Source: Cyclobacteriaceae bacterium (lineage in GTDB: Bacteria > Bacteroidota > Bacteroidia > Cytophagales > Cyclobacteriaceae). Taken from it: a DNA stretch of 64,000 nucleotides. Shown here piece by piece: positions 1-64,000 of the stretch. The translations under genes were made by a program, and so were the position numbers. The notes below the pieces were generated by a model. It made no database searches, had not been told where the DNA came from, and saw only the letters and a program-made list of their open reading frames with translations. Each line of letters opens with the position of its first letter. Within the stretch, counting starts at the first letter, position 1. Location: positions 620,001 through 684,000 of the forward strand of contig JAEUUF010000013.1 of the NCBI GenBank assembly GCA_016787645.1, in the 5' to 3' direction.

Positions 1-34
1 CTATCTTCTAGAATTGTCCAAATGGCACTCGAGC

Positions 35-2398
35 TTATTTTTTCTGCTCGATCATAACTTTGTTGATCTTGCCATTAAATCTCGAGGAGGCACCGTAGTC
101 CGCCACATGGGTTCCATCATCTACGCCTACATCCGCTAAATCATCTACCGAGAAGATGCCAGGCTGTGTTTGGTTGATGCGGCCTTCCGCTATTTTGTTT
201 CCGTTGGCCGTTATAGTACCCACGCCACCTTTACCAGGCCCACCACCATCATATTTGAAGTCATAGACCAGTGTGTATTTCCCTGGTTTTAAGGCTTGCG
301 CTGCTATAATATGCGATGACTCAAGTCCCAACCGGTTATAGGTAAATGAAGGTTTGCCGTTTTTCAGATAGAAAGACAACCCTCCAAACCGGCCACCCTG
401 GCAAACCATCACTCCATTGCCATTCGCTTTTATTTCAACATCCGCCGTGATGGTATACGATTTACTCCGCAGGTCAATGAAAATATCAACGCCCATCCCC
501 CTCATTCCTTCGCCATAGGTCACTGAAGTTCTGTCGCCCATTACGGTTGGTCTGCCCATCAGGGCGGCATTCGTTCTTTCCAACAAGCGATCGTCAAGAG
601 GCAGCACATGATACTTTTCAGCTTCTTTCATAAACAACTCCTGCATGGCTTTCAACTTGTCAGCGTTTTGGGCTGACAGATCATTCGCTAGACTGAAATC
701 TTCATTGGCATTGAACAATTCCCACTGATCTTCTTGTAGCTTATGGTCAGGTGCCAATTTCCAGGCCGGTCGGTGAATGGTACGGGCAAGCCAACCATCC
801 TGGTACACGGCCCGGTTTCCAAACATCTCAAAATATTGCACCTTATGCCGTTCGGCTGCGGCAGCATCATTGAACGTGTAGGCCAAACTCGTGCCTTCAA
901 TCGGATCTTGTTGAATACCATTTACCACGGTTGGTGCGGGTAATTTGGTCACTTCAAAAACGGTTGGAGCAATGTCGATGACATGGCCAAACTGCGAGCG
1001 CATTTCTCCTTTACCTTTTATACCTGCGGGCCAATGAACAATCATTCCGTTTCGTGTACCGCCAAAATCTGATGCTACTTGCTTGGTATAAGAGAAAGGA
1101 GCATCCATGGCTACGGCCCATCCTGCCGCAAAGTGCGGATAGGTGCTTTCAGAACCCCATTCATTGTAATGTTTCAACATATCCGGAACGGTTTCAGCCA
1201 CTCCACTGAAATACGTCATCTCCTGGTACATTCCATTCATCTGACCTTCAGCACTGGCACCATTATCCCCGGCAATAAAGATGATAAGGGTATTGTCCAT
1301 TATACCCAATTCTTCCACACTGGCGATGAGTCTTCCCACCTCGTAATCGGTATGCTCGGCAAATCCCGCGTACACCTCCATCTGGCGGGTAAATAACTTC
1401 TTCTCATCATCCGAGAGTGATTCCCAGTCTTTAATATCTTTTGGCTTTGGTGCAAGCGTGGTACTTTCCGGAACGATCCCGAGTTTTTTCTGACGTTCCA
1501 ACGTTTGTTCCCGAACTTTATCCCAACCTTGATCAAATTTCCCTTTGTATTTGTCCGCCCACATTTTTGGAACATGGTGCGGCGCATGGGTGGCTCCAGG
1601 CGCGAAATACATGAAGAAAGGCTTATCGGGTGTTAACGCCTTCTGGAATTGAACCCATGAAATCGCCTGATTGGTCATGTCGGTGGTGAAGTGATAATTT
1701 GGGTCCTCGGGCGTTTCCACAATGGCGATACCATCATAGATCAAAGGAGCCCATTGATTTGTTTCACCACCAATGAAACCATAGAACTTTTCAAAACCAG
1801 AGCGCGTTGGCCACCGGTCTTGCGGGCCAGAGTTTGAAATTTCCCATGGCGGAGTTTCATGATACTTTCCAAAAGCCGCGGTATTGAATCCATTCTGTCT
1901 CAATACTTCTGCCATAGGCGTAATAGTTTGAGGCCTGACACCCGTATTCCCTGGAAAGGTGGTGGCAGCTTCTGCAATACACCCCATATTATTGCTATGA
2001 TGATTATATCCGGTAAGCAGGGCTACACGAGTAGGTGAGCATAGAGCGGTGGTATGAAAGCGGTTATACTTAAGACCGTTAGTGGCAAGTTTGTCCATCG
2101 TAGGCGTTGAGACAGGACCTCCAAATGCCTCCGATACTCCAAATCCCATATCGTCAATTAATATAACGATCACATTAGGTGCGCCCTCTGGTGCTTTCAC
2201 TTCAAATCTTGGAGGCGCGGTGGCATTCCGGGCATCCAATTCCGTGTACCTCGGCCGGGGGGGTTCCTTGATAGGCAATGTTGTACGATCCATGCCGCCT
2301 CTGTCGCTGACGTCAGCAACAGGTTCTGATTTTTTGGTCTCACAAGCCATAAAGACCATTAAACCGATAAACAAAGAAAATTTGATATGGAATTTCAT
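35..2398 (-). CDS. Arylsulfatase, cysteine-type, lipoprotein
   Basis: Hydrolyses sulfate esters, probably on sulfated polysaccharides or aryl sulfates, outside the cytoplasm. The formylglycine motif CSPTR (C-x-P-x-R) is present with Cys at about residue 120, preceded by the metal-binding NVIVILIDDMGFG strand of the alkaline-phosphatase/sulfatase fold; FMYFAPGATHAPHH and IIFIAGDNGASAEG are further active-site blocks. I start at 2398 because this Met opens a lipoprotein signal ending in a lipobox (FMAC); the frame stays open 26 codons further upstream, but that stretch does not look like protein. At 787 aa it matches the large bacterial arylsulfatases, with a C-terminal beta-rich region after residue 600. 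It stands alone; the next gene upstream begins 195 bp away. No sulfatase-maturing enzyme is in the window. The family is clear; the substrate is unknown. Confidence 0.93.
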   Translation of the reverse strand: MKFHIKFSLFIGLMVFMACETKKSEPVADVSDRGGMDRTTLPIKEPPRPRYTELDARNATAPPRFEVKAPEGAPNVIVILIDDMGFGVSEAFGGPVSTPTMDKLATNGLKYNRFHTTALCSPTRVALLTGYNHHSNNMGCIAEAATTFPGNTGVRPQTITPMAEVLRQNGFNTAAFGKYHETPPWEISNSGPQDRWPTRSGFEKFYGFIGGETNQWAPLIYDGIAIVETPEDPNYHFTTDMTNQAISWVQFQKALTPDKPFFMYFAPGATHAPHHVPKMWADKYKGKFDQGWDKVREQTLERQKKLGIVPESTTLAPKPKDIKDWESLSDDEKKLFTRQMEVYAGFAEHTDYEVGRLIASVEELGIMDNTLIIFIAGDNGASAEGQMNGMYQEMTYFSGVAETVPDMLKHYNEWGSESTYPHFAAGWAVAMDAPFSYTKQVASDFGGTRNGMIVHWPAGIKGKGEMRSQFGHVIDIAPTVFEVTKLPAPTVVNGIQQDPIEGTSLAYTFNDAAAAERHKVQYFEMFGNRAVYQDGWLARTIHRPAWKLAPDHKLQEDQWELFNANEDFSLANDLSAQNADKLKAMQELFMKEAEKYHVLPLDDRLLERTNAALMGRPTVMGDRTSVTYGEGMRGMGVDIFIDLRSKSYTITADVEIKANGNGVMVCQGGRFGGLSFYLKNGKPSFTYNRLGLESSHIIAAQALKPGKYTLVYDFKYDGGGPGKGGVGTITANGNKIAEGRINQTQPGIFSVDDLADVGVDDGTHVADYGASSRFNGKINKVMIEQKK

Positions 2399-2593
2399 AT
2401 TGACGAATTGAGGTATTAAAGATGAACCATGTTCTTGAAACCTGGAATGACTTATGTCATAAAAGGCCAAGACCAAATCAGGAATACGGCTAAACCTCTA
2501 TAAAGGTGCTCCTGCGCGAATAGTGAATAGCCTTACTTCAAGCCATTTAGTTTGGTAATGGTATTCGAGGTCAATTTGTCGTCTTCCAGCCAA

Positions 2594-3223
2594 CTATTTC
2601 GGGTACCCCGGATGTTTTTTCACGTCCCGTATCTGTCCCAAATGCCGAAACGAATGCCGGAAGAACATCATGTAGTGCTGATGAATATTGGGTCCGAAGT
2701 TGACGCGGTAAAGTCTTAAGTTCTCTTTGGTGGTTTTCAAATATTCAATTGACTCATCGCGCATCTTAGTGTACCAAATGATGTTGTTCTTTCCTTCATT
2801 ATTGCCCAATGGAACCCCATAGGTGAAAGGCTTTGTGTAGTCCGTGGCATTATTCCTCTTTAGTCTTTTGGGATCAGGGTCAATAAACACACTGTCCGGG
2901 CGCTGCGGGATTTGTGGCAAGGGGCCCATGCGCAACGCAACAGAAACATCATTCATCTGAATTAATTCCCAGAAGCAGATGTGTTCAATGATCTGATTAA
3001 TACTCCAACGATCCGGGCTTTCCTTAAAATTCCATTGTTCCTCACTTAGGTCTTTCGTTTCCGCAACAATCTCTTCTTTCGACCGAATCAGGTTGTCTAG
3101 CAGATATTTTCTATCCGCCTCTGTCCATACGGGTGTCGTTGAAGGTGCGTCGGTACTTGCCTGTCCTTTAGCAAAGGCGAGAAGTCCAAGAACAAGAGCA
3201 AGGGTTGTTAGGGTTATCCTCAT
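2594..3223 (-). CDS. Secreted DinB-like four-helix protein
   Basis: A 209-residue protein with a signal peptide (MRITLTTLALVLGLLAFAKG) followed by a DinB/DUF664-type four-helix bundle. The typical signature is the WSINQIIEHICFWE helix after a paired ...EEQWNFKESPDR... turn, and a late RHSFRHLGQIRDV helix; the conserved His residues usually bind a divalent metal in this superfamily. An exported DinB-like protein is common in Bacteroidota but its reaction is unknown; related cytoplasmic members are thiol (bacillithiol or mycothiol) transferases. It starts 36 bp after the stop of the SRPBCC gene (3260-3718), so the two are probably cotranscribed. Confidence 0.8.
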   Translation of the reverse strand: MRITLTTLALVLGLLAFAKGQASTDAPSTTPVWTEADRKYLLDNLIRSKEEIVAETKDLSEEQWNFKESPDRWSINQIIEHICFWELIQMNDVSVALRMGPLPQIPQRPDSVFIDPDPKRLKRNNATDYTKPFTYGVPLGNNEGKNNIIWYTKMRDESIEYLKTTKENLRLYRVNFGPNIHQHYMMFFRHSFRHLGQIRDVKKHPGYPK

Positions 3224-3259
3224 AAGGGAAATAATCTTTAGTAATGAAGCTTGAACCTG

Positions 3260-3718
3260 CTACTTTTCACAAAGCTCCTTCAGCTTGTCCAGTGCTTTTG
3301 GATAAGTCTGATTCATGTAATCCGCGAAGTCCTCGGTGGTGTCCAGTTCTACTGTAACCTTTGTAATACCCTTGTTTTCTTCGAAAGTATAGTTTTCAAA
3401 TCCATTTGCCCATTTTGCCACATCGGGTCCCTCGGTAATTTCCTTACCCGCTTTCACGAGACCATAATGCTGAATGGAAACAAATTGGTTGCGCATGTTT
3501 TCAACTATCCTGGAAACCATACCTCCGTTTTCTCCTTTCTCATCTACTCCAACAAATAGCATCTTACTTCCCTTGTCCCAACTTCCTTCATAAGTCGATG
3601 TCGGGTTAAACAAAGAGGTCCATTTCTCATAGGTTGATTTGCTGCTGAGGCCAAGCATATAATCATAAATCCTGGTCACAGGGGCATTGATGCTTACTTT
3701 GAACTGTAACTTTACCAT
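3260..3718 (-). CDS. SRPBCC / START-like domain protein
   Basis: A 152-residue cytoplasmic protein with the SRPBCC (Bet v 1/AHSA1-like) helix-grip layout: an N-terminal beta strand FKVSINAPVTRIYDYMLG, the ...YEKWTSLFNPTSTYEGSWDKG... loop, a central sheet with the charged pair TVELDTTEDF, and a C-terminal long helix ending in KALDKLKELCEK. Such proteins bind hydrophobic ligands or assist folding; nothing here identifies the ligand. It is the first gene of a probable two-gene unit with the DinB-like protein downstream. Upstream lies an intergenic repeat (3779-3907). Confidence 0.75.
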   Translation of the reverse strand: MVKLQFKVSINAPVTRIYDYMLGLSSKSTYEKWTSLFNPTSTYEGSWDKGSKMLFVGVDEKGENGGMVSRIVENMRNQFVSIQHYGLVKAGKEITEGPDVAKWANGFENYTFEENKGITKVTVELDTTEDFADYMNQTYPKALDKLKELCEK

Positions 3719-3778
3719 TTCATTGATATCTGATTACAACAATCTTTTGAAGAGGCCGCCGGCCTGCCCGCCGCAGCA

Positions 3779-3907
3779 CCCTGAGCTTGCCGAAGGGAGC
3801 GAAGGAGGGAACAGGGCCGGCAAGTCCCGACCAGCCGCTACTCCCCAACCGGTCATCGAGTCAAAACGAAGTTAGCCTATTTATTTCAAGTGCGAACGCC
3901 AGGCATG
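3779..3907. repeat. Dispersed intergenic repeat, copy 1
   Basis: Begins with the imperfect palindrome CCCTGAGCTTGCCGAAGGG (3779-3797) and continues into about 107 bp (3801-3907) that is roughly 90% identical, by eye, to 6480-6585 in the same orientation. Shared landmarks include GGCCGGCAAGTCCCGACCAG and TATTTATTTCAAGTGCGAAC. It lies in the gap between two minus-strand genes (3718 start, 3949 stop) and contains no credible coding frame. The palindrome belongs to a class often seen between genes in Bacteroidota. Confidence 0.8.
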
Positions 3908-3948
3908 CTGCTTATACGAACTGCGCCACTGCAAAAAGAAGCCAGGAG

Positions 3949-4323
3949 TTAACCCTTTACATAGGAAAGCTTCTCCGCCACTTTTCCATCGCGTACTCTG
4001 AATACGTCTACGCCTCGCAGGTGCCAGGGCTTTCCGTCTTTGGTCTTGCGATAGATCCAGCGTACTACGCAGCGGTCGCCCGAGACGATGATTTCCTCGG
4101 ATTCGAAACGCGCATCCCGGTTGTTGGCAAAGAATTTTTGCCAGTACACGCGTACTTCCGTGGCGCCAACAAGCCTCGCGCCGTCAGGTGGAGGATGGGT
4201 GTTCTCGAAGAGGCAATCGTCGGTCATCATGTTCATCACACCATCCACATCGTGGCGATTGAAGGCCTCGTTGAACCGCTCGATGACGGCCATTGTGGAA
4301 TCAGGGTTGGTGTTAGGATCCAT
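3949..4323 (-). CDS. NTF2-like / SnoaL-like domain protein
   Basis: A 124-residue soluble protein with the SnoaL/NTF2 cone fold pattern: VIERFNEAFNRHDVDGVMNMMTDDCLFE at the N-terminus, a central VYWQKFFANN helix, and C-terminal strands VSGDRCVVRWIYR and VDVFRVRDGKVAEKLSYVKG. The HDVDG turn and the DVFRVRDGKV strand are typical of the family. Members are small enzymes or ligand binders; the ligand cannot be told from sequence. It starts 41 bp after the stop of the M20 peptidase gene, so it may be the second gene of that transcript. Confidence 0.8.
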   Translation of the reverse strand: MDPNTNPDSTMAVIERFNEAFNRHDVDGVMNMMTDDCLFENTHPPPDGARLVGATEVRVYWQKFFANNRDARFESEEIIVSGDRCVVRWIYRKTKDGKPWHLRGVDVFRVRDGKVAEKLSYVKG

Positions 4324-4364
4324 TGCCTATGCAAGGTTCATCCGTGGTGGTACTGTTCACCTCC

Positions 4365-5795
4365 TTACTCATTAAGATTCTGAATCAACTGATAGTAGAA
4401 CTGAATAATCTCCTTGTAGTTGTTGACGGCAATATGCTCATTGATTCCGTGAAATCCGGTCACGTTGGAGGATGTCACGCGGTAGGGGAAGAATCGATAG
4501 GCATTCTCGCTGATGGACTCATAGTGCTTCGTATCCGTGCCGCCGCCGATGAGTCCGGGCGTGACGACCACGTCCGGGAAAAGCTGCTGGACGGTCCTTT
4601 CTATGATTTTGTAGCTGGCCGATTCGTAGTCGGAAACCGGCGAGGGTTCGTTCCGGTTGCTGATCGATGTCACCTTTATCCGGTCATCGTTGACGGTTTC
4701 AACCACATGTTTCAGTACTTCCTCGGTGGTTTCCCCTGTCATCACACGGAAATTGACGACGGCGCTGGCCGTGGTGGGGATCACATTGTCTTTTACACCG
4801 CCCTTGATCATGGTAGGCGCCGTCGAGGTATGGGTGTTGAAGGCTTCCTGGATCTTGGATCCGAAGAGCCACGTATTGGCAAAGGCCATTTTCTGTATAA
4901 ACGGCAGATGCGGGCCGAGTATTTCAATTTGTCGGTCGATAACGGGTATGGACTTGAAAGGAAACTGGTTGGATTCAAGTTTCGTGATCGCGACTGCGAG
5001 CGAGCCAATCGTATTGTCGGAAGGTGGAGCGGATGAATGTCCGCCTTTGGTGGTGATGGTGAGTTCAAAAGACACGTATCCTTTTTCCGCCACGTTGATG
5101 ACCGCCATGGACTTGTCGAGTCCCGGCACCATGCCATCCACCAGATAGCCACCTTCGTCGATGACACATTCGAGTTTCACACCTTGTTCTTCGAGGTATT
5201 TGGCCAGCGACGCCGCTCCCCGATCGCCGCCGATCTCTTCATCGTGGCCGAAGGCGAGGTAGAGGGTCCGTTTTGGTTTCAACCCTGCCTGCAGGGAAGC
5301 CTCCACGGCTTCGAGGATGGCCAGCACGCTCACTTTGTCATCCATGGTACCTCGGCCATAGATATTTTCATTCTTGATGTCACCGGAGAACGGCGGCGCC
5401 TCCCAATCGGCCAGCGTCCCTTCGTCCACGGGCACGACATCCAGGTGCGACATGAGCACTACGGGTTTCAGCGTGTTGTCGGTTCCTTGCCATTTATACA
5501 ACAGGCTGTATTGAATGGTTTTCTTTTCCAGCTGTGCATGGACCAGGGGAAAGGCGGTGGCCAGGTAGTTGTGAAGGCCAGTGAACTCTGCGGAGTCAGG
5601 TTGGCTGGTGTACGAATAGGAGATGGTCTTGAACCGGATAGCCTTCTGCAGTCGTGTCAACGCTTCATCGGGTACTTCCTGCGGTTTGACCTGAGCGACT
5701 TCCGATTCTTCTGCGGAAAATGTAAAGGTCTTGATGAGGATGAAAAGCGCGAGAGCGAGGAGGCCGAGGCCGAGGAGCTTGAGAAATTTCTTCAT
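4365..5795 (-). CDS. M20 family metallopeptidase, PM20D1-like
   Basis: A 476-residue di-zinc hydrolase anchored by one N-terminal membrane segment (residues about 5-26, LKLLGLGLLALALFILIK). Zinc-site motifs of the M20 fold are visible: VLMSHLDVVPVDEG (first His), GRGTMDDKVSVLAILEA (bridging Asp), FGHDEEIGGDRGA (catalytic Glu pair), and a C-terminal GGGTDTKHY (last His). Spacing and the GHDEEIGG block resemble the PM20D1/carboxypeptidase S branch, which cleaves or makes N-acyl amino acids; that substrate is an analogy only. The dimerisation domain lies at about 230-370. The gene probably leads a transcript with the NTF2-like gene downstream. Confidence 0.9.
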   Translation of the reverse strand: MKKFLKLLGLGLLALALFILIKTFTFSAEESEVAQVKPQEVPDEALTRLQKAIRFKTISYSYTSQPDSAEFTGLHNYLATAFPLVHAQLEKKTIQYSLLYKWQGTDNTLKPVVLMSHLDVVPVDEGTLADWEAPPFSGDIKNENIYGRGTMDDKVSVLAILEAVEASLQAGLKPKRTLYLAFGHDEEIGGDRGAASLAKYLEEQGVKLECVIDEGGYLVDGMVPGLDKSMAVINVAEKGYVSFELTITTKGGHSSAPPSDNTIGSLAVAITKLESNQFPFKSIPVIDRQIEILGPHLPFIQKMAFANTWLFGSKIQEAFNTHTSTAPTMIKGGVKDNVIPTTASAVVNFRVMTGETTEEVLKHVVETVNDDRIKVTSISNRNEPSPVSDYESASYKIIERTVQQLFPDVVVTPGLIGGGTDTKHYESISENAYRFFPYRVTSSNVTGFHGINEHIAVNNYKEIIQFYYQLIQNLNE

Positions 5796-5919
5796 GAGTG
5801 GTGTAGACTTGGAGCACTAAGATATTGGAATTCTTGATTGGATTTGGAGGTACGAAGCGCGGTTTATTTCAAGCGTGCGCGTGGGATGGTGCATACACGG
5901 TGTAGGGCGCGGTTGCATT

Positions 5920-6387
5920 CTAGTACCTTATTCTATTCAATCTTGGATTTTTTGGCCAGTAAGTTATACTTACAGTGTCTCCAACATTTAACCTTGATAT
6001 ATTTCTTGAAGTCACGTAACTATTATTGTCCACTGAAAATGTTATCCAGACAATGGTTGAGCCAGTCCTTTGTTTCTTACTGGTTACAATTCCCCAGGTC
6101 TCTTTGCTATCTCTGGATAACCGTTCATCGTCAACACTACTTGTCCAAATACCATAGGGGATAAGAAGAAACAGCGACCAAAATACAATTGATCTTTTCT
6201 TTTGTTTGTCTAAATTAAATGCTGTTAATACTTTATATAGGATAAATAACAGTCCGCCCGAAACGGGCACAAAGAAGCACAGAAGAATAACTAGCGTCTC
6301 GTCATATCGGATAATGTCTGGCAGTGTATAGGGATTTATGATAGCCCATACAATAAGGTAAGCTGCAACTAAAAGCCATTTCTTCAT
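5920..6387 (-). CDS. Membrane protein with DUF3592-like domain
   Basis: A 155-residue protein with three predicted membrane segments (about 4-20, 32-52 and 65-85) followed by a small beta domain: WGIVTSKKQRTGSTIVWITF ... VGDTVSITYWPKNP. A membrane helix next to a G-x-V-x-x...V-G-D-x-V-x-I-x-Y-x-P-x-N-P strand set is the DUF3592 pattern. Function unknown. Base composition is more AT-rich than neighbouring genes, which suggests later arrival. It is flanked on its upstream side by the second copy of the dispersed repeat and on its downstream side by a 120-bp gap. Confidence 0.6.
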   Translation of the reverse strand: MKKWLLVAAYLIVWAIINPYTLPDIIRYDETLVILLCFFVPVSGGLLFILYKVLTAFNLDKQKKRSIVFWSLFLLIPYGIWTSSVDDERLSRDSKETWGIVTSKKQRTGSTIVWITFSVDNNSYVTSRNISRLNVGDTVSITYWPKNPRLNRIRY

Positions 6388-6479
6388 TTGACTGTTTTTT
6401 TAAGCAACGCTCAGTGTATGCAGCGTGCCGGATGGTGGAGGCTTGCCAAGGCCGCCTGCCTGCCAGCCGTAGCTTTAGC

Positions 6480-6585
6480 GAAGGAGGGAACAAGGCCGGC
6501 AAGTCCCGACCAGCTGCTACTCTCCCACTGGTCACTGAGTTGAAACGAAGTTAACTATTTATTTCAAGTGCGAACGCCCGGCATG
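6480..6585. repeat. Dispersed intergenic repeat, copy 2
   Basis: Second copy of the element at 3801-3907, same orientation, about 90% identical by eye. The palindromic head of copy 1 is degraded here, replaced by a stretch from about 6445. It sits in the 387-bp gap between 5920-6387 and the DUF3299-like gene. The rest of that gap holds the inverted repeat at 6628-6751 and no gene. Confidence 0.8.
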
Positions 6586-6627
6586 ACTGACTGATTATAT
6601 GAAATCCCTGGGCTTGCAACTCCAAAC

Positions 6628-6751
6628 TTTTACATTCTGCATTTTACATTTTGCGTTTTGCGGTTAACGGTCGAGGGTGTTACACCATGGGCAAACGCAC
6701 AACGAGCGGGTAAACCGCAAAATGCAAAACGCTAGATGTAAAATGTAAAAG
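6628..6751. repeat. Long imperfect inverted repeat
   Basis: The left arm (6628-6666) and right arm (6710-6751) are about 40 nt each and closely complementary: the left contains TTTACATTTTGCGTTTTGCG, the right ACCGCAAAATGCAAAAC and GATGTAAAATGTAAAAG. The loop is about 43 nt. Each arm itself contains internal short repeats (TTTACATT, TTTTGCGTTTTGCG). The structure lies just downstream of the DUF3299-like stop codon (6775), so in mRNA it would form a large 3-prime stem-loop. Confidence 0.7.
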
Positions 6752-6774
6752 GAGCTATTTGGCCACTACCGCAA

Positions 6775-7215
6775 TCACTTCCCCACCATCACCGCGTCCT
6801 CCAGGATAAAATTTCCGTGCTCGATGTCCGCCTCGTTCAGCTTCAGCTTGCCCTTTACCCGCAAGTACTGGTCCATCTCGAACTTGCCCTGCTTGTCCCT
6901 GAACTTCACCTCGGCGATGGTCTCCGGGCCCGCGGCGCCACAGAAAAAACACTGGCTGTACGGATACTTGGACAGGATGATGTACGCGTTGCCCTCAATC
7001 TCAATAGGCATGTAGTACCCCTCCAGGCTCACCTCCTTGCCCACCATGCTCTTCAACTCAGGCGCAAACCCCGGGTACAGAAAGTACTCCGCCGACTTCT
7101 CATTGTATTTGGCCTCGAACTTTGTTTTGGCAAACAACGACCAGCCTTCAGGCGGTTGGGCAGAAACGGTCGGGCTTAGAAATACGAGGAGTAGAATGGA
7201 GAGGGAGCACTTCAT
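6775..7215 (-). CDS. Secreted DUF3299-like protein
   Basis: A 146-residue protein with a signal peptide (MKCSLSILLLVFLSPTVSAQ) and a small OB-like domain: GKEVSLEGYYMPIE, then YPYSQCFFCGAAGPE with a CxxC pair, then VKGKLKLNE and a C-terminal strand. The GYYMPI...YPxxxCFFCG...PE arrangement is the DUF3299 signature. I chose the ATG at 7215; the frame continues upstream only through a TTG inside a tandem repeat. In other Gram-negative bacteria DUF3299 proteins sit beside a LolD-like ATPase and an FtsX-like permease in loci linked to zinc, and the same three genes occur here (6775-9283). The CxxC pair may bind metal or heme; that is inference. Confidence 0.7.
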   Translation of the reverse strand: MKCSLSILLLVFLSPTVSAQPPEGWSLFAKTKFEAKYNEKSAEYFLYPGFAPELKSMVGKEVSLEGYYMPIEIEGNAYIILSKYPYSQCFFCGAAGPETIAEVKFRDKQGKFEMDQYLRVKGKLKLNEADIEHGNFILEDAVMVGK

Positions 7216-7223
7216 GGGAGGAT

Positions 7224-7286
7224 GGTTCAAGGTCTAAAGTTCAAGGTTCAAAGTTCAAGGTTCAAAGTTTAAGGTTCAAGGTTTAC
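7224..7286. repeat. Heptamer tandem repeat (RGTTCAA)n
   Basis: Eight or nine consecutive 7-bp units, mostly GGTTCAA alternating with AGTTCAA, run from 7224 to about 7286, immediately upstream of the DUF3299-like start (minus strand). A looser AT-rich TTCAAAT-type continuation reaches about 7328, close to the permease stop. The array is in the 5-prime untranslated or intercistronic segment, so changes in copy number would alter spacing rather than protein. Confidence 0.85.
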
Positions 7287-7337
7287 TCCGTTCATTTTCA
7301 AATCTTCAAATTTTCAATCTTCAAATTGACTCATTGA

Positions 7338-8564
7338 CTAATTACCCGCCAGGACTTCATGAATATCCGTGCGGTAGGCCTCTAGGGCAGGAAGGAGGCT
7401 GCACAGTATCCCCAGCGCAAGGCTGCCGCCAAGTAGCCAGGTCTCGGCTGCATAATACACACCGGCCTGCACGCCAGTAGCGGCACTGCCGGTAACGGCC
7501 AACGTAAAGGCATACAGCACGCCGTGGCCCAGCATCAACCCGAAGAGGCTCCCGAGGGCGGTGAGCCAAGTGCCTTCCAGGATCACCGCCACAAACAACT
7601 TCGTGCGGCTCGCCCCCATCGACCGCATGATGGCCAAATCGTAACGCCGCTCCTTCATCGAGTTGTACAAGACAATGAAAATGCTAAGCCCCGAAATGAG
7701 AATTAGTACAATGGCAAACGCCCGCAGTACATCCATCCCCACGCCCAGGATTGAAAACAGGCGCGCGGTCTCGTATGCTGGCGCGGCGGCCTGCAGGTTA
7801 CTCTGCCCGTTGATGAACCTCGGCAGTTGGATCACAGCCAACGGATTGCGGTACTGGATCAGCAACGAAGTTACCTCCCGGGTGGAGTCACCGGCAGGAT
7901 GCCCGGGTACCAGCGTCGAGGCTATCACTCCCGTGGTATCACCTGCAGCCAGGTCGTGCGCAAGCCAGATGCTCTGCACGTTCGTAAGCAACAACTGATC
8001 GAGCACAGTGTGGCTGGGCTTCAGGATACCCACCACCTTGTAGTGATGCGCCTCATGTTCGTCGCCGTTCTCCGTGAGCCCATGGGCACTGACCAGTTCA
8101 GAACCTACTTTCAGTTTCAGTTGCTGCGCGGCCGTCGCCCCGACGGTTACCTCCAAATGGTTGTCCCACCATGCGCCTTCCGCAAGCTCGGCATTGTACA
8201 GGGTGGCATAGTCTCTCCGCGTCCCCACGATCCGAAAACCCATGTAGCTGTCACCCAACGCCAGCGGAATTGCTTTCTTCACCATCGGATGGCGCGAGAT
8301 CCGCTCCGCCTCCTTCAGGTTGATGTTGCCTGTGGGAAAATCCACATGAAATACACTGCACAATATCAATTGCATCGGGCTTCCCTTCGCCCCCACCACC
8401 AGGTCTACGCCTTTTGAATTGGCGGTGACCTTCTCTTCCAGCTGGTTCGTAAACAAGATCAGCACCGTGATCACCGACACACCCAACGCAAGCAACAGCA
8501 CGTTCAACGCTGTCGTCAGCGGTCGGGCTTTGAGGTAACTCCAGGCGAGGGTGATAAGACTCAT
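7338..8564 (-). CDS. ABC transporter permease, FtsX/MacB type
   Basis: A 408-residue inner-membrane protein with the MacB/LolE topology: one N-terminal membrane helix (LTTALNVLLLALGVSVITVLIL), a large periplasmic domain (about 45-275), and three C-terminal helices around 285-405 with the RRYDLAIMRSMGASRTKLFVAVI block that follows TM2 in this family. Start 8564 (MSLITLAWSYLKARPL) is favoured because the 27 upstream codons are translated tandem repeat. It pairs with the ATPase encoded immediately upstream (8645-9283) to form a mechanotransmission-type ABC system acting on a periplasmic or lipoprotein substrate. The substrate is unknown; the adjacent DUF3299-like gene hints at a metal-related role. 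Confidence 0.9.
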   Translation of the reverse strand: MSLITLAWSYLKARPLTTALNVLLLALGVSVITVLILFTNQLEEKVTANSKGVDLVVGAKGSPMQLILCSVFHVDFPTGNINLKEAERISRHPMVKKAIPLALGDSYMGFRIVGTRRDYATLYNAELAEGAWWDNHLEVTVGATAAQQLKLKVGSELVSAHGLTENGDEHEAHHYKVVGILKPSHTVLDQLLLTNVQSIWLAHDLAAGDTTGVIASTLVPGHPAGDSTREVTSLLIQYRNPLAVIQLPRFINGQSNLQAAAPAYETARLFSILGVGMDVLRAFAIVLILISGLSIFIVLYNSMKERRYDLAIMRSMGASRTKLFVAVILEGTWLTALGSLFGLMLGHGVLYAFTLAVTGSAATGVQAGVYYAAETWLLGGSLALGILCSLLPALEAYRTDIHEVLAGN

Positions 8565-8573
8565 GTCAAAGTT

Positions 8574-8621
8574 GATTCGGTAATTCGGTAATTCGGTGAT
8601 TCGGTGATTCGGTGATTCGAT
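8574..8621. repeat. Octamer tandem repeat (RATTCGGT)6
   Basis: Six contiguous 8-bp units (GATTCGGT or AATTCGGT, last one GATTCGAT) from 8574 to 8621 fill the space just upstream of the permease start at 8564. They would lie in the leader between ATPase and permease in the mRNA. Confidence 0.9.
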
Positions 8622-8634
8622 GTTGTCACTCCTT

Positions 8635-8662
8635 CCACTAGCCACTAGCCACTAGCCACTAA
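8635..8662. repeat. Heptamer tandem repeat (CCACTAG)4
   Basis: Four 7-bp units (three CCACTAG, last CCACTAA) at 8635-8662 overlap the end of the ATPase gene: they encode its last residues (VASG) and supply its TAG stop. Because 7 is not a multiple of 3, adding or losing a unit would shift where the protein ends. Confidence 0.9.
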
Positions 8663-9283
8663 CTCCACTGACACCGGCATGACCGACTTCAGCCGCTGAT
8701 CGTGTGTCGCTACCACCAGGGTGGCTCCATGGTTGGTGGAGGCCTCCATCAACAGGCGTATCACCTTGTCGCAGTTCTTGTCGTCGAGTGCAGAGGTGGG
8801 CTCGTCGGCGAGAATGACCGTGGGTTTGTTGATGAGCGCGCGGGCAATGGCCACACGCTGGGCCTGGCCGTGGCTCAATTCACGGATACGGGCTTGACGC
8901 TTTCCTTCCAGCCCCAGCTCTTGCAACAAGGCTTCCGCGTTTTCGCTGTTCTGCGGAAGGCCAGCGAAGAAAGGCGCCGCCAGCAGGTTTTGTTCTACCG
9001 TCAATGCCTGGATGAGGTGATTCTTCTGGAACACAAATCCAAAATGACGCCCACGGTATTGATCAAGCCCTTGCTCAGTCAGTGAGGCCATGTCCACGCC
9101 ACCCACCTCCACTTTGCCCTGCTGCCCTCGGAGCAACCCGCCGATGAGATGAATCAGCGTCGTCTTGCCGCTGCCGGAGTTACCCAGCAGCAGGCCGTGG
9201 TTTCCCCTGGGGATGTGGAAGTCCGGAAACGCGATGCGCGTGCCGCCGGGATATTGGTAGGATGTCTGGCTAACCCTGATCAT
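8645..9283 (-). CDS. ABC transporter ATP-binding protein, LolD-like
   Basis: A 212-residue ATPase of the LolD/MacB class. Motifs in order: Walker A GNSGSGKTT (residues about 35-43), Q-loop FGFVFQKNHLI, signature LSHGQAQRVAIARAL (an LSHGQ variant of LSGGQ), Walker B VILADEPTSALD and the switch His in VVATHDQR. It energises the permease encoded just downstream. The gene is first in the ATPase, permease, DUF3299-like order and is preceded by a 15-bp hairpin (9298-9336) that separates it from the upstream gene. Its C-terminal codons are made of a heptamer repeat. Confidence 0.92.
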   Translation of the reverse strand: MIRVSQTSYQYPGGTRIAFPDFHIPRGNHGLLLGNSGSGKTTLIHLIGGLLRGQQGKVEVGGVDMASLTEQGLDQYRGRHFGFVFQKNHLIQALTVEQNLLAAPFFAGLPQNSENAEALLQELGLEGKRQARIRELSHGQAQRVAIARALINKPTVILADEPTSALDDKNCDKVIRLLMEASTNHGATLVVATHDQRLKSVMPVSVELVASG

Positions 9284-9297
9284 TGGTTCATAAACAC

Positions 9298-9336
9298 GTG
9301 AGCCACTTCTCTCCTTGCGGCAGAGAAATGGCCCAC
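9298..9336 (-). terminator. Hairpin between two minus-strand genes
   Basis: Arms 9298-9312 and 9322-9336 pair over 15 bp with two mismatches (GTGAGCCACTTCTCT with AGAGAAATGGCCCAC), loop of 9 nt. It lies after the stop of the 9351-12593 gene and before the ATPase start. There is no T-tract on the minus strand, so it may be a weak terminator, an RNA-processing or stability element, or a leader structure for the ABC operon. Confidence 0.5.
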
Positions 9337-9350
9337 AAGATAATTCACCG

Positions 9351-12300
9351 TTAGTTCTGCTTCAGTGGTTCGTAGCTCTTGAACGGTGAAAGGTTTGCCT
9401 TCTCCATAGCGGCCTTGTAATCAGCCCATGTCGTGGCGTAGAACGCGTTCACCCGCTTGATGATCTCGTTGACCTTGTCTTCCGCATGCTTCACCACGCG
9501 ACGATCGGTGTCGCTGATGGGCTCGCGGGAGCGGGCCACATACTGGGAAGCGGTGGCCACGTACGAATATCGGCTCGGTTTTTCGCTCATGGTGATTCCC
9601 TGGCGTTTATCTTCCTTGCCGAGGATATAATCGAAGACGGCGCTCACCGAATCTTTCATCGCCTTGGTTTTATCACCAGCTTCTTTCAGGTCAGCGCGCT
9701 TGGCGTCCTTGATGCGCTTCTCAAAATCTTCAACGAGTTCCTTGCTTTCCCGGAGTCGGTCCGTGGCCTGGGATACCAGTTTGGTATACCCCTGCAATTG
9801 TTTTGCCATGGTATAGCGGGCCTCCAGCACCGAGGCCGGTGCGTCGAAGCGAGGATCGGCTTTCACCGTGATCATTGTCGAGTCTTTCTGTCCGGCAAAG
9901 TTGAGGCGAAGCTTGTAGGTGCCGGGCAGAACCATGGTACCCCCAAAGCCACCAAAGCCACCGCGTCCGCCTGTGGGGGCGCGCTCGCGTGAAGGCTGGC
10001 GTTCACTCTGTTCATTCAGGTTCCACACCATGCGATTGAGGCCCATGTCTTCAGCGGCTTTCTGACGAATGGTGTTGATGAGTTTACCCTGCGCGTTGAA
10101 TACTTCAAGTTTGATCGAGTCGGCCTTGGGGGCAGGACGTCCGCCCTCCGCAGGCTTTGCGGCCGGAGCGGCTGCAGGCTTCCCGGTTTTCGGATCAACT
10201 TTCTCAGCTTCCTTCTTCGGCTCGGCGGGTTTGTTGATCACATACGAAATGCGCGCGCCGGTAGGACGGTTCTGGCCGTTGAAAATAGCATCGGCATCAA
10301 AGCGGGGTCCCGCGGGCTGCTGGATGGAGGCCAGGTAAGCATCCGGCGGAGTGAATAATTTCACTGTTGCGTTTAGCGCGGCGTCACCCGACTTGGCCAG
10401 TTCACGCAACGGGCGAATGTCGTCCATCACCCACAATGCGCGGCCGAAGGTGCCCATCACCAGGTCATGTTCACGCGGATGAATAACGAGATCCATCACC
10501 GGAACACCTGCCGGGAAGTCATTGGTCCACTTCGTCCAGTTCTTGCCCGCATCGATGCTGACGAACAGTCCGTTCTCTGCTCCCAGGAAGAGGAGTTTGT
10601 TCTCCACCGGGTCCTGCGCCACTGCCAGTGTGTAGTTGCTCTCACCAACTTGTGCACCGGTCACGAGGCTTTCCCAGGTCTTTCCAAAGTCTTTGGTATG
10701 AAAGAGGTATGGCTTGTAATCGAATTGACGGTAGTTGTTCACGACTACAAACGCTTCGGCGGCGTTGGTTTTCGAAACATGGATCTGCGGAACCCAGGCA
10801 TTCTTGGGCATTCCGGTAATCCCGGCGGTCACGTTGGACCAACTGCGGCCGCCATCTTGTGTGATCTGAATATTTCCGTCATCGGTACCTACCCAAATCA
10901 ATCCTTCTTTCACCGGGCTGGGTGAAATGGCGAGGATGGTGCAATGGTTCTCCGCCCCGGTGGCGTCCATGGTGAGTCCGCCGCTTTCAAACTGCTTCTG
11001 CTTGTTCGGGTCGTTGGTGGTCAGGTCGGGGGAGATGATGTCCCACGTTGTACCGCGGTTGTCCGACTTGTGCACGAACTGGCTGCCATAATAAATAGTG
11101 CCCGACTTGAACGGATCCTGGGCCAACGCCGAATTCCAGTTGAAACGAAGCTTGGTGTTGGCATCGGGGTGTGTAGGACGGATAAATTGTGTGTATCCCG
11201 TCTGCAGATCATACCTACCGAGGTTGCCGCCTTGCGACATCGCATAGCCGTAGCGGCTATTGTCCGGATCGGGTGAAACGTCAAAGCCATCGCCGAAGAA
11301 TAATTCCTGCCAGTAGGAGTTTCTGATCCCGGACTGGCGCCAGACATAGGCAGGACCTGACCATGAGCCGTTGTCCTGCATGCCGCCGTACACATTGTAA
11401 GGCATGTCGTTGTCAGCATTCACGTGATAAAACTGGCCTACCGGGATGTTCTCGGCAAACTGCCAGGTGCGGCCGCCGTTGTGGGTGATGTTAAGACCAC
11501 CGTCGTTGCCCTCGATGATCATCGCAGGATTCGCAGGATTCATCCAGAACGCGTGGTGGTCGGGGTGAATACGATCACCAATGCGTGAGAAGGATTTACC
11601 CCCATCTTCACTGACGCTGAATTCAGAATAGATAGTATACAACCGATTCTCATTCTTCGTATCCACGTAAATTTCAAAATAGTAGAACGGCCGGTCGCCG
11701 ATGTCATTCTTGTCGCTCACGAGTTTCCAGTTTTCGCCACCGTCTTCGGAGCGGTACAGCCCATTCTTTTTCGCTTCGACCAGTGCGTACACGATTTCCG
11801 GTTTGCTGGCAGCGAAGGCAATGCCCATGCGACCCAACTCACCTTCCGGGAGCCCTTGCTTGCTGGTAACTTTCTTCCAGGTCTTGCCACCATCGTAGGT
11901 GATGTGCATCCCGGAGGAAGGACCGCCGGACTTGAAGGTCCAGGGTTGACGACGGTGCTCCCACATGTTGACGATAAGTTTGTTGGGATTGGAAGGATCC
12001 ATCACCATTTCACCTACGCCGGTCTTCTGATCGACATAGAGCACTTGAGTCCATGTGATTCCGCCATCGGTGGTTTTGTAGACGCCGCGTTCCGGGTGAT
12101 CGCCCCACGGTGAACCAATGGCACCTACATACACTGTGTTTGGATTGGTGGGATCAATAATGATCCGGTGGATGTGGCGAGTTTTCTCCAGGCCCATTTT
12201 CTTCCAGGTTTTGCCGGCGTCGAGGCTCTTATATAAGCCATCGCCGCCATTCAGGCTGTTGCGGGGGTTTCCTTCGCCCGTGCCTACCCAGATTACCGAC

Positions 12301-12593
12301 GGGTTGCTTTGCTGGATGGCAATTGCGCCGATCGACAGTGTCGATTCCTTGTCAAAGATGGGTGTCCATGCAGTGCCGCCGCTCACCGACTTCCACACGC
12401 CGCCCGAAGCAGCGCCGGCGTAGATGATATCGGGGTTGCTGACCACCGCATCCACCGCGGTGATACGACCGCTCATGCCGGCAGGTCCAATACTGCGCGG
12501 CTTAATGCCCTTCAATTTTTCCATATCCAATTTCTGTGCGACCGCGAGGGTTGCGAGGCAGAAGAAACTCAGGAACAGTACTAACTTTTTCAT
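9351..12593 (-). CDS. Secreted sortilin/BNR-type beta-propeller protein
   Basis: A 1080-residue exported protein with a clean signal peptide (MKKLVLFLSFFCLATLAVAQ). Residues about 30-740 are built from repeated Vps10/BNR propeller blades: IYAGAASGGVWKSVSGGTAW, WVGTGEGNPRNS, YKSLDAGKTW, YKTTDGGITW, YRSEDGGENW, THNGGRTW, TQDGGRSW and SIDAGKNW are Asp-box-like (S-x-D-x-G-x-x-W) turns. An Ala/Pro/Lys-rich linker (about 785-820) leads to a small beta domain and a helical C-terminus (about 930-1075). Database entries of this kind are often called glycosyl hydrolase or sialidase, but I see no catalytic set that proves this; a binding or scaffold role is equally possible. The next gene upstream is a secreted metalloprotease, 15 bp away, so the two are probably cotranscribed. 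Confidence 0.8.
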   Translation of the reverse strand: MKKLVLFLSFFCLATLAVAQKLDMEKLKGIKPRSIGPAGMSGRITAVDAVVSNPDIIYAGAASGGVWKSVSGGTAWTPIFDKESTLSIGAIAIQQSNPSVIWVGTGEGNPRNSLNGGDGLYKSLDAGKTWKKMGLEKTRHIHRIIIDPTNPNTVYVGAIGSPWGDHPERGVYKTTDGGITWTQVLYVDQKTGVGEMVMDPSNPNKLIVNMWEHRRQPWTFKSGGPSSGMHITYDGGKTWKKVTSKQGLPEGELGRMGIAFAASKPEIVYALVEAKKNGLYRSEDGGENWKLVSDKNDIGDRPFYYFEIYVDTKNENRLYTIYSEFSVSEDGGKSFSRIGDRIHPDHHAFWMNPANPAMIIEGNDGGLNITHNGGRTWQFAENIPVGQFYHVNADNDMPYNVYGGMQDNGSWSGPAYVWRQSGIRNSYWQELFFGDGFDVSPDPDNSRYGYAMSQGGNLGRYDLQTGYTQFIRPTHPDANTKLRFNWNSALAQDPFKSGTIYYGSQFVHKSDNRGTTWDIISPDLTTNDPNKQKQFESGGLTMDATGAENHCTILAISPSPVKEGLIWVGTDDGNIQITQDGGRSWSNVTAGITGMPKNAWVPQIHVSKTNAAEAFVVVNNYRQFDYKPYLFHTKDFGKTWESLVTGAQVGESNYTLAVAQDPVENKLLFLGAENGLFVSIDAGKNWTKWTNDFPAGVPVMDLVIHPREHDLVMGTFGRALWVMDDIRPLRELAKSGDAALNATVKLFTPPDAYLASIQQPAGPRFDADAIFNGQNRPTGARISYVINKPAEPKKEAEKVDPKTGKPAAAPAAKPAEGGRPAPKADSIKLEVFNAQGKLINTIRQKAAEDMGLNRMVWNLNEQSERQPSRERAPTGGRGGFGGFGGTMVLPGTYKLRLNFAGQKDSTMITVKADPRFDAPASVLEARYTMAKQLQGYTKLVSQATDRLRESKELVEDFEKRIKDAKRADLKEAGDKTKAMKDSVSAVFDYILGKEDKRQGITMSEKPSRYSYVATASQYVARSREPISDTDRRVVKHAEDKVNEIIKRVNAFYATTWADYKAAMEKANLSPFKSYEPLKQN

Positions 12594-12608
12594 GGGTATG
12601 TAATTGGG

Positions 12609-15095
12609 TTAACGATTCGAAGTATATCCACAGAAATCAAGATCCATGTCACCGATAGGCTGACCGGGAGGCGCCTGGAGCACCTGTTGCGTTTTGAACT
12701 CCTCAGGATCATCCTCAAGTCGGTCGGTGAGTTGGGCAAGGTAAGCGTAGTAAGCCGACCACTCTTCATTGCCCGGGGGCCTGGTCGACAGCCAGGTTTT
12801 CAATTGCTTCAGCTTGGCATGTGCAATCGCCTTGGTGGCGGGAGCGGCATCATTGGAGAGGGCCAACTCAGCCAGGTTGCTGAACATCGCGTAGTCAATG
12901 GCCATTTGCACGGCGCCTTCATATCCATTCTTCGGTGCAGCCTTGATGGAAGTGAGCAGCAGACGGTCGATCACACCTTCGAGTGAAGGCAACCGCGCAT
13001 CGCGCGAATGATGTTCGAAGACGCGGTTGGCCCTTGCTGGGTGGAGGATCATCGAATAAGTGAGGTCGGCGGCGGTCTCCGCGGCAGTCAACGGATCGAA
13101 CGTAAGTTCTGTGCGAATTTTTACCAGTTCGCGGTGGCGCGTGTATCCAAGCGGCCGTGGCGGAATGCTGCGCAGGAGGCTTTCGGAAAGCATCAGCGTG
13201 GATGGCTGCACCGAACGGATGAGTGCTTCGAGCGCGTTGATTTCCTGCTGAGGGGACAGGAGCTCAGCAACCGGCTGGCCGTCGCCGCGCATTGCGTAGC
13301 GGTAGTTGAGGCCGCCGATCATTTTGGAGGCCGCTTCCACCTGGTAGCGATGGAAGAAGTACATCGGCACGAGCACCTCTTCGAGGGTGGCCATGGGTGC
13401 ACCGGGCTTAATGTTGTTCTCACCAAAGTTGCGCAACACGACCGTCCGGATGTCCAGCATGCGGTTTAACTCGGCAGCAGGATCCTTTCCATTGTCCCAC
13501 AGGTGAGTGAATGGGTGAGCACTTCCGGCCGGACGAGCATCCTGATCGGAGAGAAAGGTGAGCCCGGCCTTCAGTGAATTTTGAATGATGTCATTCAATG
13601 CTTTCTCTTCATCCGTGCCGGTGGGGAAGTCCTGGTATCCCCACGTGATGGAAACTTTATCAAAAGCGCCGATCTTGTCATCGTACGGTTTGCTGACATC
13701 GATTTTTCCATCCACCAGGTTAACGATCGGGTGCGGGTAATCCATCACCGAAGCGAGGTTTTCCGAGCTGGAAGAATAGGCGTGCGAAAGACCGAGCGTG
13801 TGCCCTACCTCATGGGCCGCAAGCTGGCGAAGGCGGCTGAGGGCAAGTGCTTCCATTTCTTTTGACGCGGGCTTGCCTGTTTCATACGGAGCAAGGAGAC
13901 CTTCGGCAATGAGAAAATCCTGGCGCACCCGGAGAGAGCCGAGGCTGACATGACCTTTCAGTATCTCTCCTGTTCTCGGGTCGATAATGGAGGCACCATA
14001 GGACCAGCCGCGGGTAGAGCGGTGGATCCAGTTGATCACGTTGTAACGTACGTCCATCGGGTCGGCATCTTCCGGGAGTAGTTCCATTCGGAACGCGTCT
14101 TTGTACCCGGCAGCTTCGAAGGCCTGGTTCCACCAGCGGGCGCCATCCATCAGTGCGGACCGGATGGGTTCAGGGGTACCCGGGTCCATATAATAGATGA
14201 TAGGCTCCACTGCCTCGCTGACTGCAGCCGAAGGATCTTTCTTCTTCAACCGGTGACGAGTGATGAACCGCTTTTCAATCGGCTGATCAATGGGAGTGGC
14301 GTAGTCGAAGTAAGACGTATTGAAGTAGCCAGCCCGAGGATCAAACTTGCGGGGTTTGTAGTCGCTGTCCGGCAAACGTATAAACGAGTGATGTTGCCGA
14401 ACGGTGACACTGGTGGGTGTGGGTGCCACGCTACGGATAAAGCCACCTTGCGGCTGGCCGGTGAAAGTAAGGGTGACTTCAAATTCAGCGTTGTCCGGAA
14501 AATTCTTTGTGCGGGGGAGGTAGAATGCGGAGCGTGATTTGTCGAGGGAATAGCTGCCCTGTTGTGTGCCCCGCAGCGCACCGATCACGTCGTGTGCGTC
14601 CTGCAGGAAGAAGTCGGAGGCATCGACAAGGACCTTCCCTCCTTCTTCGGCGACGACAGTGAATCCCCACAACACCGATTTAGCAAAGGCATCCTCCACT
14701 GCTTTGCGCTCCATCGCGTTGTTGCTGATGGCGCGGAACCGGAGGTTGATTTCGGTGAGCAGCACTTTGGGACCGCGCCGGTCAAATTTGACCACCCGCT
14801 CACCGCCCAGTTGGTTGCGGTCCAGCCCAATATCATTGGAGCCGACGCCGGCAGTCAAGGATTCTACATAGAGCAGTTCGGTATCGAATTGGCCGATCAG
14901 CAGGAAGATCTTGTCCTGCTTCTCATCATAGTAATAGTCGATGAACCCGGGGTATTTCTTCATCCCAGCCGTCTTGGCCTCGATGGCCGATACCGGTGGA
15001 GTGGCTGGCGGGGTTGGTTCGGCAGCTTTCTTGTTTTTTTGTGAATACGCCAGGGAGGTGCTTCCCAGGAGCAGGAGGAGCAGGAATTTTCGCAT
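12609..15095 (-). CDS. Secreted zinc metalloprotease, DUF5117/DUF5118 type
   Basis: An 828-residue exported protease. After a signal peptide (MRKFLLLLLLGSTSLAYS) come a DUF5118-like segment (KKYPGFIDYYYDEKQDKIFL) and a DUF5117-like beta domain (about 90-290). The catalytic domain has HEVGHTLGLSHAYSSSSEN at about 428-446, the metzincin zinc motif HExxHxxxxxH, followed by SVMDYPHP, the Met-turn. A helical C-terminal region runs from about 560. The protein probably cleaves extracellular proteins or peptides. It is transcribed ahead of the propeller protein (15-bp gap). Confidence 0.9.
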   Translation of the reverse strand: MRKFLLLLLLGSTSLAYSQKNKKAAEPTPPATPPVSAIEAKTAGMKKYPGFIDYYYDEKQDKIFLLIGQFDTELLYVESLTAGVGSNDIGLDRNQLGGERVVKFDRRGPKVLLTEINLRFRAISNNAMERKAVEDAFAKSVLWGFTVVAEEGGKVLVDASDFFLQDAHDVIGALRGTQQGSYSLDKSRSAFYLPRTKNFPDNAEFEVTLTFTGQPQGGFIRSVAPTPTSVTVRQHHSFIRLPDSDYKPRKFDPRAGYFNTSYFDYATPIDQPIEKRFITRHRLKKKDPSAAVSEAVEPIIYYMDPGTPEPIRSALMDGARWWNQAFEAAGYKDAFRMELLPEDADPMDVRYNVINWIHRSTRGWSYGASIIDPRTGEILKGHVSLGSLRVRQDFLIAEGLLAPYETGKPASKEMEALALSRLRQLAAHEVGHTLGLSHAYSSSSENLASVMDYPHPIVNLVDGKIDVSKPYDDKIGAFDKVSITWGYQDFPTGTDEEKALNDIIQNSLKAGLTFLSDQDARPAGSAHPFTHLWDNGKDPAAELNRMLDIRTVVLRNFGENNIKPGAPMATLEEVLVPMYFFHRYQVEAASKMIGGLNYRYAMRGDGQPVAELLSPQQEINALEALIRSVQPSTLMLSESLLRSIPPRPLGYTRHRELVKIRTELTFDPLTAAETAADLTYSMILHPARANRVFEHHSRDARLPSLEGVIDRLLLTSIKAAPKNGYEGAVQMAIDYAMFSNLAELALSNDAAPATKAIAHAKLKQLKTWLSTRPPGNEEWSAYYAYLAQLTDRLEDDPEEFKTQQVLQAPPGQPIGDMDLDFCGYTSNR

Positions 15096-15169
15096 AGTGA
15101 GGTTAAAAACCCCAAAAGCTAAGGAATCAGGTACGGCTTACCAACGCGGTAAAGGATGAACGGCCCAAC

Positions 15170-15220
15170 AAAAAAAGAGGTGGCTGCCCTGAATCCACCC
15201 ATGACCTAGGAGCAGCCACC
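15170..15220 (-). terminator. Rho-independent terminator of kinase/regulator operon
   Basis: On the minus strand a 9-bp perfect stem (GGTGGCTGC with GCAGCCACC, 15212-15220 and 15179-15187) with a 24-nt loop is followed by TCTTTTTTT (T-run 15170-15176). It lies 109 bp after the response-regulator stop (15329) and 75 bp before the metalloprotease start, so it should end the 18893-15329 transcript. Confidence 0.8.
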
Positions 15221-15328
15221 TGACCTTACCCAAAAATTGATAGACCAAAGGTAACTCCCGAGGCAGGCTCAGTGAATCACGTTGCGTTCGGGATTTTTCC
15301 GACTCGCTCTTCTACCCCAATTGGTTAC

Positions 15329-15961
15329 TCAGATGAGTTTATCCTGCGCCGCCCTTGCGAGTGCCTCCGACTTGCTGTTGACCTGAAGTTTCGAATAGAT
15401 GTTCTTGATGTGCGTCTTCGACGTTTCCTTGGAGATGAACAACTGCTCGGAAATCTGAGTGTAGGTCTTTCCCTCCGAGATGAGCTGCAGAATTTCAGTC
15501 TCCCTTTTGGTGAGCGGGGAATTCGGATTGATGTGGAAGTTGTCGATCACCATGCGGGCGATCTTACTGCTCATCGGCGCTCCGCCGCGGGATATCTCCT
15601 CGAGTGCCGAAAGCAATTCAAGGTGGTTGGAACTCTTCGTGATGTACCCGGTGGCGCCTGCTTTCAGTGCGTCGTAGACCTGCTCGTTGTCTTCGTATAC
15701 AGTCACCATGATGATCTCCGTCGACGGGCTTTTGTCTTTGATGATACGCGTTCCCTGGATGCCGTTCATACCGGGCAGTTCGATGTCCATGAGCACGTAA
15801 TCGGGCTTGTCGTGGTGGAGGTGCTTGATGGCCTCCTCGCACGAGCCATAGGCGTTGACGACCGTGAATTTCTCTGAACTGTTCACAATAAGCACAAAAC
15901 TGCTGCGGATCTCGGCGTCGTCTTCAACGATGAGCACGCGTTTTTTGGGAAGCGTCGTCAT
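15329..15961 (-). CDS. Response regulator, NarL/LuxR family
   Basis: A 210-residue regulator: receiver domain at residues 8-125 (VLIVEDDAEIRSSF with the acidic pair, YVLMDIELPGMNG with the phospho-acceptor Asp, and a late AGATGYITKSS with the conserved Lys) and a LuxR-type HTH at about 145-210 (LTKRETEILQLISEGKTYTQ ... FISKETSKTHIKNIYSKLQV). Its start codon lies inside the 3-prime end of the histidine-kinase gene (38-bp overlap), which implies translational coupling and that the two form a cognate pair. Confidence 0.95.
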   Translation of the reverse strand: MTTLPKKRVLIVEDDAEIRSSFVLIVNSSEKFTVVNAYGSCEEAIKHLHHDKPDYVLMDIELPGMNGIQGTRIIKDKSPSTEIIMVTVYEDNEQVYDALKAGATGYITKSSNHLELLSALEEISRGGAPMSSKIARMVIDNFHINPNSPLTKRETEILQLISEGKTYTQISEQLFISKETSKTHIKNIYSKLQVNSKSEALARAAQDKLI

Positions 15962-18893
15962 ATGTATTTTTTTTAGTTATCGAAAACACCAACTGTACTC
16001 GCGTTCCTGAACCTTCTGCGCGGGGCCCCACCGTCAGCGTGGCCTTAATCTTTTCGGCCCGCGTCTGGATGTTCTTGATGCCGTTGGATTTTCCGATTCT
16101 TTCCGGATCAATCCCGCTTCCATCATCCTCGAGCACCATTTCGCAGCCACCGGCCACCGGGCGCACCCAGAAAGACACATTCGCTGCCCCGGCGTGCTTG
16201 AAGGCGTTTGTCATTGCCTCCTTGAAGATCAAGTTAGCTTCACGGCTAAACCCGTATGGAAGTTTCACTTTTTCAGGTATTTCGTTGAATGCCCGGAAAT
16301 GAATGTCCTTCTCCTCAAACAACTTCTGCCCAAAGTCGCGGATGTGCAGGAACAATTTAGCCAATTCATCGTTCACCGGATCGATCGCCCAGATAAAATC
16401 CCGCGTCCCGTTGTATAGGTACTTCGCCGACTCCTCCACCTTGCGGTAAAGATCCTGGCCCTTCCCGTCGCCGCTCAGGCGCATCAGGCTTACGTAGTTG
16501 ATAATGCGCGTCAGCTGGTTGCCCATTTCATCGTGAAAATCGCGGGCAATCTCCTTGCGCAGCGCCTCCTGCTCCCGTTGCCGTATATGTTCTAACTCGA
16601 TGGCACGCGACACGTTCTTCCGCATCCGGACCAGGACAAAGAGGACGAGCGAACCGAGCAATAGCCCGGTGGCCAGCGCATAGAAAGCAACAGTGCGGTA
16701 GAATGGTGCCTCCACAGAAAAAGGGAAAGCGATGGCCGGCGCCTCCCAACTTCCCTGCTGGTTTGTTGCCATCACCCGGAACACATAAGAACCCGGAGGA
16801 AGATTGCTATAGGTCACATGACCGGTCGCGGACGGTTGTGACCACGTTTTGTCAAAGGACTCAAGAATATACCGATAGCGAACCGAATTGGGATAACGCT
16901 TGTCGACGCGATTGAACTGAAACGTGATGTGGTTCTTGTCAAAGGGAAGAGCAAGTGAAGAGGGGATTCGAAAGAAACCCGAACCGGGCTGACCATAGGG
17001 CGCAATCGGGGTTTCACCATAAAACAATTCCACCCCGGTAAGGTGAACCGGGTATGAGCGTGAACCCGGACGATCCACGCCCGAGTATTCATACAATCCA
17101 TCAATCAGCCCAAAGTACTTTTCGGAAGCCGACAGGAAATACGCGTTCGGGTTTGTTTCAATTCCGGTGAGTCCATTGTGAAAACCGAAATCGCGCGTTT
17201 CAGCAATCTCCAGTCGTTCGTTCAACCGGATGCGCGTGATTCCTTTTTCGGTGCCAATCCAGATGCAGTCTTTGTCGTCGGCGCTGACGAAAAAGACAAA
17301 CCCGGAAGGCAATCCTTCCCTCACACCAATGAATGTCTGCGAAGCACGACGCGGGTCAATAATCACCACCCCGGCACCCCCCGAGCCCGCCAGCAGCAAC
17401 GTGTCACGGTAAACCGCCATCGAAAGGATCGTGGTATTCTGAAACTGGGGGACCGGGATGGGAACAAAATCCCGTTCACCGCTCACCAGGTACAATCCGA
17501 ACTCAGTGCCGATAAAGAGGGAATGGTGAGCGGGCAGGTACCTCAGCGAAGCAACATTCTTGACCCCGGGCAAGGTTACCGGTCGGAAGGCAGTACCATC
17601 GTAACGATTGAGACCTCCGCCGGTCGTGCCAATCCACAGCCGGTTTTGATCATCAAACTCCAGCGCAGTGATGTATGCACTGGAGAGACCGTGCTCCCGG
17701 TTGTACCAGGTAAAATGATCGCGTGAAGGATCCCATCGACCGACACCGGAGTACGAGCCAATCCATACTTCGCCGGCCGGGCTTATGGTAATGTTGCGTA
17801 CGCCATCGTCGTTTCCATTGGGCAGCGGATACGTTTTGACTTTGCCATCCCTCATGCGAACCAATCCCTCACCACCGACCCAAACATTTCCAGCCCGGTC
17901 CTTCGTCACGGCCATCACGCGACGAATTCCTCCATACACCTTGTCAAAGTCTTTGACATAATAGCGATACAACCCACTGCCCGTGCTCCCAAGCCAGGCA
18001 TTCCCTTCCTTGTCAAGCAACACCTGCAGGATCGGAACTTCCTTCAGGATCGTGTCTGTCTGTACCTTGTCGTCCATCACCCGTTCCCGAAACAGCGTCC
18101 GTTCATCGCGAGTCCAATAAGAGGCGGAGGCGGTGTCATACCCGATCACATAGCGCTGGATCATCTTCTTGCGCGGGGCGAATTGGCCGGTGGCAATATC
18201 CATCGCAAATGTTCCCTTGTCCGTTTCAAGCCACACCTCACTCCCACGGTTATACATGTTGAAAGCGGTGTTGAATGCGCTCGAATGAGGAATCCGGCGA
18301 TAGCCATTCCCCGATGGAACGAGAAACGAACTGTCGCTTAAATAATAGCAAGGGATGTTCTTCACTGTGACATGCGTGAAGAAAATGGTTTTACCCGCGG
18401 CGATTCTGCCAGCCCATGAATACACCGAATCGCGGTGAATCTTGCCGATGAGGCCCGGGTTGGAAATAATGAACACCGTATCACGATATTCCACCAGCCT
18501 GCGGATGCGTTTCATTCCGCCTTCGGTGGAAACCGGCTGCTGAAACTTGCGGAAGGTTAGCCCGTCGTATCGGGTTATGCCCTGCGGGTGAACGATCCAG
18601 ATAGAACCCTTCGAGTCAATGAAAAGCGAAGTGATGATATTGCTGAGAAGTCCGTCGAAGGTCGTGTAGACACTGAACTCCCGGCCATCGAAGCGCGCAA
18701 GCCCCCCGCCGGAAGTGCCGATCCATAAATAGCCGAACTGGTCTTCGACCATGGCATTGACTTGTGATTGGGGAAGACCGTCGATGGCGGTGTACTGGCG
18801 GAGAGAGTGGTGCTGGGCCCGGCTCACCGGAAGCGTGGCCAGTTGCAAAGCAAGCAGAAGAATTATCTTTCCCCGTAGCATGTCCACCATCAA
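15924..18893 (-). CDS. Two-component propeller sensor histidine kinase
   Basis: A 989-residue membrane sensor. Order: signal peptide; a periplasmic two-component-regulator propeller of repeated blades with GYLWIGTSGGGLARFDG, GSIWIVHPQGITRYDG, NVWVGGEGLVRMRDG, EVWIGSYSGVGRWD, RLWIGTTGGGLNRYDG and CIWIGTEKGITRI (to about 600); a Y_Y_Y domain (VRYRYILESFDKTWS ... YSNLPPGSYVFRVMA, about 680-750); one membrane helix (FYALATGLLLGSLVLFVLV); and a HisKA_3 plus HATPase module with phospho-acceptor His at about 787 (IARDFHDEMGNQLTR), N box LIFKEAMTNAFKHA and G box DDGSGI. The kinase type matches a NarL-class partner, supplied by the overlapping downstream gene. It is divergent from an ECF sigma-factor gene. 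Confidence 0.95.
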   Translation of the reverse strand: MMVDMLRGKIILLLALQLATLPVSRAQHHSLRQYTAIDGLPQSQVNAMVEDQFGYLWIGTSGGGLARFDGREFSVYTTFDGLLSNIITSLFIDSKGSIWIVHPQGITRYDGLTFRKFQQPVSTEGGMKRIRRLVEYRDTVFIISNPGLIGKIHRDSVYSWAGRIAAGKTIFFTHVTVKNIPCYYLSDSSFLVPSGNGYRRIPHSSAFNTAFNMYNRGSEVWLETDKGTFAMDIATGQFAPRKKMIQRYVIGYDTASASYWTRDERTLFRERVMDDKVQTDTILKEVPILQVLLDKEGNAWLGSTGSGLYRYYVKDFDKVYGGIRRVMAVTKDRAGNVWVGGEGLVRMRDGKVKTYPLPNGNDDGVRNITISPAGEVWIGSYSGVGRWDPSRDHFTWYNREHGLSSAYITALEFDDQNRLWIGTTGGGLNRYDGTAFRPVTLPGVKNVASLRYLPAHHSLFIGTEFGLYLVSGERDFVPIPVPQFQNTTILSMAVYRDTLLLAGSGGAGVVIIDPRRASQTFIGVREGLPSGFVFFVSADDKDCIWIGTEKGITRIRLNERLEIAETRDFGFHNGLTGIETNPNAYFLSASEKYFGLIDGLYEYSGVDRPGSRSYPVHLTGVELFYGETPIAPYGQPGSGFFRIPSSLALPFDKNHITFQFNRVDKRYPNSVRYRYILESFDKTWSQPSATGHVTYSNLPPGSYVFRVMATNQQGSWEAPAIAFPFSVEAPFYRTVAFYALATGLLLGSLVLFVLVRMRKNVSRAIELEHIRQREQEALRKEIARDFHDEMGNQLTRIINYVSLMRLSGDGKGQDLYRKVEESAKYLYNGTRDFIWAIDPVNDELAKLFLHIRDFGQKLFEEKDIHFRAFNEIPEKVKLPYGFSREANLIFKEAMTNAFKHAGAANVSFWVRPVAGGCEMVLEDDGSGIDPERIGKSNGIKNIQTRAEKIKATLTVGPRAEGSGTRVQLVFSITKKNTYDDASQKTRAHR

Positions 18894-19042
18894 TATTCCG
18901 GATATTCGAGAACAATCCGTTGCCTTAAGATACGGGATTCGATATAGAATAGTTCACCGGGATCAGGTGCCCCGGAAAGGACGCATCAAATACCTTGTGT
19001 CTTACGGGGCAGGATAGCATTATAGCAATACACCGACTACCC

Positions 19043-19612
19043 ATGCGGGAAGAGGATATACGGCGCGAACAGGAGTTGATCGAGCGATCCAGGCGCGATC
19101 CGAAGGCGTTCGGTGAATTGTATGAAGTGTATTTTGACCGGATTTACTACTTCATCCTTCGGCAGACCGGCGACGAAGATACAGCAGGAGATCTGTCATC
19201 ACAGACGTTTGTGAACGCGCTCAACAACCTGGAGAAGTACCAGTTTCGCGGCTATCCATTTTCTGCATGGCTGTATAGGATCGCAGCCAACGAAGTCAAC
19301 AAGTTTTATCGAAGGCAGAAAGGAAAGAAGATTTTCAGTATCGAAGAAGGGCGCATCCGCGAGTTGGTAGAACAGACTAACCCTGGGACAGGTGATCTTG
19401 ATGAGGAACTTATCCAGCAGATGCTTACCTACCTGAAAGACCTTCCCACGGAAATGTTACAAGTCCTGGAGTTGCGTTTCTTTGAGGACAAGGACTTTCG
19501 GGAAATCGCTTTCATTCTCGATATCACGGAAAGCGGCGCCAAAATGCGCACCTACCGGGCCCTTGACCAGTTGCGCAAGCATTTTAACATTAGATTGAAG
19601 TACGATGAGTAA
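19043..19612 (+). CDS. ECF-type RNA polymerase sigma factor
   Basis: A 189-residue sigma-70 family factor with only regions 2 and 4. Region 2: FGELYEVYFDRIYYFILRQT, then DEDTAGDLSSQTFVNALNNL and FSAWLYRIAANEVNKFYRRQ; region 4: LKDLPTEMLQVLELRFFEDK, then DFREIAFILDITESGAKMRT. The start at 19043 (MREEDIRREQE) is the first ATG that gives the family length; the frame opens slightly upstream only through non-ATG codons. The stop overlaps the start of a small membrane-protein gene (19605), suggesting coupled translation. No typical anti-sigma factor with a zinc-binding ASD motif is adjacent. The divergent neighbour is the propeller kinase. Confidence 0.92.
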   Translation: MREEDIRREQELIERSRRDPKAFGELYEVYFDRIYYFILRQTGDEDTAGDLSSQTFVNALNNLEKYQFRGYPFSAWLYRIAANEVNKFYRRQKGKKIFSIEEGRIRELVEQTNPGTGDLDEELIQQMLTYLKDLPTEMLQVLELRFFEDKDFREIAFILDITESGAKMRTYRALDQLRKHFNIRLKYDE

Positions 19613-19871
19613 GAACGAAATACGCTTACGGAGACAGAAACTGACCGGACGCGGGATCGAACGGTTCCGCAACTACGGCGCTGTCCTCGAACGTCACGAG
19701 CAAGAGAAACGGATTAGAAAGATTGTCCGCGTGTTCACCTTCTTCCTGATCATCCTGATTGTAATTACCCTGTTGGTCATTATCAGTCGCGTCGAGAAGC
19801 GCCTCACCCCCGCTGACCCAGCTCCGAAACAAAGCTATTCCGCCAGTTACCCGCGTCCGCCACTCCTGTAA
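19605..19871 (+). CDS. Small single-pass membrane protein coupled to sigma factor
   Basis: An 88-residue protein whose start overlaps the last 8 bp of the sigma-factor gene. Residues 1-40 are strongly basic and charged (LRRQKLTGRGIERFRNYGAV and RHEQEKRIRKIV), a membrane helix follows (about 42-62, VFTFFLIILIVITLLVIIS), then a short Pro-rich tail. With the positive-inside rule, the N-terminus is cytoplasmic. It may bind or localise the sigma factor, but it lacks recognisable anti-sigma motifs and is not a family I can name. Confidence 0.7.
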   Translation: MSKNEIRLRRQKLTGRGIERFRNYGAVLERHEQEKRIRKIVRVFTFFLIILIVITLLVIISRVEKRLTPADPAPKQSYSASYPRPPLL

Positions 19872-19924
19872 CGACATCTCCCAAGTCAACTGGATTTAGG
19901 TTATGTTTGGAGAAACCTAACCCT

Positions 19925-21352
19925 ATGTATCGCGCGCTCACCTTCCTCCTTTGCTTCGGCGCGCTTATATCGGCCGAAGCTCAGAAAACAAAACAAGAAA
20001 TTATCAAATCCATTGACGCTCGCGGCGAGCAGTATGCGGCGACAGCGAAGAAAATCTGGGACTTCGCGGAAGTGGGCTTCCAGGAAAAGCAAAGCAGCGC
20101 GCTGCTCCAGCAATTACTGAAAGAAAATGGATTCAGCGTTCAGGATAACGTGGCCGGGATGCCCACTGCTTTCGTGGCCAGCTATGGTTCCGGTAAACCG
20201 GTGATTGGCATACTCGGCGAATTCGACGCATTGCCTGGTGTGGCACAGATGGCGGTACCCGAACCCAAACCCATCCCGGGGCAGGTTGCCGGTCACGCCT
20301 GCGGTCACCACCTCTTCGGTGTAGCGTCAGCGGCATCCGCCATCGCGGTGAAAGACTGGCTTATCGCCAACAAGAAAGCAGGTACGATCCGCTTCTATGG
20401 AACACCGGCCGAAGAAGGTGGCTCAGGCAAAGTATATATGGTGCGTGAAGGACTCTTTAATGATGTGGATGTGGTACTGAACTGGCACCCGGGTGCGTCC
20501 AACAGCGCGGGCTATGGATCATCGCTGGCCAACAAGACCGGGAAATTCCGCTTTTATGGAGTGGCTTCGCATGCTGCGGCATCACCCGAGCGCGGCCGCT
20601 CCGCCCTCGATGCGGTCGAAGCCATGGACGTGATGGTCAACATGCTGCGTGAGCACGTTCCGCAGGAGACACGCATACACTATGTCATCACCCGTGGGGG
20701 TGAGGCACCGAACGTAGTTCCCGCTTTTGCAGAAGTCTATTATTATGTGCGCAACCCGAAACGCGACAATGTGAAGTCCATCTGGGAACGCATTGAGCGG
20801 GCAGCCCGCGGCGCTGCGATGGGAACCGATACCCGCGTGGAGGTGGAGATCACCGGAGGAGTTTTCGACCTGCTTGGCAACGAGACACTGGCCAAAGTAA
20901 TGGACGCCAACTTGCGCATCGTGGGTGGTTATGTTTACACGCCAGAAGAAAAAGAGTTTGCCACCAAAATCCAGAAAACATTTACTACCGATCAACTTCC
21001 CCCGCTCGAGTCAACCAACGTTATCCAGCCACTACGTACTACCGATGGATCCGCATCGACCGACGTTGGCGATGTGAGTTGGACGGTACCGACGGTGGGA
21101 CTGAGCGCCGCCACCTGGGTACCTGGTACCGCCGCCCATAGCTGGCAGGCCGTGGCTGCCGGTGGAACCACCATCGGATCCAAAGGAATGATGATTGCAG
21201 CTAAGACCATGGCGCTTGCTGCTGTTGACCTTTACACAACGCCGGCCACGATCGAAGAAGCATGGAAGGAATTCCGCCGCAAACGCGGGGAGAATTTTGT
21301 CTACGAAGCATTAATCGGAGACCGCAAGCCGGCTTTGGATTACCGGAAATAA
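19925..21352 (+). CDS. M20 amidohydrolase, AbgB-like, exported
   Basis: A 475-residue zinc amidohydrolase with a signal peptide (MYRALTFLLCFGALISAEAQ). Motifs match the aminobenzoyl-glutamate utilisation protein B branch: GILGEFDALPGV, GHACGHHLFGVASAASAIAV (metal His residues) and FYGTPAEEGGSGKVYM (catalytic Glu pair), then a lid domain with FRFYGVASHAAASPERGRSA. Known AbgB hydrolyses p-aminobenzoyl-glutamate in the cytoplasm; an exported homologue probably acts on other N-acyl or amide-linked compounds. Start at 19925 is preferred to an upstream TTG because it opens the signal peptide; GGAG lies 13 nt upstream, and TATGTTTG at 19902-19909 fits a -7 element. Confidence 0.9.
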   Translation: MYRALTFLLCFGALISAEAQKTKQEIIKSIDARGEQYAATAKKIWDFAEVGFQEKQSSALLQQLLKENGFSVQDNVAGMPTAFVASYGSGKPVIGILGEFDALPGVAQMAVPEPKPIPGQVAGHACGHHLFGVASAASAIAVKDWLIANKKAGTIRFYGTPAEEGGSGKVYMVREGLFNDVDVVLNWHPGASNSAGYGSSLANKTGKFRFYGVASHAAASPERGRSALDAVEAMDVMVNMLREHVPQETRIHYVITRGGEAPNVVPAFAEVYYYVRNPKRDNVKSIWERIERAARGAAMGTDTRVEVEITGGVFDLLGNETLAKVMDANLRIVGGYVYTPEEKEFATKIQKTFTTDQLPPLESTNVIQPLRTTDGSASTDVGDVSWTVPTVGLSAATWVPGTAAHSWQAVAAGGTTIGSKGMMIAAKTMALAAVDLYTTPATIEEAWKEFRRKRGENFVYEALIGDRKPALDYRK

Positions 21353-21384
21353 ATATTGATCACCTAAGAATTTACTAACCACAC

Positions 21385-21630
21385 ATGAAGAAGAATTCCT
21401 TGTTGAAATCGAAGAAGCAAATCCAGACTGCCATCACGGAAGCGGTGAACCGAAGCCTCGGCAATCTTGCCATCAAGTCCCGGTCAGGGAAGTTGAAGAA
21501 GGCCGTCGAGAAAGCAACGGCCAAGCTGGCGAAGGCCGCCAGGAAGGAATTGAAGAAGATGAACCGTGCCACGGGCGACATCAAAAAGCTGGCGAAGAAA
21601 GCGGCTCGGCCGGCAAAACTGCGCAAGTAA
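21385..21630 (+). CDS. Small histone H1-like Lys/Ala-rich protein
   Basis: An 81-residue protein with 21 Lys and 6 Arg and only four acidic residues. The C-terminal two-thirds consists of KLKKAVEKATAKLAKAARKE-like AK-rich segments ending in KKAARPAKLRK, as in bacterial H1-like nucleoid proteins. It has no signal peptide. Likely role is nonspecific DNA or RNA binding and chromosome compaction. It lies alone in a 365-bp gap between an amidohydrolase and a transporter gene and has no other recognisable domain. Confidence 0.7.
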   Translation: MKKNSLLKSKKQIQTAITEAVNRSLGNLAIKSRSGKLKKAVEKATAKLAKAARKELKKMNRATGDIKKLAKKAARPAKLRK

Positions 21631-21717
21631 AGTTTTAGTGCAAAGTCATTTGCGGGACCCAGCCCTTGATGTTTCGGAAATGATTTACTTTTAGGCGAAG
21701 CTTAATTCGCCCCAGGC

Positions 21718-23013
21718 ATGCAGGAACATCCGATCACCTCCTGGCTCAAGCGCACGAATGCGTTTTCGTTCGCCTTGTATGCGTCGGTCGTATCGTTCTG
21801 CCTGTACACCTGCATCTTCGCCCTGCGAAAGACCTTTGGCGTTGCCACTTATGAAGGTCTCTCCTACTGGGGTGTGGACTACAAGATCCTCATGGTCACC
21901 TTCCAGGTAATCGGCTACCTGATCTCCAAGTTTGTCGGCATCAAGGTGGTATCCGAAATGAAATCCACCTACCGCACACAAGGGATTTTGCTCATGGTGA
22001 GCATTGCTTCTGTGTCCTGGTTCTTTTTTGCGATCACACCCGCTCCCTACAACCTCATCTTCCTCTTCTTCAACGGCCTTCCACTCGGCATGGTGTGGAG
22101 CCTGGTGTTTGGTTACCTCGAAGGCCGTCGCAATACCGAAGTGCTCGGCGCTTCACTCTCCGTGAGTTTCATTTTCTCTGCTGGTTTCGCGAAGACTGTG
22201 GGTGGCCTGGTGATGCGCGACTGGCAGGTGTCCGAATTCTGGATGCCGTTCGCGTCGGCGCTGTTATTCTTTGGACCCCTGCTTGTCTTCCTTTGGCTCA
22301 TTGACAAACTTCCTCCACCAAGTGCCGAAGATGAAGCGCTACGTACAAAACGTCAACCCATGATGGGCAGTGAGCGGATGGCGTTCATCCGGACATTTGG
22401 ACCGGGTCTCCTCCTGCTCATCGGGTCCTACGCCATGCTCACCGCGTATCGTGACTTCCGTGACAACTTCTCCAAAGAAATCTGGGTATCGCTGGGCTAT
22501 GGCGACAAGCCTGAAATCTTCACGCAGACTGAAGTGCCGGTATCCATAACCGTACTGGTGGCCATCGCGGTGCTGATGGTCATCAAGAACAACCGAAAAG
22601 CATTGGTCATCAACCACCTCATGGTGATCTTCGGGATGGTGCTGACCGGTGTGAGCACGCTGGCGTTTGAATACCAGGTGATCTCCGCCCCCGTTTGGAT
22701 GACCCTGGTGGGCATGGGGCTTTACTTTGGCTACATCCAATTCAACAGCATCTTTTTTGACCGGCTCCTGGCGGCCTTCCAATACGCGGGTACCGTGGCC
22801 TTCCTCATCAACCTCGCCGACTCCTTCGGCTATGTGGGCAGTGTAAGCGTCCTCTTTTACAAAAATTTCGGACAGACCAATCTTAGCTGGTTGGACTTCT
22901 TTATCTCCGGTGGTTATGTACTTTCTGTCGCGGGTGCTGTGTTGATGAGCGCGTCGTTGTTCTATTTCAGAGCGAAGCATTCCCAGTGGAAGGCAGGGGA
23001 AGTTAGGAGTTAG
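21718..23013 (+). CDS. DUF5690 family membrane transporter (MFS-like)
   Basis: A 431-residue protein with about 12 hydrophobic helices and the family-specific start LKRTNAFSFALYASVVSFCL, KTFGVATYEGLSYWGVDYKI and GLPLGMVWSLVFGYLEGRRN. It looks like a major facilitator superfamily member of the DUF5690 group, mostly confined to Bacteroidota; substrate unknown. The leader contains a 6-bp hairpin (GGCGAA/TTCGCC, 21693-21710) and a promoter-like TTG-N17-TACTTTTA (21666-21693). The last codons (EVRS) and stop are made of a 7-bp tandem repeat (AGTTAGG, 23001-23021). Confidence 0.8.
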   Translation: MQEHPITSWLKRTNAFSFALYASVVSFCLYTCIFALRKTFGVATYEGLSYWGVDYKILMVTFQVIGYLISKFVGIKVVSEMKSTYRTQGILLMVSIASVSWFFFAITPAPYNLIFLFFNGLPLGMVWSLVFGYLEGRRNTEVLGASLSVSFIFSAGFAKTVGGLVMRDWQVSEFWMPFASALLFFGPLLVFLWLIDKLPPPSAEDEALRTKRQPMMGSERMAFIRTFGPGLLLLIGSYAMLTAYRDFRDNFSKEIWVSLGYGDKPEIFTQTEVPVSITVLVAIAVLMVIKNNRKALVINHLMVIFGMVLTGVSTLAFEYQVISAPVWMTLVGMGLYFGYIQFNSIFFDRLLAAFQYAGTVAFLINLADSFGYVGSVSVLFYKNFGQTNLSWLDFFISGGYVLSVAGAVLMSASLFYFRAKHSQWKAGEVRS

Positions 23014-23021
23014 GAGTTGGG
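23001..23021. repeat. Heptamer tandem repeat (AGTTAGG)3 at gene end
   Basis: Three 7-bp units (AGTTAGG, AGTTAGG, AGTTGGG) overlap the end of the DUF5690 gene; the second supplies its TAG stop codon. This is the same arrangement as the CCACTAG array at the end of the ABC ATPase gene. Confidence 0.75.
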
Positions 23022-23028
23022 AGATTTT

Positions 23029-23460
23029 TCAGATCTGGGTGATGTTGGGTGGAACCCAGGTGGCGCGGGCAGGGAGTGAGAAGAGAACTTCGCGGGTGTA
23101 AAATCGAAAAGGATATTCCTTGGAGGCCTGCTCACTGGAAAGAAACGCCTGGCACAAATCGACCAGTGATAAATTCCGGTGTTCAGCGACGAAATCACTG
23201 ATGGTCTTGCACCAGAACAGGGTAAGCGTTTCGTGGTAGCCATCGGTGGGCGTATTCTTGCCGCCGATTGATTCGTTATATGCGCAGATACCACTGCGCA
23301 AGAAACAAATAGATTCGAACGCTGAGTGGTTCACGTGGTACCAGAGGGCAGTAACCAGGTGTGCTTCGTGCGTCCACTGTTCCTTGGGCAGGGTACGGTT
23401 CTGGAAACCCCTGACGACCGCAAGGATTTCGTTTTCCGTTCCAAATGGGTGAGTTTTCAT
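23029..23460 (-). CDS. Conserved hypothetical protein
   Basis: A 143-residue soluble protein without signal peptide or membrane segment. Features visible are WTHEAHLVTALWYHVNH near the N-terminus and GYHETLTLFWCKTISDFV in the middle, with several conserved-looking His and Trp residues and predicted all-helical structure. I recognise the general look of a conserved bacterial family but cannot name a function. It converges on the DUF5690 gene (15 bp between stops) and is divergent from the arylsulfotransferase gene. Confidence 0.6.
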   Translation of the reverse strand: MKTHPFGTENEILAVVRGFQNRTLPKEQWTHEAHLVTALWYHVNHSAFESICFLRSGICAYNESIGGKNTPTDGYHETLTLFWCKTISDFVAEHRNLSLVDLCQAFLSSEQASKEYPFRFYTREVLFSLPARATWVPPNITQI

Positions 23461-23544
23461 CGTGTGATGGCTAGTCCAAAACGATCCTTCCGAGTTGCAG
23501 TTTTGATTCGAGGCCCCAAAATTATTACTTCGTGTAAATTGGCG

Positions 23545-23574
23545 TTGGCTTTATTCCTAAATTGGCTGAATTTG
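23545..23574 (+). promoter_or_regulatory. Bacteroidota-type promoter for arylsulfotransferase
   Basis: TTG at 23545-23547, a 19-bp spacer and TGAATTTG at 23567-23574 fit the -33/-7 consensus TTG-N19-TAnnTTTG with one mismatch. The start codon follows 22 bp downstream. Confidence 0.5.
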
Positions 23575-23596
23575 AAGACACTTTACTGAATTTTTC

Positions 23597-25219
23597 ATGA
23601 AGTTAAGACTGCTCGGAGCCCTCCTCGGGTTGATTTCTTTCTCCTCTACTGCCCAGAAAATTGCCGGGCTACTCGATGCCCAGCTTGGTGTCCAGGAGGG
23701 ATATGTGTTGTACAATCCCACCAACTATAACAAGGCTTATCTCATCGACGGCTGCGGTCGCGTGGTGAATACATGGACAAGCCAGTACGCCGCGGCCCAC
23801 ACCATTTACCTCAAGAAAGACGGTACACTGGTCCGCACGAATCTGCTGACGAATACTGTGATAGATGGCGGTGGCGGTTCCGGAGGCGGCGTGGAAATTT
23901 TGGACTGGAATAGCAATGTATTGTGGGCATTCGCCTACAACACCGACCTGGTCCGTCAGCACCACGACATCCAGGTACTTCCCAGCGGGAATATTCTCAT
24001 CCTGGCGTGGGAGAAGAAAACCACCACGCAAGCCATCGACGCGGGACGCGATCCGGGCAAACTTCCGAACAACCAGCTTTGGCCAGAACATCTCGTCGAG
24101 GTGAGGCAAACTGGTCCGACGACCGGGGAAATTGTTTGGGAGTGGCACGTATGGGATCACCTGATCCAGGATTTTGACAATACCAAACCGAACTACGGTG
24201 TAGTGGGCGACCACCCGGAGCTGATCGACCTCAACTTTACGGTTGATGGTCAGAAAGATTGGATTCATGCCAATGCGCTCGACTACAACCCGGAACTTGA
24301 CCAGATCATTATTTCGGCACACGCCTTCAACGAGCTCTGGATCATCGATCACAGTACCACTTCGGCGCAAGCCGCCAGTCACAGTGGCGGACGCTCTGGT
24401 AAAGGCGGCGACCTCCTGTACCGCTGGGGTAACCCCATGGCCTACCGCCAGGGCACAGCCAATGACACCAAGTTGATGGGCCAGCACCACACCCATTGGA
24501 TCACCAAAGAACTTCCCCAGGCCGGAAGGATTATGTACTTCAATAACGCTCCACTTCGATTCTATTCATCGGTAGAAATCATTGATCCCCCGTTGAATCC
24601 TAACGGCACCTATACCCTGACCGCCGGAAAGTTTGGGCCGGCAAACCCCTCCTCCATTTATACCTCCACGCCACAGAGCGACTTGTTCTCAAAGAACATG
24701 AGCAGCGCGCAAATGCTTGTTAACGGCAACTTGTTTATCGGTTCTGCTGCACAAGGCATCGCTACGGAAGTTACTCCGACGAACCAGGTCATCTGGAAAT
24801 ACAAGAGCCCCGTTACCGTGAATGGCATTGTCGGACGGACCGATCCAACGACGAACGCCGCCTACACACCGCGGCCGGTTTTCCGTATGATCAAGTACCC
24901 ATATAATTATCCGGCATTCATTGGTCGCACACTGACTCCACAGGAACCCGTCGAAGGGGCACCTTGGGCTGACTGCGGACTGGTGACGGGACTTGAAGAA
25001 AAGCCCGTGACTGCACTTGCCTATCCCAATCCCGCCAATGACCGGTTGACCGTAACTGCACCCGGATGCTTTAATGCGGTGATCATGGACGGCCAAGGCA
25101 GAAAAGTATTTGAGGGACCGGGCGAAGACCAGCTGGTGATCAATACCTCGTCAATATCACCTGGACTCTATTTGCTTCGGGTTGGGAAGCGAGTGGAGAA
25201 GGTGGTGGTGCGGCATTGA
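23597..25219 (+). CDS. Arylsulfotransferase (ASST) with T9SS sorting domain
   Basis: A 540-residue exported protein: signal peptide (MKLRLLGALLGLISFSSTAQ), a propeller of the arylsulfate sulfotransferase family (residues about 25-450), and a type IX secretion C-terminal domain (about 460-540, starting ALAYPNPANDRLTV and ending SPGLYLLRVGKRVEKVVVRH). Family motifs include DLVRQHHDIQVLPSGNILIL, DWIHANALDYNPELDQIIIS and LLYRWGNP ... GQHHTHWI; the repeated His residues fit the catalytic His region of ASST enzymes, which move sulfate between phenolic compounds. The CTD implies export through the T9SS. No Dsb partner is adjacent. Confidence 0.88.
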   Translation: MKLRLLGALLGLISFSSTAQKIAGLLDAQLGVQEGYVLYNPTNYNKAYLIDGCGRVVNTWTSQYAAAHTIYLKKDGTLVRTNLLTNTVIDGGGGSGGGVEILDWNSNVLWAFAYNTDLVRQHHDIQVLPSGNILILAWEKKTTTQAIDAGRDPGKLPNNQLWPEHLVEVRQTGPTTGEIVWEWHVWDHLIQDFDNTKPNYGVVGDHPELIDLNFTVDGQKDWIHANALDYNPELDQIIISAHAFNELWIIDHSTTSAQAASHSGGRSGKGGDLLYRWGNPMAYRQGTANDTKLMGQHHTHWITKELPQAGRIMYFNNAPLRFYSSVEIIDPPLNPNGTYTLTAGKFGPANPSSIYTSTPQSDLFSKNMSSAQMLVNGNLFIGSAAQGIATEVTPTNQVIWKYKSPVTVNGIVGRTDPTTNAAYTPRPVFRMIKYPYNYPAFIGRTLTPQEPVEGAPWADCGLVTGLEEKPVTALAYPNPANDRLTVTAPGCFNAVIMDGQGRKVFEGPGEDQLVINTSSISPGLYLLRVGKRVEKVVVRH

Positions 25220-25250
25220 GGACTGCTACTGGCAGGTCTTTCAGGAATTC

Positions 25251-25628
25251 TCACCTGAATTTCCGAATCACATACACAGCGCCGAAAGCCTCGACAAGGC
25301 TCCAGGGAATAGCCACGGGCAGAATGTCCATCGGCAGCACGCCAAGGTTGCCAATCACTACCCACATCGCCGCATAACCTGCGAGCCAACCGATCGCGAA
25401 GGATTCCCACAACGAGAAATTCTTTGACAGGGCAAAAAAGACAATAGCCATGACCAGGGACCAGGCTCCCCAAAGCGCGCCGTTGATGGGTTCCGAGGGA
25501 AAACTCATTCCAAGTTGTCCGTAGTGTCCTACCCAGCTTGTCTTCAACACCAATTCATTGCGAACAAATTCATTGAGGCTGATCCATGTGGTGGCGAGGA
25601 GAATGGATAGAAGGGTTTTCTTCATCAT
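25251..25628 (-). CDS. Small four-helix membrane protein
   Basis: A 125-residue protein with about four hydrophobic segments (LLSILLATTWISLNEF, WGAWSLVMAIVFFALS, SFAIGWLAGYAAMWVVIGNL and ILPVAIPWSLVEAFGAVYVI). I set the start at 25628 (MMKKTLLS); the longer frame upstream overlaps the TonB gene and does not resemble protein. It is the last gene of a probable operon with the TonB-like and dehydrogenase genes (11-bp gap). Function not recognised. Confidence 0.6.
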   Translation of the reverse strand: MMKKTLLSILLATTWISLNEFVRNELVLKTSWVGHYGQLGMSFPSEPINGALWGAWSLVMAIVFFALSKNFSLWESFAIGWLAGYAAMWVVIGNLGVLPMDILPVAIPWSLVEAFGAVYVIRKFR

Positions 25629-25639
25629 GAGACACTTAG

Positions 25640-26113
25640 TTATTTCCTGTTGAACAATATCGGCACCGCCATCTGTTGCATCACCGGCTGACCGCGATAC
25701 TGGGCCGGCTGCCAAGACGGTGACTCTCGGATCAATCGCATCGCCTCCTTCTCGCAATCGGGATCCTGGATGATATCCATCGGCATGCTGGCGCTCGCCT
25801 CCCTGATCTCCTGCGCCGGCATCACACGAACCGATCCGGCATCTATGTTGCCGTCCTTGTTGATGACAAACTGCACATAAACCCTTCCCCTTAGTCCTTT
25901 CTTCTTTGCCGACTTGGGATACTTCATGTTCTCACTGACATATTGATAGAAGGCGGGCACCCCACCCGGGAACTGCGCCGATTGGTCAATGGCCTGCCAT
26001 TGGTACTTGCCTTCACGGATTCCTTTTTGCACCGAGTCAGGCAAGTCTCTCGCCTGCTGCGCAACAGCAACTGCCGGGAGAAAGATCAATACCAGTAACA
26101 CAATTCTTTCCAT
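25640..26113 (-). CDS. TonB C-terminal domain protein
   Basis: A 157-residue exported protein: signal peptide (MERIVLLVLIFLPAVAVAQQ), then a TonB-C domain at about 60-157 with FPGGVPAFYQYVSENMKYP, GLRGRVYVQFVINKDGNIDA and a late ESPSWQPAQYRGQPV block. Typical energy-transducing TonB has an N-terminal anchor and Pro-rich span; here the anchor looks cleavable and the span is short, so it may be a soluble periplasmic TonB-like protein rather than a motor component. It lies between a PQQ-type dehydrogenase gene (10-bp gap) and a small membrane-protein gene (11-bp gap). Confidence 0.8.
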   Translation of the reverse strand: MERIVLLVLIFLPAVAVAQQARDLPDSVQKGIREGKYQWQAIDQSAQFPGGVPAFYQYVSENMKYPKSAKKKGLRGRVYVQFVINKDGNIDAGSVRVMPAQEIREASASMPMDIIQDPDCEKEAMRLIRESPSWQPAQYRGQPVMQQMAVPILFNRK

Positions 26114-26123
26114 CGGTCATAAT

Positions 26124-27548
26124 TCATTTAGCAACCAGCCGGTCGGCGGATTCGTCCGGGGTCTTGATGTAGCTCCTGGACTTGCGTTGTTCCATACCGG
26201 CGAGTTGTGCAGTGCCAAAATTTGCGCGGTCGCCTGTAAACATCACGCGCCAGAGCTTTCCCTTTTTGGATTCGACGATGTAAAGCGATCCTTCCGGGCC
26301 TTCGGCAAGACCCATCGGCCGGTACTTTGCGTCACTCATTTTCACGATCGTTTCCACGCCAGCAAAACCATCGGCGAACACTTCCCAAGTCCCGGTCGGC
26401 TTACCTCCTTCAAACGGAATAAAAGCCACAATGTAGCCCGCCTGGGGATAAGGACCGCGGTTGGTCGAGCCGTGAAACGCGACGAAAGCACCGTGCTTGT
26501 ACCGCTCCGGGAATTGGTTGCCCTTGTAAAACAACAAATCGTTGGGTGCCCAGTGAGCAGGAAGTCCCATCAACGGGTTGGCATACCCTTTCGCTTCTTT
26601 CTTTCCGTTGCCACCGTACTCGGGTGCCACGTAGCGCTTGTTCCTGAACGGATCAAAGTAAGTGTAAGGCCATCCATAATCTTCATCCTTCCGGATGCGC
26701 ACTAACTCTTCCGCGGGCAGCACGGCGTTGTCCCACTCACTAAAATACTTCGGCGCGTGTTCGTGGAGATAGTCCCTTCCGTGTTGCACTGCGTACAAGC
26801 TGCTGTCCGCCTCATTCCACGCGATGCCCACGATGCTTCTCAACCCGGTGGCAAACTTCTCGCCCTGCTGCTGGTATTGTTCCGTTCCGTTTTCATCGAA
26901 CTTCCAGATGCCGGCCTGGTCCGCCACTTCCGGGCATGGCGATTTACCTTTTACATTGGCAGTCACTTCACCGCTTGCTGTATTCCAGTCCTCGCAATTG
27001 TTGGTCGGCGCACTAAAAGTCACGTACATCCCACCCCAATGGTCGAAGGCCAATGATTTGGCGTTGTGCCACTGCAAAGGATGATGATCGATGAAGACTA
27101 CTTCGGCCGGGCTGGTAGGAACCAGCGTAGGCGGTGTCAGCCGCTGGCGATACACAACCCGTTCCGTGCTGTAATACAGGTTGCCATTATGGATGCGCAT
27201 TTCCGTGCCAAACGGTCCGTCATTGGGGTAATTTCCAAAGCGTTGGATGATGTTGGCTTTACCGTCATTGTCCGTGTCACGCAGCGCGGCATTGCCGGCC
27301 ACGGGGTCAAAGAGCTCGCCTGTCGTGATTCTCAGCTTGACATAAATATCCCCGTTTCCATTGACTGCCAGATGTCGGCTGGGACCGATGCTGTCGGCGA
27401 CCACCAGCGCGCCGAATCCGTCGGGCAGGATCAGTCCCCCGTTGTCGGTATCGGGTTTGGGATAGAGACGTACCGGTTCTTTGGCCTTGGGCGAACAACT
27501 TGCTAAACCGATGAGAAGAGCAAGGATGAAGCTATGCCTTTGGCGCAT
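26124..27548 (-). CDS. Sorbosone/glucose dehydrogenase-like PQQ propeller lipoprotein
   Basis: A 474-residue lipoprotein (lipobox LASC near residue 18) with the six-bladed propeller of soluble glucose/sorbosone dehydrogenases. Blocks visible: LPDGFGALVVADSIGPSRHL, DNDGKANIIQRFGNYPND, FATGLRSIVGIAWNEADSSL, DEDYGWPYTYFDPF and KYRPMGLAEGPEGSLYIVES. The GLRN-like and YGWP loops are where the PQQ and calcium sites lie in the family. It likely oxidises a sugar or other polyol at the cell surface, but binding residues were not verified. Start 27548 is chosen because it opens the lipoprotein signal. It heads an operon with TonB-like and small membrane-protein genes. Confidence 0.82.
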   Translation of the reverse strand: MRQRHSFILALLIGLASCSPKAKEPVRLYPKPDTDNGGLILPDGFGALVVADSIGPSRHLAVNGNGDIYVKLRITTGELFDPVAGNAALRDTDNDGKANIIQRFGNYPNDGPFGTEMRIHNGNLYYSTERVVYRQRLTPPTLVPTSPAEVVFIDHHPLQWHNAKSLAFDHWGGMYVTFSAPTNNCEDWNTASGEVTANVKGKSPCPEVADQAGIWKFDENGTEQYQQQGEKFATGLRSIVGIAWNEADSSLYAVQHGRDYLHEHAPKYFSEWDNAVLPAEELVRIRKDEDYGWPYTYFDPFRNKRYVAPEYGGNGKKEAKGYANPLMGLPAHWAPNDLLFYKGNQFPERYKHGAFVAFHGSTNRGPYPQAGYIVAFIPFEGGKPTGTWEVFADGFAGVETIVKMSDAKYRPMGLAEGPEGSLYIVESKKGKLWRVMFTGDRANFGTAQLAGMEQRKSRSYIKTPDESADRLVAK

Positions 27549-27678
27549 GGGATGGAGGTAAGAATGCACTACAAATATGTTTCAAATTTCAACACCGGGA
27601 ACATTTTGGGCAGGATACCGGTTTTGGCTGACCAGGACGTTGCCGGTAGCTTTCGAGGGCCGGCCTATCGCGGTCTTT

Positions 27679-27707
27679 TTGCAGAGAAAATTAATCTTTT
27701 AACTTTG
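27679..27707 (+). promoter_or_regulatory. Promoter of tRNA-Arg gene
   Basis: TTG (27679-27681), 18-bp spacer and TAACTTTG (27700-27707) match the Bacteroidota sigma-A consensus exactly in the -7 element. Transcription would start near 27712-27714, about 23 bp before the tRNA. Confidence 0.75.
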
Positions 27708-27736
27708 CGGACCGATTTCGAAAAGAAGCGGAGAAA

Positions 27737-27813
27737 GGGCCTGTAGCTTAACTGAATAAAGCATCTGACTACGGATCAGAAGACTCGGGGTTTGAATCCC
27801 TGCAGGCTCACCA
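27737..27813 (+). tRNA. tRNA-Arg(ACG)
   Basis: A complete cloverleaf: 7-bp acceptor stem (GGGCCTG with CAGGCTC), D arm GCTT/AAGC, anticodon stem TCTGA/TCAGA with loop CTACGGA giving anticodon ACG, T arm CGGGG/CCCTG with loop TTTGAAT, and encoded CCA at 27811-27813. A34 would be edited to inosine to read CGU, CGC and CGA. It is preceded by a consensus promoter and followed directly by a strong terminator, so it is a monocistronic gene. Confidence 0.96.
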
Positions 27814-27816
27814 AGG

Positions 27817-27850
27817 AATCCCATCGTTGTTTGACGGTGGGATTTTTTTT
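27817..27850 (+). terminator. Rho-independent terminator of tRNA-Arg
   Basis: An 11-bp stem (AATCCCATCGT, 27817-27827, with ACGGTGGGATT, 27834-27844; one G-T pair) with a 6-nt loop followed by a run of T to 27850. It starts 4 bp after the tRNA CCA end. Confidence 0.92.
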
Positions 27851-27975
27851 ACACGTGATTTTCGAATGATTGTGGTGATTGTGTGATTAGAGGCGTTCCG
27901 TTTTGTACGGAAAACCAGGTTGCTTTTGCTGGCGTGAAAACTTTACCATTGCCTCAGGATCATGATCTGGCACCT

Positions 27976-28410
27976 ATGGCTCTCGTCGAAGACAAGTATA
28001 AATATTCAGCCTTAACGGCTAGGATAATAAAGGCAGCCATGACGGTTCACGGTAAACTGGGCAACGGATTCCAGGAGGTGATCTATCAAAGGGCGCTGGC
28101 CATTGAATTGAAGGAAGAAGCGGTGGCCTTTGAACGGGAACGCGAGATCGAAATCTTTTACAGAGAAAAGAAGATAGGAAAGAGAAGGGTAGACTTTCTC
28201 GTGGAGGGGAAGGTATCGGTTGAAATCAAAGCCCTGACAAAACTTGAACCGGTCCACTATGCACAGGCCATCAATTACCTGGAGGCCTTCAACCTTGAAG
28301 TCGGACTCTTAATAAACTTTGGATACACCAGCCTTGAATTCAAACGTTTCTCCAATCACAAATTCAGAAATAACCAAGAAGGTGATAGTTTATCCCCACA
28401 GTCGAATTAA
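27976..28410 (+). CDS. GxxExxY family PD-(D/E)XK-like protein
   Basis: A 144-residue protein carrying the defining motif GFQEVIY within KLGNGFQEVIYQRALAIELK, then the nuclease-fold strands RREVDFLVEG-like KRRVDFLVEGKVSVEIKAL (acidic residue plus E-x-K) and HYAQAINYLEAFNLEVGLLI-like helix, ending in a strand plus FKRF. The D...E-x-K arrangement is that of PD-(D/E)XK nucleases, although activity has not been settled for the family. I start at 27976 (MALVEDKYKY), where the family similarity begins. GxxExxY genes are often scattered as single cassettes in Bacteroidota genomes; this one sits right after a tRNA gene. Confidence 0.85.
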   Translation: MALVEDKYKYSALTARIIKAAMTVHGKLGNGFQEVIYQRALAIELKEEAVAFEREREIEIFYREKKIGKRRVDFLVEGKVSVEIKALTKLEPVHYAQAINYLEAFNLEVGLLINFGYTSLEFKRFSNHKFRNNQEGDSLSPQSN

Positions 28411-28431
28411 CAACTCCATCACACCCATCAC

Positions 28432-29445
28432 CTAAATCAGTTGAAAATCACAGTCCTCAATCTGCTTGTAAATCCGGTTGAAGAACTTGACACGCTCCTT
28501 CTCCGCGACGCGGCTGATCAACACCGACTTCTGGATCAGGAACTTCATGAACTGCGCCGTCTGCGCGCAGAAGGATTCGTTGCCCGTGGAGATGATGTTG
28601 AAGTTGTTGTGCGTAATATATGTGGTCAGCTTTTGACCCGCCTGGAAGAGCAAGGTATTGTCCCCGATCAACAGTTCATTCAGGTAAACGTTCGACCGCC
28701 CACCCTGCTCGGGCGAATCCTCCACACCCTTGTACCCTTGCTGAGTCTGGCGTTGCAGCCGGCGCACGAGGTCCGTGCAATCCTGGCAAAGTGCTGCAGC
28801 CTGGTCGCGGGTCAGGTAACCACCATCAGCGGTGTATTCTATCTGGCGCAACGTCGTGTTGATCAGCTCCCGGCTGATAATCTCCGTGCTGGAAATCCGG
28901 GAATAAGTATCCCATATCTTCTCCCCGAGCGCGATGAGATCGCGGCCGATGAGTTTCTCGTCAAACGGCTGCTTGCCAAAATCCTCACCGGAGGAAAGTT
29001 TCATCCACCAATACAACTTGAACGCCGCCAGGCGGGGAAACTGGAAGTAGTGGAAAATGGGCAAGTCCTTGGAGTGCCACGTCATTTCCGAACCCGGGCA
29101 GGCAGCGAGCCGTTGCAGGTGCTTCAGCATCGATTCCATCCACCCCTTAAACTGGATGCCCGGTCCCGTCTGGGCACTGAGCTCAAAGGAAACGTGACCC
29201 GCTTCGCGGCCCATCAGCGAGTCCACCGAAACGTTGTACCGGTCGCAGAGAATGCGGACCTCGTCGAGGGACATGATCGTCTCTTCACGGATTCTCCGGT
29301 AAGCACTGTCGCGGCTGATCTTGAGCAGCTCGGCCAGTTCATCGGGGAACGAAACGTGCTCCGGGAGCCGGCTCTTCACATTGGCCAGGAAGCTGGACTG
29401 GATGTCGGATCTTCCATTCTTCTTAAGCATCATTCGGGTATCCAT
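28432..29445 (-). CDS. HTH-domain regulator-like protein
   Basis: A 337-residue soluble protein with a Cro/Xre-like HTH near the N-terminus (about 25-75: DELAELLKISRDSAYRRIRE, then EVRILCDRYNVSVDSLMG). The remaining 260 residues are mostly helical (FQFPRLAAFKLYWWMKL, RDLIALGEKIWDTYSRIS and a C-terminal EKERVKFFNRIYKQIEDCDF). This is a Bacteroidota-type transcription-regulator architecture with an unnamed C-terminal domain. The start at 29445 (MDTRMMLKK) is chosen because sequence upstream has no protein-like character. It is divergent from the hybrid kinase gene; the 366-bp gap between them holds no gene or clear motif. Confidence 0.7.
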   Translation of the reverse strand: MDTRMMLKKNGRSDIQSSFLANVKSRLPEHVSFPDELAELLKISRDSAYRRIREETIMSLDEVRILCDRYNVSVDSLMGREAGHVSFELSAQTGPGIQFKGWMESMLKHLQRLAACPGSEMTWHSKDLPIFHYFQFPRLAAFKLYWWMKLSSGEDFGKQPFDEKLIGRDLIALGEKIWDTYSRISSTEIISRELINTTLRQIEYTADGGYLTRDQAAALCQDCTDLVRRLQRQTQQGYKGVEDSPEQGGRSNVYLNELLIGDNTLLFQAGQKLTTYITHNNFNIISTGNESFCAQTAQFMKFLIQKSVLISRVAEKERVKFFNRIYKQIEDCDFQLI

Positions 29446-29811
29446 GGTAAAAAGTTTTGGTTTCCTTTTGTCTTGTGGAGGTGGTGCCGATCGTCGGTTC
29501 CCTTCCACCATGAGCGAAAGGTATTCTCGGAATTGCCCGGTTTGACCGAGGTGAAAGAACTGTGTTGGAGATTGTAAGAAACCTGTCAGCAATTGCCCTG
29601 GCGGAGCCAAAAACAGGCATTTTCGGATCCCATGCTTCATTTCTTGCAGCCCGGGTAAGGAGCCTGAAAGTGCTGCTTCATGCTCGCCAAAAGGACATTT
29701 TCAGGAAGGATTCAGGCTTTTGGCTCGTTACTTCAAATTGGACTGAAACTGGACCGCAGAATTGATAAATTCAGTGCCTAAAGCCGGCCTCAGCCGGCCC
29801 CACTTCTTGCC

Positions 29812-32088
29812 ATGATCCGCCTGACTCCATCTGCTCTCACCGGAAGAAAGGAGCAACTCGCCTACATCATCAACCTGATCTTCATTGCTACAGGCATCAT
29901 CTTCATCATCCACGATTACTTCTCTGACTATTTGGTCGACGGGTACTGGTCTCCGGGTTCTGTCCGTGAAGTCGAGTTAATCGTCTTTGGCGTGTTGGTC
30001 CTCGGGCTGCTGCGTATGGGACTCCTGAAGACAGCGAAGCTGATCACCAGCCTTTCGCTGATCCTCATTTTCTTCGTCTCCCCCATCTTTATCACCCTCA
30101 ATTACCTGGAGATGTATTACATCAATACACTCCTGCTCCCGGTCATAGTCCTTATCCCGAGCCTTGTGTACGCAGCCACCGAAGACCGCAACCTCATCCT
30201 TTGGCTGTTCGTCTTCGGTCTCCTGACCAATTTCGCCTGCGAACAGGTCATTTTCCGGTTCAGGGACGTAACCCCGGCCGACCTGGATTTTTACAACTAC
30301 CACGTCATTCTCTTTTCCATGGCGAAAATCCTGACGTCGCTGTTCATCTATGTGAATATCACCCGGGTTTTTCGGCAAAACGAACTGTTCGAAATGCGGA
30401 TCATGAAGGCCAACGAAGAGCTGAACGAGGGCAACCTGCTGATCCAGTCGCAAAAGCAGAAGATCGAAGACCAAAACATTGTGCTGCGCAAGAACGCCGA
30501 AGAGTTGAAAAACCTCGACGTGGCCAAATCGCACTTCTTCGCCAATATCTCCCACGAATTTCGAACCCCGCTCACCCTCCTGCTGGGACCACTCGGCGAA
30601 CAAGCGCGCAAGTCCACCGACCCGGCGGACAGGGAACAGTTCACTATCATGAAGCGCAGCGCCACACGATTGCTCAACCTGGTCAACCAGCTCCTGGACC
30701 TTTCGAAGCTGGAGAGTGGTTCGCTGAAACTGCAAGCGGCTCACGGCGAACTCGCCGGGTTTATCAAGCAGCTGGCGAGCCAGTTCAGGAGCGTTGCGGA
30801 TTCAAGACAGATTGAGTTCAAGGTGGACACCCCGCCCTTGTTGCACCTTTGGTTCGACGGGGACAAGGTGGAAAAGATTGTCACGAACATCCTGGGGAAT
30901 GCATTCAAGTTCACGCCCGCCGGCGGTGTTATTTCATTGACCCTGCGAGAAGCCGAGGGCGATGATAAAAACGCCGAAGGATACGCCGAAATTGAAATCT
31001 CCGATTCCGGCATTGGTATCGAAGAAGACAAGGTGAGCCGGATTTTCGATCGCTTTTACCAGGTGAGTGACTCCTCGCGGAGAGAATATGAAGGGACGGG
31101 CATCGGTCTTGCGCTGGTCAAGGAATTGACGGAGGTACATCACGGCGCAATAAGGGTGTTCAGCCATCCCGGGCAGGGGTCCATTTTCACCGTACGCCTG
31201 CCATTGGGCAAGGCGCACTTGCGCGAAGAAGAAATCGCGGAGCAGCCGGCCGAATACCAGCCAAGCGAACCTGACGTTGCCGGCCTGGTGGGCGCCAATG
31301 TCAAACCCCTGCGCGTGCCCGCCCATTCAGAAGAAAATCCGCACGTACTCGTTGTGGAGGATAACACAGACCTGCAACGATACCTGGCAGAAGGCTTGTC
31401 GGCCGATTTCCGCCTTTCCTTTGCGATGAATGGCGAGGAGGGAATCAACCTGGCCCTGGCGGAGCTGCCCGACCTGATTGTTTCGGACCTGATGATGCCG
31501 AAAGTCGACGGCATGGTGCTGCTGAAACAAGTAAAGACCGATCCGCGCACCAGTCACATTCCCATCATCCTGCTGACGGCGAAGGCGGATGCGGAGACCC
31601 GGCTGGAAGGCATAGAGGGTGGCGCCGACGATTATGTAGCCAAACCCTTTGACCGCGTGGAACTGAAAGCGCGCATTGAGAATCTCATTGAGAGCCGGCG
31701 ATTGCTTCGGGAGAAGTTTTCAGCGGTCAAAGTTATCCGTCCCAACGACATCGAAGTGGTTTCGGTGGAGGACCGATTCATGAAAAAGATATTGACTTCG
31801 ATCGAAACGCACATGGCCGACAACCTTTTTGGTGTGAGCGAGCTGGCGGAGGAATCAGCCATGAGTACCGTACAATTATATAGGAAGGTAAAAGCACTGA
31901 CCGGCGCCACGCCGCTTGATTTGATGAAAAACATGCGCCTGGACCGGGCGAAGCACCTGCTGGAGCAGCGGGCCGGCAACGTCAGTGACGTCGCCGTTCG
32001 CACCGGTTTCCGAAACATGTCCTACTTCGCCAAGTGTTTTAAAGAGCGATACGGGATAAATCCGAGTGAATTACAACCTGGTGCCTGA
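29812..32088 (+). CDS. Hybrid sensor kinase with receiver and AraC HTH
   Basis: A 758-residue one-protein two-component system. About six membrane helices (residues 15-185) form the sensor; a short coiled coil (NEELNEGNLLIQSQKQKIED) leads to HisKA with His at about 248 (FFANISHEFRTPLTLLLGPL), HATPase boxes (IVTNILGNAFKFTP, ISDSGIGIEEDKVSRIFDRF and GTGIGLALVKEL), a receiver domain (VLVVEDNTDLQRYL, phospho-acceptor Asp at about 559 in LIVSDLMMPKVDG) and an AraC-type DNA-binding domain (GVSELAEESAMSTVQLYRKV; VAVRTGFRNMSYFAKCFKER). It lacks the periplasmic propeller typical of SusR-like hybrids, so its signal is likely membrane-derived. The gene is divergent from the HTH-domain gene. Confidence 0.95.
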   Translation: MIRLTPSALTGRKEQLAYIINLIFIATGIIFIIHDYFSDYLVDGYWSPGSVREVELIVFGVLVLGLLRMGLLKTAKLITSLSLILIFFVSPIFITLNYLEMYYINTLLLPVIVLIPSLVYAATEDRNLILWLFVFGLLTNFACEQVIFRFRDVTPADLDFYNYHVILFSMAKILTSLFIYVNITRVFRQNELFEMRIMKANEELNEGNLLIQSQKQKIEDQNIVLRKNAEELKNLDVAKSHFFANISHEFRTPLTLLLGPLGEQARKSTDPADREQFTIMKRSATRLLNLVNQLLDLSKLESGSLKLQAAHGELAGFIKQLASQFRSVADSRQIEFKVDTPPLLHLWFDGDKVEKIVTNILGNAFKFTPAGGVISLTLREAEGDDKNAEGYAEIEISDSGIGIEEDKVSRIFDRFYQVSDSSRREYEGTGIGLALVKELTEVHHGAIRVFSHPGQGSIFTVRLPLGKAHLREEEIAEQPAEYQPSEPDVAGLVGANVKPLRVPAHSEENPHVLVVEDNTDLQRYLAEGLSADFRLSFAMNGEEGINLALAELPDLIVSDLMMPKVDGMVLLKQVKTDPRTSHIPIILLTAKADAETRLEGIEGGADDYVAKPFDRVELKARIENLIESRRLLREKFSAVKVIRPNDIEVVSVEDRFMKKILTSIETHMADNLFGVSELAEESAMSTVQLYRKVKALTGATPLDLMKNMRLDRAKHLLEQRAGNVSDVAVRTGFRNMSYFAKCFKERYGINPSELQPGA

Positions 32089-32092
32089 ACGT

Positions 32093-32592
32093 CGGTGGCT
32101 TCGGGAGCCTCAGCCACCGATGGTTGTATACGCCGATGATCGTTCGGCGTTGCGGGCCAATATCATTCATCTCCTTTAGATACAATTTCCTGTAGCCCTC
32201 AATACTCTCATCCACAAATAACCCCGGGCTAAAACCCGGGGCTACAATCATTCACCCTTGATGAGATGCACAAGGTTGTTGAGCACATTGTTGGTGTTCT
32301 TCACCAACAATGTCGGATCTAACGAACCCGGTGGCTGAGGCTCCCGAAGCCACCGACTGTTGCGTACGCCAATGATCATTCAGCGTTGCGGGCCAATACA
32401 ATTCATCTCCTTTAGATACAATATTTCCTGTAGCCCTCATTGCCCCTACTACAAATAACCCAGGATTAAAACCCGGGCTACAATCATTTCACCCTTGATG
32501 GGGTGCATAAGGTTGTTGAGCACATTGTTGGTGTTCTTCACCAACAATGTCGGATCGAACGACCCCGGTGGCTGAGGCTCCCGAAGCCACCG
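32093..32592. repeat. Hairpin-rich tandem duplication, 236-bp units
   Basis: Two direct units of 236-237 bp bounded by three 27-nt near-palindromes (32093-32119, 32329-32355, 32566-32592; arms CGGTGGCT/AGCCACCG). The first palindrome is inverted relative to the other two at its centre. Each unit contains a perfect 11-bp hairpin (CATTGTTGGTG TTCTT loop; 32286-32312 and 32523-32549), and the first has a 7-bp CCCCGGG stem (32222-32241). Shared landmarks are CATCTCCTTTAGATACAAT and GGTTGTTGAGCACATTGTTG. It fills most of the 641-bp gap between the hybrid kinase and the Rhs-type cluster; short reading frames in it are not protein-like. Confidence 0.9.
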
Positions 32593-32729
32593 ACACACCG
32601 ACGGAATTCGAGAAAAAAATCGTCAGGCTTTCCGTACAGGTAAAAATTCTGCCTGCTGAGCTACTGCTTCTACTTTGCCGTTGCATTCGAGCACATCGAG
32701 TGCACATCAGAAATCTTAAATCTAGAAGC

Positions 32730-33095
32730 ATGAAAACACTCAATCCACCTCAACTAAAAGTATGCGCTATGATCCTACTGCTGTTGTGCTCCGGTAACAA
32801 TCTCCTTGCACAGTCTGAGGATAACCAGGCTCCGGGCAAAAAAACACGATCGAATGTACTATACCATCCAGAAAAAATGAGTCACAGTCTTCCACTCAAT
32901 GCGATCGGCGCCGCCGCCCTCCTGGATACATCGCGTGTCTCTCGCAACCCGGTCAAATTGAGATTTCCTGCAGGAGATCGACTCTTTCCTTCAGACTCCA
33001 TGTTCCACCGACTTGGTGTCACACTCAAAGCGGAAAGCTCATCAGGCAACTGGACCCGGATTTTCAGATCCATCCCGTTGATAAATCAAAACTGA
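32730..33095 (+). CDS. Small secreted protein heading Rhs cluster
   Basis: A 121-residue protein with a signal peptide (about 1-28, hydrophobic core VCAMILLLLCSGNNLLA, cleavage after AQ). The mature part is basic with Ser-rich stretches and no domain I recognise; it ends IFRSIPLINQN. The start at 32730 is preferred because the frame upstream runs back into the tandem repeat. It ends 10 bp before the SpvB-like gene, so it is probably the first gene of that transcript. Function unknown; possibly a leader or chaperone for the large proteins, or a remnant. Confidence 0.6.
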   Translation: MKTLNPPQLKVCAMILLLLCSGNNLLAQSEDNQAPGKKTRSNVLYHPEKMSHSLPLNAIGAAALLDTSRVSRNPVKLRFPAGDRLFPSDSMFHRLGVTLKAESSSGNWTRIFRSIPLINQN

Positions 33096-33105
33096 CGTAC
33101 TACTT

Positions 33106-36100
33106 ATGAAATCACTAGCTACCCTAACCCTCTACCTCCTCGTTGTAGTCACGGGTTCGGCACAATCATTACCCACCGGCGGCTCTCACGTTGTACTTCC
33201 CTCCCCAAACTCATGGAGTGCGGCCAATGAAACCAAAACAGATGTTGATCTGTACACAGGCCGACTGAATTTCACCTTTCCACTTCATGTACTGAGATCC
33301 CGCGATCTTGAAATGCCCATCACCCTGCAATATTCTTCCGATGGCATCAAAGTGAATGACCTCGGCAGTGATGTGGGACTTGGGTGGCAACTCAATGCCG
33401 GGGGCGTCATTGCGCGGGTGATGCGGGGACTCCCCGACGAATTCGATGGGCCCTATGATGTCACCTACTCGTGCCCAACCAGCCTGACGGGATGCCATAA
33501 TACGATTCCCGGAAAAGGCTTCCTTGATGCCAATGTGGGCGACAATGCCGACCTGGCCCACTTCGCCTCGGCGAGCCGATCGGAAGAAGAACGGAAACAG
33601 ATTATTGAAAACGCCAATCGAACGGGACAATACGTAGGACCCGGTCAGCAAGCCTGGGACACCGAACCCGATGAGTTCTACTTCAATTTTGACCGGTATT
33701 CCGGGAAGTTTGTCTTTGATAAGAATGGTGAGATCCAAATCATCCCTCGTCAAAACCTGTTCATCATCAAAACTATTTCCAATAACCTCTTTTCTTTCGC
33801 GGAGGCTGGCAGCGCCATGATCACCTCATTCCAGGTAACGGACGATCGTGGGATAAAATACACCTTCGGAAACGTGAACCCAGGCTCAGCCGCGAACATG
33901 ACTGCTATTGAGGTCACCAAGTATTCCCTGGCCTCTGTTTCATTCCAACTTGGATATCTCTTCGACGGGGCCGCATCATACGGCCAGTCCGTCAATCTCT
34001 TCGCAAGAATTCCTGTCTTGCTGACGAAGAATAGCCTGCCCGACTATCGATATGACGAGACGCCCAACAAGCAGACGTTTACCTCGAGCTGGTACCTGAC
34101 TAAGGTAGAGTCACCCACAGGTGACAACATCATCCTGGATTATGTAGGTGAAGAAATCATGTACATCACCGGGAGAACTCACGATGTATCCCAGCTGAAT
34201 TTGGACTCCTACGTCTCACCCGAATACCTGTACTTCGGAACGGACAAACTCGACGATGCGGAGCCATCCGAAAGTGATGGACTCTACTATCAGGGGCAGC
34301 AGTTTACCATATCTACTTCCAAATCAACCATCAAAAGCAAAAAGTTGAAATCCATCACCGCTGCCAGTGGTGAAAAAGTAACCTTGACCAGTTCCATTCA
34401 ACGACCAGACCTTGTCGGCGCAAGACGCATCGAGTACCTGAACATCATGAATCAGAACAATCAATGGGTCAAGGGATATCAATTCAGGTATGACCTGATG
34501 ACTTCTCCTTTCGAGGAGTATCTATATGAATTCAAGGTGGCCAGTACCGGCGGATTCCTCTACCCTCATGAGTTCATGAGCATCCGCCAGTTGAATAATT
34601 TTATTTTTAGCCCCGTGCCCATGAACCAGGCCGACTGGGTCGCCATGACACAGGCCAATCATTTTCGCCTGCTCCTCTCCAGTGTCGCGGAGGTTTTCCC
34701 GGGAACCAATGCTGAGGACCTGGTGTCCTTCGAGTACCATACCGACTTCACGCTCCCGATTCGGTTCTCCGCACAGCAGGATGAGTATGGTTACTACAAC
34801 AGCAACCCAGCGGGTCACACCTTGCAAAATATGACCTACAGGGATACGTACAACGTGCCCGTCCAGGTACCGGTTGTTTTCGCATCCCTGTATCACGATG
34901 CTCTCGGAAATCTCTACATGAGACCTTCTGCGGTTGACTTGCGGGAAGTGGATCTAAAAGCAAGAACCGGCTCGCTGAAAAATATCATTCACAAAAACGG
35001 ATCAAAAACAACCATCAACTATTCCCGCTTCCAGGGGTTGAGAGTATCCTCGCTATACACCTACCCGGACAAAAATGGTCCGGATGTGGAGACAACGCAG
35101 TTCAACTACTACTACCCGCAGTCCGCCAGCATTCCAGCCATCTACCTGGCCGAGTATCCGTTGATGACCATTCCCAACTTTGGATTAAGAACGAATATTA
35201 CCTTAAGCAATGAACCGGTCAATCAAGCTTGGTACAAGACCCACGGCGGGTTTATTGGTTATGGGGCGGTTCATAAAATCCGAACAGGGAACGGCAGAGA
35301 GGAATTCGAATTCAGAAATCCGCTGAGTGACCCCGATACGTATTACACAAGGTATCTGGCGAATTCAAGTCCAGGCGGGGGAGCCACATCGCTGACTACC
35401 GGCAATTATTTTCCCTACGCGCTTCGAAACCAGGTTGACTATCAAAGAGGTCAACTTAGAAAAAGGACGGTGCGAAACCAGGCCGATCAAGTCCTGCAAA
35501 TCGACACCTATGTGTACCGTGTTAATCCGCCGGGTTATGTTCCACAACTGGTCTTTGGCCTGAAGCCCGGAAAATACACGGTAGACGATGTTGATTGGTA
35601 CGCCGCATCCTTTTACCGGTACCAAACCGATTGGGTATACCTGGATTACATGGATTCAAAAGTATACGACCAGTCCGAGCCCGGGGTGGAAAGCAAAAGC
35701 GCGATAACCACCACGCGATACTTCTATAATCGACCGGGAGAATCGACTCCTGCCCCGGACATGCTCGCGAGGAAGATTTCCACAATACTTCCAAATGGCG
35801 ATGTGATTAGTAACGAGACCAAGTATCCGCTCGACTTTGCCACCTCGGCGACACCAACAGATACACCAGCTAAAGGAATTCATCTCCTGAAATCCGCCAA
35901 GATGGAAAGCTTTCCGATTGAGGGCATTTCCTACCTGGAAAGGACAGAAGCGGGCACAACGTCTAAGTTCTTATTAAGTGGTTCGCTTGTAAAATTCAAA
36001 GAGTTTCAAACCGGTAAGGCCTACCCATGGGAATCGTACAAGCTTAAAGCCGGCAAGGGAATTCCTTTTTCGACCTACTCCTGGTCAACAATTACCAACA

Positions 36101-37062
36101 ACGTCTTTACATGGAGCAACAGCTCCAACTTTAAACTGTCCGGGAATATTGACGCCTATGATGCCTTTGGCAAACCCCTGAGCCAAACCGGCGAAGAGGG
36201 CATTTCCAATACCATGACATGGGGCTACGGCAATTCGCTGTTGACCTCCATCGTGCAAAATGCAGGAGCCTATCAGCATCAGATCAGCTATACCCATACC
36301 CCGTTGGTGGGCGTCACGCAGGTTACCGATCCCAATTCAAGAAGTAAGAAATATACCTATGACAAATACAACCGGCTGAAATTGGAAAGCGATCATGATA
36401 ATCAGATCGTAGCCCGTTACCGGTACCATTATCAGAATCAGACGGAGGGCTTTCTCAATACCGTCATCACAAGAAATGGTTGCACTATGGCTGGCGAGTC
36501 CCTGACCTTTTCCAGCGCAGAAAATATCGAACATGGCCAAACCACCTATCAATGGAATTTTGGAAATGGGAATTCACAGTCCACTACTTCCACGAGCATT
36601 GCCTATGTGTACCCCAGTCCGGGTACGTTCACCGTGGGCCTCACCAAAGATAATCCGGAATACGCGGCTCAGAATCTTCAAAACAACATCACGATCTACA
36701 AACCCATTGGGAGTGTAAACAGTTCGGTAACCGGACCCATCACTTATGATGTTTGTACGCTTATCCCACCGACACAACCAACAACGTTGATGGCCAGTTT
36801 TCGAATGAGTGGAAGATTACCTGGCGATGCATTCAACGTAGTGTGGGAATACCAATTCAACCAGGGAGCCTGGACACAACTGAAGTATGAGGCCGGACCG
36901 GTGGGTAGTTCGTCAAGTCCGCCACCGCCTGGTTTTGGAAATCCAACCATGACGGGCACCTGGAATATCCGGTGCCGGGGTGAAAATGCATGCGGCGTGC
37001 CCTTCACGGCCACGTTTACCCTCTCCAATTACGCAAGCAACCCGCTTTGTTCACGTTACTGA
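33106..37062 (+). CDS. SpvB/TcB-like YD-repeat protein with PKD domain
   Basis: A 1318-residue exported protein (signal MKSLATLTLYLLVVVTGSAQ). Residues about 40-110 carry the SpvB/TcB-like start: VDLYTGRLNFTFPLHV, MPITLQYSSDGIKVNDLGSD and VGLGWQLNAGGVIARV. The long middle is strand-rich with degenerate YD repeats (ISYTHTPLVGVTQVTDPNSR, KYTYDKYNRLKLE, at about 1050-1100). A PKD domain follows (about 1126-1205; YQWNFGNGNSQ, YVYPSPGTFTVGL), then a Cys-containing beta domain to the end. There is no Rhs core and no toxin tail. Family knowledge: TcB/SpvB-type proteins form one half of the hollow shell of Tc toxins. The Rhs protein encoded 12 bp downstream would be the other half (inference). Confidence 0.75.
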   Translation: MKSLATLTLYLLVVVTGSAQSLPTGGSHVVLPSPNSWSAANETKTDVDLYTGRLNFTFPLHVLRSRDLEMPITLQYSSDGIKVNDLGSDVGLGWQLNAGGVIARVMRGLPDEFDGPYDVTYSCPTSLTGCHNTIPGKGFLDANVGDNADLAHFASASRSEEERKQIIENANRTGQYVGPGQQAWDTEPDEFYFNFDRYSGKFVFDKNGEIQIIPRQNLFIIKTISNNLFSFAEAGSAMITSFQVTDDRGIKYTFGNVNPGSAANMTAIEVTKYSLASVSFQLGYLFDGAASYGQSVNLFARIPVLLTKNSLPDYRYDETPNKQTFTSSWYLTKVESPTGDNIILDYVGEEIMYITGRTHDVSQLNLDSYVSPEYLYFGTDKLDDAEPSESDGLYYQGQQFTISTSKSTIKSKKLKSITAASGEKVTLTSSIQRPDLVGARRIEYLNIMNQNNQWVKGYQFRYDLMTSPFEEYLYEFKVASTGGFLYPHEFMSIRQLNNFIFSPVPMNQADWVAMTQANHFRLLLSSVAEVFPGTNAEDLVSFEYHTDFTLPIRFSAQQDEYGYYNSNPAGHTLQNMTYRDTYNVPVQVPVVFASLYHDALGNLYMRPSAVDLREVDLKARTGSLKNIIHKNGSKTTINYSRFQGLRVSSLYTYPDKNGPDVETTQFNYYYPQSASIPAIYLAEYPLMTIPNFGLRTNITLSNEPVNQAWYKTHGGFIGYGAVHKIRTGNGREEFEFRNPLSDPDTYYTRYLANSSPGGGATSLTTGNYFPYALRNQVDYQRGQLRKRTVRNQADQVLQIDTYVYRVNPPGYVPQLVFGLKPGKYTVDDVDWYAASFYRYQTDWVYLDYMDSKVYDQSEPGVESKSAITTTRYFYNRPGESTPAPDMLARKISTILPNGDVISNETKYPLDFATSATPTDTPAKGIHLLKSAKMESFPIEGISYLERTEAGTTSKFLLSGSLVKFKEFQTGKAYPWESYKLKAGKGIPFSTYSWSTITNNVFTWSNSSNFKLSGNIDAYDAFGKPLSQTGEEGISNTMTWGYGNSLLTSIVQNAGAYQHQISYTHTPLVGVTQVTDPNSRSKKYTYDKYNRLKLESDHDNQIVARYRYHYQNQTEGFLNTVITRNGCTMAGESLTFSSAENIEHGQTTYQWNFGNGNSQSTTSTSIAYVYPSPGTFTVGLTKDNPEYAAQNLQNNITIYKPIGSVNSSVTGPITYDVCTLIPPTQPTTLMASFRMSGRLPGDAFNVVWEYQFNQGAWTQLKYEAGPVGSSSSPPPPGFGNPTMTGTWNIRCRGENACGVPFTATFTLSNYASNPLCSRY

Positions 37063-37089
37063 CCCTCAACTTTTATGGAAGTCACAACT

Positions 37090-40000
37090 ATGATCATCAA
37101 ATTCGCCCGTTGCCTTGCCGCATTCACCATTGTCAGCGTTTGCCATGGGCAATCCAACATTCCCCCATCACCAGAAAAGAATTATGTCCGTACCGAGCGA
37201 GTTCTGGTTGGAGGAATAACCCAGGAATATCAGATATCCACGTTGCCACTTACTCAAAAGGGCACCTCCTATCAGTATTTGGATGGAATAGGGAGAAAGC
37301 TGCAGGAAGTCAATGTCAAGGGAAGTCCCATGCTGGCGGACATTATTGTTCCGCATGCATACGACAACACGGGGCGCGAACCCATTGTCTATTTGCCTTA
37401 TGCAAGCCTTCCTGAAGCTGGAGGGAAGTTCCGATCAACGGCCATCAACGCCCAAAGAAACTTTTATGCCGAACCACCCCGAGGAGTTGCCGCATCAACG
37501 ATCGGCCCTTACACGCAGTACACGTTTGAGCAATCACCCCTGGACCGGGTGGTAGAAACTGCCAAACCGCGTGATGATTCCTGGAATTCAGTGCCGCGCA
37601 AGTCAACCACGTATGTAAAACTAAACGGTGCCAATGAAGTCCCGCTCTGGAAAGACCTTACTTCAGGCCTACCCCAGCGCTCAGGATTTCACGCGGCCAA
37701 CACCTTGCGCGTTAAAGAGACCACCGATGAAGAAGGCAAGATTGAAAAGATTTATACCAACTTCAGAGATCAAGTTGTCATGAGCCGTGTGGGCAACGCA
37801 TCGGGGTGGTTCGATACACACTACATCTATGCACCATCCGGATTACTTATGAAAGTGCTTCAGCCGGAAGGTGCAGCACGGCTGGCCACCGAGTTTGATG
37901 GCGTTACCGATGCGGAGAAAAAGTCGTTCATGGATCGGTGGATGTTTCAATACCAGTACGACATTGAGCAACGGCAAGTGGCCAGGCGCATCCCGGGTAA
38001 CGCCGAGGACTCGGTGGGCTGGCAGTACACAGTGTATGACCGGTGGAATCGCGTTGTACTTACACAAGATCCCGACCAAAGGATCCGAAACGAATATTCC
38101 TTCGTCAAATACGACAGGTTCAACCGCCCTATCCTGACTGGACTCTACATCACGAATGCAAGCCTATCCAGCTTAAGAACAAGCGCCGCCGCGTCCGTGG
38201 CAAGGTTTGAATCGGAGCAAAACAATTCAACGGGGTATACCCTCTCTGCCACCTTCCCCACCACTATTTCAGAGAGCGATCTAACCACCGTCACCTACTA
38301 CGATAGTTATGCCTTTTTATCCTACACCGGGTGGGATGCAGAAAGTAACAATTATAGTTTTTCTGCGCTGGAAGGCTATCCCCAGGGAAGCGAACTCCAG
38401 ACGTCGGTAAAAGGCCAACCAACCGGTTCGAAGATCAGGATATTAGGAACCACCACATGGCTTAACTCGGTGACGCACTACGACAAGAACTACAGGCCGG
38501 TCCAGGTTATTTCCGAAAATCATCTTGGGGGTACTTTGAGAACCACCACATTATTTGATTTCGTAGGGAATACACTGAAAGAGCAATTGTATAACACCCA
38601 TGCAAACCTGACCATTCAAAGCAGGTATCTGTATGATCATGCAGGTCGACTGACGACGATATATCACCAGGTGAACAGTCAACCCGAGATACTGATGGCT
38701 TCCTATAAATACAATGAAGTGGGTCAACTAACTGAGAAGAACATTCATTCCGTCGACTATGGATCCACCTACCTGCAATCCGTTGACTTCCGGTACAACA
38801 TCAAGGGATGGATGACCCACATCAATAACGCATCGTTCACAACCGATTGGGCGAACGATGACACGAATGACAAGTTCGGGATGGAGCTTCAATACTACGT
38901 CCCAACTCCTATGAATGTTGGCACCGCCGGGGACATCATCCAGCAGAAGAACCTCTTTGACGGAAATATTTCCGCAATAAAATGGAAGATGGACAACCAG
39001 CAGGACACTCCCGAAGAGCGCGCGTATGTCTTTGATTACGACATACTGAGTCGCCTCAGGAGGGCACACTATGCAAGAAATACACAAACCTGGTCCAATC
39101 CGTCCTGGACCGGAGACTCAGGAATGTTTGATGAGGTGATCAGTGGCTATGATAAAAATGGGAATATCAAGGTCACGGATGGCGCGGGTAATCCGGATGT
39201 GGCCGTCACCCGCTATGGCAAGATCCAGAATAGCAAAGGCATTGTTGATCAGCTCAAATTCGGGTATCAACTGAATGGGAAGCACAGCAACCGGCTGATT
39301 GATCTGGATGATGGAGGAAGCAACGCGCTGGGGTTTACTCCGGCCAGCGCCAGCATCACCGAAGAATACCAATACAGCAAGAGCGGGAATCCAACCTATG
39401 ACCACAACAAATCCATTTCAAATATTCTCTATAATCACCTGAACCTTGTCAAAGAAGTTCAGTTTACACGGCCTTCGGGGCAGATCGATAAGATCGAATA
39501 CACCTACGATGCGCTTGGAAATAAATTGAGTACAATGGTCAAGAAGAACAATGTCTCCGTATGGAGAACTGACTACGTCGGTGAAATGCAATACGACAAT
39601 GGCACGCTCTCTTTTTTCAGCACGAAAGAAGGAAGGGTTGTCAGGAATGGCACTAGCTATGATTATGAGTACTTTCATAAGGATCACCTGGGGAATGTCC
39701 GCATGGTGTATGGGCTGCTGAAGGAAACACTGACTTACCGGGCTTCGATGGAAAATCCAGCCGGCAATCCTGCGGTGGCACAAAAGGAAGAGGCTGCGTT
39801 CAGGAATATCAGCAACACTCGTTACACCGATCCATCCTATAACTACACCCCTTCTTCAGAGGCAGTGATTGGGCCGGACAAATCGGCCAGGGTAAATGGC
39901 TATACCGGATACAGCCCTGTGGGGCCTGCCAAAGTCCTGGCGGTGAGTACCGGTGACAAGGTCTATATGGAAACCTATGCCCGGTACAGCCAGGTGACCG

Positions 40001-41358
40001 GGAGCAGCACCGTGATTGCCGGAACCGCGCTTCTTTCGGCCTTCACATCTCCGTTCGGCATCATCAGCTCCGGCGAAACAGCCACACTCTATCAGTCGTT
40101 CAGCACCAGCCTGCCCGGTGTTTCCGCAGGGATGGGTACCAGCAGCACGGTTCCCAAGGCGTACCTCGTGTGGCTGTTCTTCAATTCCAGCAATCAATTC
40201 GTAAATGCCGGTGGCCAGGCCATTACCACGGCTGCGTACAACGACTTTGAGAAACTGAGCCGGTCGTTCACGGCTACGCAGAATGGCTATCTCTACGTGT
40301 ACGTCGCCAACGAGAGCAGCGGAAACGCGGGGTCGAGCGTCTACTTTGACGAGACCTACCTTGTGCATGAGAAGAACAACCTGGCATTGCAGGTGTTGCA
40401 AGCCACTGATTACTATCCCTTCGGGCTCTCCTTCAATCAATATCAAAGTGATCGGCTTAAGGAGACTTCGGCGGGTAACTATTCACCGGAGTTGAGAAAC
40501 CGGTACCTGCTCCAAAGCCAGGAATTTCAGAAAGACCTCGACCTCAAGTTTTACCAATTCCAGTGGAGGATGTATGATCCCGCTGTTGGTCGGTTTGCAG
40601 CCATTGACCCGAAGGCTACTGAAATGCAGCCATGGTCTGCTTACACTTTCAACTATGACAGTCCGCTAAGGTTCATCGATCCCGACGGACAAAAGCCCAC
40701 GCCGGCCGAGGCTGCAAGGATGTCGCTGCATGTTTATGGCGAGTCATCTGATGATATTCTCATCGGCGGTTGGCGTGTTTCTCAAAGACAATTTGGAAAT
40801 CTCAATGATGATACAGGCCTTAAGTCTGTTGTGTACGAGCGGGTGGTGAATGGAAAAGTTACAGAGTATACCTATGCCACTGCAGGAACGGAAAAAAATT
40901 TGAAAGACGTCAAGGCGGATGTTACACAACCGCTCGGATTATCTGAACAATACCGCAGCGCCGCTACACATGCAAAGCGTATCTCTGATCTTCTTGGCGA
41001 CATTGAGCTTAGTTTCACAGGTCACTCTCTCGGCGGCGGTGAGGCCGCACTCAATGCGTTGCTGACCGGCCGGTATGCCATCACTTTTAATGCGGCCGGA
41101 GTCAGTTTGCTCACCAAATATCAAGAAGGCTCCTGGATTACCCCCTTCAAGTCAGAAAGTAAGATTGATGCTTATATCATGCTGACCGATCCGCTAAATC
41201 TATTTCAAAAGAACCTGGCACTACCCTCCTCAAATGGAAATGTGCATTACTTGATTCCCAGGAGCCTGTCGTCCATTATTAATGGTCACAGCATAGAAAA
41301 TGTTCTGAAAAACTTTGATATGAAAGATTCGGATTGGCTTATATTTCATTTCAAATAG
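37090..41358 (+). CDS. Rhs polymorphic toxin with C-terminal class-3 lipase
   Basis: About 1422 residues, exported (MIIKFARCLAAFTIVSVCHG). I favour 37090 because GGAAG lies 8 nt upstream; an in-frame ATG also exists at 37075. Order: DUF6443 (TKGTSYQYLDGIGRKLQEV-like region, about 25-140), YD/Rhs repeats (about 250-850), and the Rhs-associated core (about 1110-1200: YYPFGL, YQFQWRMYDPAVGRFAAIDP, YTFNYDSP and IDPDGQ). The variable tail (about 1202-1422) is an alpha/beta-hydrolase of lipase class 3: LSFTGHSLGGGEAALNAL has the nucleophile elbow with Ser at about 1313; Asp at about 1367 (LTDP) and His at about 1400 (INGHSIENV) are candidate triad members. It probably attacks phospholipids of competitors. 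Two ankyrin lipoprotein genes follow at once. Confidence 0.9.
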   Translation: MIIKFARCLAAFTIVSVCHGQSNIPPSPEKNYVRTERVLVGGITQEYQISTLPLTQKGTSYQYLDGIGRKLQEVNVKGSPMLADIIVPHAYDNTGREPIVYLPYASLPEAGGKFRSTAINAQRNFYAEPPRGVAASTIGPYTQYTFEQSPLDRVVETAKPRDDSWNSVPRKSTTYVKLNGANEVPLWKDLTSGLPQRSGFHAANTLRVKETTDEEGKIEKIYTNFRDQVVMSRVGNASGWFDTHYIYAPSGLLMKVLQPEGAARLATEFDGVTDAEKKSFMDRWMFQYQYDIEQRQVARRIPGNAEDSVGWQYTVYDRWNRVVLTQDPDQRIRNEYSFVKYDRFNRPILTGLYITNASLSSLRTSAAASVARFESEQNNSTGYTLSATFPTTISESDLTTVTYYDSYAFLSYTGWDAESNNYSFSALEGYPQGSELQTSVKGQPTGSKIRILGTTTWLNSVTHYDKNYRPVQVISENHLGGTLRTTTLFDFVGNTLKEQLYNTHANLTIQSRYLYDHAGRLTTIYHQVNSQPEILMASYKYNEVGQLTEKNIHSVDYGSTYLQSVDFRYNIKGWMTHINNASFTTDWANDDTNDKFGMELQYYVPTPMNVGTAGDIIQQKNLFDGNISAIKWKMDNQQDTPEERAYVFDYDILSRLRRAHYARNTQTWSNPSWTGDSGMFDEVISGYDKNGNIKVTDGAGNPDVAVTRYGKIQNSKGIVDQLKFGYQLNGKHSNRLIDLDDGGSNALGFTPASASITEEYQYSKSGNPTYDHNKSISNILYNHLNLVKEVQFTRPSGQIDKIEYTYDALGNKLSTMVKKNNVSVWRTDYVGEMQYDNGTLSFFSTKEGRVVRNGTSYDYEYFHKDHLGNVRMVYGLLKETLTYRASMENPAGNPAVAQKEEAAFRNISNTRYTDPSYNYTPSSEAVIGPDKSARVNGYTGYSPVGPAKVLAVSTGDKVYMETYARYSQVTGSSTVIAGTALLSAFTSPFGIISSGETATLYQSFSTSLPGVSAGMGTSSTVPKAYLVWLFFNSSNQFVNAGGQAITTAAYNDFEKLSRSFTATQNGYLYVYVANESSGNAGSSVYFDETYLVHEKNNLALQVLQATDYYPFGLSFNQYQSDRLKETSAGNYSPELRNRYLLQSQEFQKDLDLKFYQFQWRMYDPAVGRFAAIDPKATEMQPWSAYTFNYDSPLRFIDPDGQKPTPAEAARMSLHVYGESSDDILIGGWRVSQRQFGNLNDDTGLKSVVYERVVNGKVTEYTYATAGTEKNLKDVKADVTQPLGLSEQYRSAATHAKRISDLLGDIELSFTGHSLGGGEAALNALLTGRYAITFNAAGVSLLTKYQEGSWITPFKSESKIDAYIMLTDPLNLFQKNLALPSSNGNVHYLIPRSLSSIINGHSIENVLKNFDMKDSDWLIFHFK

Positions 41359-41397
41359 TTTGTCAGACTTTACAAGCCAAGGAACCAAAAGACATTC

Positions 41398-42249
41398 ATG
41401 AAAAATGTAAGCTCCTACGCACTCGGTTTCTTCCTCCTTCTTTCCTGCTCCACCAAGGAGAATTTGACAGGAGGAGACTACGAACTGTTTAAGAACACCC
41501 CCGCCTGGGAATTGGCCAAAGCAGTCAGGGATGAAGATCAGAAAGGCATCGCTGCGTTGGTGAGCCAACATCCTAAACTCATCAACTACCAGGAACCCAA
41601 ATATGGGAACACCTTGCTGATGTTAACCGTGATGAATCAACAAAAGAAGTCATTCTTGAGCCTCCTGGATCTGCAGGCAGACATCAGTATTCATAATTCC
41701 TTTGATGGTAGCTCAGCGCTGATTATGGCTTGTGAATATCGCGCACACGATCTGGAATTTATTGAAACACTGCTCAAAAGGGGCGCAAACCCCAGCGATG
41801 TTGAAATTGGGCCAAGGGCAAAAGGCAACAGCACCAGGCAGACTCCCCTGATGGTGGCGGGCAGGTCAGGGAGCCTGGAGGCAGTAGAGTTGCTTGTGCG
41901 TAACGGGGCTGACATCAAGTATCAAAATGAGTACAAGCAATCTGCGTTGACCGAAACGGTGATGGAAGGAAACTGCGAAATCGCGCTGTACCTGCTTAAA
42001 CAAGGGGCGGATTACCAGCAGCCGATTTTTTTTCGGCCTGAACAGAACAGAGACATGTATTTGGTGGATGTGTTGCGCGAGTATTTCTTTCCGTTAAATT
42101 CACCAGAACATACACAGAAAATGGAAGTGGTCGAATTCCTGAAGAGTAAAGGGATCGACTATTGGTCCGCCCCCGTGCCCGACTTCATCAAGAAGAAGGC
42201 TCAGGAACAGTACCCGGATACCTGGACCGAATATTTGAAGAAATATTAA
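41398..42249 (+). CDS. Ankyrin-repeat lipoprotein, candidate immunity protein 1
   Basis: A 283-residue lipoprotein (signal with lipobox LLSC at about residue 17) containing four or five ankyrin repeats: GNTLLMLTVMNQQKKSFLSL, SSALIMACEYRAHDLEFIET, RQTPLMVAGRSGSLEAVELL, QSALTETVMEGNCEIALYLL. The C-terminus (KKKAQEQYPDTWTEYLKKY) is non-ankyrin. It starts 39 bp after the lipase-tailed Rhs gene. Ankyrin-repeat proteins are known immunity partners in polymorphic toxin systems, and periplasmic or membrane-tethered immunity is usual for phospholipase effectors, so I infer that it neutralises the lipase domain. It is paralogous to the next gene. Confidence 0.85.
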   Translation: MKNVSSYALGFFLLLSCSTKENLTGGDYELFKNTPAWELAKAVRDEDQKGIAALVSQHPKLINYQEPKYGNTLLMLTVMNQQKKSFLSLLDLQADISIHNSFDGSSALIMACEYRAHDLEFIETLLKRGANPSDVEIGPRAKGNSTRQTPLMVAGRSGSLEAVELLVRNGADIKYQNEYKQSALTETVMEGNCEIALYLLKQGADYQQPIFFRPEQNRDMYLVDVLREYFFPLNSPEHTQKMEVVEFLKSKGIDYWSAPVPDFIKKKAQEQYPDTWTEYLKKY

Positions 42250-42261
42250 CACTTAAGTTCT

Positions 42262-43116
42262 GTGATGAAAACACTAACCAGTTTCCTGCTCGTCATCTTC
42301 CTCCTCCTGGCTTGTTCCACCAAAGAAAAACTGACCGGAGAAGACTATCAACTGTTTAAGGACACACCCGCCTGGGAGCTGGCCAAAGCCGTCAGGGATG
42401 AAGATGAAGAGCGGATCACCGGGTTGGTGAACGAAAATCCAACGCTGATCGACTACCAGGAACCGACGTACGGGAAAACCCTGCTGATGCTAACCATCCG
42501 CAATCAGCAAAAGAAGCCATTCTTCACTCTTTTGAACCTGAATGCAGACGTCGGCATTCATGACAACTTTCAGGGCAGCTCCGCGCTGATCGAGGCTTGC
42601 CGGTTTGATCTGTATGACATTGAATTCATTGAGCAACTGCTCAAAAAAGGAGCCAATCCGAATGATGCACAGGTGGGAACCGGAGCAAGCGAAGGCGGTA
42701 CCCGCCACACGGCACTGATGGCCGCCAGCATATCCGGCAGGCTTGACTTCGTCGAGTTGCTGGTCCGCCATGGGGCCGACATCACCTATCAAAACGAGTT
42801 CAAGCAATCGGCCCTGACGGAAGCCACACTGCAGGAAAACTATGAGATTGTTCTCTATTTGCTGACAAACGGGGCGGATTATACACGGCCGATATTCTTC
42901 CGCCCGGAAACGAATAAGGACATGTTCCTGGTGGATGTGCTGCGCGAGGATTTCTTTCCCTTGAACTCACCGGAACACACACAGAAAATGGAGGTAGTTG
43001 ACTTTCTGAAAAATAAGGGGATCGACTATTGGTCCGCCCCCGTGCCCGACTTCATCAAGAAGAAGGCTCAGGAACAATACCCGGATACCTGGGCGGATTA
43101 CCTGGAAAAGTATTAG
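42262..43116 (+). CDS. Ankyrin-repeat lipoprotein, candidate immunity protein 2
   Basis: A 284-residue paralogue of the preceding protein, about two thirds identical by eye, with its own lipobox (LLAC) and the same ankyrin layout (GKTLLMLTIRNQQKKPFFTL, SSALIEACRFDLYDIEFIEQ, HTALMAASISGRLDFVELLV, QSALTEATLQENYEIVLYLL). The 12-bp gap to the first copy and 18-bp gap to the next gene suggest one mRNA. The last 75 bp before the C-terminal tail (43018-43092) match 42151-42225 with one mismatch, more than the rest of the pair, which points to gene conversion. Duplicated immunity genes often keep protection against older toxin variants; that is inference. Confidence 0.85.
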   Translation: MMKTLTSFLLVIFLLLACSTKEKLTGEDYQLFKDTPAWELAKAVRDEDEERITGLVNENPTLIDYQEPTYGKTLLMLTIRNQQKKPFFTLLNLNADVGIHDNFQGSSALIEACRFDLYDIEFIEQLLKKGANPNDAQVGTGASEGGTRHTALMAASISGRLDFVELLVRHGADITYQNEFKQSALTEATLQENYEIVLYLLTNGADYTRPIFFRPETNKDMFLVDVLREDFFPLNSPEHTQKMEVVDFLKNKGIDYWSAPVPDFIKKKAQEQYPDTWADYLEKY

Positions 43117-43134
43117 CGCTAATCACACGGCGGA

Positions 43135-45147
43135 ATGAAAAAGGCAATCACCTGCTGGGCTATTCTTTCTCTCATCGGCTCTCTGGTCACCCAGGCCCAG
43201 GATACCCTCCGCACGGTCTCAGCCGATACCTCAGGAATCGTGACCGTCGCTCCTTACTACCAACTCGACCTTCGGACATCCAACTCGTACGTGAGCCAAT
43301 GGAACTACGCCAGTGACCTGAAACTTTCCTCCGGCGTAAGCATATTCAATGGTCTGCGCGGTAAGGTACCCGGCCTCACCATACCGGCTTACGTTGACCT
43401 CGCCAATGCTTCCGGCTTACGCACCGGCCCCTCTCCGTTCGTGAATGATGCTCTTCTTGTTATCGATGGAGTCCCCTTCAACAATGAAATCGGAAACTAC
43501 CGGAATCTGAATGCGTTTGACTACGCTTCCATCGCCGTCTTCTCGAATACCAATGCGTTGAGCTTCCTGGGAGGCACCAATTCAGGCGCGTTTGTATTGA
43601 ACAGCAAATCCGGAGAAGGAATGGAAAAGCCCTTGCTTGAGTTCAATGCCTACGCCACTTATGCCTGGGAAGAGGTGAAAGATTTCGCGACCGGCCTGCC
43701 TAAGAAAATTTCGGAGTGGTCCATGGCCAACTCATTCGCCTATGGCCAGGATTTCGGAAAGCTGGATACCCGGATAGCGTATACCCTGCAAAAAAAATAC
43801 GGGAGAGGTTTCGCCGAGCCCTACATTCATTATCTGAAAGCAAATACAGGATGGGCCTTGAGTCCGAGATTCAACCTGCGGCTGATCATTGATGGACGAT
43901 ATAGCACCTATGATGACACCTCTCCCTCCGGTGCCGCACCATCACCGGCCGAGAAGGCAGAAACAACAAGCTACATCAGCGGCAACCTGGTGGCCAGGTT
44001 CAAAATAAATGAGTGGCTTTCGCTCACGTCCCAATTAAGCACCTGGTCTTACTTTGACCACAACACCCTGACAGGCGTATCCTTCGGCACGGACAGCAAG
44101 AATACCAACTCGTACCAGCAAGCAAACTTGCTCGCCAATGTCGCCCGGCAACTGGGCAAGGTCAACCTGTCAGGGCTGGCCGGCTACCAGGTCGCCACCC
44201 AGGACATTCATGGGAACATTTCGACCTATGGCCCATTTCCGAACAGCAGTGAATCGGCCTGGTCGGATCGGTATCCTTATTTCCTCGGTCAAGCCGGTTT
44301 CACCTATGCCGACCGCTTCAACATGTCCGGCCACTTTCGGGAAGGGACACACAACAACTCCTCCAACAACAACACGGCGGCCAGCGCGCGATCCGCAGGG
44401 TTCTCTTTGATTTTCACCGACTGGATTGCGCGATCTTTCCTCACTTTAGGAAAACTCAGAGCCTCCGTCGGGTCACATACTGTAGTGGCGTACAACAGTT
44501 ATCCCATCCCTGACTTGAGTACTTACTACAAGGGAACTTTTCGCTCATTTCCATACGATGTCCACAACCAGGAAGTCGGGCTTGATCTGGGTTTCCTCCA
44601 TTCGCGCCTCCTGCCCACCTTGAATTACTACCAGAACGAAGAGAAGTATTTCGATAATCCGAACATCGGCAATCAGATCACGAATTACAAGACCGGTGGT
44701 TGGGAAACGGATATCCGGTTCAATGCCTGGAAGACGGCCTATCTCACCTATCAAACCGGGATCGTCCTGTCAAGTTCCACCTCCCAACTTCAAGTGGATG
44801 GTGTGTCCCAATCGGAGAGTAAAGCCTATACGCGGGTCGGATGGAACAATCAGCTAAAATTCAAGGCCCTTCAAATCAATTTACTCATTGAATCGTATCA
44901 GAATTACACGGGATATGCCAGCAACACAGGCTTTGTGGATGCTTCCTTTACCCTGCTGCGTGATCTTTCATTCAGCTTCAACCTCCCTGCCACCACCCTC
45001 TTTGGACTGGAGACACGAAGCATGACCGTGTCAGTCATCGGACGCAATCTGCTCAAGTTTGGGGGATCAGGTCCGGACATTGACGTGGCTTCCGGACTAT
45101 CAGTCTTTCGGAAGAGCGCAAGCGTCAACCTGAATATCACCTTCTGA
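43135..45147 (+). CDS. Shortened SusC/RagA-like TonB-dependent receptor
   Basis: A 670-residue outer-membrane protein with signal peptide (MKKAITCWAILSLIGSLVTQ). A plug domain lies at about 55-165: GVSIFNGLRGKVPGLTIP, NDALLVIDGVPFNNEIGNYR and SIAVFSNTNALSFLGGTNSG, close to the SusC signature (LRGRVPGL, I-D-G-V-P, E-V-L-K-D-A-x-S-A-A-x-Y-G), although the E-V-L-K-D block is altered. Strand-rich sequence to the C-terminal ASVNLNITF could form a barrel. SusC proteins are about 1000 residues and have a carboxypeptidase-like N-terminal domain and a SusD partner; both are missing. It lies in the Rhs transcript (18-bp gap), so it may serve surface assembly, secretion or uptake of that toxin. Confidence 0.7.
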   Translation: MKKAITCWAILSLIGSLVTQAQDTLRTVSADTSGIVTVAPYYQLDLRTSNSYVSQWNYASDLKLSSGVSIFNGLRGKVPGLTIPAYVDLANASGLRTGPSPFVNDALLVIDGVPFNNEIGNYRNLNAFDYASIAVFSNTNALSFLGGTNSGAFVLNSKSGEGMEKPLLEFNAYATYAWEEVKDFATGLPKKISEWSMANSFAYGQDFGKLDTRIAYTLQKKYGRGFAEPYIHYLKANTGWALSPRFNLRLIIDGRYSTYDDTSPSGAAPSPAEKAETTSYISGNLVARFKINEWLSLTSQLSTWSYFDHNTLTGVSFGTDSKNTNSYQQANLLANVARQLGKVNLSGLAGYQVATQDIHGNISTYGPFPNSSESAWSDRYPYFLGQAGFTYADRFNMSGHFREGTHNNSSNNNTAASARSAGFSLIFTDWIARSFLTLGKLRASVGSHTVVAYNSYPIPDLSTYYKGTFRSFPYDVHNQEVGLDLGFLHSRLLPTLNYYQNEEKYFDNPNIGNQITNYKTGGWETDIRFNAWKTAYLTYQTGIVLSSSTSQLQVDGVSQSESKAYTRVGWNNQLKFKALQINLLIESYQNYTGYASNTGFVDASFTLLRDLSFSFNLPATTLFGLETRSMTVSVIGRNLLKFGGSGPDIDVASGLSVFRKSASVNLNITF

Positions 45148-45153
45148 CGGGTA

Positions 45154-46458
45154 ATGAAAGGGGCTGCAACCATACTCTTGCTGCTCATCCTTCACAACAG
45201 CTTCTCGCAAATCAACATCACACTTTCCTCACGGCATCAAAATAGATTGACGGAAATCAAGTCGGGTCACAAGCGGGCAAAACACTTCTACCGGTACTTT
45301 AAAAAAGACAGCCTCCGCCAACTGAGACGACTCAACCGACAAGCGCGGAAATCGTGGGACAGCCTCAGCCGGGCTGCGCGCAATCAAAGAAACACCCTAC
45401 GGGAAATTCAAAGCCCTAACCCTGAAAAGACCCTCGACAGCATCAACGCGCAAATATCCTCGTGCAGGGCAATCCTCAATAATCCGGTTTCTCCTGACAG
45501 CTTGCGGGAAGTCGCCAAAAGAAAAGCGAGAGGACTGACATTCATCAAACTTCGCTATTTGCCAAACTTCGCCACCCTGGAAAATGCGTTTCTGAATTTG
45601 CCGGATTCCGCATCTTGGAAAGACATGGCCAACCCAATGCCAGGATTGGACTCCATCGATGTTCTCTTCAGCAATCCAGGTGAGCTTTTGGACTTCGCTG
45701 CAAAAAACTCCGAATCACAATTTTCAGCCATCCCATCATTGGGCAATGGTACACCGTTAACAGAAGGTCTGGCCGAATTCCAGGAGTTGAACAACCGGAT
45801 CAAAGAACCTAAAATGGATGCCGCCAGCGCGGACTCGCTCTTGAACCGAAAGGTGGTGCTTGAGACCGTCGTTCAAAAGTTGGGTCACCTGTTTTCAAAA
45901 TACAGTTCCTTTTCCAATTCAGCAGATCTCAGTGACGCCACGAGCCGATCATCGCTGCAGGGAAAATCATTTTATGAACGAATAACACTGGGCGGTAATG
46001 TCAATGTAATCAGCACCGATCCGTTCTGCATGGATTTCTCGCCCCAGTTGGGCTTTCGGATTACCAGTCGGTTTGTCGTTGGCCTGGGGGTGAACTATCG
46101 CATCAGCTTTGGCGACTCAATCCAATATAAGGGTTGGTCCGTCAGCACCACCAACAGGGCAATCCATGCATTTGCGAGCTATGCGTTTCTCACTAGCTGG
46201 TACGGGTACTCCGAAGTTCAACTCTCCGCGGCAAGCTTTTCCGAGTCAGAGGCAAAATGGAAAGGAAACTATTTTGTCGGCCTGGGCAAAAAATTCCTGG
46301 TGCATCCAAAAATGTATATGACCTTAACACTGCTGTACAACCTTAATCCAGACAACCAAAACCAAATCTACCCCCAACGATTTCAACTTCGCTTGGGCTT
46401 TCAAACCAGTGATTTGGCCTTCCGAAAGAAGCGTATGAATTTTGACCCAAATCGATAA
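45154..46458 (+). CDS. Helical-plus-beta-barrel envelope protein of Rhs cluster
   Basis: A 434-residue exported protein (signal MKGAATILLLLILHNSFSQ). Residues about 25-130 are highly charged and helical (KRAKHFYRYFKKDSLRQLRR and RNTLREIQ), likely a coiled coil; a middle region is Asn/Ser-rich; the last about 170 residues alternate strands with aromatic ends (FSPQLGFRITSRFVVGLGVN, YSEVQLSAASFSESEAKWKG, FQLRLGFQTSD), as in small outer-membrane barrels. It begins 6 bp after the SusC-like gene and is probably made with it. I know no named family for it. Confidence 0.6.
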   Translation: MKGAATILLLLILHNSFSQINITLSSRHQNRLTEIKSGHKRAKHFYRYFKKDSLRQLRRLNRQARKSWDSLSRAARNQRNTLREIQSPNPEKTLDSINAQISSCRAILNNPVSPDSLREVAKRKARGLTFIKLRYLPNFATLENAFLNLPDSASWKDMANPMPGLDSIDVLFSNPGELLDFAAKNSESQFSAIPSLGNGTPLTEGLAEFQELNNRIKEPKMDAASADSLLNRKVVLETVVQKLGHLFSKYSSFSNSADLSDATSRSSLQGKSFYERITLGGNVNVISTDPFCMDFSPQLGFRITSRFVVGLGVNYRISFGDSIQYKGWSVSTTNRAIHAFASYAFLTSWYGYSEVQLSAASFSESEAKWKGNYFVGLGKKFLVHPKMYMTLTLLYNLNPDNQNQIYPQRFQLRLGFQTSDLAFRKKRMNFDPNR

Positions 46459-46570
46459 TCCCTTTGCAATAGAGTTCAGTTCTGCACGTTATCTCTTAGA
46501 GCTGCTACCGTTTTCTTTAGCTTCGTAGCTCCACAAGACATCAGTATGTAGGGCATACGTGTTTCAAACA

Positions 46571-46996
46571 ATGGTGAGTCTGCGCTGGGCACTTCTTTTA
46601 AGCACACTACTGTTGACTTCCTGCAAAAGCCAGGAAACCACCCCCGTTGATCCGTGTGCCGGGTTGCTCCAGGGATATGTGGTTGGATTCGATCAATGTG
46701 CCCCCGGCACAGGATTCATCGTTACTACAATAACGCCACCCGATACCATGATCACCTACAATCTGCCTGATAGCTTGTACCATTTCCCAACCAAAGCTGA
46801 CGACCCATTGTATATCCCCCGGCTTAGTGATTTCTTGTTCCCGTCCGCCTATAACGAGAAGTATCCAATCCGATTTTCGTATGAAATAGTCCCAGAATCT
46901 GACAGAAGATATTTTCCATGCTTGGGCATAATTGACTTGTCGCACTACGCACATACAGTTAAAAAGGAGATTAAGATCAAGTGTGCCCGGAAATAA
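46571..46996 (+). CDS. Small lipoprotein of unknown function
   Basis: A 141-residue lipoprotein: signal with lipobox LLTSC at about residue 18, then a Pro-containing start (TTPVDPCAGLLQGYVVGFDQ) with four Cys residues in the mature part (DPC, DQC, YFPCLG, IKCARK) and predicted beta structure. Start at 46571 (MVSLRWALLL) rather than the GTG 12 bp upstream. It follows the barrel gene by 112 bp on the same strand and may be the last gene of the Rhs cluster. No domain recognised. Confidence 0.6.
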   Translation: MVSLRWALLLSTLLLTSCKSQETTPVDPCAGLLQGYVVGFDQCAPGTGFIVTTITPPDTMITYNLPDSLYHFPTKADDPLYIPRLSDFLFPSAYNEKYPIRFSYEIVPESDRRYFPCLGIIDLSHYAHTVKKEIKIKCARK

Positions 46997-47159
46997 CCCA
47001 CCTTTCATTTCAATCTACTCATGCACCTAATGTGATTGGGGGGCTGAACTACCCAAGGAGCCCAAATTTTTGTGCCCTGACCATACGGCCAACCTGTTCT
47101 TTCCTGTTATGTTAAGGATGCACAGGGAACTATCCGTCCTGCCGGGCCGGCAACCCATT

Positions 47160-47188
47160 TTGCCCCTCGCCCAAAAAGGCTATTTTTG
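47160..47188 (+). promoter_or_regulatory. Bacteroidota-type promoter for 47214 gene
   Basis: TTG at 47160-47162, 18-bp spacer and TATTTTTG at 47181-47188 match TTG-N19-TAnnTTTG. The ATG at 47214 lies 25 bp downstream. It is the only clear signal in the 217-bp gap 46997-47213, and it separates the outer-membrane gene from the Rhs cluster. Confidence 0.65.
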
Positions 47189-47213
47189 GGGCTTCAAATT
47201 CGGAAACAAGCAA

Positions 47214-47954
47214 ATGGCATTACGCGCAATAGTCCTGGCCCTCCTCATTGGGGTATCTTCCCTGGCACTGGGACAGGATGTGGTGGAAGTTCAACCAGAA
47301 AAGAAAAAGAAAAACTGGAAGCCGGATATCCCGGGGTCCATCATGGTTGAATTTGGCTGGAATTTCAAGAATGGTGTAGTACCCGCTGACTTCCAGAAAA
47401 GCTGGTGGGGATCACGGACACTCAACATATATTACCATTACCCCTTTCGTCTCTTCAAGTCCCGCGTTAGTTTTAACCCGGGCATTGGGCTGAGCCTGGA
47501 GCGGTTCAAGTTTACCAATAACTACACGCTCCCCTTCGAGGCAGATCCCGATGGAACCTATCCCCTGGTCCCCGCATCGGATATCTACCCCGGCACCATC
47601 CAGCGGTCCTTTATCGTCAACAACTATATTGAAGCACCCCTGGAATTCCGCTACGATTCAAAACCCGACGACATCGCCCGCAGTTTTAATTTCTCGCTCG
47701 GATGGCGCGTAGGCATCCTGTATGATTCATTTACGAAAGTGGACTATACCCACAACGGCGAAGACAAAACCATGAAGGACAAACAATGGCATGGCATGAA
47801 CCGCTGGCGCCAGGCCGTCTACGCGCGTGTAGGTTATGGCGGTTTCGGAGCCGCACTCTACTACAATTACACACCGCTCTTTGCACCCGGCAAAGGCCCT
47901 GAGATGACCAAGATGAACACCGTCACGCTGACACTGTTCGTTAACGGTTTCTGA
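47214..47954 (+). CDS. Outer-membrane beta-barrel protein
   Basis: A 246-residue exported protein with signal peptide (MALRAIVLALLIGVSSLALG), a Lys-rich linker (EKKKKNWKPD) and barrel-type strands ending TVTLTLFVNGF. Segments such as FKSRVSFNPGIGLSLERFKF, FIVNNYIEAPLEFRYDSK and FNFSLGWRVGILYDSF are typical of Bacteroidota small outer-membrane barrels (PorT-like superfamily). It is not clearly PorT itself. The start at 47214 is chosen because it opens the signal peptide just after the promoter. It converges on the enoyl-CoA hydratase gene with only 2 bp between stops. Confidence 0.75.
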   Translation: MALRAIVLALLIGVSSLALGQDVVEVQPEKKKKNWKPDIPGSIMVEFGWNFKNGVVPADFQKSWWGSRTLNIYYHYPFRLFKSRVSFNPGIGLSLERFKFTNNYTLPFEADPDGTYPLVPASDIYPGTIQRSFIVNNYIEAPLEFRYDSKPDDIARSFNFSLGWRVGILYDSFTKVDYTHNGEDKTMKDKQWHGMNRWRQAVYARVGYGGFGAALYYNYTPLFAPGKGPEMTKMNTVTLTLFVNGF

Positions 47955-47956
47955 TT

Positions 47957-48736
47957 CTACTTTCCTAGAAATACCGGCTTTCGTTTCTCCAGGAACGCCT
48001 TTACACCTTCCTGGTGGTCAACCGTTGACCCCGCGGTTTCCTGGCAGTATGCCTCATAGTCCAGCATATCATCCAGGTTTGAAGTCACCGCCTTGTTCAG
48101 CATCTTCTTGATGATACCGATTGCCTTTGTTGGCGCTTTCGCGAAATAGTCGGTGTACCCGGCGACGGCACCATCCAACTGATCAGCAGGAACCACCTTG
48201 CTCACCAGGCCCAGCTGCAAGGCTTCGGCTGCCTTCACCTTGTTGCCCATGGCACAAAGTTCAAAGGCCTTGGACATACCCACCAGGCGAGGAAGAAAAT
48301 AAGATGAACCGGAATCCGGTACGAGGCCGATGTTGATAAACACTTCGATGAGCGTGGCCTCCTCCGAGGCGATGATCATATCACAAGCCAAGGCCAGCGA
48401 GCAACCTGCGCCGGCCGCTACTCCATTGAGTCGACACAAAATGGGTTTGGGCAAGTTGCGCATGGCCCTGATAATCGGGTTATATCGCTTGTGCAATGAT
48501 TCCAGGAAGGAACGCTTTTGGCCGGCTCCGGATTTGAGGTCCTGGCCGGAACAAAAAGCTTTACCCTCCCCCGTAAGCACCACCACCCGCACCAACTCAT
48601 CCTTGGCGCAGGCCTTCAGCGCATCCTGCAACTCAAAGGTGATCTCGTCATTGAGGGCGTTGTACACGTCAGGTCGATTGAGCGTAATCGTCGCAATCCC
48701 GTTGGCGACGTCATACTTGAGATATTGATAGGCCAT
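47957..48736 (-). CDS. Enoyl-CoA hydratase/isomerase, PaaG-like
   Basis: A 259-residue crotonase-fold enzyme. Oxyanion-hole motifs are FCSGQDLKSG and GVAAGAGCSLALACDMI; the active-site region FINIGLVPDSGSSYFLPRLV has Asp where PaaG-type isomerases have their catalytic acid instead of the second Glu of classical hydratases. Likely role: a ring 1,2-epoxyphenylacetyl-CoA isomerase or 2-enoyl-CoA isomerase/hydratase step in phenylacetate or fatty-acid breakdown; no other pathway gene is nearby. It lies 18 bp downstream of the PAP2-like/rpoN pair on the same strand. Confidence 0.85.
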   Translation of the reverse strand: MAYQYLKYDVANGIATITLNRPDVYNALNDEITFELQDALKACAKDELVRVVVLTGEGKAFCSGQDLKSGAGQKRSFLESLHKRYNPIIRAMRNLPKPILCRLNGVAAGAGCSLALACDMIIASEEATLIEVFINIGLVPDSGSSYFLPRLVGMSKAFELCAMGNKVKAAEALQLGLVSKVVPADQLDGAVAGYTDYFAKAPTKAIGIIKKMLNKAVTSNLDDMLDYEAYCQETAGSTVDHQEGVKAFLEKRKPVFLGK

Positions 48737-48754
48737 AAGCTTGAAGATACGATT

Positions 48755-49378
48755 TTAGAATAAGGCAATCATGCCAAAGAATCCCACGAGAAAGCCAACA
48801 GCCGCCCCATAACCCACTTCCCGCAGCGTGTGCACCTGCAGGTAAAGCCGGGCGGACATCAGGAGTCCACCCAACACAATAATGGTGACCGCGGGATACA
48901 ACAATGCACCCTCGGCAACTTTATTCAGTGGAAGCAAAATACCCAACGCCCCACCCATCGCGAGGCTGTGGATGCTGATCTTGAAGAAAAATGTAACGAG
49001 GGTGGCCACAGCCACCATGGCCGTGGCAATCAGCATAATCTTGTTGAAGTTTACATTGACGCTGACCTTGTAGAAAAACATGGCTGAAACAATGGCATAG
49101 AATACCGTGATCATCAGGAAGGGAAGGATCCGATCCCGTCGTTCTTCCATCTCCAGCGAGCGAACTGATCCAAAGGCTTTCAACATGACGATATTGGCGG
49201 CGGGAAACACAAACGTGATCACCGCGACAAAGCCGGCGAATCGCCAGATGGCCGGGGGCGGGATCAGCAGAAATCTAGGCATAAACAGACCCAACAAGAT
49301 GACCAGGTACGTGGTAAACAACAGTGGGTGGAAGAGGTACGAAACAAGGCGTGACGCCGTACGGATAGGATCAGTCAT
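48755..49378 (-). CDS. PAP2-like membrane protein, degenerate active site
   Basis: A 207-residue protein with six membrane segments. The C-terminal half has the order of the PAP2 phosphatase motifs: KISIHSLAMGGALGIL where PSGH is expected, and ARLYLQVHTLREV resembling S-R-x5-H-x3-D (here A-R-x5-H-x3-E). The first motif (K-x6-R-P) is not clear. So it is either a diverged lipid phosphatase or a related protein that lost activity. Its ATG overlaps the stop of rpoN by 4 bp (ATGA), indicating translational coupling with sigma-54. Confidence 0.65.
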   Translation of the reverse strand: MTDPIRTASRLVSYLFHPLLFTTYLVILLGLFMPRFLLIPPPAIWRFAGFVAVITFVFPAANIVMLKAFGSVRSLEMEERRDRILPFLMITVFYAIVSAMFFYKVSVNVNFNKIMLIATAMVAVATLVTFFFKISIHSLAMGGALGILLPLNKVAEGALLYPAVTIIVLGGLLMSARLYLQVHTLREVGYGAAVGFLVGFFGMIALF

Positions 49379-50859
49379 AATTCCTTACGCAAACGGGCAA
49401 CGGGGATGTTAAGTTGCTCACGGTATTTGGCCACGGTACGCCGGGCAATATTATATCCCTTTTGGTTAAGGATTTCCTCAATCTTCTCGTCCGAAAATGG
49501 CTTACTCTTGTCCTCGGTATCAATGAGTTCCTTGATGATCTGCTTGACTTCCCGGCTGCTGACTTCCTCCCCGGAATCCGTGCTGATTCCTTCGGAGAAG
49601 AAATATTTCAGCGGGAAAATTCCAAAGTCCGTCTGGATGCTCTTGCTGCTGGCCACGCGGCTCACCGTGGAAATGTCCATGCCGATGCGCTCGGCGATAT
49701 CCTTGAGAATCATCGGGTGAAGCTTCGTTTCATCGCCTTCCAGGAAATAGTCGTACTGAAAGTCGATAATCGCCTGCATGGTACGCATGAGCGTTTGCTG
49801 GCGTTGCTTGATCGCATCAATGAACCATTTCGCTGAATCCAGTTTCTGCTTGACAAACGTAACCGCCTCCTTCAACTTCTTGTCCTTCTTGTTGCTCTTG
49901 TCATACGCCTTGAACATTTCCGTATACGACCGGCTGATACGCAATTCCGGGGCATTGCGGGAGTTGAGCGACAGTTCCAGCTTGCCGTTGTTGTTGTGAA
50001 GAATGAAATCCGGGATTACAAACTGGTTTTTCACCATCCCCGAAGTCACTTCACCGCCCGGCTTCGGATTAAGTTTGACAATCAACTCGATCGCGTCGCG
50101 AATGTACTCTTCGTCATCGAGGTCGAGTTTCTTCTGGATCTTGGCGTAGTGCTTCTTGGTAAATTCCTCGTAACACTCGCTGATGATGCGCTTGGCCACG
50201 ATCACATCCACATCCTGCCCGTCGTCCATGCGTTCCAGCTGGAGCAGCAGGCACTCCTGCAGGTTGCGCGCGGCGATGCCCGGGGGATCGAATCCCTGAA
50301 TGCGCTTGAGGATTTGCTCAACTTCTCCGGTGGTAGTATCAATGTTCTGGGAGAAGGCCAGGTCGTTGACGATCGAGTCCAGTTCACGGCGGATGTAACC
50401 ATCGCTCTCAATACTGCCCACCAATTGCCGCCCGATGGCGAGTTGACGGTCATCCAGACCCAGGAATCCAAGCTGAGTGCCCAGGTTCTCATGGAGGGAA
50501 CTGGCCACGGAGAAAGGCACTTCGCGCTCTTCCTCATCACCATCACTCTGTGATTTATAACCGCTGTAGTCGTCGTCCTGGAGATAGTCCTTGATGTCAA
50601 CTTCCTCGTTGTTCTCCGGGGACTCAGTAGCTTCGACAGGATCGCTGCTCTCTGCCGCTTCCTCCGCGGGTGCATCCTCCGGGGAATTGGCTTCCGTTTC
50701 AGGCTCCTCAGGACCTTCTTCGAGTGCGGGATTGATCTCCAACTCCTCCTCAATTCTGTTTTCCAGTTCGGCCGTAGGCACCTGCAGCAGTTTGATGAAC
50801 TGAATCTGCTGAGGCGATAGCTTTTGCTGAAGGCTTTGACTGAGACTGAGGCGTTGCAT
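49375..50859 (-). CDS. rpoN: RNA polymerase sigma-54 factor
   Basis: A 494-residue sigma-54. Region I at the N-terminus (MQRLSLSQSLQQKLSPQQIQ and LLQVPTAELENRIEEELEIN), a very acidic region II (about 50-115), core-binding and HTH regions (DISTVSRVASSKSIQTDFGI), and the RpoN box at about 472-481 (ARRTVAKYRE). It directs transcription from -24/-12 promoters with activator ATPases; none is encoded in the window. Its stop overlaps the start of a PAP2-like gene. It is divergent from asnS (196-bp gap with an inverted repeat GCAGGT/ACCTGC near 50930). Confidence 0.97.
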   Translation of the reverse strand: MQRLSLSQSLQQKLSPQQIQFIKLLQVPTAELENRIEEELEINPALEEGPEEPETEANSPEDAPAEEAAESSDPVEATESPENNEEVDIKDYLQDDDYSGYKSQSDGDEEEREVPFSVASSLHENLGTQLGFLGLDDRQLAIGRQLVGSIESDGYIRRELDSIVNDLAFSQNIDTTTGEVEQILKRIQGFDPPGIAARNLQECLLLQLERMDDGQDVDVIVAKRIISECYEEFTKKHYAKIQKKLDLDDEEYIRDAIELIVKLNPKPGGEVTSGMVKNQFVIPDFILHNNNGKLELSLNSRNAPELRISRSYTEMFKAYDKSNKKDKKLKEAVTFVKQKLDSAKWFIDAIKQRQQTLMRTMQAIIDFQYDYFLEGDETKLHPMILKDIAERIGMDISTVSRVASSKSIQTDFGIFPLKYFFSEGISTDSGEEVSSREVKQIIKELIDTEDKSKPFSDEKIEEILNQKGYNIARRTVAKYREQLNIPVARLRKEL

Positions 50860-51056
50860 GGCGCTAAATTAAGTGTTCGGCACGGGGTGAGGAAATTTTT
50901 CTGACCCGTTGCAGGTCCTGGACAACAGGCAGGTTGGTTCACCTGCGTGGCAATCAGCTACCATCCAATTTGAGGTAAAGCTCCGATTATCCACCATGCG
51001 CACTCAATTGGAAATGGCGTCCAAATTCCCGTTTTTTGCAGCCCATTGAAGCGAAT

Positions 51057-52490
51057 ATGAAGCGGTCGAAGATCAAGGAATTATTGGGCACACAGCCTTC
51101 AGGACAAACGGTGGTAGTCAGCGGTTGGGTTCGGACCTTCCGCAACAACCAGTTCATCGCCCTCAACGATGGCTCAACCATCCATAGTCTGCAGGCCGTC
51201 GTTGCGCTCAATTCCCTCCCTGAAGAAACGCTGAAACGGATTACCACGGGTGCCTGTATCTCCATTACCGGAGAACTTATTCCCTCGCCGGCTAAAGGAC
51301 AGGCGGTGGAGGTCAAAGTGAGCCAGTTGGAAATCCTGGGGGACAGCGATCCGGAAAAATTCCCTTTACAGCCTAAGCGGCATTCCCTCGAATTCCTGAG
51401 AGAAATTGCCCACCTGCGTGTGCGCACCAACACGTTCGGCGCCGTCATGCGCGTACGCCATGCGATGGCCTTTGCCGTTCACCAGTTCTTCAACGACCGC
51501 GGGTTTGTGTATGTCCATACACCCATCATCACTGGTTCGGATGCCGAAGGTGCTGGTGCCATGTTCAAAGTGACTACCCTTGATATTAACAAGCCCCCCC
51601 GCGACGAAAAGGGAAACATTGATAGCAAGCAGGACTTCTTTGGTCGCGATACGAACCTTACAGTTTCAGGCCAACTGGAAGGTGAGACTTATGCGCTGGC
51701 ACTTTCTGAAATCTACACCTTTGGGCCAACGTTCCGTGCCGAGAACTCCAACACCACACGCCACCTCGCCGAATTCTGGATGATCGAACCGGAGATGGCT
51801 TTTTACGACATCCATGACAACATGCAACTTGGCCAGGACTTGCTGCAGTACCTGGTACGCTATGCCCTTGACCACTGCAAGGAAGATATTGAGTTCCTCG
51901 ACAAGCGTGCCGCGGAAGAAGAAGCAGCCAAACCGCAGGAGCAACGCAGTGAACTGGGCCTGATTGACCGGTTGAAGTTTGTCACGGAAAACGACTTCCA
52001 GCGGTTGACTTACAGTGAGGCGTTTGATATTCTCCGCAATTCGAATCCCAACAAGAAAAAGAAATTCCAATACCTCATCGAGAAGTGGGGTGCTGACTTC
52101 CAGAGTGAACACGAGCGTTACCTGGTGGAGAAGCATTTCAAGAAGCCTGTGATCCTCGTCGACTACCCGAAGGAGATAAAGAGTTTCTACATGCGGCAGA
52201 ATGATGATGGCAAGACCGTCGCAGCCATGGACATCCTTTTTCCCGGCATCGGGGAAATCATTGGAGGGTCACAGCGTGAAGAACGTTATGAGCGGATCGT
52301 GCAACGCGTAAATGAGCTGAAACTTCCGGAAAAAGACCTCTGGTGGTATCTCGAGTTGAGGAAGTTCGGTTCAGCTCCACACAGCGGCTTTGGACTGGGC
52401 TTCGAACGGTTGATGCAATTCGTCACCGGGATGACCAACATCCGTGATGTAATCCCCTTCCCCCGCTTCCCCGGAAACGCAGAGTTCTAA
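51057..52490 (+). CDS. asnS: Asparaginyl-tRNA synthetase
   Basis: A 477-residue class IIb synthetase that charges tRNA-Asn. The N-terminal OB-fold anticodon-binding domain ([20 protein letters not shown]) is followed by a catalytic domain with motif 2 ([20 protein letters not shown]) and motif 3 ([20 protein letters not shown]). An insertion of about 60 residues near 275-340 ([20 protein letters not shown]) is common in bacterial AsnRS. The ATG at 51057 gives the expected start; the frame is open upstream only from a TTG. Confidence 0.97.
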
Positions 52491-52514
52491 GATTCACTTA
52501 CTGATCTCTACCCT

Positions 52515-53891
52515 CTACTTCTCGCCGTACCAGCTGATTGAGCGAGAGAAGTACATGATCGCGGCGATCACGAGGAACAACCCTGTGCTGCCGAGCAGCA
52601 GCGAATAATCCTGGGCCTGGATTATTACGAAGATAAACAGGTAGAAGAAGATGAGCAGCCCGCTAAAGAGCGCCAGCATCTTCCCATCATTTAGAAAGCT
52701 GCGGGCGTAGAGGGTGACCAGGGTAACCGTTGCCGCGGTGGCCATCACGTAGGCCAGGTCGTATCCAACGTGCTCCGACAAGGAGATGAGAAGCGTGTAG
52801 TAGACGATGAGGGCAGCCCCGATGAGAATGTACTGGAACGGATGGATCCGGATTTTTCGGCTGATCTCAACGAGAAACAGCGCCGTGAATCCCAATAGGA
52901 TTAACAGGATCGCGTACTTGACTGTGCGAATGCTTTTTTGATACTGGTCAGCCGGGATGATCAACCGGGTCGACACATCGTATTTTTCAAAATTCTTTCC
53001 GTCACCCAGCCATTGTTGGGCAAAGGGCCGGTTGAAGTGAAGCACCTTCCACGTCGCCTCAAATTCTTTCTCGCTGACCAGCCGCGAGTTCGGCAAAAAC
53101 TCGCCGTCAAAACTAGGGTCAGGCCATTGTCCTTTCAGGAAGACATCGGTCGTGCGGCCCACCGGGAGGAAACTGATGACGCTACTGCCCTTGAGGGCGA
53201 GTTTCATTGAAAGAGACTGCGGCACATCGGCTGCCGAAACCATGGGAAGTGAACCTTCCACCCCTGAAGAGAGCCAGTTGCTTTCCTGGTCACCCCGGTT
53301 TCTGGAACCTCCATAGAAAGAGTATCCCAGGTTGCTGGTCGGTTCAACGGGTATCGATTTTTCGCCCATGGTCAGTGAGGGTGTCTCCACGATCCCGCGC
53401 AGATCCGAGATACCCGCCCTGAGTTTGGCCTGGTCCCACAGGATCGATTCCGGGGCAACACCAAGGGAAGCGAAGTCTGGTTGACCGAAAGTGGCTGCAA
53501 TGTCCAGGGTTGACTCATACACGGCAACATCAAATATTCCCCGGTGAAGCACCTGGGGGTTCACTTCGCCTTTTACGGTAAGGGTAGCGGGAAGAAAATA
53601 TGCATTCTCCATGACGGTTCGGACTTCAGCATCCTTGCCAGTGCCCACCTTCTCGGTTTTTTGGTAGGGAATCACGAGCACAGGTCCGGCGATGACCTGG
53701 CTGCCCGACCATTTCCCGGCCACTTCGCCGACCACTTCTTCAGCGCGCTGCTGTCGCTCTTCCATAATGCTCATGATCCAGGCCGTCGGGATGAGGAGGA
53801 TGAGAACCAGTATGCCGATGGAAAGAAGTTTAATGGTAATCGATTCTTTGAGCCAGAGGTTGAAGCGGTCGATCAGTGTAAGAGTTTCCAT
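52515..53891 (-). CDS. creD: CreD-like inner-membrane protein
   Basis: A 458-residue inner-membrane protein with one N-terminal helix (IKLLSIGILVLILLIPTAWI), a large periplasmic beta region (about 45-330) and five C-terminal helices, the family layout of CreD (Cet). Family blocks include the SLTMGEKSIPVEP and ISFLPVGRTTDVFLKGQWPD-like segments. CreD affects envelope stress and beta-lactam or colicin response in enterobacteria; here no CreBC is adjacent, but a winged-helix regulator is. Its start lies 22 bp after the regulator stop, the third gene of the 54839-52515 operon. Confidence 0.88.
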   Translation of the reverse strand: METLTLIDRFNLWLKESITIKLLSIGILVLILLIPTAWIMSIMEERQQRAEEVVGEVAGKWSGSQVIAGPVLVIPYQKTEKVGTGKDAEVRTVMENAYFLPATLTVKGEVNPQVLHRGIFDVAVYESTLDIAATFGQPDFASLGVAPESILWDQAKLRAGISDLRGIVETPSLTMGEKSIPVEPTSNLGYSFYGGSRNRGDQESNWLSSGVEGSLPMVSAADVPQSLSMKLALKGSSVISFLPVGRTTDVFLKGQWPDPSFDGEFLPNSRLVSEKEFEATWKVLHFNRPFAQQWLGDGKNFEKYDVSTRLIIPADQYQKSIRTVKYAILLILLGFTALFLVEISRKIRIHPFQYILIGAALIVYYTLLISLSEHVGYDLAYVMATAATVTLVTLYARSFLNDGKMLALFSGLLIFFYLFIFVIIQAQDYSLLLGSTGLFLVIAAIMYFSRSISWYGEK

Positions 53892-53913
53892 AACAATGAA
53901 TTTTGATTCCAGG

Positions 53914-54222
53914 TTATTGAGGGTGCTTGCTTTGCCGGACTACTTCGGCCATGGCTTCCATGTGGCGCTTGAGTGCACTTCTACCGCGATCCGTAATCCG
54001 GTAACGCGTGTTGGGCTTGCGGTCAACAAACGACTTGGTCACCAACAGGTATTTTTCACGCTCGAGGGTTTTGAGGTGCGTGGCCAGGTTTCCATCAGTA
54101 ACTTCCAGCAGGTCCTTCATTCCGCTGTAGTCATACGAGGGGTTTGCCGCAAGCACGACCATAATCCTTAACCGGATGCTGTGCTCAAGTACCTTGTCGA
54201 GATGATCAAACGGGTTCTTCAT
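53914..54222 (-). CDS. Winged-helix transcriptional regulator
   Basis: A 102-residue DNA-binding protein of the HTH_34/MarR-like winged-helix type: LEHSIRLRIMVVLAANPSYD, YSGMKDLLEVTDGNLATHLK, then a wing with TRYRITDRGRSAL. Start at 54222 (MKNPFDHLDK) overlaps the stop of the membrane-protein gene by 4 bp (ATGA), so they are translated together. It is the likely repressor or activator for the AAAGTACTTT palindromes at 54845 and 56450 (inference from position). Confidence 0.85.
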   Translation of the reverse strand: MKNPFDHLDKVLEHSIRLRIMVVLAANPSYDYSGMKDLLEVTDGNLATHLKTLEREKYLLVTKSFVDRKPNTRYRITDRGRSALKRHMEAMAEVVRQSKHPQ

Positions 54223-54839
54223 GCGTCGTACTTGCGATAAAGCACGCTTCCGTAAATGATGTGGAGAACGCCGAACCCGACGGCCCACAGAAAAAGCCCA
54301 ATGTCAGGAACTGCGGCGCCGAGGAGGCCGAGGATAATCTCGCAGAATCCGAGAAAACGGATTTCGTCCACCAGGTTGGGACTGGCATTGACCAGGGCCA
54401 GGCCGTAAAAGATGAGGCATGCGGGTGCCACCAGTCCAAATTGGCCGCCCAACACGAGCAGCAAAATGAAAATCCCACCCGTCACCAGGGGCACGGCCAG
54501 GTTAATCGCCAGTCGCCGCCCGGTCTCATCCCACACGTTAACGCCCAATCGTTTGGCTTTGCGCGCACTCAGCCAAAGACCCGTGGTCACGGAAGCCACC
54601 AGCACGACCAACGCAACGACAATGAGTTCGGTCAGCTGCGGCGGCCGGATGCTGTCCACCGCAATCCGGAAAGGTTGGCCGGGATATTGAATGCGGTAGT
54701 AGGCCCAAGCGGCGCCACCGAGGGCGTAGACACCCGCCAGGATGCCAGAAAGTCCGCTAAACGAAAGAAATCTAACAGACCGCTCCATCAGCCGACGGAT
54801 AGAGGCCAGGTCCTGTTCAAAACCGGGGTTGGAATTCAT
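54219..54839 (-). CDS. Membrane protein of creD-type operon
   Basis: A 206-residue protein with about six membrane helices (for example LSGILAGVYALGGAAWAYY, ELIVVALVVLVASVTTGLWL, GGIFILLLVLGGQFGLVAP, IILGLLGAAVPDIGLFLWAV). First gene of an operon that continues into the winged-helix regulator and creD; this three-gene order recurs in Bacteroidota. Transcription probably starts at the promoter at 54862-54891, with an AAAAGTACTTTT operator between promoter and ATG. Function unknown. Confidence 0.75.
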   Translation of the reverse strand: MNSNPGFEQDLASIRRLMERSVRFLSFSGLSGILAGVYALGGAAWAYYRIQYPGQPFRIAVDSIRPPQLTELIVVALVVLVASVTTGLWLSARKAKRLGVNVWDETGRRLAINLAVPLVTGGIFILLLVLGGQFGLVAPACLIFYGLALVNASPNLVDEIRFLGFCEIILGLLGAAVPDIGLFLWAVGFGVLHIIYGSVLYRKYDA

Positions 54840-54844
54840 TTTAA

Positions 54845-54856
54845 AAGTACTTTTGA
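54845..54856. promoter_or_regulatory. Palindromic operator AAAAGTACTTTT
   Basis: A perfect 12-bp palindrome 5 bp upstream of the membrane-protein start (54839) and just downstream of its -7 element. Repressor-like position. The same core occurs at 56450-56459. Confidence 0.7.
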
Positions 54857-54861
54857 ATGCA

Positions 54862-54891
54862 AAGTAAATATATGAATTGACAATTCCAAAG
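54862..54891 (-). promoter_or_regulatory. Promoter of membrane protein/regulator/creD operon
   Basis: On the minus strand TTG (54891-54889), a 19-bp spacer and TTACTTTG (54869-54862) match the Bacteroidota consensus apart from one position. The -7 element and operator together share 22 of 25 bases with the plus-strand site at 56436-56460. Confidence 0.7.
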
Positions 54892-54963
54892 GTTCCTTAC
54901 CCGTGCTGCAGCGGCCAAACTGCCGGACCTAGGACCCTGTGCCTAAATCACTACCTTGCAACT

Positions 54964-56388
54964 ATGTCTATTTCACCTCCTCCCCAGGGCCAACTCGTCC
55001 GTTCACTCACACTGTTCGCCGCGTTCATGCTGACGGTCAGCTCCGTCATCGGATCCGGCATCTACAAGAAAGTGGCGCCGATGTCGGTGGAACTGCTCTC
55101 CCCAACCCTGGTGATTCTTTGCTGGGTGCTGGCCGGTTTGATCACCTTATGTGGCGCCTTGAGCAACGCCGAAATCGCCAGCATGCTGGCCGACTCCGGG
55201 GGCGAGTATGTGTATTACCGGAAGATCTATAATCGATTCTTTGCCTTCTTATATGGATGGACCAGCTTCACGGTCATCCGGTCAGCATCGCTGGCTTCGA
55301 TTGCCTATGTGTTCTCGCAATCCTTCCATGCTTTGGTTCCCCTTCCTGAATTGCCTGAGACCATCGCCAGTTTTTCCCTCTTTGGGGTCTTTACCCCGTT
55401 TCACAATTTCGGGGTCAAAGGGCTGACGATCGGCCTGATTATCATACTTACCATCATCAACTACCGGGGCCTCAAAGGCGGCGAAGGACTCAGTCGATAC
55501 GTACTCATCCTGGTCACTGCGGTTATCGCCCTCATTGTCATTCTTGGACTTACGATCGGCGGGGGCAGCTGGCAGAACATCCAGGCCGATGCTACGGGCT
55601 ATACGGATTTGCCCTGGTACGATACGGGATTCATCCAGGCAATGTTTGCAGCCCTATTAGCGGCTTTTTGGGCGTATGAGGGATGGGCCACCACCGGGTA
55701 CCTGGGCGGTGAGATTCACAACCCAAACCGAAACCTGCCGCTTGCACTGGTGTTTGGCGTGCTGTTCGTCATGGGCGTGTACGTCATCGTCAATTTTACC
55801 TATCTCTATGTGTTGCCCATTGACCAAATTGTTGAGGTCGGGAAAACACAGAACACCATTGCTGCGGTGGTCGTCGTCCAACATATCCTCGGAAGCCCGG
55901 GAGTGCTGTTTATTTCGATTCTCATAATCCTCACCACATTCGGCGCCACCAACACAACGGCGTTGATGCCACCCCGGTTGTATTACGCCATGGCCAAGGA
56001 AGGCATGTTCTTCCAGTCGGCCGCTTTTATACATCCTCGGTTCAACACGCCCTCCAAAGCGTTCGTGATCCAGGCCGCCTGGGCTTCGGTGCTGGTGCTG
56101 TCGGGAAGTTTTGACCAACTCACCGATATGCTGGTCTTTGCGTCCTTCATTTTCTATGGTGCCACCGCCCTTGGGGTTTTTATTCTCCGCTACCGCATGC
56201 CGGATGCGCCGCGCCCCTACAAAGCCTGGGGTTACCCCGTCGTACCTGCCCTGTTTATTCTTTTCTGCGTTGCCCTCGTGGTGATCACCCTGATCGGCAA
56301 ACCACGTGAAGCCCTGCTGGGATTGGGACTAATGCTTACCGGGGTTCCTTTCTATTGGTATTGGACCAGCGGGAAGGACTCCAAATAG
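54964..56388 (+). CDS. APC family amino-acid permease
   Basis: A 474-residue inner-membrane protein with about 12 helices of the APC/LAT type. The first helix carries TVSSVIGSGIYKKVAPMS (the G-S-G unwound segment), helix 6 region AFWAYEGWATTGYLGGEI, and the later TTFGATNTTALMPPRLYYAM block is typical. Substrate not predictable; likely amino acid uptake or exchange. Start at 54964 (MSISPPPQGQ). The frame opens further upstream, but only through the divergent promoter region from a TTG. Confidence 0.9.
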   Translation: MSISPPPQGQLVRSLTLFAAFMLTVSSVIGSGIYKKVAPMSVELLSPTLVILCWVLAGLITLCGALSNAEIASMLADSGGEYVYYRKIYNRFFAFLYGWTSFTVIRSASLASIAYVFSQSFHALVPLPELPETIASFSLFGVFTPFHNFGVKGLTIGLIIILTIINYRGLKGGEGLSRYVLILVTAVIALIVILGLTIGGGSWQNIQADATGYTDLPWYDTGFIQAMFAALLAAFWAYEGWATTGYLGGEIHNPNRNLPLALVFGVLFVMGVYVIVNFTYLYVLPIDQIVEVGKTQNTIAAVVVVQHILGSPGVLFISILIILTTFGATNTTALMPPRLYYAMAKEGMFFQSAAFIHPRFNTPSKAFVIQAAWASVLVLSGSFDQLTDMLVFASFIFYGATALGVFILRYRMPDAPRPYKAWGYPVVPALFILFCVALVVITLIGKPREALLGLGLMLTGVPFYWYWTSGKDSK

Positions 56389-56412
56389 TCCGCACCGCTC
56401 CTCCACGACCCG

Positions 56413-56443
56413 TTGCATGTGTGCTGGATCTTTACTTACTTTG
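56413..56443 (+). promoter_or_regulatory. Promoter of 56484 gene
   Basis: TTG (56413-56415), 20-bp spacer and TTACTTTG (56436-56443), followed at once by the AAAGTACTTT palindrome. Nearly the same promoter-operator cassette, in opposite orientation, precedes the 54839 operon. Confidence 0.65.
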
Positions 56444-56449
56444 TATTTC

Positions 56450-56459
56450 AAAGTACTTT
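56450..56459. promoter_or_regulatory. Palindromic operator AAAGTACTTT
   Basis: Perfect 10-bp palindrome 24 bp before the ATG at 56484, overlapping the expected transcription start. It matches the operator at 54845-54856, so the small membrane protein is probably in the regulon of the winged-helix regulator at 53914-54222. Confidence 0.65.
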
Positions 56460-56483
56460 TAATCAAACTAAATCAATTCTATC

Positions 56484-56810
56484 ATGACCACACAAAATGA
56501 ACTCTGGGCATGGGTGAAGACGCTGATCAAGCCTGGTTTCCAGGGTGCCGCCATCGGCGTAGCGTTACTGACCTTTTTCCTCCTGGTCAACTGGGCCCGC
56601 CTCACCTACGAAATTGGGATGCTGATCCCCATGGCTACGATTGGCGTCGGCGGTGCCGGCGGTGGTGTCATCCATCACCTGCTGGTGCACACATTGACTA
56701 CCGAAGGTTGGAAGAAGGTGGCCGTTCGCCTCATCAGCATTGTCTTGTACTTCGTTTGTCTGTGGCTCGGGCTGGTATACGGACTCAGCCTCATTGGACA
56801 ATGGAATTGA
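56484..56810 (+). CDS. Small membrane protein, predicted regulon member
   Basis: A 108-residue protein with three membrane segments (GAAIGVALLTFFLLVNWARL, GMLIPMATIGVGGAGGGVIH, LISIVLYFVCLWLGLVYGLS). Gly-rich central helix; a short basic link. I know no family name. It has its own promoter with the AAAGTACTTT operator, which links it to the creD-type operon rather than to the permease gene upstream. Next gene starts 45 bp downstream, so it may be cotranscribed. Confidence 0.7.
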   Translation: MTTQNELWAWVKTLIKPGFQGAAIGVALLTFFLLVNWARLTYEIGMLIPMATIGVGGAGGGVIHHLLVHTLTTEGWKKVAVRLISIVLYFVCLWLGLVYGLSLIGQWN

Positions 56811-56855
56811 AGTCCCTGGTGCGAGAGTCGTTAACCTTTAAGAGGGAATTTCTGT

Positions 56856-57560
56856 ATGTCGCTGCGTAATCGAATCCTCTGGCTGGTTGTGTTTGGTGTT
56901 GCCATGGGTTACCTCGAAACAGCGGTGGTGGTTTACTTGCGTCAATTGTATTACCCGCAGGGATTTGGATTTCCCCTTGTGCCGTTAAGTCCCGAAGTTG
57001 GCCTGGTGGAAATTCTACGTGAGGCAGCCACCCTGGTGATGTTGGCAGGCCTGGCCATGCTGTCCGGACATAACGCGCGTCAACGGTTAGCTTTCTTCTT
57101 ACTGGCCTTCGCGATATGGGATTTGTCCTATTATGTTTTCCTGAAACTCCTTTTGAACTGGCCAGCGTCGTGGCTGACCTGGGATATCTTGTTCCTTATT
57201 CCAGTACCCTGGATAGGGCCCGTGCTCTCGCCTGTCATTGTTTCCTTCAGCATGATCGCGATGGCATCCGTAATTCTCCGTTGCGAGATCCTGGGCATTT
57301 CTATGAACCTGGGCTGGCGTTCATGGTCACTTCTGCTTAGCGGATGCTTGCTGATTGTCGTCACCTGGATGTGGGACTACATCGCTTTCAGTGGCGGGAT
57401 AATTGACTCACCGGAACGGGCTCTTGCCGTGCTAGCTACTTATGTTCCCCATCACTTCAATTGGTGGCTGTTCAGCGTGGGTGAAGGATTCATCATCGCA
57501 GGCATAATTATGCTCCGGATTCCTGCCGGCCGGTTAACGGCAACGATATACAACGCTTAG
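56856..57560 (+). CDS. Seven-helix membrane protein, unknown
   Basis: A 234-residue protein with about seven hydrophobic segments. Distinctive blocks: VVFGVAMGYLETAVVVYLRQ at the start, FAIWDLSYYVFLKLLLNWP in the middle, and VPHHFNWWLFSVGEGFIIAG near the C-terminus. The GxLETxxVxYLR start is one I associate with a conserved unnamed membrane family in several phyla. GAGGG lies about 11 nt upstream of the ATG. It follows the small membrane-protein gene by 45 bp and may share its transcript. Confidence 0.65.
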   Translation: MSLRNRILWLVVFGVAMGYLETAVVVYLRQLYYPQGFGFPLVPLSPEVGLVEILREAATLVMLAGLAMLSGHNARQRLAFFLLAFAIWDLSYYVFLKLLLNWPASWLTWDILFLIPVPWIGPVLSPVIVSFSMIAMASVILRCEILGISMNLGWRSWSLLLSGCLLIVVTWMWDYIAFSGGIIDSPERALAVLATYVPHHFNWWLFSVGEGFIIAGIIMLRIPAGRLTATIYNA

Positions 57561-57588
57561 CCTACTGACCACCCAATCAATGAGCGAC

Positions 57589-58419
57589 CTACTTTCTCTT
57601 TAGCGCCAACAAAGGAATGGTTCCAAGGTAAGCCAGTGTACGGGTTACGCTGCGGGCGAATAACTTCTCAAAAATGTTCAGGTGGTGTGTGAATGTCGTG
57701 AGCAAATCGGCCTTGGTGTCCTTGATGAACTGGTCAATGGCTGCAGGGATATTCTCATCGATGATTACCCGGAAGTCCAGTTTGGTGTATTTCATCTTAT
57801 GAATGAGCTCATCCACTGCCTGCCGGGCAATCTCCGTCTTTTTGTCCAGTACGGGCACCACGTGAATCATATGAATGTGTGACCCGTAGATCTGAGCAAA
57901 CTCAATCAGAATTTCCAATTCTTTCTGCACATTCTTCAGATCAGAGGCATAGACAATCTTTTCCAGGTTCTTGTACTGTGCAAATTCCGGAATGGCGAGG
58001 ACAGGCACCTCGGCATCATCAATGACTGAAACGGTGGTACCACCCATGCGGGCTTTTTTCAATGCAGATGCTCCCCGCGAACCCATCACCACCATGTTTG
58101 TCGGATTCTTCTCGGTAAAGGCAATGACTTCCCGGGTCACCGTATGTCCCTGCACCGCCTTGAACTTCAACTGGTAATCTCCCTTGATTTCCGTCCTGAG
58201 CTCCTTGATCATGGCCTCGCCTTCCTCTTGCGCTGCGGTCACCATCATTTTCTCAATTTGCTTCAACTTCATGTTTGCCTTTGAGGGTCCCTCAATTCGC
58301 ACGATATTAAGAATGGTGAACTCCGCTTTAAGCGGCCCAGCCAACTTGAGGGCGAACCGGATAGCCACCATGGAAAGTGGTGAAAAGTCAGTGAGCAGGA
58401 CGATTTTCGGCGGTTTCAT
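57589..58419 (-). CDS. Tandem-domain universal stress protein
   Basis: A 276-residue cytoplasmic protein with two UspA domains. Domain 1 (about 3-145): KIVLLTDFSPLSMVAIRFAL and the nucleotide-loop VVMGSRGASALKKARMGGTT, close to G-x2-G-x9-G-(S/T). Domain 2 (about 150-276): EKIVYASDLKNVQKELEIL and a degenerate loop TTFTHHLNIFEKLFARSVTR. Domain 1 may bind ATP; domain 2 probably does not. Start at 58419 (MKPPKIVLL) excludes an upstream non-homologous extension. The gene converges on 56856-57560 and is divergent from the M28 peptidase gene. Confidence 0.88.
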   Translation of the reverse strand: MKPPKIVLLTDFSPLSMVAIRFALKLAGPLKAEFTILNIVRIEGPSKANMKLKQIEKMMVTAAQEEGEAMIKELRTEIKGDYQLKFKAVQGHTVTREVIAFTEKNPTNMVVMGSRGASALKKARMGGTTVSVIDDAEVPVLAIPEFAQYKNLEKIVYASDLKNVQKELEILIEFAQIYGSHIHMIHVVPVLDKKTEIARQAVDELIHKMKYTKLDFRVIIDENIPAAIDQFIKDTKADLLTTFTHHLNIFEKLFARSVTRTLAYLGTIPLLALKRK

Positions 58420-58536
58420 AGGCGTAACGGTGACGTTCAAAAGTAGGCGTATTCCCTTCGTTGTGCAAAAAATCTTCCCTCCCGTGGGTATTCGCTTTCA
58501 ATTCAAAGCTACTTTTGTGTCCCATTGCATTCTGCC

Positions 58537-59760
58537 ATGAAACACCAATTCATTTTTGCCGCACTCCTATTCATAGGTTCCCCAGCCACCTGGGCACAGT
58601 CACCACAACCGGGCAATATACTTGCTCACGTTTCTTTCCTGGCCAGTGACGAGCTTCAGGGCCGTGGCACTGGCACAGAGGGTGAGCGGATGGCGGCAAA
58701 GTATATTGAATCGAAATTCAAGAAGCTGAAACTGAAACCCTATGGCGACAACAAGACGTATCGCCAGCAGTTTGACTTTAAAGGTGGAATGCACGGCACC
58801 GGTGAGGCCGGCAAGGCAATGAACCTTGTCGGATACCTTGACAACGGCGCACCAACCACCGTCATTATCGGGGCACACTATGACCACCTGGGCATGGGCA
58901 ACCAGGGGAGTTCATTGGATCCAAACCCTGCCGGAAAGATTCACAATGGCGCAGACGATAACGCCTCCGGTGTCGCCGGCCTGCTCGAACTGGCCCGTTA
59001 CCTCAAAACCAATAAAGTAAAGGAGAAGAACAATTTCCTCTTCCTCTGTTTCTCCGGGGAGGAACTGGGCCTTTATGGCTCTGATTATTTCGTGGAGCAT
59101 CCTACCATAGACCTCGCGTCCGTCAATTACATGATTAACCTTGACATGGTTGGCCGGCTGGACCCAAAAAATGGCGGGCTTTCGGTAAGCGGTTCAGGGA
59201 CCAGCCCAGGCTGGGAACCCTTGTTGAAAAAACTGAGTACCCAGGAAGTTCCGATCACCACCGATTCGTCAGGAACCGGACCATCGGATCATACAAAATT
59301 CTATCTGAAGAAAATCCCGGTGCTGCACTTCTTCACCGGTTCACACAGCGACTATCACAAGCCGTCCGATGACGCCGATAAGATCAACGCCCAGGGCGAG
59401 GTGGCCGTACTCAAAGTCATCATTAACGTCATTGAGCAGACCGACACACAACCGAAACTGGCGTACCTCACCACCAAAAGCAAGTCAATGGGCGGCAGCC
59501 GTTCATTCAAAGTAACAATGGGAGTAATGCCCAGCTACTCCAGCAAGGCGGCAGGTTTGAAAGTGGATGGGGTGTCTGAAGGAAAACCGGCACAGAAGGC
59601 CGGGATCCTCGCCGGAGACATTATCATCCAGATCGGCGAATTGTCCATCAAAGACATAGAAAGCTATATGGATGCACTCGGAAAATTTGAGAAAGGACAA
59701 ACTGTTCCCGTGAAATTGCTCCGTGCTGAAAAGGAAATGACGGTGAACGTAACGTTCTAA
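58537..59760 (+). CDS. M28 family aminopeptidase with PDZ domain, exported
   Basis: A 407-residue exported peptidase (signal MKHQFIFAALLFIGSPATWA). The M28 zinc sites are all visible: VIIGAHYDHLGMG (His), NGADDNASGVAGLLELARY (bridging Asp), LCFSGEELGLYGSDYF (catalytic Glu pair), INLDMVGRL (Asp) and FTGSHSDYHKPSD (His). A PDZ domain fills about 315-405 (YSSKAAGLKVDGVSEGKPAQ, AGILAGDIIIQIGELSIKD). This M28-PDZ arrangement is common in Bacteroidota. A TACTTTTG element (58510-58517) lies 20 bp before the ATG. Confidence 0.92.
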   Translation: MKHQFIFAALLFIGSPATWAQSPQPGNILAHVSFLASDELQGRGTGTEGERMAAKYIESKFKKLKLKPYGDNKTYRQQFDFKGGMHGTGEAGKAMNLVGYLDNGAPTTVIIGAHYDHLGMGNQGSSLDPNPAGKIHNGADDNASGVAGLLELARYLKTNKVKEKNNFLFLCFSGEELGLYGSDYFVEHPTIDLASVNYMINLDMVGRLDPKNGGLSVSGSGTSPGWEPLLKKLSTQEVPITTDSSGTGPSDHTKFYLKKIPVLHFFTGSHSDYHKPSDDADKINAQGEVAVLKVIINVIEQTDTQPKLAYLTTKSKSMGGSRSFKVTMGVMPSYSSKAAGLKVDGVSEGKPAQKAGILAGDIIIQIGELSIKDIESYMDALGKFEKGQTVPVKLLRAEKEMTVNVTF

Positions 59761-59768
59761 GCGGCGCT

Positions 59769-60122
59769 TCAGCGCTTGAGGAACTTGAAGGCGTTGTGCG
59801 ATGTCCCCCCCAGCTTGACATCGAGCAAGTAGTACCCGGCGGGCAGTTCCTTGACCTTGACCCGCACTTCGTAATCGTCAACAACTTCTGCCTCAACCTC
59901 CAGCAGATTTCCGATGATCGAGTGAACCTGCACCGTTACCTGCCTGGCCAGTGGTTGTTCAAATTTCAAACTGATGTATTCAACAGCGGGGTTGGGAAAC
60001 ACGCGTGCCGTCTTCAGCACATCCACACTGGAGGCTGATAACGACTCGGCTGATTGCCCACGGGCCATAGTACCCAGGAGAACCACCAGAAGGCCAACCA
60101 GAATGAATTTCGACGTTTTCAT
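59769..60122 (-). CDS. Minimal T9SS type A sorting-domain protein
   Basis: A 117-residue protein: signal peptide (MKTSKFILVGLLVVLLGTMA, cleavage after RGQ), about 15 linker residues, then a complete T9SS type A C-terminal domain (ARVFPNPAVEYISLKFEQ ... ELPAGYYLLDVKLGG ... NAFKFLKR). There is no cargo between signal and sorting domain. It may be a small exported protein in its own right, or a decayed larger T9SS substrate. It converges on the M28 peptidase gene (8 bp between stops). Confidence 0.85.
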   Translation of the reverse strand: MKTSKFILVGLLVVLLGTMARGQSAESLSASSVDVLKTARVFPNPAVEYISLKFEQPLARQVTVQVHSIIGNLLEVEAEVVDDYEVRVKVKELPAGYYLLDVKLGGTSHNAFKFLKR

Positions 60123-60210
60123 TGCTCCTATATACACCTTAGACGCAAATGGTAGGCCAAAAGTTTAATTCCGCGCAATATTTCACCCTTTTGGGGCGTT
60201 GGGGCGGCCT

Positions 60211-61695
60211 TCAGCCAAGACTTCTGAAGGCCAAAGGTAAGAAATCAGCCAAATCGCCCGCAACAAGGCCAATTTGACCAAGTTCCATGGCGGCCAAATT
60301 GCCTGCATGTCCATGCACGAATACACCCAGGAGTGCGGCTTCACGGGCGGGATATCCCTGTGCCCTCAGCCCTGTAAGCACCCCCGTAAGAACATCCCCG
60401 GTGCCGCCGGTTGCCATGCCCGGGTTGCCCGTGGTATTGAAGATGATTTCACCATCGGCAGTAGCGATGGCCGTGTGAGCACCTTTAACCAGGACAACCG
60501 AGCGGAGCTGCCTGGCGAGTGCGATCTGTTTTCCGAGACGGTCAAAGTCATTCGTCCACTTCCCGACCAGTCGTTCGAATTCTTTTGGATGCGGAGTGAG
60601 AATACTGTCCTTCGGCACCAGGTGTAGCAGTTCTCGGTGTGTGGACAATAAGTTAAGCGCGTCGGCATCGATGACCAAGGGTTTGCCCGTATCCAGTAGG
60701 TTGGCCATGGCGTGGGCGGTTTGCTCTGCCTGGCCCAACCCGGGTCCAATGCCGATCACATCGTAAGCTTCGGCATCTGGCGCTTTCGAGAAGTATGATC
60801 CCGAAGGATCCAGTGAAAGCATCGCTTCTGGCACTGCAGTTTGAAGAATGTCGTTACCACATGTCGGCACGTGAACAGTCAGTAATCCAACACCAGCCCG
60901 CAGCGCTCCCCGCGAAGCCAGCACCGCGGCACCCATCTTCCCGAGGCTTCCGGAAACCAGCAGTGCGCGTCCGTGATCGCCCTTGTGACTGAACTTATGG
61001 CGAGGACGCAAAAGCTTTCTCGCTTCAGCGTGGGTCATACAATATCGGAAGGTCTCGCAATCACGGATAAAGGCTTTGTCCAGCCCGATGTCAACGGTAT
61101 GCCAGTCTCCAACATACTTTTCATTTTCAGGAAGCAGAAAGGCAAGCTTGGGAAGTTGGAACGTCACGGTGTGATTCGCCTTCACCACGGAGCCATCGGT
61201 GTGCTGGTCGGCAAAAAGCCCGGATGGAATATCCACCGCCACCCGGATGGCCGAGGAACGATTCATGGCAAGAATTGCCTTCTCCTGGATCTTCTCCGCC
61301 GGTCGCGTCAGGCCTGAACCAAACAAGGCATCGATCAACATGTCGACATCGTTGAAGGTCTCCATACTGTCCGCAAAATCCTGAGCCTCAATTTTTCCTT
61401 TGAGTCGGGCGTGGTTCTTCGCAAAGTCAGGAGATTCTTTGCCGCCTCGCACAATCCACACCTTCACGGAATACCCATCCGCGTGCAGGAGCCTGGCGAT
61501 CCCCAAACCATCACCACCATTGTTCCCCGTTCCACATACCACACCTACTCGATTTGACTTGTCAAACAACAATTCGTACCAATTGACAAATGCCTTGCAG
61601 GCTCGCTCCATCAGGTCGATGGACTTCACCGGTTCAAACTGTATGGTGTGTTGATCCAGTTCCCGGATCTGGCCGATATCGAGGATCTTGAGCAT
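60211..61695 (-). CDS. nnr: Bifunctional NAD(P)HX epimerase/dehydratase
   Basis: A 494-residue metabolite-repair enzyme. N-terminal epimerase domain (YjeF_N, about 1-215): VVCGTGNNGGDGLGIARLL, DALFGSGLTRP and AVDIPSGLFAD. C-terminal ADP- or ATP-dependent dehydratase (about 225-494): GDHGRALLVSGSLGKMGAAV, LVIDADALNLL, SILTPHPKEFERLVGKW, VLVKGAHTAIAT and GNPGMATGGTGDVLTGVLTG. It restores damaged NADHX/NADPHX to NAD(P)H. Start at 61695 (MLKILDIGQIRELDQ) matches the family; sequence upstream is not homologous. Confidence 0.95.
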   Translation of the reverse strand: MLKILDIGQIRELDQHTIQFEPVKSIDLMERACKAFVNWYELLFDKSNRVGVVCGTGNNGGDGLGIARLLHADGYSVKVWIVRGGKESPDFAKNHARLKGKIEAQDFADSMETFNDVDMLIDALFGSGLTRPAEKIQEKAILAMNRSSAIRVAVDIPSGLFADQHTDGSVVKANHTVTFQLPKLAFLLPENEKYVGDWHTVDIGLDKAFIRDCETFRYCMTHAEARKLLRPRHKFSHKGDHGRALLVSGSLGKMGAAVLASRGALRAGVGLLTVHVPTCGNDILQTAVPEAMLSLDPSGSYFSKAPDAEAYDVIGIGPGLGQAEQTAHAMANLLDTGKPLVIDADALNLLSTHRELLHLVPKDSILTPHPKEFERLVGKWTNDFDRLGKQIALARQLRSVVLVKGAHTAIATADGEIIFNTTGNPGMATGGTGDVLTGVLTGLRAQGYPAREAALLGVFVHGHAGNLAAMELGQIGLVAGDLADFLPLAFRSLG

Positions 61696-61833
61696 GGACG
61701 AATGTACAAATCTTGCGGCCATGCTTCCACAGACTTTTGTCAGGGCCTGGGGCGAGCTTGACCACAAAACGCCACATAAATCCTCCAGAAAATGCAGCGC
61801 TCATTCACTACTTTGTCATTTCAATTCACACCC

Positions 61834-63381
61834 ATGAAAAAGATCCTTGTCCTCCTGCTCTTTCCTATTGGACTGTTTGCCCAGCCGAAAGCCGTCCAGG
61901 CCAGCCGCGCCTGGATCCAGAAAGAGGGACCAAACATCCTCAGCACGTATGCCCAACTGCTGTCACTTCCCAACCATGCATCCGACCTGGTGAACATCCG
62001 GAAGAATGCAGACATGATTAAGGACCTCTTCGCATCAAGGGGATTTGCCATGCAACTGCTGGAACTCGACGGGGCGCCACCCATTGTTTACGGCGAGCGA
62101 AAAGTGCCCAATGCACAACGTACTTTGTGTTTCTATGTACACTATGATGGGCAGCCTGTTGACCCCACCACGTGGAAGAATGCGCCCTTCACCCCGGTCC
62201 TGTATGACAACGCCATGTACAAGGGCGGGAAACCCATTCCCTTTCCGAAAGTCGGGGAACCGATCAACGAAGATTGGCGCATCTATGCCCGCTCTGCCAG
62301 CGACGACAAGGCACCAATCATCGCATTGCTCGCCGCCATAGACGCCCTGAAAGCATCCGGGATCAGCTACACATCCAATATCAAGTTGTTCTTCGATGGC
62401 GAGGAAGAATCGAGTTCGCCAAACATGAAGGTCTACCTGGAAAAGTACCACACCCTGTTTGATGACATTACGCTTTGGCTGCTCTGCGATGGCCCGGTGT
62501 TTCAGACCGGCGACCCCTCCTTGAAATTTGGCGGGCGTGGTGTTACCGATATGGAGATCACGGTTTACGGAGCCAGCCGCCCGTTGCACAGCGGACACTA
62601 CGGTAACTACGCCCCCGACCCGGGTTTCATGCTGTCGCAGTTGCTGGCCTCAATGAAAGATGCCAATGGTCGAGTGGTCATCGATGGGTACTATGATTCG
62701 GTGGAGCCCATCTCCGCATTCGAGCGCGAACAGTTGAAGAAGGTGCCCAACATCGAGGCCTACCTGAAAGAAGACTTGCAGATTGATTTTACAGAAGGAA
62801 GCGGTGAACCCCTTTTTGAACGGCTATTGCTTCCGTCGTTGACGGTGAAGGGCCTGTACAGCGGCAATGTGGGCAAACTGGCGCGCAATGTGATTCCTAA
62901 TTCAGCGGTCGCCGCTCTCAGCCTCCGCCTGGTCAAAGGCAACGATCCGGAAAAGATGCTGGATTTGGTCGAAGCGCATATTCGAAAACAAGGATGGCAT
63001 ATTGTCTACCAGGAGCCCGACAAGGAAACGCGGATGAAATATCCGAAGATCGTCAAGGTGGAACGGGAAAAATTTGGCTTTCCGGCAGCCAAAGTATCCA
63101 TGGATCACCCGGCCATCCTGCCCGTGATTGAATCGGTACGTTCTTTTACAGGCGATAAACTGGTGTTACTCCCGAGCGAAGGTGGTTCCAACGGCATCTT
63201 CACGCTGATTTTTGACGGGCTGAAGAAGCCTGGGATTTCCGTGAACATGGTCAACCACGACAATAACCAGCATGCCGAGGATGAGAATGTGCGGATCGGA
63301 AATATTTGGTATGGCGTCGACCTGATGTCTGTATTAATGACCATGCCACCGCAAGGGCTGGAAAAGATCAAGAAGAAGTAA
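61834..63381 (+). CDS. M20 family dipeptidase, exported
   Basis: A 515-residue exported di-zinc peptidase (signal MKKILVLLLFPIGLFA). Motifs: LCFYVHYDGQPVDP (first His), YARSASDDKAPIIALLAAID (bridging Asp), LFFDGEEESSSPN (Glu pair), LLCDGPVF (Asp), SGHYGNYAPDPG in the lid domain and NHDNNQHAEDENVRIGNIWY at the C-terminus (last His). The pattern matches the CNDP/dipeptidase-like branch of M20. Start at 61834 opens the signal peptide. A short zinc-ribbon gene follows 7 bp downstream. Confidence 0.92.
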   Translation: MKKILVLLLFPIGLFAQPKAVQASRAWIQKEGPNILSTYAQLLSLPNHASDLVNIRKNADMIKDLFASRGFAMQLLELDGAPPIVYGERKVPNAQRTLCFYVHYDGQPVDPTTWKNAPFTPVLYDNAMYKGGKPIPFPKVGEPINEDWRIYARSASDDKAPIIALLAAIDALKASGISYTSNIKLFFDGEEESSSPNMKVYLEKYHTLFDDITLWLLCDGPVFQTGDPSLKFGGRGVTDMEITVYGASRPLHSGHYGNYAPDPGFMLSQLLASMKDANGRVVIDGYYDSVEPISAFEREQLKKVPNIEAYLKEDLQIDFTEGSGEPLFERLLLPSLTVKGLYSGNVGKLARNVIPNSAVAALSLRLVKGNDPEKMLDLVEAHIRKQGWHIVYQEPDKETRMKYPKIVKVEREKFGFPAAKVSMDHPAILPVIESVRSFTGDKLVLLPSEGGSNGIFTLIFDGLKKPGISVNMVNHDNNQHAEDENVRIGNIWYGVDLMSVLMTMPPQGLEKIKKK

Positions 63382-63388
63382 GCAAGCC

Positions 63389-63559
63389 ATGAAGAAAAAG
63401 GAATGTCCTTCTTGTGCGATGGAGATCGACGAGGATGCGGCCGCCTGCCCCATCTGCGGATATGAGTTTACCCAACCAGCAAGAACAACACGTTGGGTAG
63501 CCATTGGATTACTGGTGCTCATCATTGGCTACCTGCTTATTGAATGGTTAGGATGGTAG
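63389..63559 (+). CDS. 56-residue zinc-ribbon membrane protein
   Basis: Short gene translated by hand: MKKKECPSCAMEIDEDAAAC, then PICGYEF with the second CxxC, a short TQPARTTRW linker, and one membrane helix (VAIGLLVLIIGYLLIEW) ending GW. The two CxxC knuckles (Cys 6, 9, 20, 23) form a zinc ribbon like those of small zinc_ribbon_2 proteins. It starts 7 bp after the M20 dipeptidase stop and is followed by a convergent hairpin, so it looks like the last gene of that transcript. Role unknown. Confidence 0.8.
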   Translation: MKKKECPSCAMEIDEDAAACPICGYEFTQPARTTRWVAIGLLVLIIGYLLIEWLGW

Positions 63560-63568
63560 AAAGCAGAA

Positions 63569-63602
63569 GTGCCTGTGGCGTTGGAGTCACGACCACAGGC
63601 AC
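63569..63602. terminator. Bidirectional hairpin between convergent genes
   Basis: A perfect 10-bp stem (GTGCCTGTGG with CCACAGGCAC) and 14-nt loop in the gap between the zinc-ribbon stop (63559) and the VOC gene stop (63620). T content after the stem is modest on both strands, so strength is uncertain. Confidence 0.7.
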
Positions 63603-63619
63603 AACCTCACTTACAGTTT

Positions 63620-64000
63620 TCAAGATTCACTTTTCACAGGTTCCCATAATTCAATCTTGTTGCCCTCAGGATCCATGATCCAGGCAAACTTGCCGTAGGA
63701 ATATTCCTCGATCCCGCCAATGATCGTAACACCTTCTTCCTTCAGCATCCGGATGAGTTCGAAAAGATTCTCCACCCGGTAGTTGAACATGAAGGGTTTC
63801 TCACTGGGATGGAAGTAGCTGGTGTCAATTTTAAACGGGCTCCACTCTGTGCTGGCAGGGTCGCCGCCGTCCGGGCTGCCTACTTCTTTCCACAGAAAAG
63901 AGGCTCCGTGATCATGGACATCAAATCCGAGGTGTTTATGGTACCATTCCTTGATGCGCTGCGGGTCCTGCGCCTTGAAGAACACGCCGCCAATGCCGGT
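63620..64000 (-). CDS. VOC family (glyoxalase-like) protein, truncated by window end
   Basis: The last 126 codons of a small vicinal-oxygen-chelate protein; the reading frame runs past the window edge with TGIGGVFFKAQDPQRIKEWY, so the true start lies beyond 64000. A GTG at 63985 is an internal Val. The beta-alpha-beta-beta-beta module shows YHKHLGFDVHDHGASFLW, MFNYRVENLFELIRMLKEEG and the metal-binding EYSYGKFAWIMDPEGNKIEL (D-P-x-G-N-x-I-E-L). A soluble enzyme or resistance-type binding protein; substrate unknown. Confidence 0.85.
   Translation of the reverse strand, partial: TGIGGVFFKAQDPQRIKEWYHKHLGFDVHDHGASFLWKEVGSPDGGDPASTEWSPFKIDTSYFHPSEKPFMFNYRVENLFELIRMLKEEGVTIIGGIEEYSYGKFAWIMDPEGNKIELWEPVKSES

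Follow-up and report, generated by a model that had tools for sequence, protein, structure and literature searches.

A candidate polymorphic toxin operon in a Cyclobacteriaceae bacterium: an Rhs protein with a Tle6-like lipase tail and two ankyrin lipoproteins as predicted immunity partners

The window, a 64,000-nucleotide stretch of DNA from a Cyclobacteriaceae bacterium, contains a long Rhs gene followed by two adjacent genes for ankyrin-repeat lipoproteins (Table 1). A further in-frame ATG lies upstream of the Rhs start at 37075, and the open reading frame of the second ankyrin protein could alternatively begin with a GTG at 42262. Profile searches assigned Rhs residues 46-166 to DUF6443 (E 6e-28) and residues 1108-1201 to Rhs_assc_core (NCBIfam, E 1e-9, above cut-off); the Pfam RHS_repeat match scored under its cut-off. 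The protein has the arrangement of Rhs polymorphic toxins, with repeats and core ahead of a variable tail. A preliminary description of this locus had reported a lipase tail of about 220 residues behind the Rhs core and two neighboring ankyrin lipoproteins, and this layout is confirmed by the open reading frames, the domain matches, the alignment to PDB 7ubz_B and the conservation of the triad.

Table 1. Features of the Rhs locus, in window positions
Feature	Position	Strand	Basis
Exported protein, weak SpvB and RHS matches, PKD domain; conserved chassis gene 5' of Rhs	33106..37062	+	
Rhs protein of 1422 aa, predicted polymorphic toxin, with signal peptide, DUF6443, repeats and core	37090..41358	+	signal peptide by eye
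C-terminal Tle6-like lipase domain, residues 1203-1422	40696..41355	+	PDB 7ubz_B, 67-tail profile, Pfam Lipase_3
Nucleophile elbow GHSLGGG, residues 1311-1317, with Ser1313	41020..41040	+	conservation in aligned tails
Asp1367, predicted triad acid, aligned to Tle Glu393	41188..41190	+	tail alignment; triad numbering from PMC11470151 (partial text)
His1400, predicted triad histidine, aligned to Tle His448	41287..41289	+	tail alignment; PMC11470151 (partial text)
Ankyrin-repeat lipoprotein 1, candidate immunity, lipobox Cys17	41398..42249	+	Pfam, N-terminus
Ankyrin-repeat lipoprotein 2, candidate immunity, lipobox Cys17	42265..43116	+	Pfam, N-terminus
SusC-like outer-membrane protein, 670 aa, 3' of the cassette; accessory chassis gene	43135..45147	+	
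Exported protein with a helical region, possibly ending in an outer-membrane barrel; its family is associated with DUF6443 Rhs genes	45154..46458	+	

When the tail alone was compared with the PDB, it matched a solved T6SS lipase effector, Tle of E. cloacae (7ubz_B, E 5.7e-6). A profile of 67 tails (the window plus 66 of 80 loci) matched the same chain with E 6.7e-32, profile positions 11-217 being aligned to chain positions 50-304 with the triad in register, such that Tle S341/E393/H448 correspond to window S1313/D1367/H1400. Ser1313 and His1400 were invariant and G-H-S-x-G-G was present in all 67 aligned tails; position 1367 was acidic in 65 (Asp in 46, Glu in 19). The Pfam Lipase_3 match was borderline: the tail by itself scored 22.4 bits, with the cut-off at 22, and the domain scored 18.9 bits within the whole protein. 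As judged by sequence comparison, the likeness to lipases exceeds chance, and the tail combines the lipase-domain homology and Ser-acid-His triad that characterize Tle6. No match to the tail was found in phages and plasmids at E 1e-5, PADLOC returned nothing for the Rhs protein, and PHROGs returned nothing for the tail. A phylum-wide search gave weak tail matches in 6 of 11 genomes other than the window's own (E 5.5e-8 to 7.1e-6), none with an ankyrin gene within the stretch read, which in several stops inside the gene; these matches were set aside and treated as other lipases.

An ankyrin gene, scored as a profile-matching open reading frame (stop to stop) opening between 124 nt before and 31 nt after the tail stop, lay directly behind the lipase tail in 59 of 80 loci, a count that may be biased toward linkage because every seed tail used to find the loci had an ankyrin neighbor. 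Only four other ankyrin-profile reading frames were present across 810 kb of these loci, all in one locus (L090). Over 41 pairs, the Mantel correlation of tail distances was 0.75 with ankyrin distances and 0.37 with those of the proteins' own Rhs cores; controlling for the core left a tail-ankyrin correlation of 0.71. In most loci the tail is followed directly by a co-varying candidate immunity gene, as in Rhs toxins generally, and the joint variation that the preliminary description had proposed to look for among related Rhs loci was observed.

The pairing is not strict. The arrangement that had been named in advance as counter-evidence, a lipase tail with no ankyrin gene beside it, occurs at 20 of the 79 tail loci having room for one. 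At 19 of these 20, another candidate envelope protein occupies the same slot (15 from one unnamed family, 4 judged by eye), and the last (L089) has neither an ankyrin gene nor another candidate partner. When six other genomes were searched with the ankyrin protein alone, a tail was located upstream in two, one was interrupted by a contig end, and the remaining three, among them a tandem ankyrin pair, showed no tail over the stretch read.

The same chassis also carries different tails. Twenty-six same-genus Rhs genes read past their stop had other tails with no lipase match and no ankyrin gene at these places; same-genus relatives with other tails are up to 65% identical to the window Rhs. An interrupted second Rhs copy in one genome (G693) matched neither ankyrin nor lipase, and in one MAG of the same family a long Rhs reading frame with a different tail is followed by a short Rhs fragment consisting of the lipase tail and its ankyrin gene. 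The pair was also found on VgrG carriers (L083, L085 and L086), a PAAR carrier (L081) and a WXG100 carrier (L078), with low ankyrin scores (32-50 bits) at the VgrG and PAAR loci; its relatives are carried by Rhs proteins of many Bacteroidota and by a Clostridium WXG100 protein. Taken together, the linkage, the co-variation, the same-genus contrast and the Tle/Tli precedent favor the earlier proposal that the lipase tail and ankyrin lipoproteins form one toxin/immunity module, whereas the loci lacking an ankyrin gene speak against an obligatory partnership.

The two ankyrin proteins share 70% identity and both match Pfam Ank_2 (E 1e-18 and 2e-18). Each begins with a lipoprotein-type signal (LLSC and LLAC, Cys17), and the Cys17 column is cysteine in 45 of 47 rows of the ankyrin alignment. 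A simple pattern detected a lipobox-like start in 54 of 59 ankyrin partners and a hydrophobic anchor in three more; by the same pattern the partners in L083 and L085, both on VgrG carriers, have neither, and the partner in L081 also failed a looser signal test. Acidic residues at positions +2 to +6 constitute an outer-membrane surface-export signal of lipoproteins. Their scarcity in the ankyrin lipoproteins leans towards a periplasm-facing location. The Tli chain was absent among the PDB matches listed for single-sequence, family-profile and N-terminal-region queries (for two of these queries, the best 60 of 339 and of 526 matches); all three gave ankyrins in general among the matches listed, and a specifically Tli-like assignment was dropped. 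PADLOC and PHROGs matches were to ankyrin-type or nameless families only. The locus has the adjoining ankyrin-repeat lipoprotein, a candidate immunity protein, that accompanies Tle6, with a homology to Tli that, among the matches listed, could not be told apart from general ankyrin likeness.

The exported protein encoded 5' of Rhs has a match upstream of Rhs in five same-genus stretches (L135-L138 and L140); L139 has only weak matches, located downstream of Rhs. The unnamed helical/putative barrel family at the 3' end of the locus is strongly linked to DUF6443-Rhs genes. The SusC-like protein scored 62.8 bits against TIGR04056, under its cut-off, and its gene adjoins Rhs in L135, L136 and L138; a role as general export pore is unsupported, since the gene occurs in just 6 of 63 genomes of the genus, the window's own included. 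VipB (PF05943) had no match in the 99.8% complete window genome, this being one T6SS marker whose control matched E. coli alone and whose reach in Bacteroidota T6SSs is uncertain. T6SS delivery in this genome was set aside on that single marker, the carrier being a signal-peptide Rhs. The T9SS gene SprA is present, and the Rhs C-terminus, the place of T9SS sorting domains, is occupied by the lipase domain. The signal peptide and the VipB-negative result (one marker) are consistent with export via Sec plus an outer-membrane step, in which the helical/putative barrel family is a candidate player.

We consider it highly likely from these sequence features that the locus is a polymorphic toxin operon, in which the Rhs protein bears a Tle6-like lipase tail, the ankyrin lipoproteins provide immunity, and the two form a mobile cassette. 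The Rhs shell would leave the producer via Sec with the lipase as a replaceable tail. The tail would be a lipase with a Ser-Asp-His triad, phospholipase A1 being its most likely activity; its predicted substrates are the membrane phospholipids of a rival or sister cell, reached from the periplasm. The ankyrin lipoproteins very probably protect the producer from the tail; they would sit in its envelope and bind and block the lipase, conferring immunity on self and kin. Tail and ankyrin gene would travel as a single cassette among Rhs chassis and other carriers.

Bacteroidota secrete numerous lipases, and a signal peptide on the Rhs protein (assigned by eye) would fit an ordinary secreted nutritional lipase with bystander ankyrin genes. 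This is scarcely credible in view of the linkage in 59 of 80 loci, the co-variation beyond the Rhs core, the position after that core, and the presence of tail and ankyrin gene together on carriers of T6SS and T7SS type. The same carriers, along with the cassette-like immunity, suit interbacterial antagonism rather than a toxin aimed at eukaryotes such as predatory protists, with ankyrin proteins that would serve only to shield the producer from its own enzyme. Rhs and Tc-type proteins can target eukaryotes, and the upstream gene is weakly SpvB-like, but ankyrin genes lacking a tail exist, as expected of orphan immunity genes, and we regard a eukaryotic target as very unlikely.

It is also unlikely that the ankyrin proteins are chiefly lipase activators or folding partners with immunity secondary, in the way that cytosolic Tli activates Tle. 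Tli performs both roles in the available parts of PMC11470151 and PMC10294624, and two ankyrin copies could split activation and immunity. Both copies, however, have lipoprotein-type signals, and the activating crosslink is not recognisable in the window tail, at a loose end of the alignment. Some tail homologues have another partner family, and an ankyrin protein is therefore not required by all tails.

Returning to the toxin and immunity cassette, a wider generalization is possible but doubtful: Tle6/Tli may be one case of a carrier-independent lipase/envelope-immunity cassette distributed over T6SS, T7SS and Sec-exported Rhs, with Bacteroidota DUF6443-Rhs proteins having their own outer-membrane hardware. 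If so, this hardware would comprise the SpvB-like shell partner and the dedicated helical-plus-barrel protein, sometimes with a SusC-like protein, and would represent a T6SS-independent system for displaying or exporting Rhs proteins in Bacteroidota that has yet to be described. The possible barrel family tied to DUF6443-Rhs would be a concrete candidate for the as yet unexplained step by which Sec-exported Rhs toxins cross the outer membrane. The lipase/ankyrin pair, already known from the E. cloacae T6SS, is extended here to relatives on Rhs and WXG100 proteins. The cassette reading predicts that the tail is active without a glycation crosslink, that each ankyrin protein protects, and that an unrelated envelope protein can refill the immunity slot.

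The locus resembles Enterobacter cloacae Tle/Tli (proposed Tle6; PDB 7ubz, 9cys) in having a homologous lipase domain, whose triad is shared, and a partner gene encoding an ankyrin-repeat lipoprotein. According to the available part of PMC11470151, Tle acts as a phospholipase A1, and the ankyrin lipoprotein Tli neutralises it; Tli also activates Tle, cytosolic Tli promoting a glycation crosslink (PMC11470151, PMC10294624, both in part). Tle is a T6SS effector, whereas the window lipase is the tail of a signal-peptide Rhs in a genome that is VipB-negative (one marker), and the window locus has two ankyrin genes. The Arg180-Lys461 crosslink of Tle is not recognisable in the window tail because the helix bearing Arg180 precedes the aligned part, which starts at chain position 50, and the residue opposite Lys461 is Asp1413, a position with Lys in 6 and a gap in 22 of 67 tails at a loose alignment end. 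Because the one T6SS marker searched had no match and the crosslinked residues are not recognisable at this loose end, the tail is, by sequence, best called Tle6-like rather than a Tle6 T6SS effector.

Rhs toxins with Tox-ABhydrolase-3 (Zhang et al. 2012, PMC3482391) likewise carry a lipase-like alpha/beta hydrolase as an exchangeable tail on an Rhs chassis; the available part of that source, with which the window tail was compared by description, gives SUKH, Imm66 and Imm69 as their partners and lists Imm-ank for toxins that are nucleases or deaminases but not for lipases. The TANFOR toxins (PMC7073777) are also Bacteroidetes polymorphic toxins with downstream immunity; about 87% have a predicted Sec signal, and the authors assume an extra export step. 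They have a nuclease BaCT, whereas the window protein has a DUF6443/Rhs chassis and a lipase.

Seven closely spaced genes occupy the + strand of the window from 32547 to 46458, with inter-gene gaps of 6 to 39 nt; they include the Rhs gene, whose C-terminal lipase domain we call the tail, and two ankyrin genes as candidate immunity partners (see table). The source genome, a 4.0 Mb draft that is 99.8% complete, holds this Rhs gene in one copy. A gene matching the SpvB-like gene stands directly upstream of Rhs in same-genus relatives, and its product is possibly a shell partner of Rhs. The SusC-like gene, which here lies inside the Rhs operon, was found in just 6 of the 63 genus genomes, the source genome counted.

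Genes of the Rhs operon (positions within the window)
Product	Position	Strand	Features
182 aa protein	32547-33095	+	no family
Exported SpvB-like protein	33106-37062	+	signal peptide; weak SpvB and RHS matches; PKD domain
Rhs	37090-41358	+	signal peptide by eye; DUF6443 at 46-166; Rhs-associated core at 1108-1201; then tail, ~220 residues
Ankyrin lipoprotein 1	41398-42249	+	
Ankyrin lipoprotein 2	42265-43116	+	
SusC-like outer-membrane protein	43135-45147	+	670 residues
Exported protein (terminal protein)	45154-46458	+	no Pfam family; last gene of the operon

Against Pfam Lipase_3 the tail scored at the borderline (22.4 bits, cut-off 22). Searched against solved structures, the single tail sequence hit the T6SS lipase effector chain 7ubz_B best (E 5.7e-6). 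When 67 tails were combined in a profile, most of the length of that chain was matched with an E of 6.7e-32, a score that the proteobacterial members of the profile may help. The available text of PMC11470151 identifies this protein as Enterobacter cloacae Tle, a phospholipase A1 for which the family name Tle6 was proposed, with the catalytic triad Ser341/Glu393/His448, and describes its partner Tli as a lipoprotein with six ankyrin repeats that binds Tle. Opposite the Tle triad, by hand count along the printed alignment, the window Rhs, whose tail is homologous to Tle, has Ser1313, Asp1367 and His1400. The triad is conserved among the 67 aligned tails, a set that leaves out 14 of the 80 loci described below: Ser and His are present in 67/67, and Asp or Glu in 65/67.

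A four-tail alignment was scanned against a genome collection of 84,980 species, yielding 248 relatives, and the best 80 were analysed; since each of the four seed tails adjoins an ankyrin gene, this sample may lean towards such pairs. At 59 of the 80 loci an ORF matching the ankyrin profile (read stop to stop, same strand) opens somewhere from 124 nt upstream to 31 nt downstream of the tail stop, and only four further such ORFs occur in the 810 kb examined, all in locus L090. L090:2-9636 is an array in which two lipase tails occur along with five ankyrin ORFs; of these ORFs, four begin with a hydrophobic stretch in place of a lipobox, and the fifth is cut by the locus start. Three other tails came from a plain search across 296 family genomes, each adjoining an ankyrin ORF (3/3); at one of them, L007, this ORF is short and an overlapping ORF comes after it. 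Among 395 phylum genomes 11 others matched the tail; an ankyrin gene accompanies 5/5 matches with an E of 4e-14 or lower, and at least two of these five appear to repeat loci among the 80. No ankyrin gene was seen at the six weak matches, several of which have a read stretch that ends inside the gene.

The preliminary description had taken tail and ankyrin genes for one module and proposed a comparison of loci for joint variation. The two do vary together: tail and ankyrin tree distances correlate with r 0.75 (41 pairs with core) or r 0.71 (all 60 pairs), both sets including the window, whereas tail and core of the same polypeptide correlate with r of only 0.37; given the core, the tail-ankyrin value is 0.71. 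The pairing itself holds at the 59 loci and does not extend to the other 21 of 80, where no ankyrin match was found (one of these, L054, ends at a contig edge). At 15 of the 80 loci the partner slot is filled by another, unnamed protein family. Its members are mostly 185-253 residues long, begin by eye with a lipobox or hydrophobic stretch, and are probably envelope-anchored; the family profile was built from 13 of these loci and found the remaining two. Five members were scanned against Pfam, four giving no match and one a sub-threshold match. This second family lies directly after the tail in L042, L046, L047, L053, L057, L061 and others, many of them from Prevotellaceae and Muribaculaceae. 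At three ankyrin-less loci the slot is taken by a small protein resembling a multi-helix membrane protein; the candidate at L075 is another short protein, which may have a lipobox, and at L089 no partner candidate was found. Mapped onto the tail tree, the partner classes require 7 changes vs 18.9 with shuffled labels, so a few partner swaps have taken place. Ankyrin protein 1, searched in 395 class genomes, matched six besides the source genome: the tail lies upstream in two, one is cut by the contig end, and in three the ~1.5 kb read shows no tail, one of these lying near an apparent Rhs-core fragment and one being a tandem pair. Orphan immunity genes would explain these tail-less ankyrin genes, as might other functions.

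The Rhs chassis, that is, the carrier without its tail, has relatives in 49 of 63 genus genomes (source genome counted), and within the family sample the 16 remaining members of the genus all lack the lipase tail. Twenty-nine chassis relatives were fetched, 26 of them read through the stop and for 399 nt or more past it, and three cut; among the 26, one is 65% identical over 1,151 residues. Neither lipase tail nor ankyrin gene was found in the 29 (26 fully read), nor at an interrupted second copy in genome G693. The same chassis bears different tails: in G693 and G709 the SpvB-like gene, Rhs, a variable part, the SusC-like gene and the terminal protein gene follow one another as in the window, but the tail is a different one and no ankyrin gene is present. 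The terminal protein also occurs in G216 and G697, which gave no SusC match. In G693 (L136, L135) the chassis operon is present in two copies, with several genes interrupted by stop codons. A related chassis at L110 (G726:C19) has a tail resembling another alpha/beta hydrolase, with the motif GHSHGG by eye. In L008:97-8383, from a MAG, tail and ankyrin gene make up a short Rhs fragment that lies behind a long Rhs ORF bearing a different tail, an arrangement that resembles orphan rhs cassettes; fragment and long ORF, which begins at the contig start and is possibly cut, have a core stretch in common. Outside Bacteroidota, ankyrin-adjoining tails are fused to VgrG-type (L083, L085, L086), PAAR (L081) and WXG100 (L078, Clostridium) domains, with low ankyrin scores of 32-50 bits at L083, L085, L086 and L081.

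For export, T6SS VipB had no match in the source genome (one marker, its control positive in E. coli only), and T9SS SprA is present. Members of the terminal protein family are exported and have a helical region by eye; their C-terminal part is weakly outer-membrane-barrel-like (1/7 relatives scanned, E 4e-4, below cut-off). In 63 genus genomes, no fewer than 38 of 72 typed places of this protein family (source genome left out) have a typed Rhs place at a distance of 16 kb or less, a count resting on part of the Rhs places listed. The matches listed for the 296 family genomes comprise 148 typed places of the protein family outside the source genome and 150 typed DUF6443 places; 37 of the 148 are at most 16 kb from one of the 150, about 1.1 being expected by chance on a rough estimate for 5.5 Mb genomes, and of those sharing a contig with a DUF6443 place, 37/44 are this close. 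Thirty of these 37 listed places are on the same strand, 14 of the 30 downstream. The family is therefore well supported as linked to DUF6443-Rhs genes, and we would guess that it exports or displays Rhs.

Ankyrin proteins 1 and 2 are least alike at residues 41-60 and 81-160 (10-12 of 20 residues) and most alike at 221-280 (18/20). A lipobox-like start is present in 54/59 ankyrin partners by a simple pattern and in 53/59 by a looser one, L081 being among the misses; those of L024, L027 and L090 have a hydrophobic anchor, and those of L083 and L085 have neither by pattern. Since most partners thus bear a lipobox or anchor, they fit a periplasmic site of action. Sec would export Rhs, its shell shielding the tail; once at a target cell, the tail would hydrolyse phospholipids from the periplasmic side, and the envelope-anchored ankyrin proteins would bind and block it in producer and kin.

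No published title or abstract among those searched described this lipase/ankyrin pairing, whether on Rhs proteins or within Bacteroidota, and the term DUF6443 occurred nowhere in the literature searched. PMC3482391 is the one paper of that literature in which the terms ankyrin, immunity protein, lipase, Bacteroidetes and effector all occur; in its available text, lipase-like Tox-ABhydrolase toxins and Imm-ank are both present, not as partners. The Bacteroidetes toxins in the available text of PMC7073777 bear Sec signals and belong to another toxin class. Tle itself has an Arg180/Lys461 pair with no recognisable counterpart in the window tail, where the alignment is weak at that end; because of this, and of the lack of any cysteine, the tail is expected to be active without glycation.
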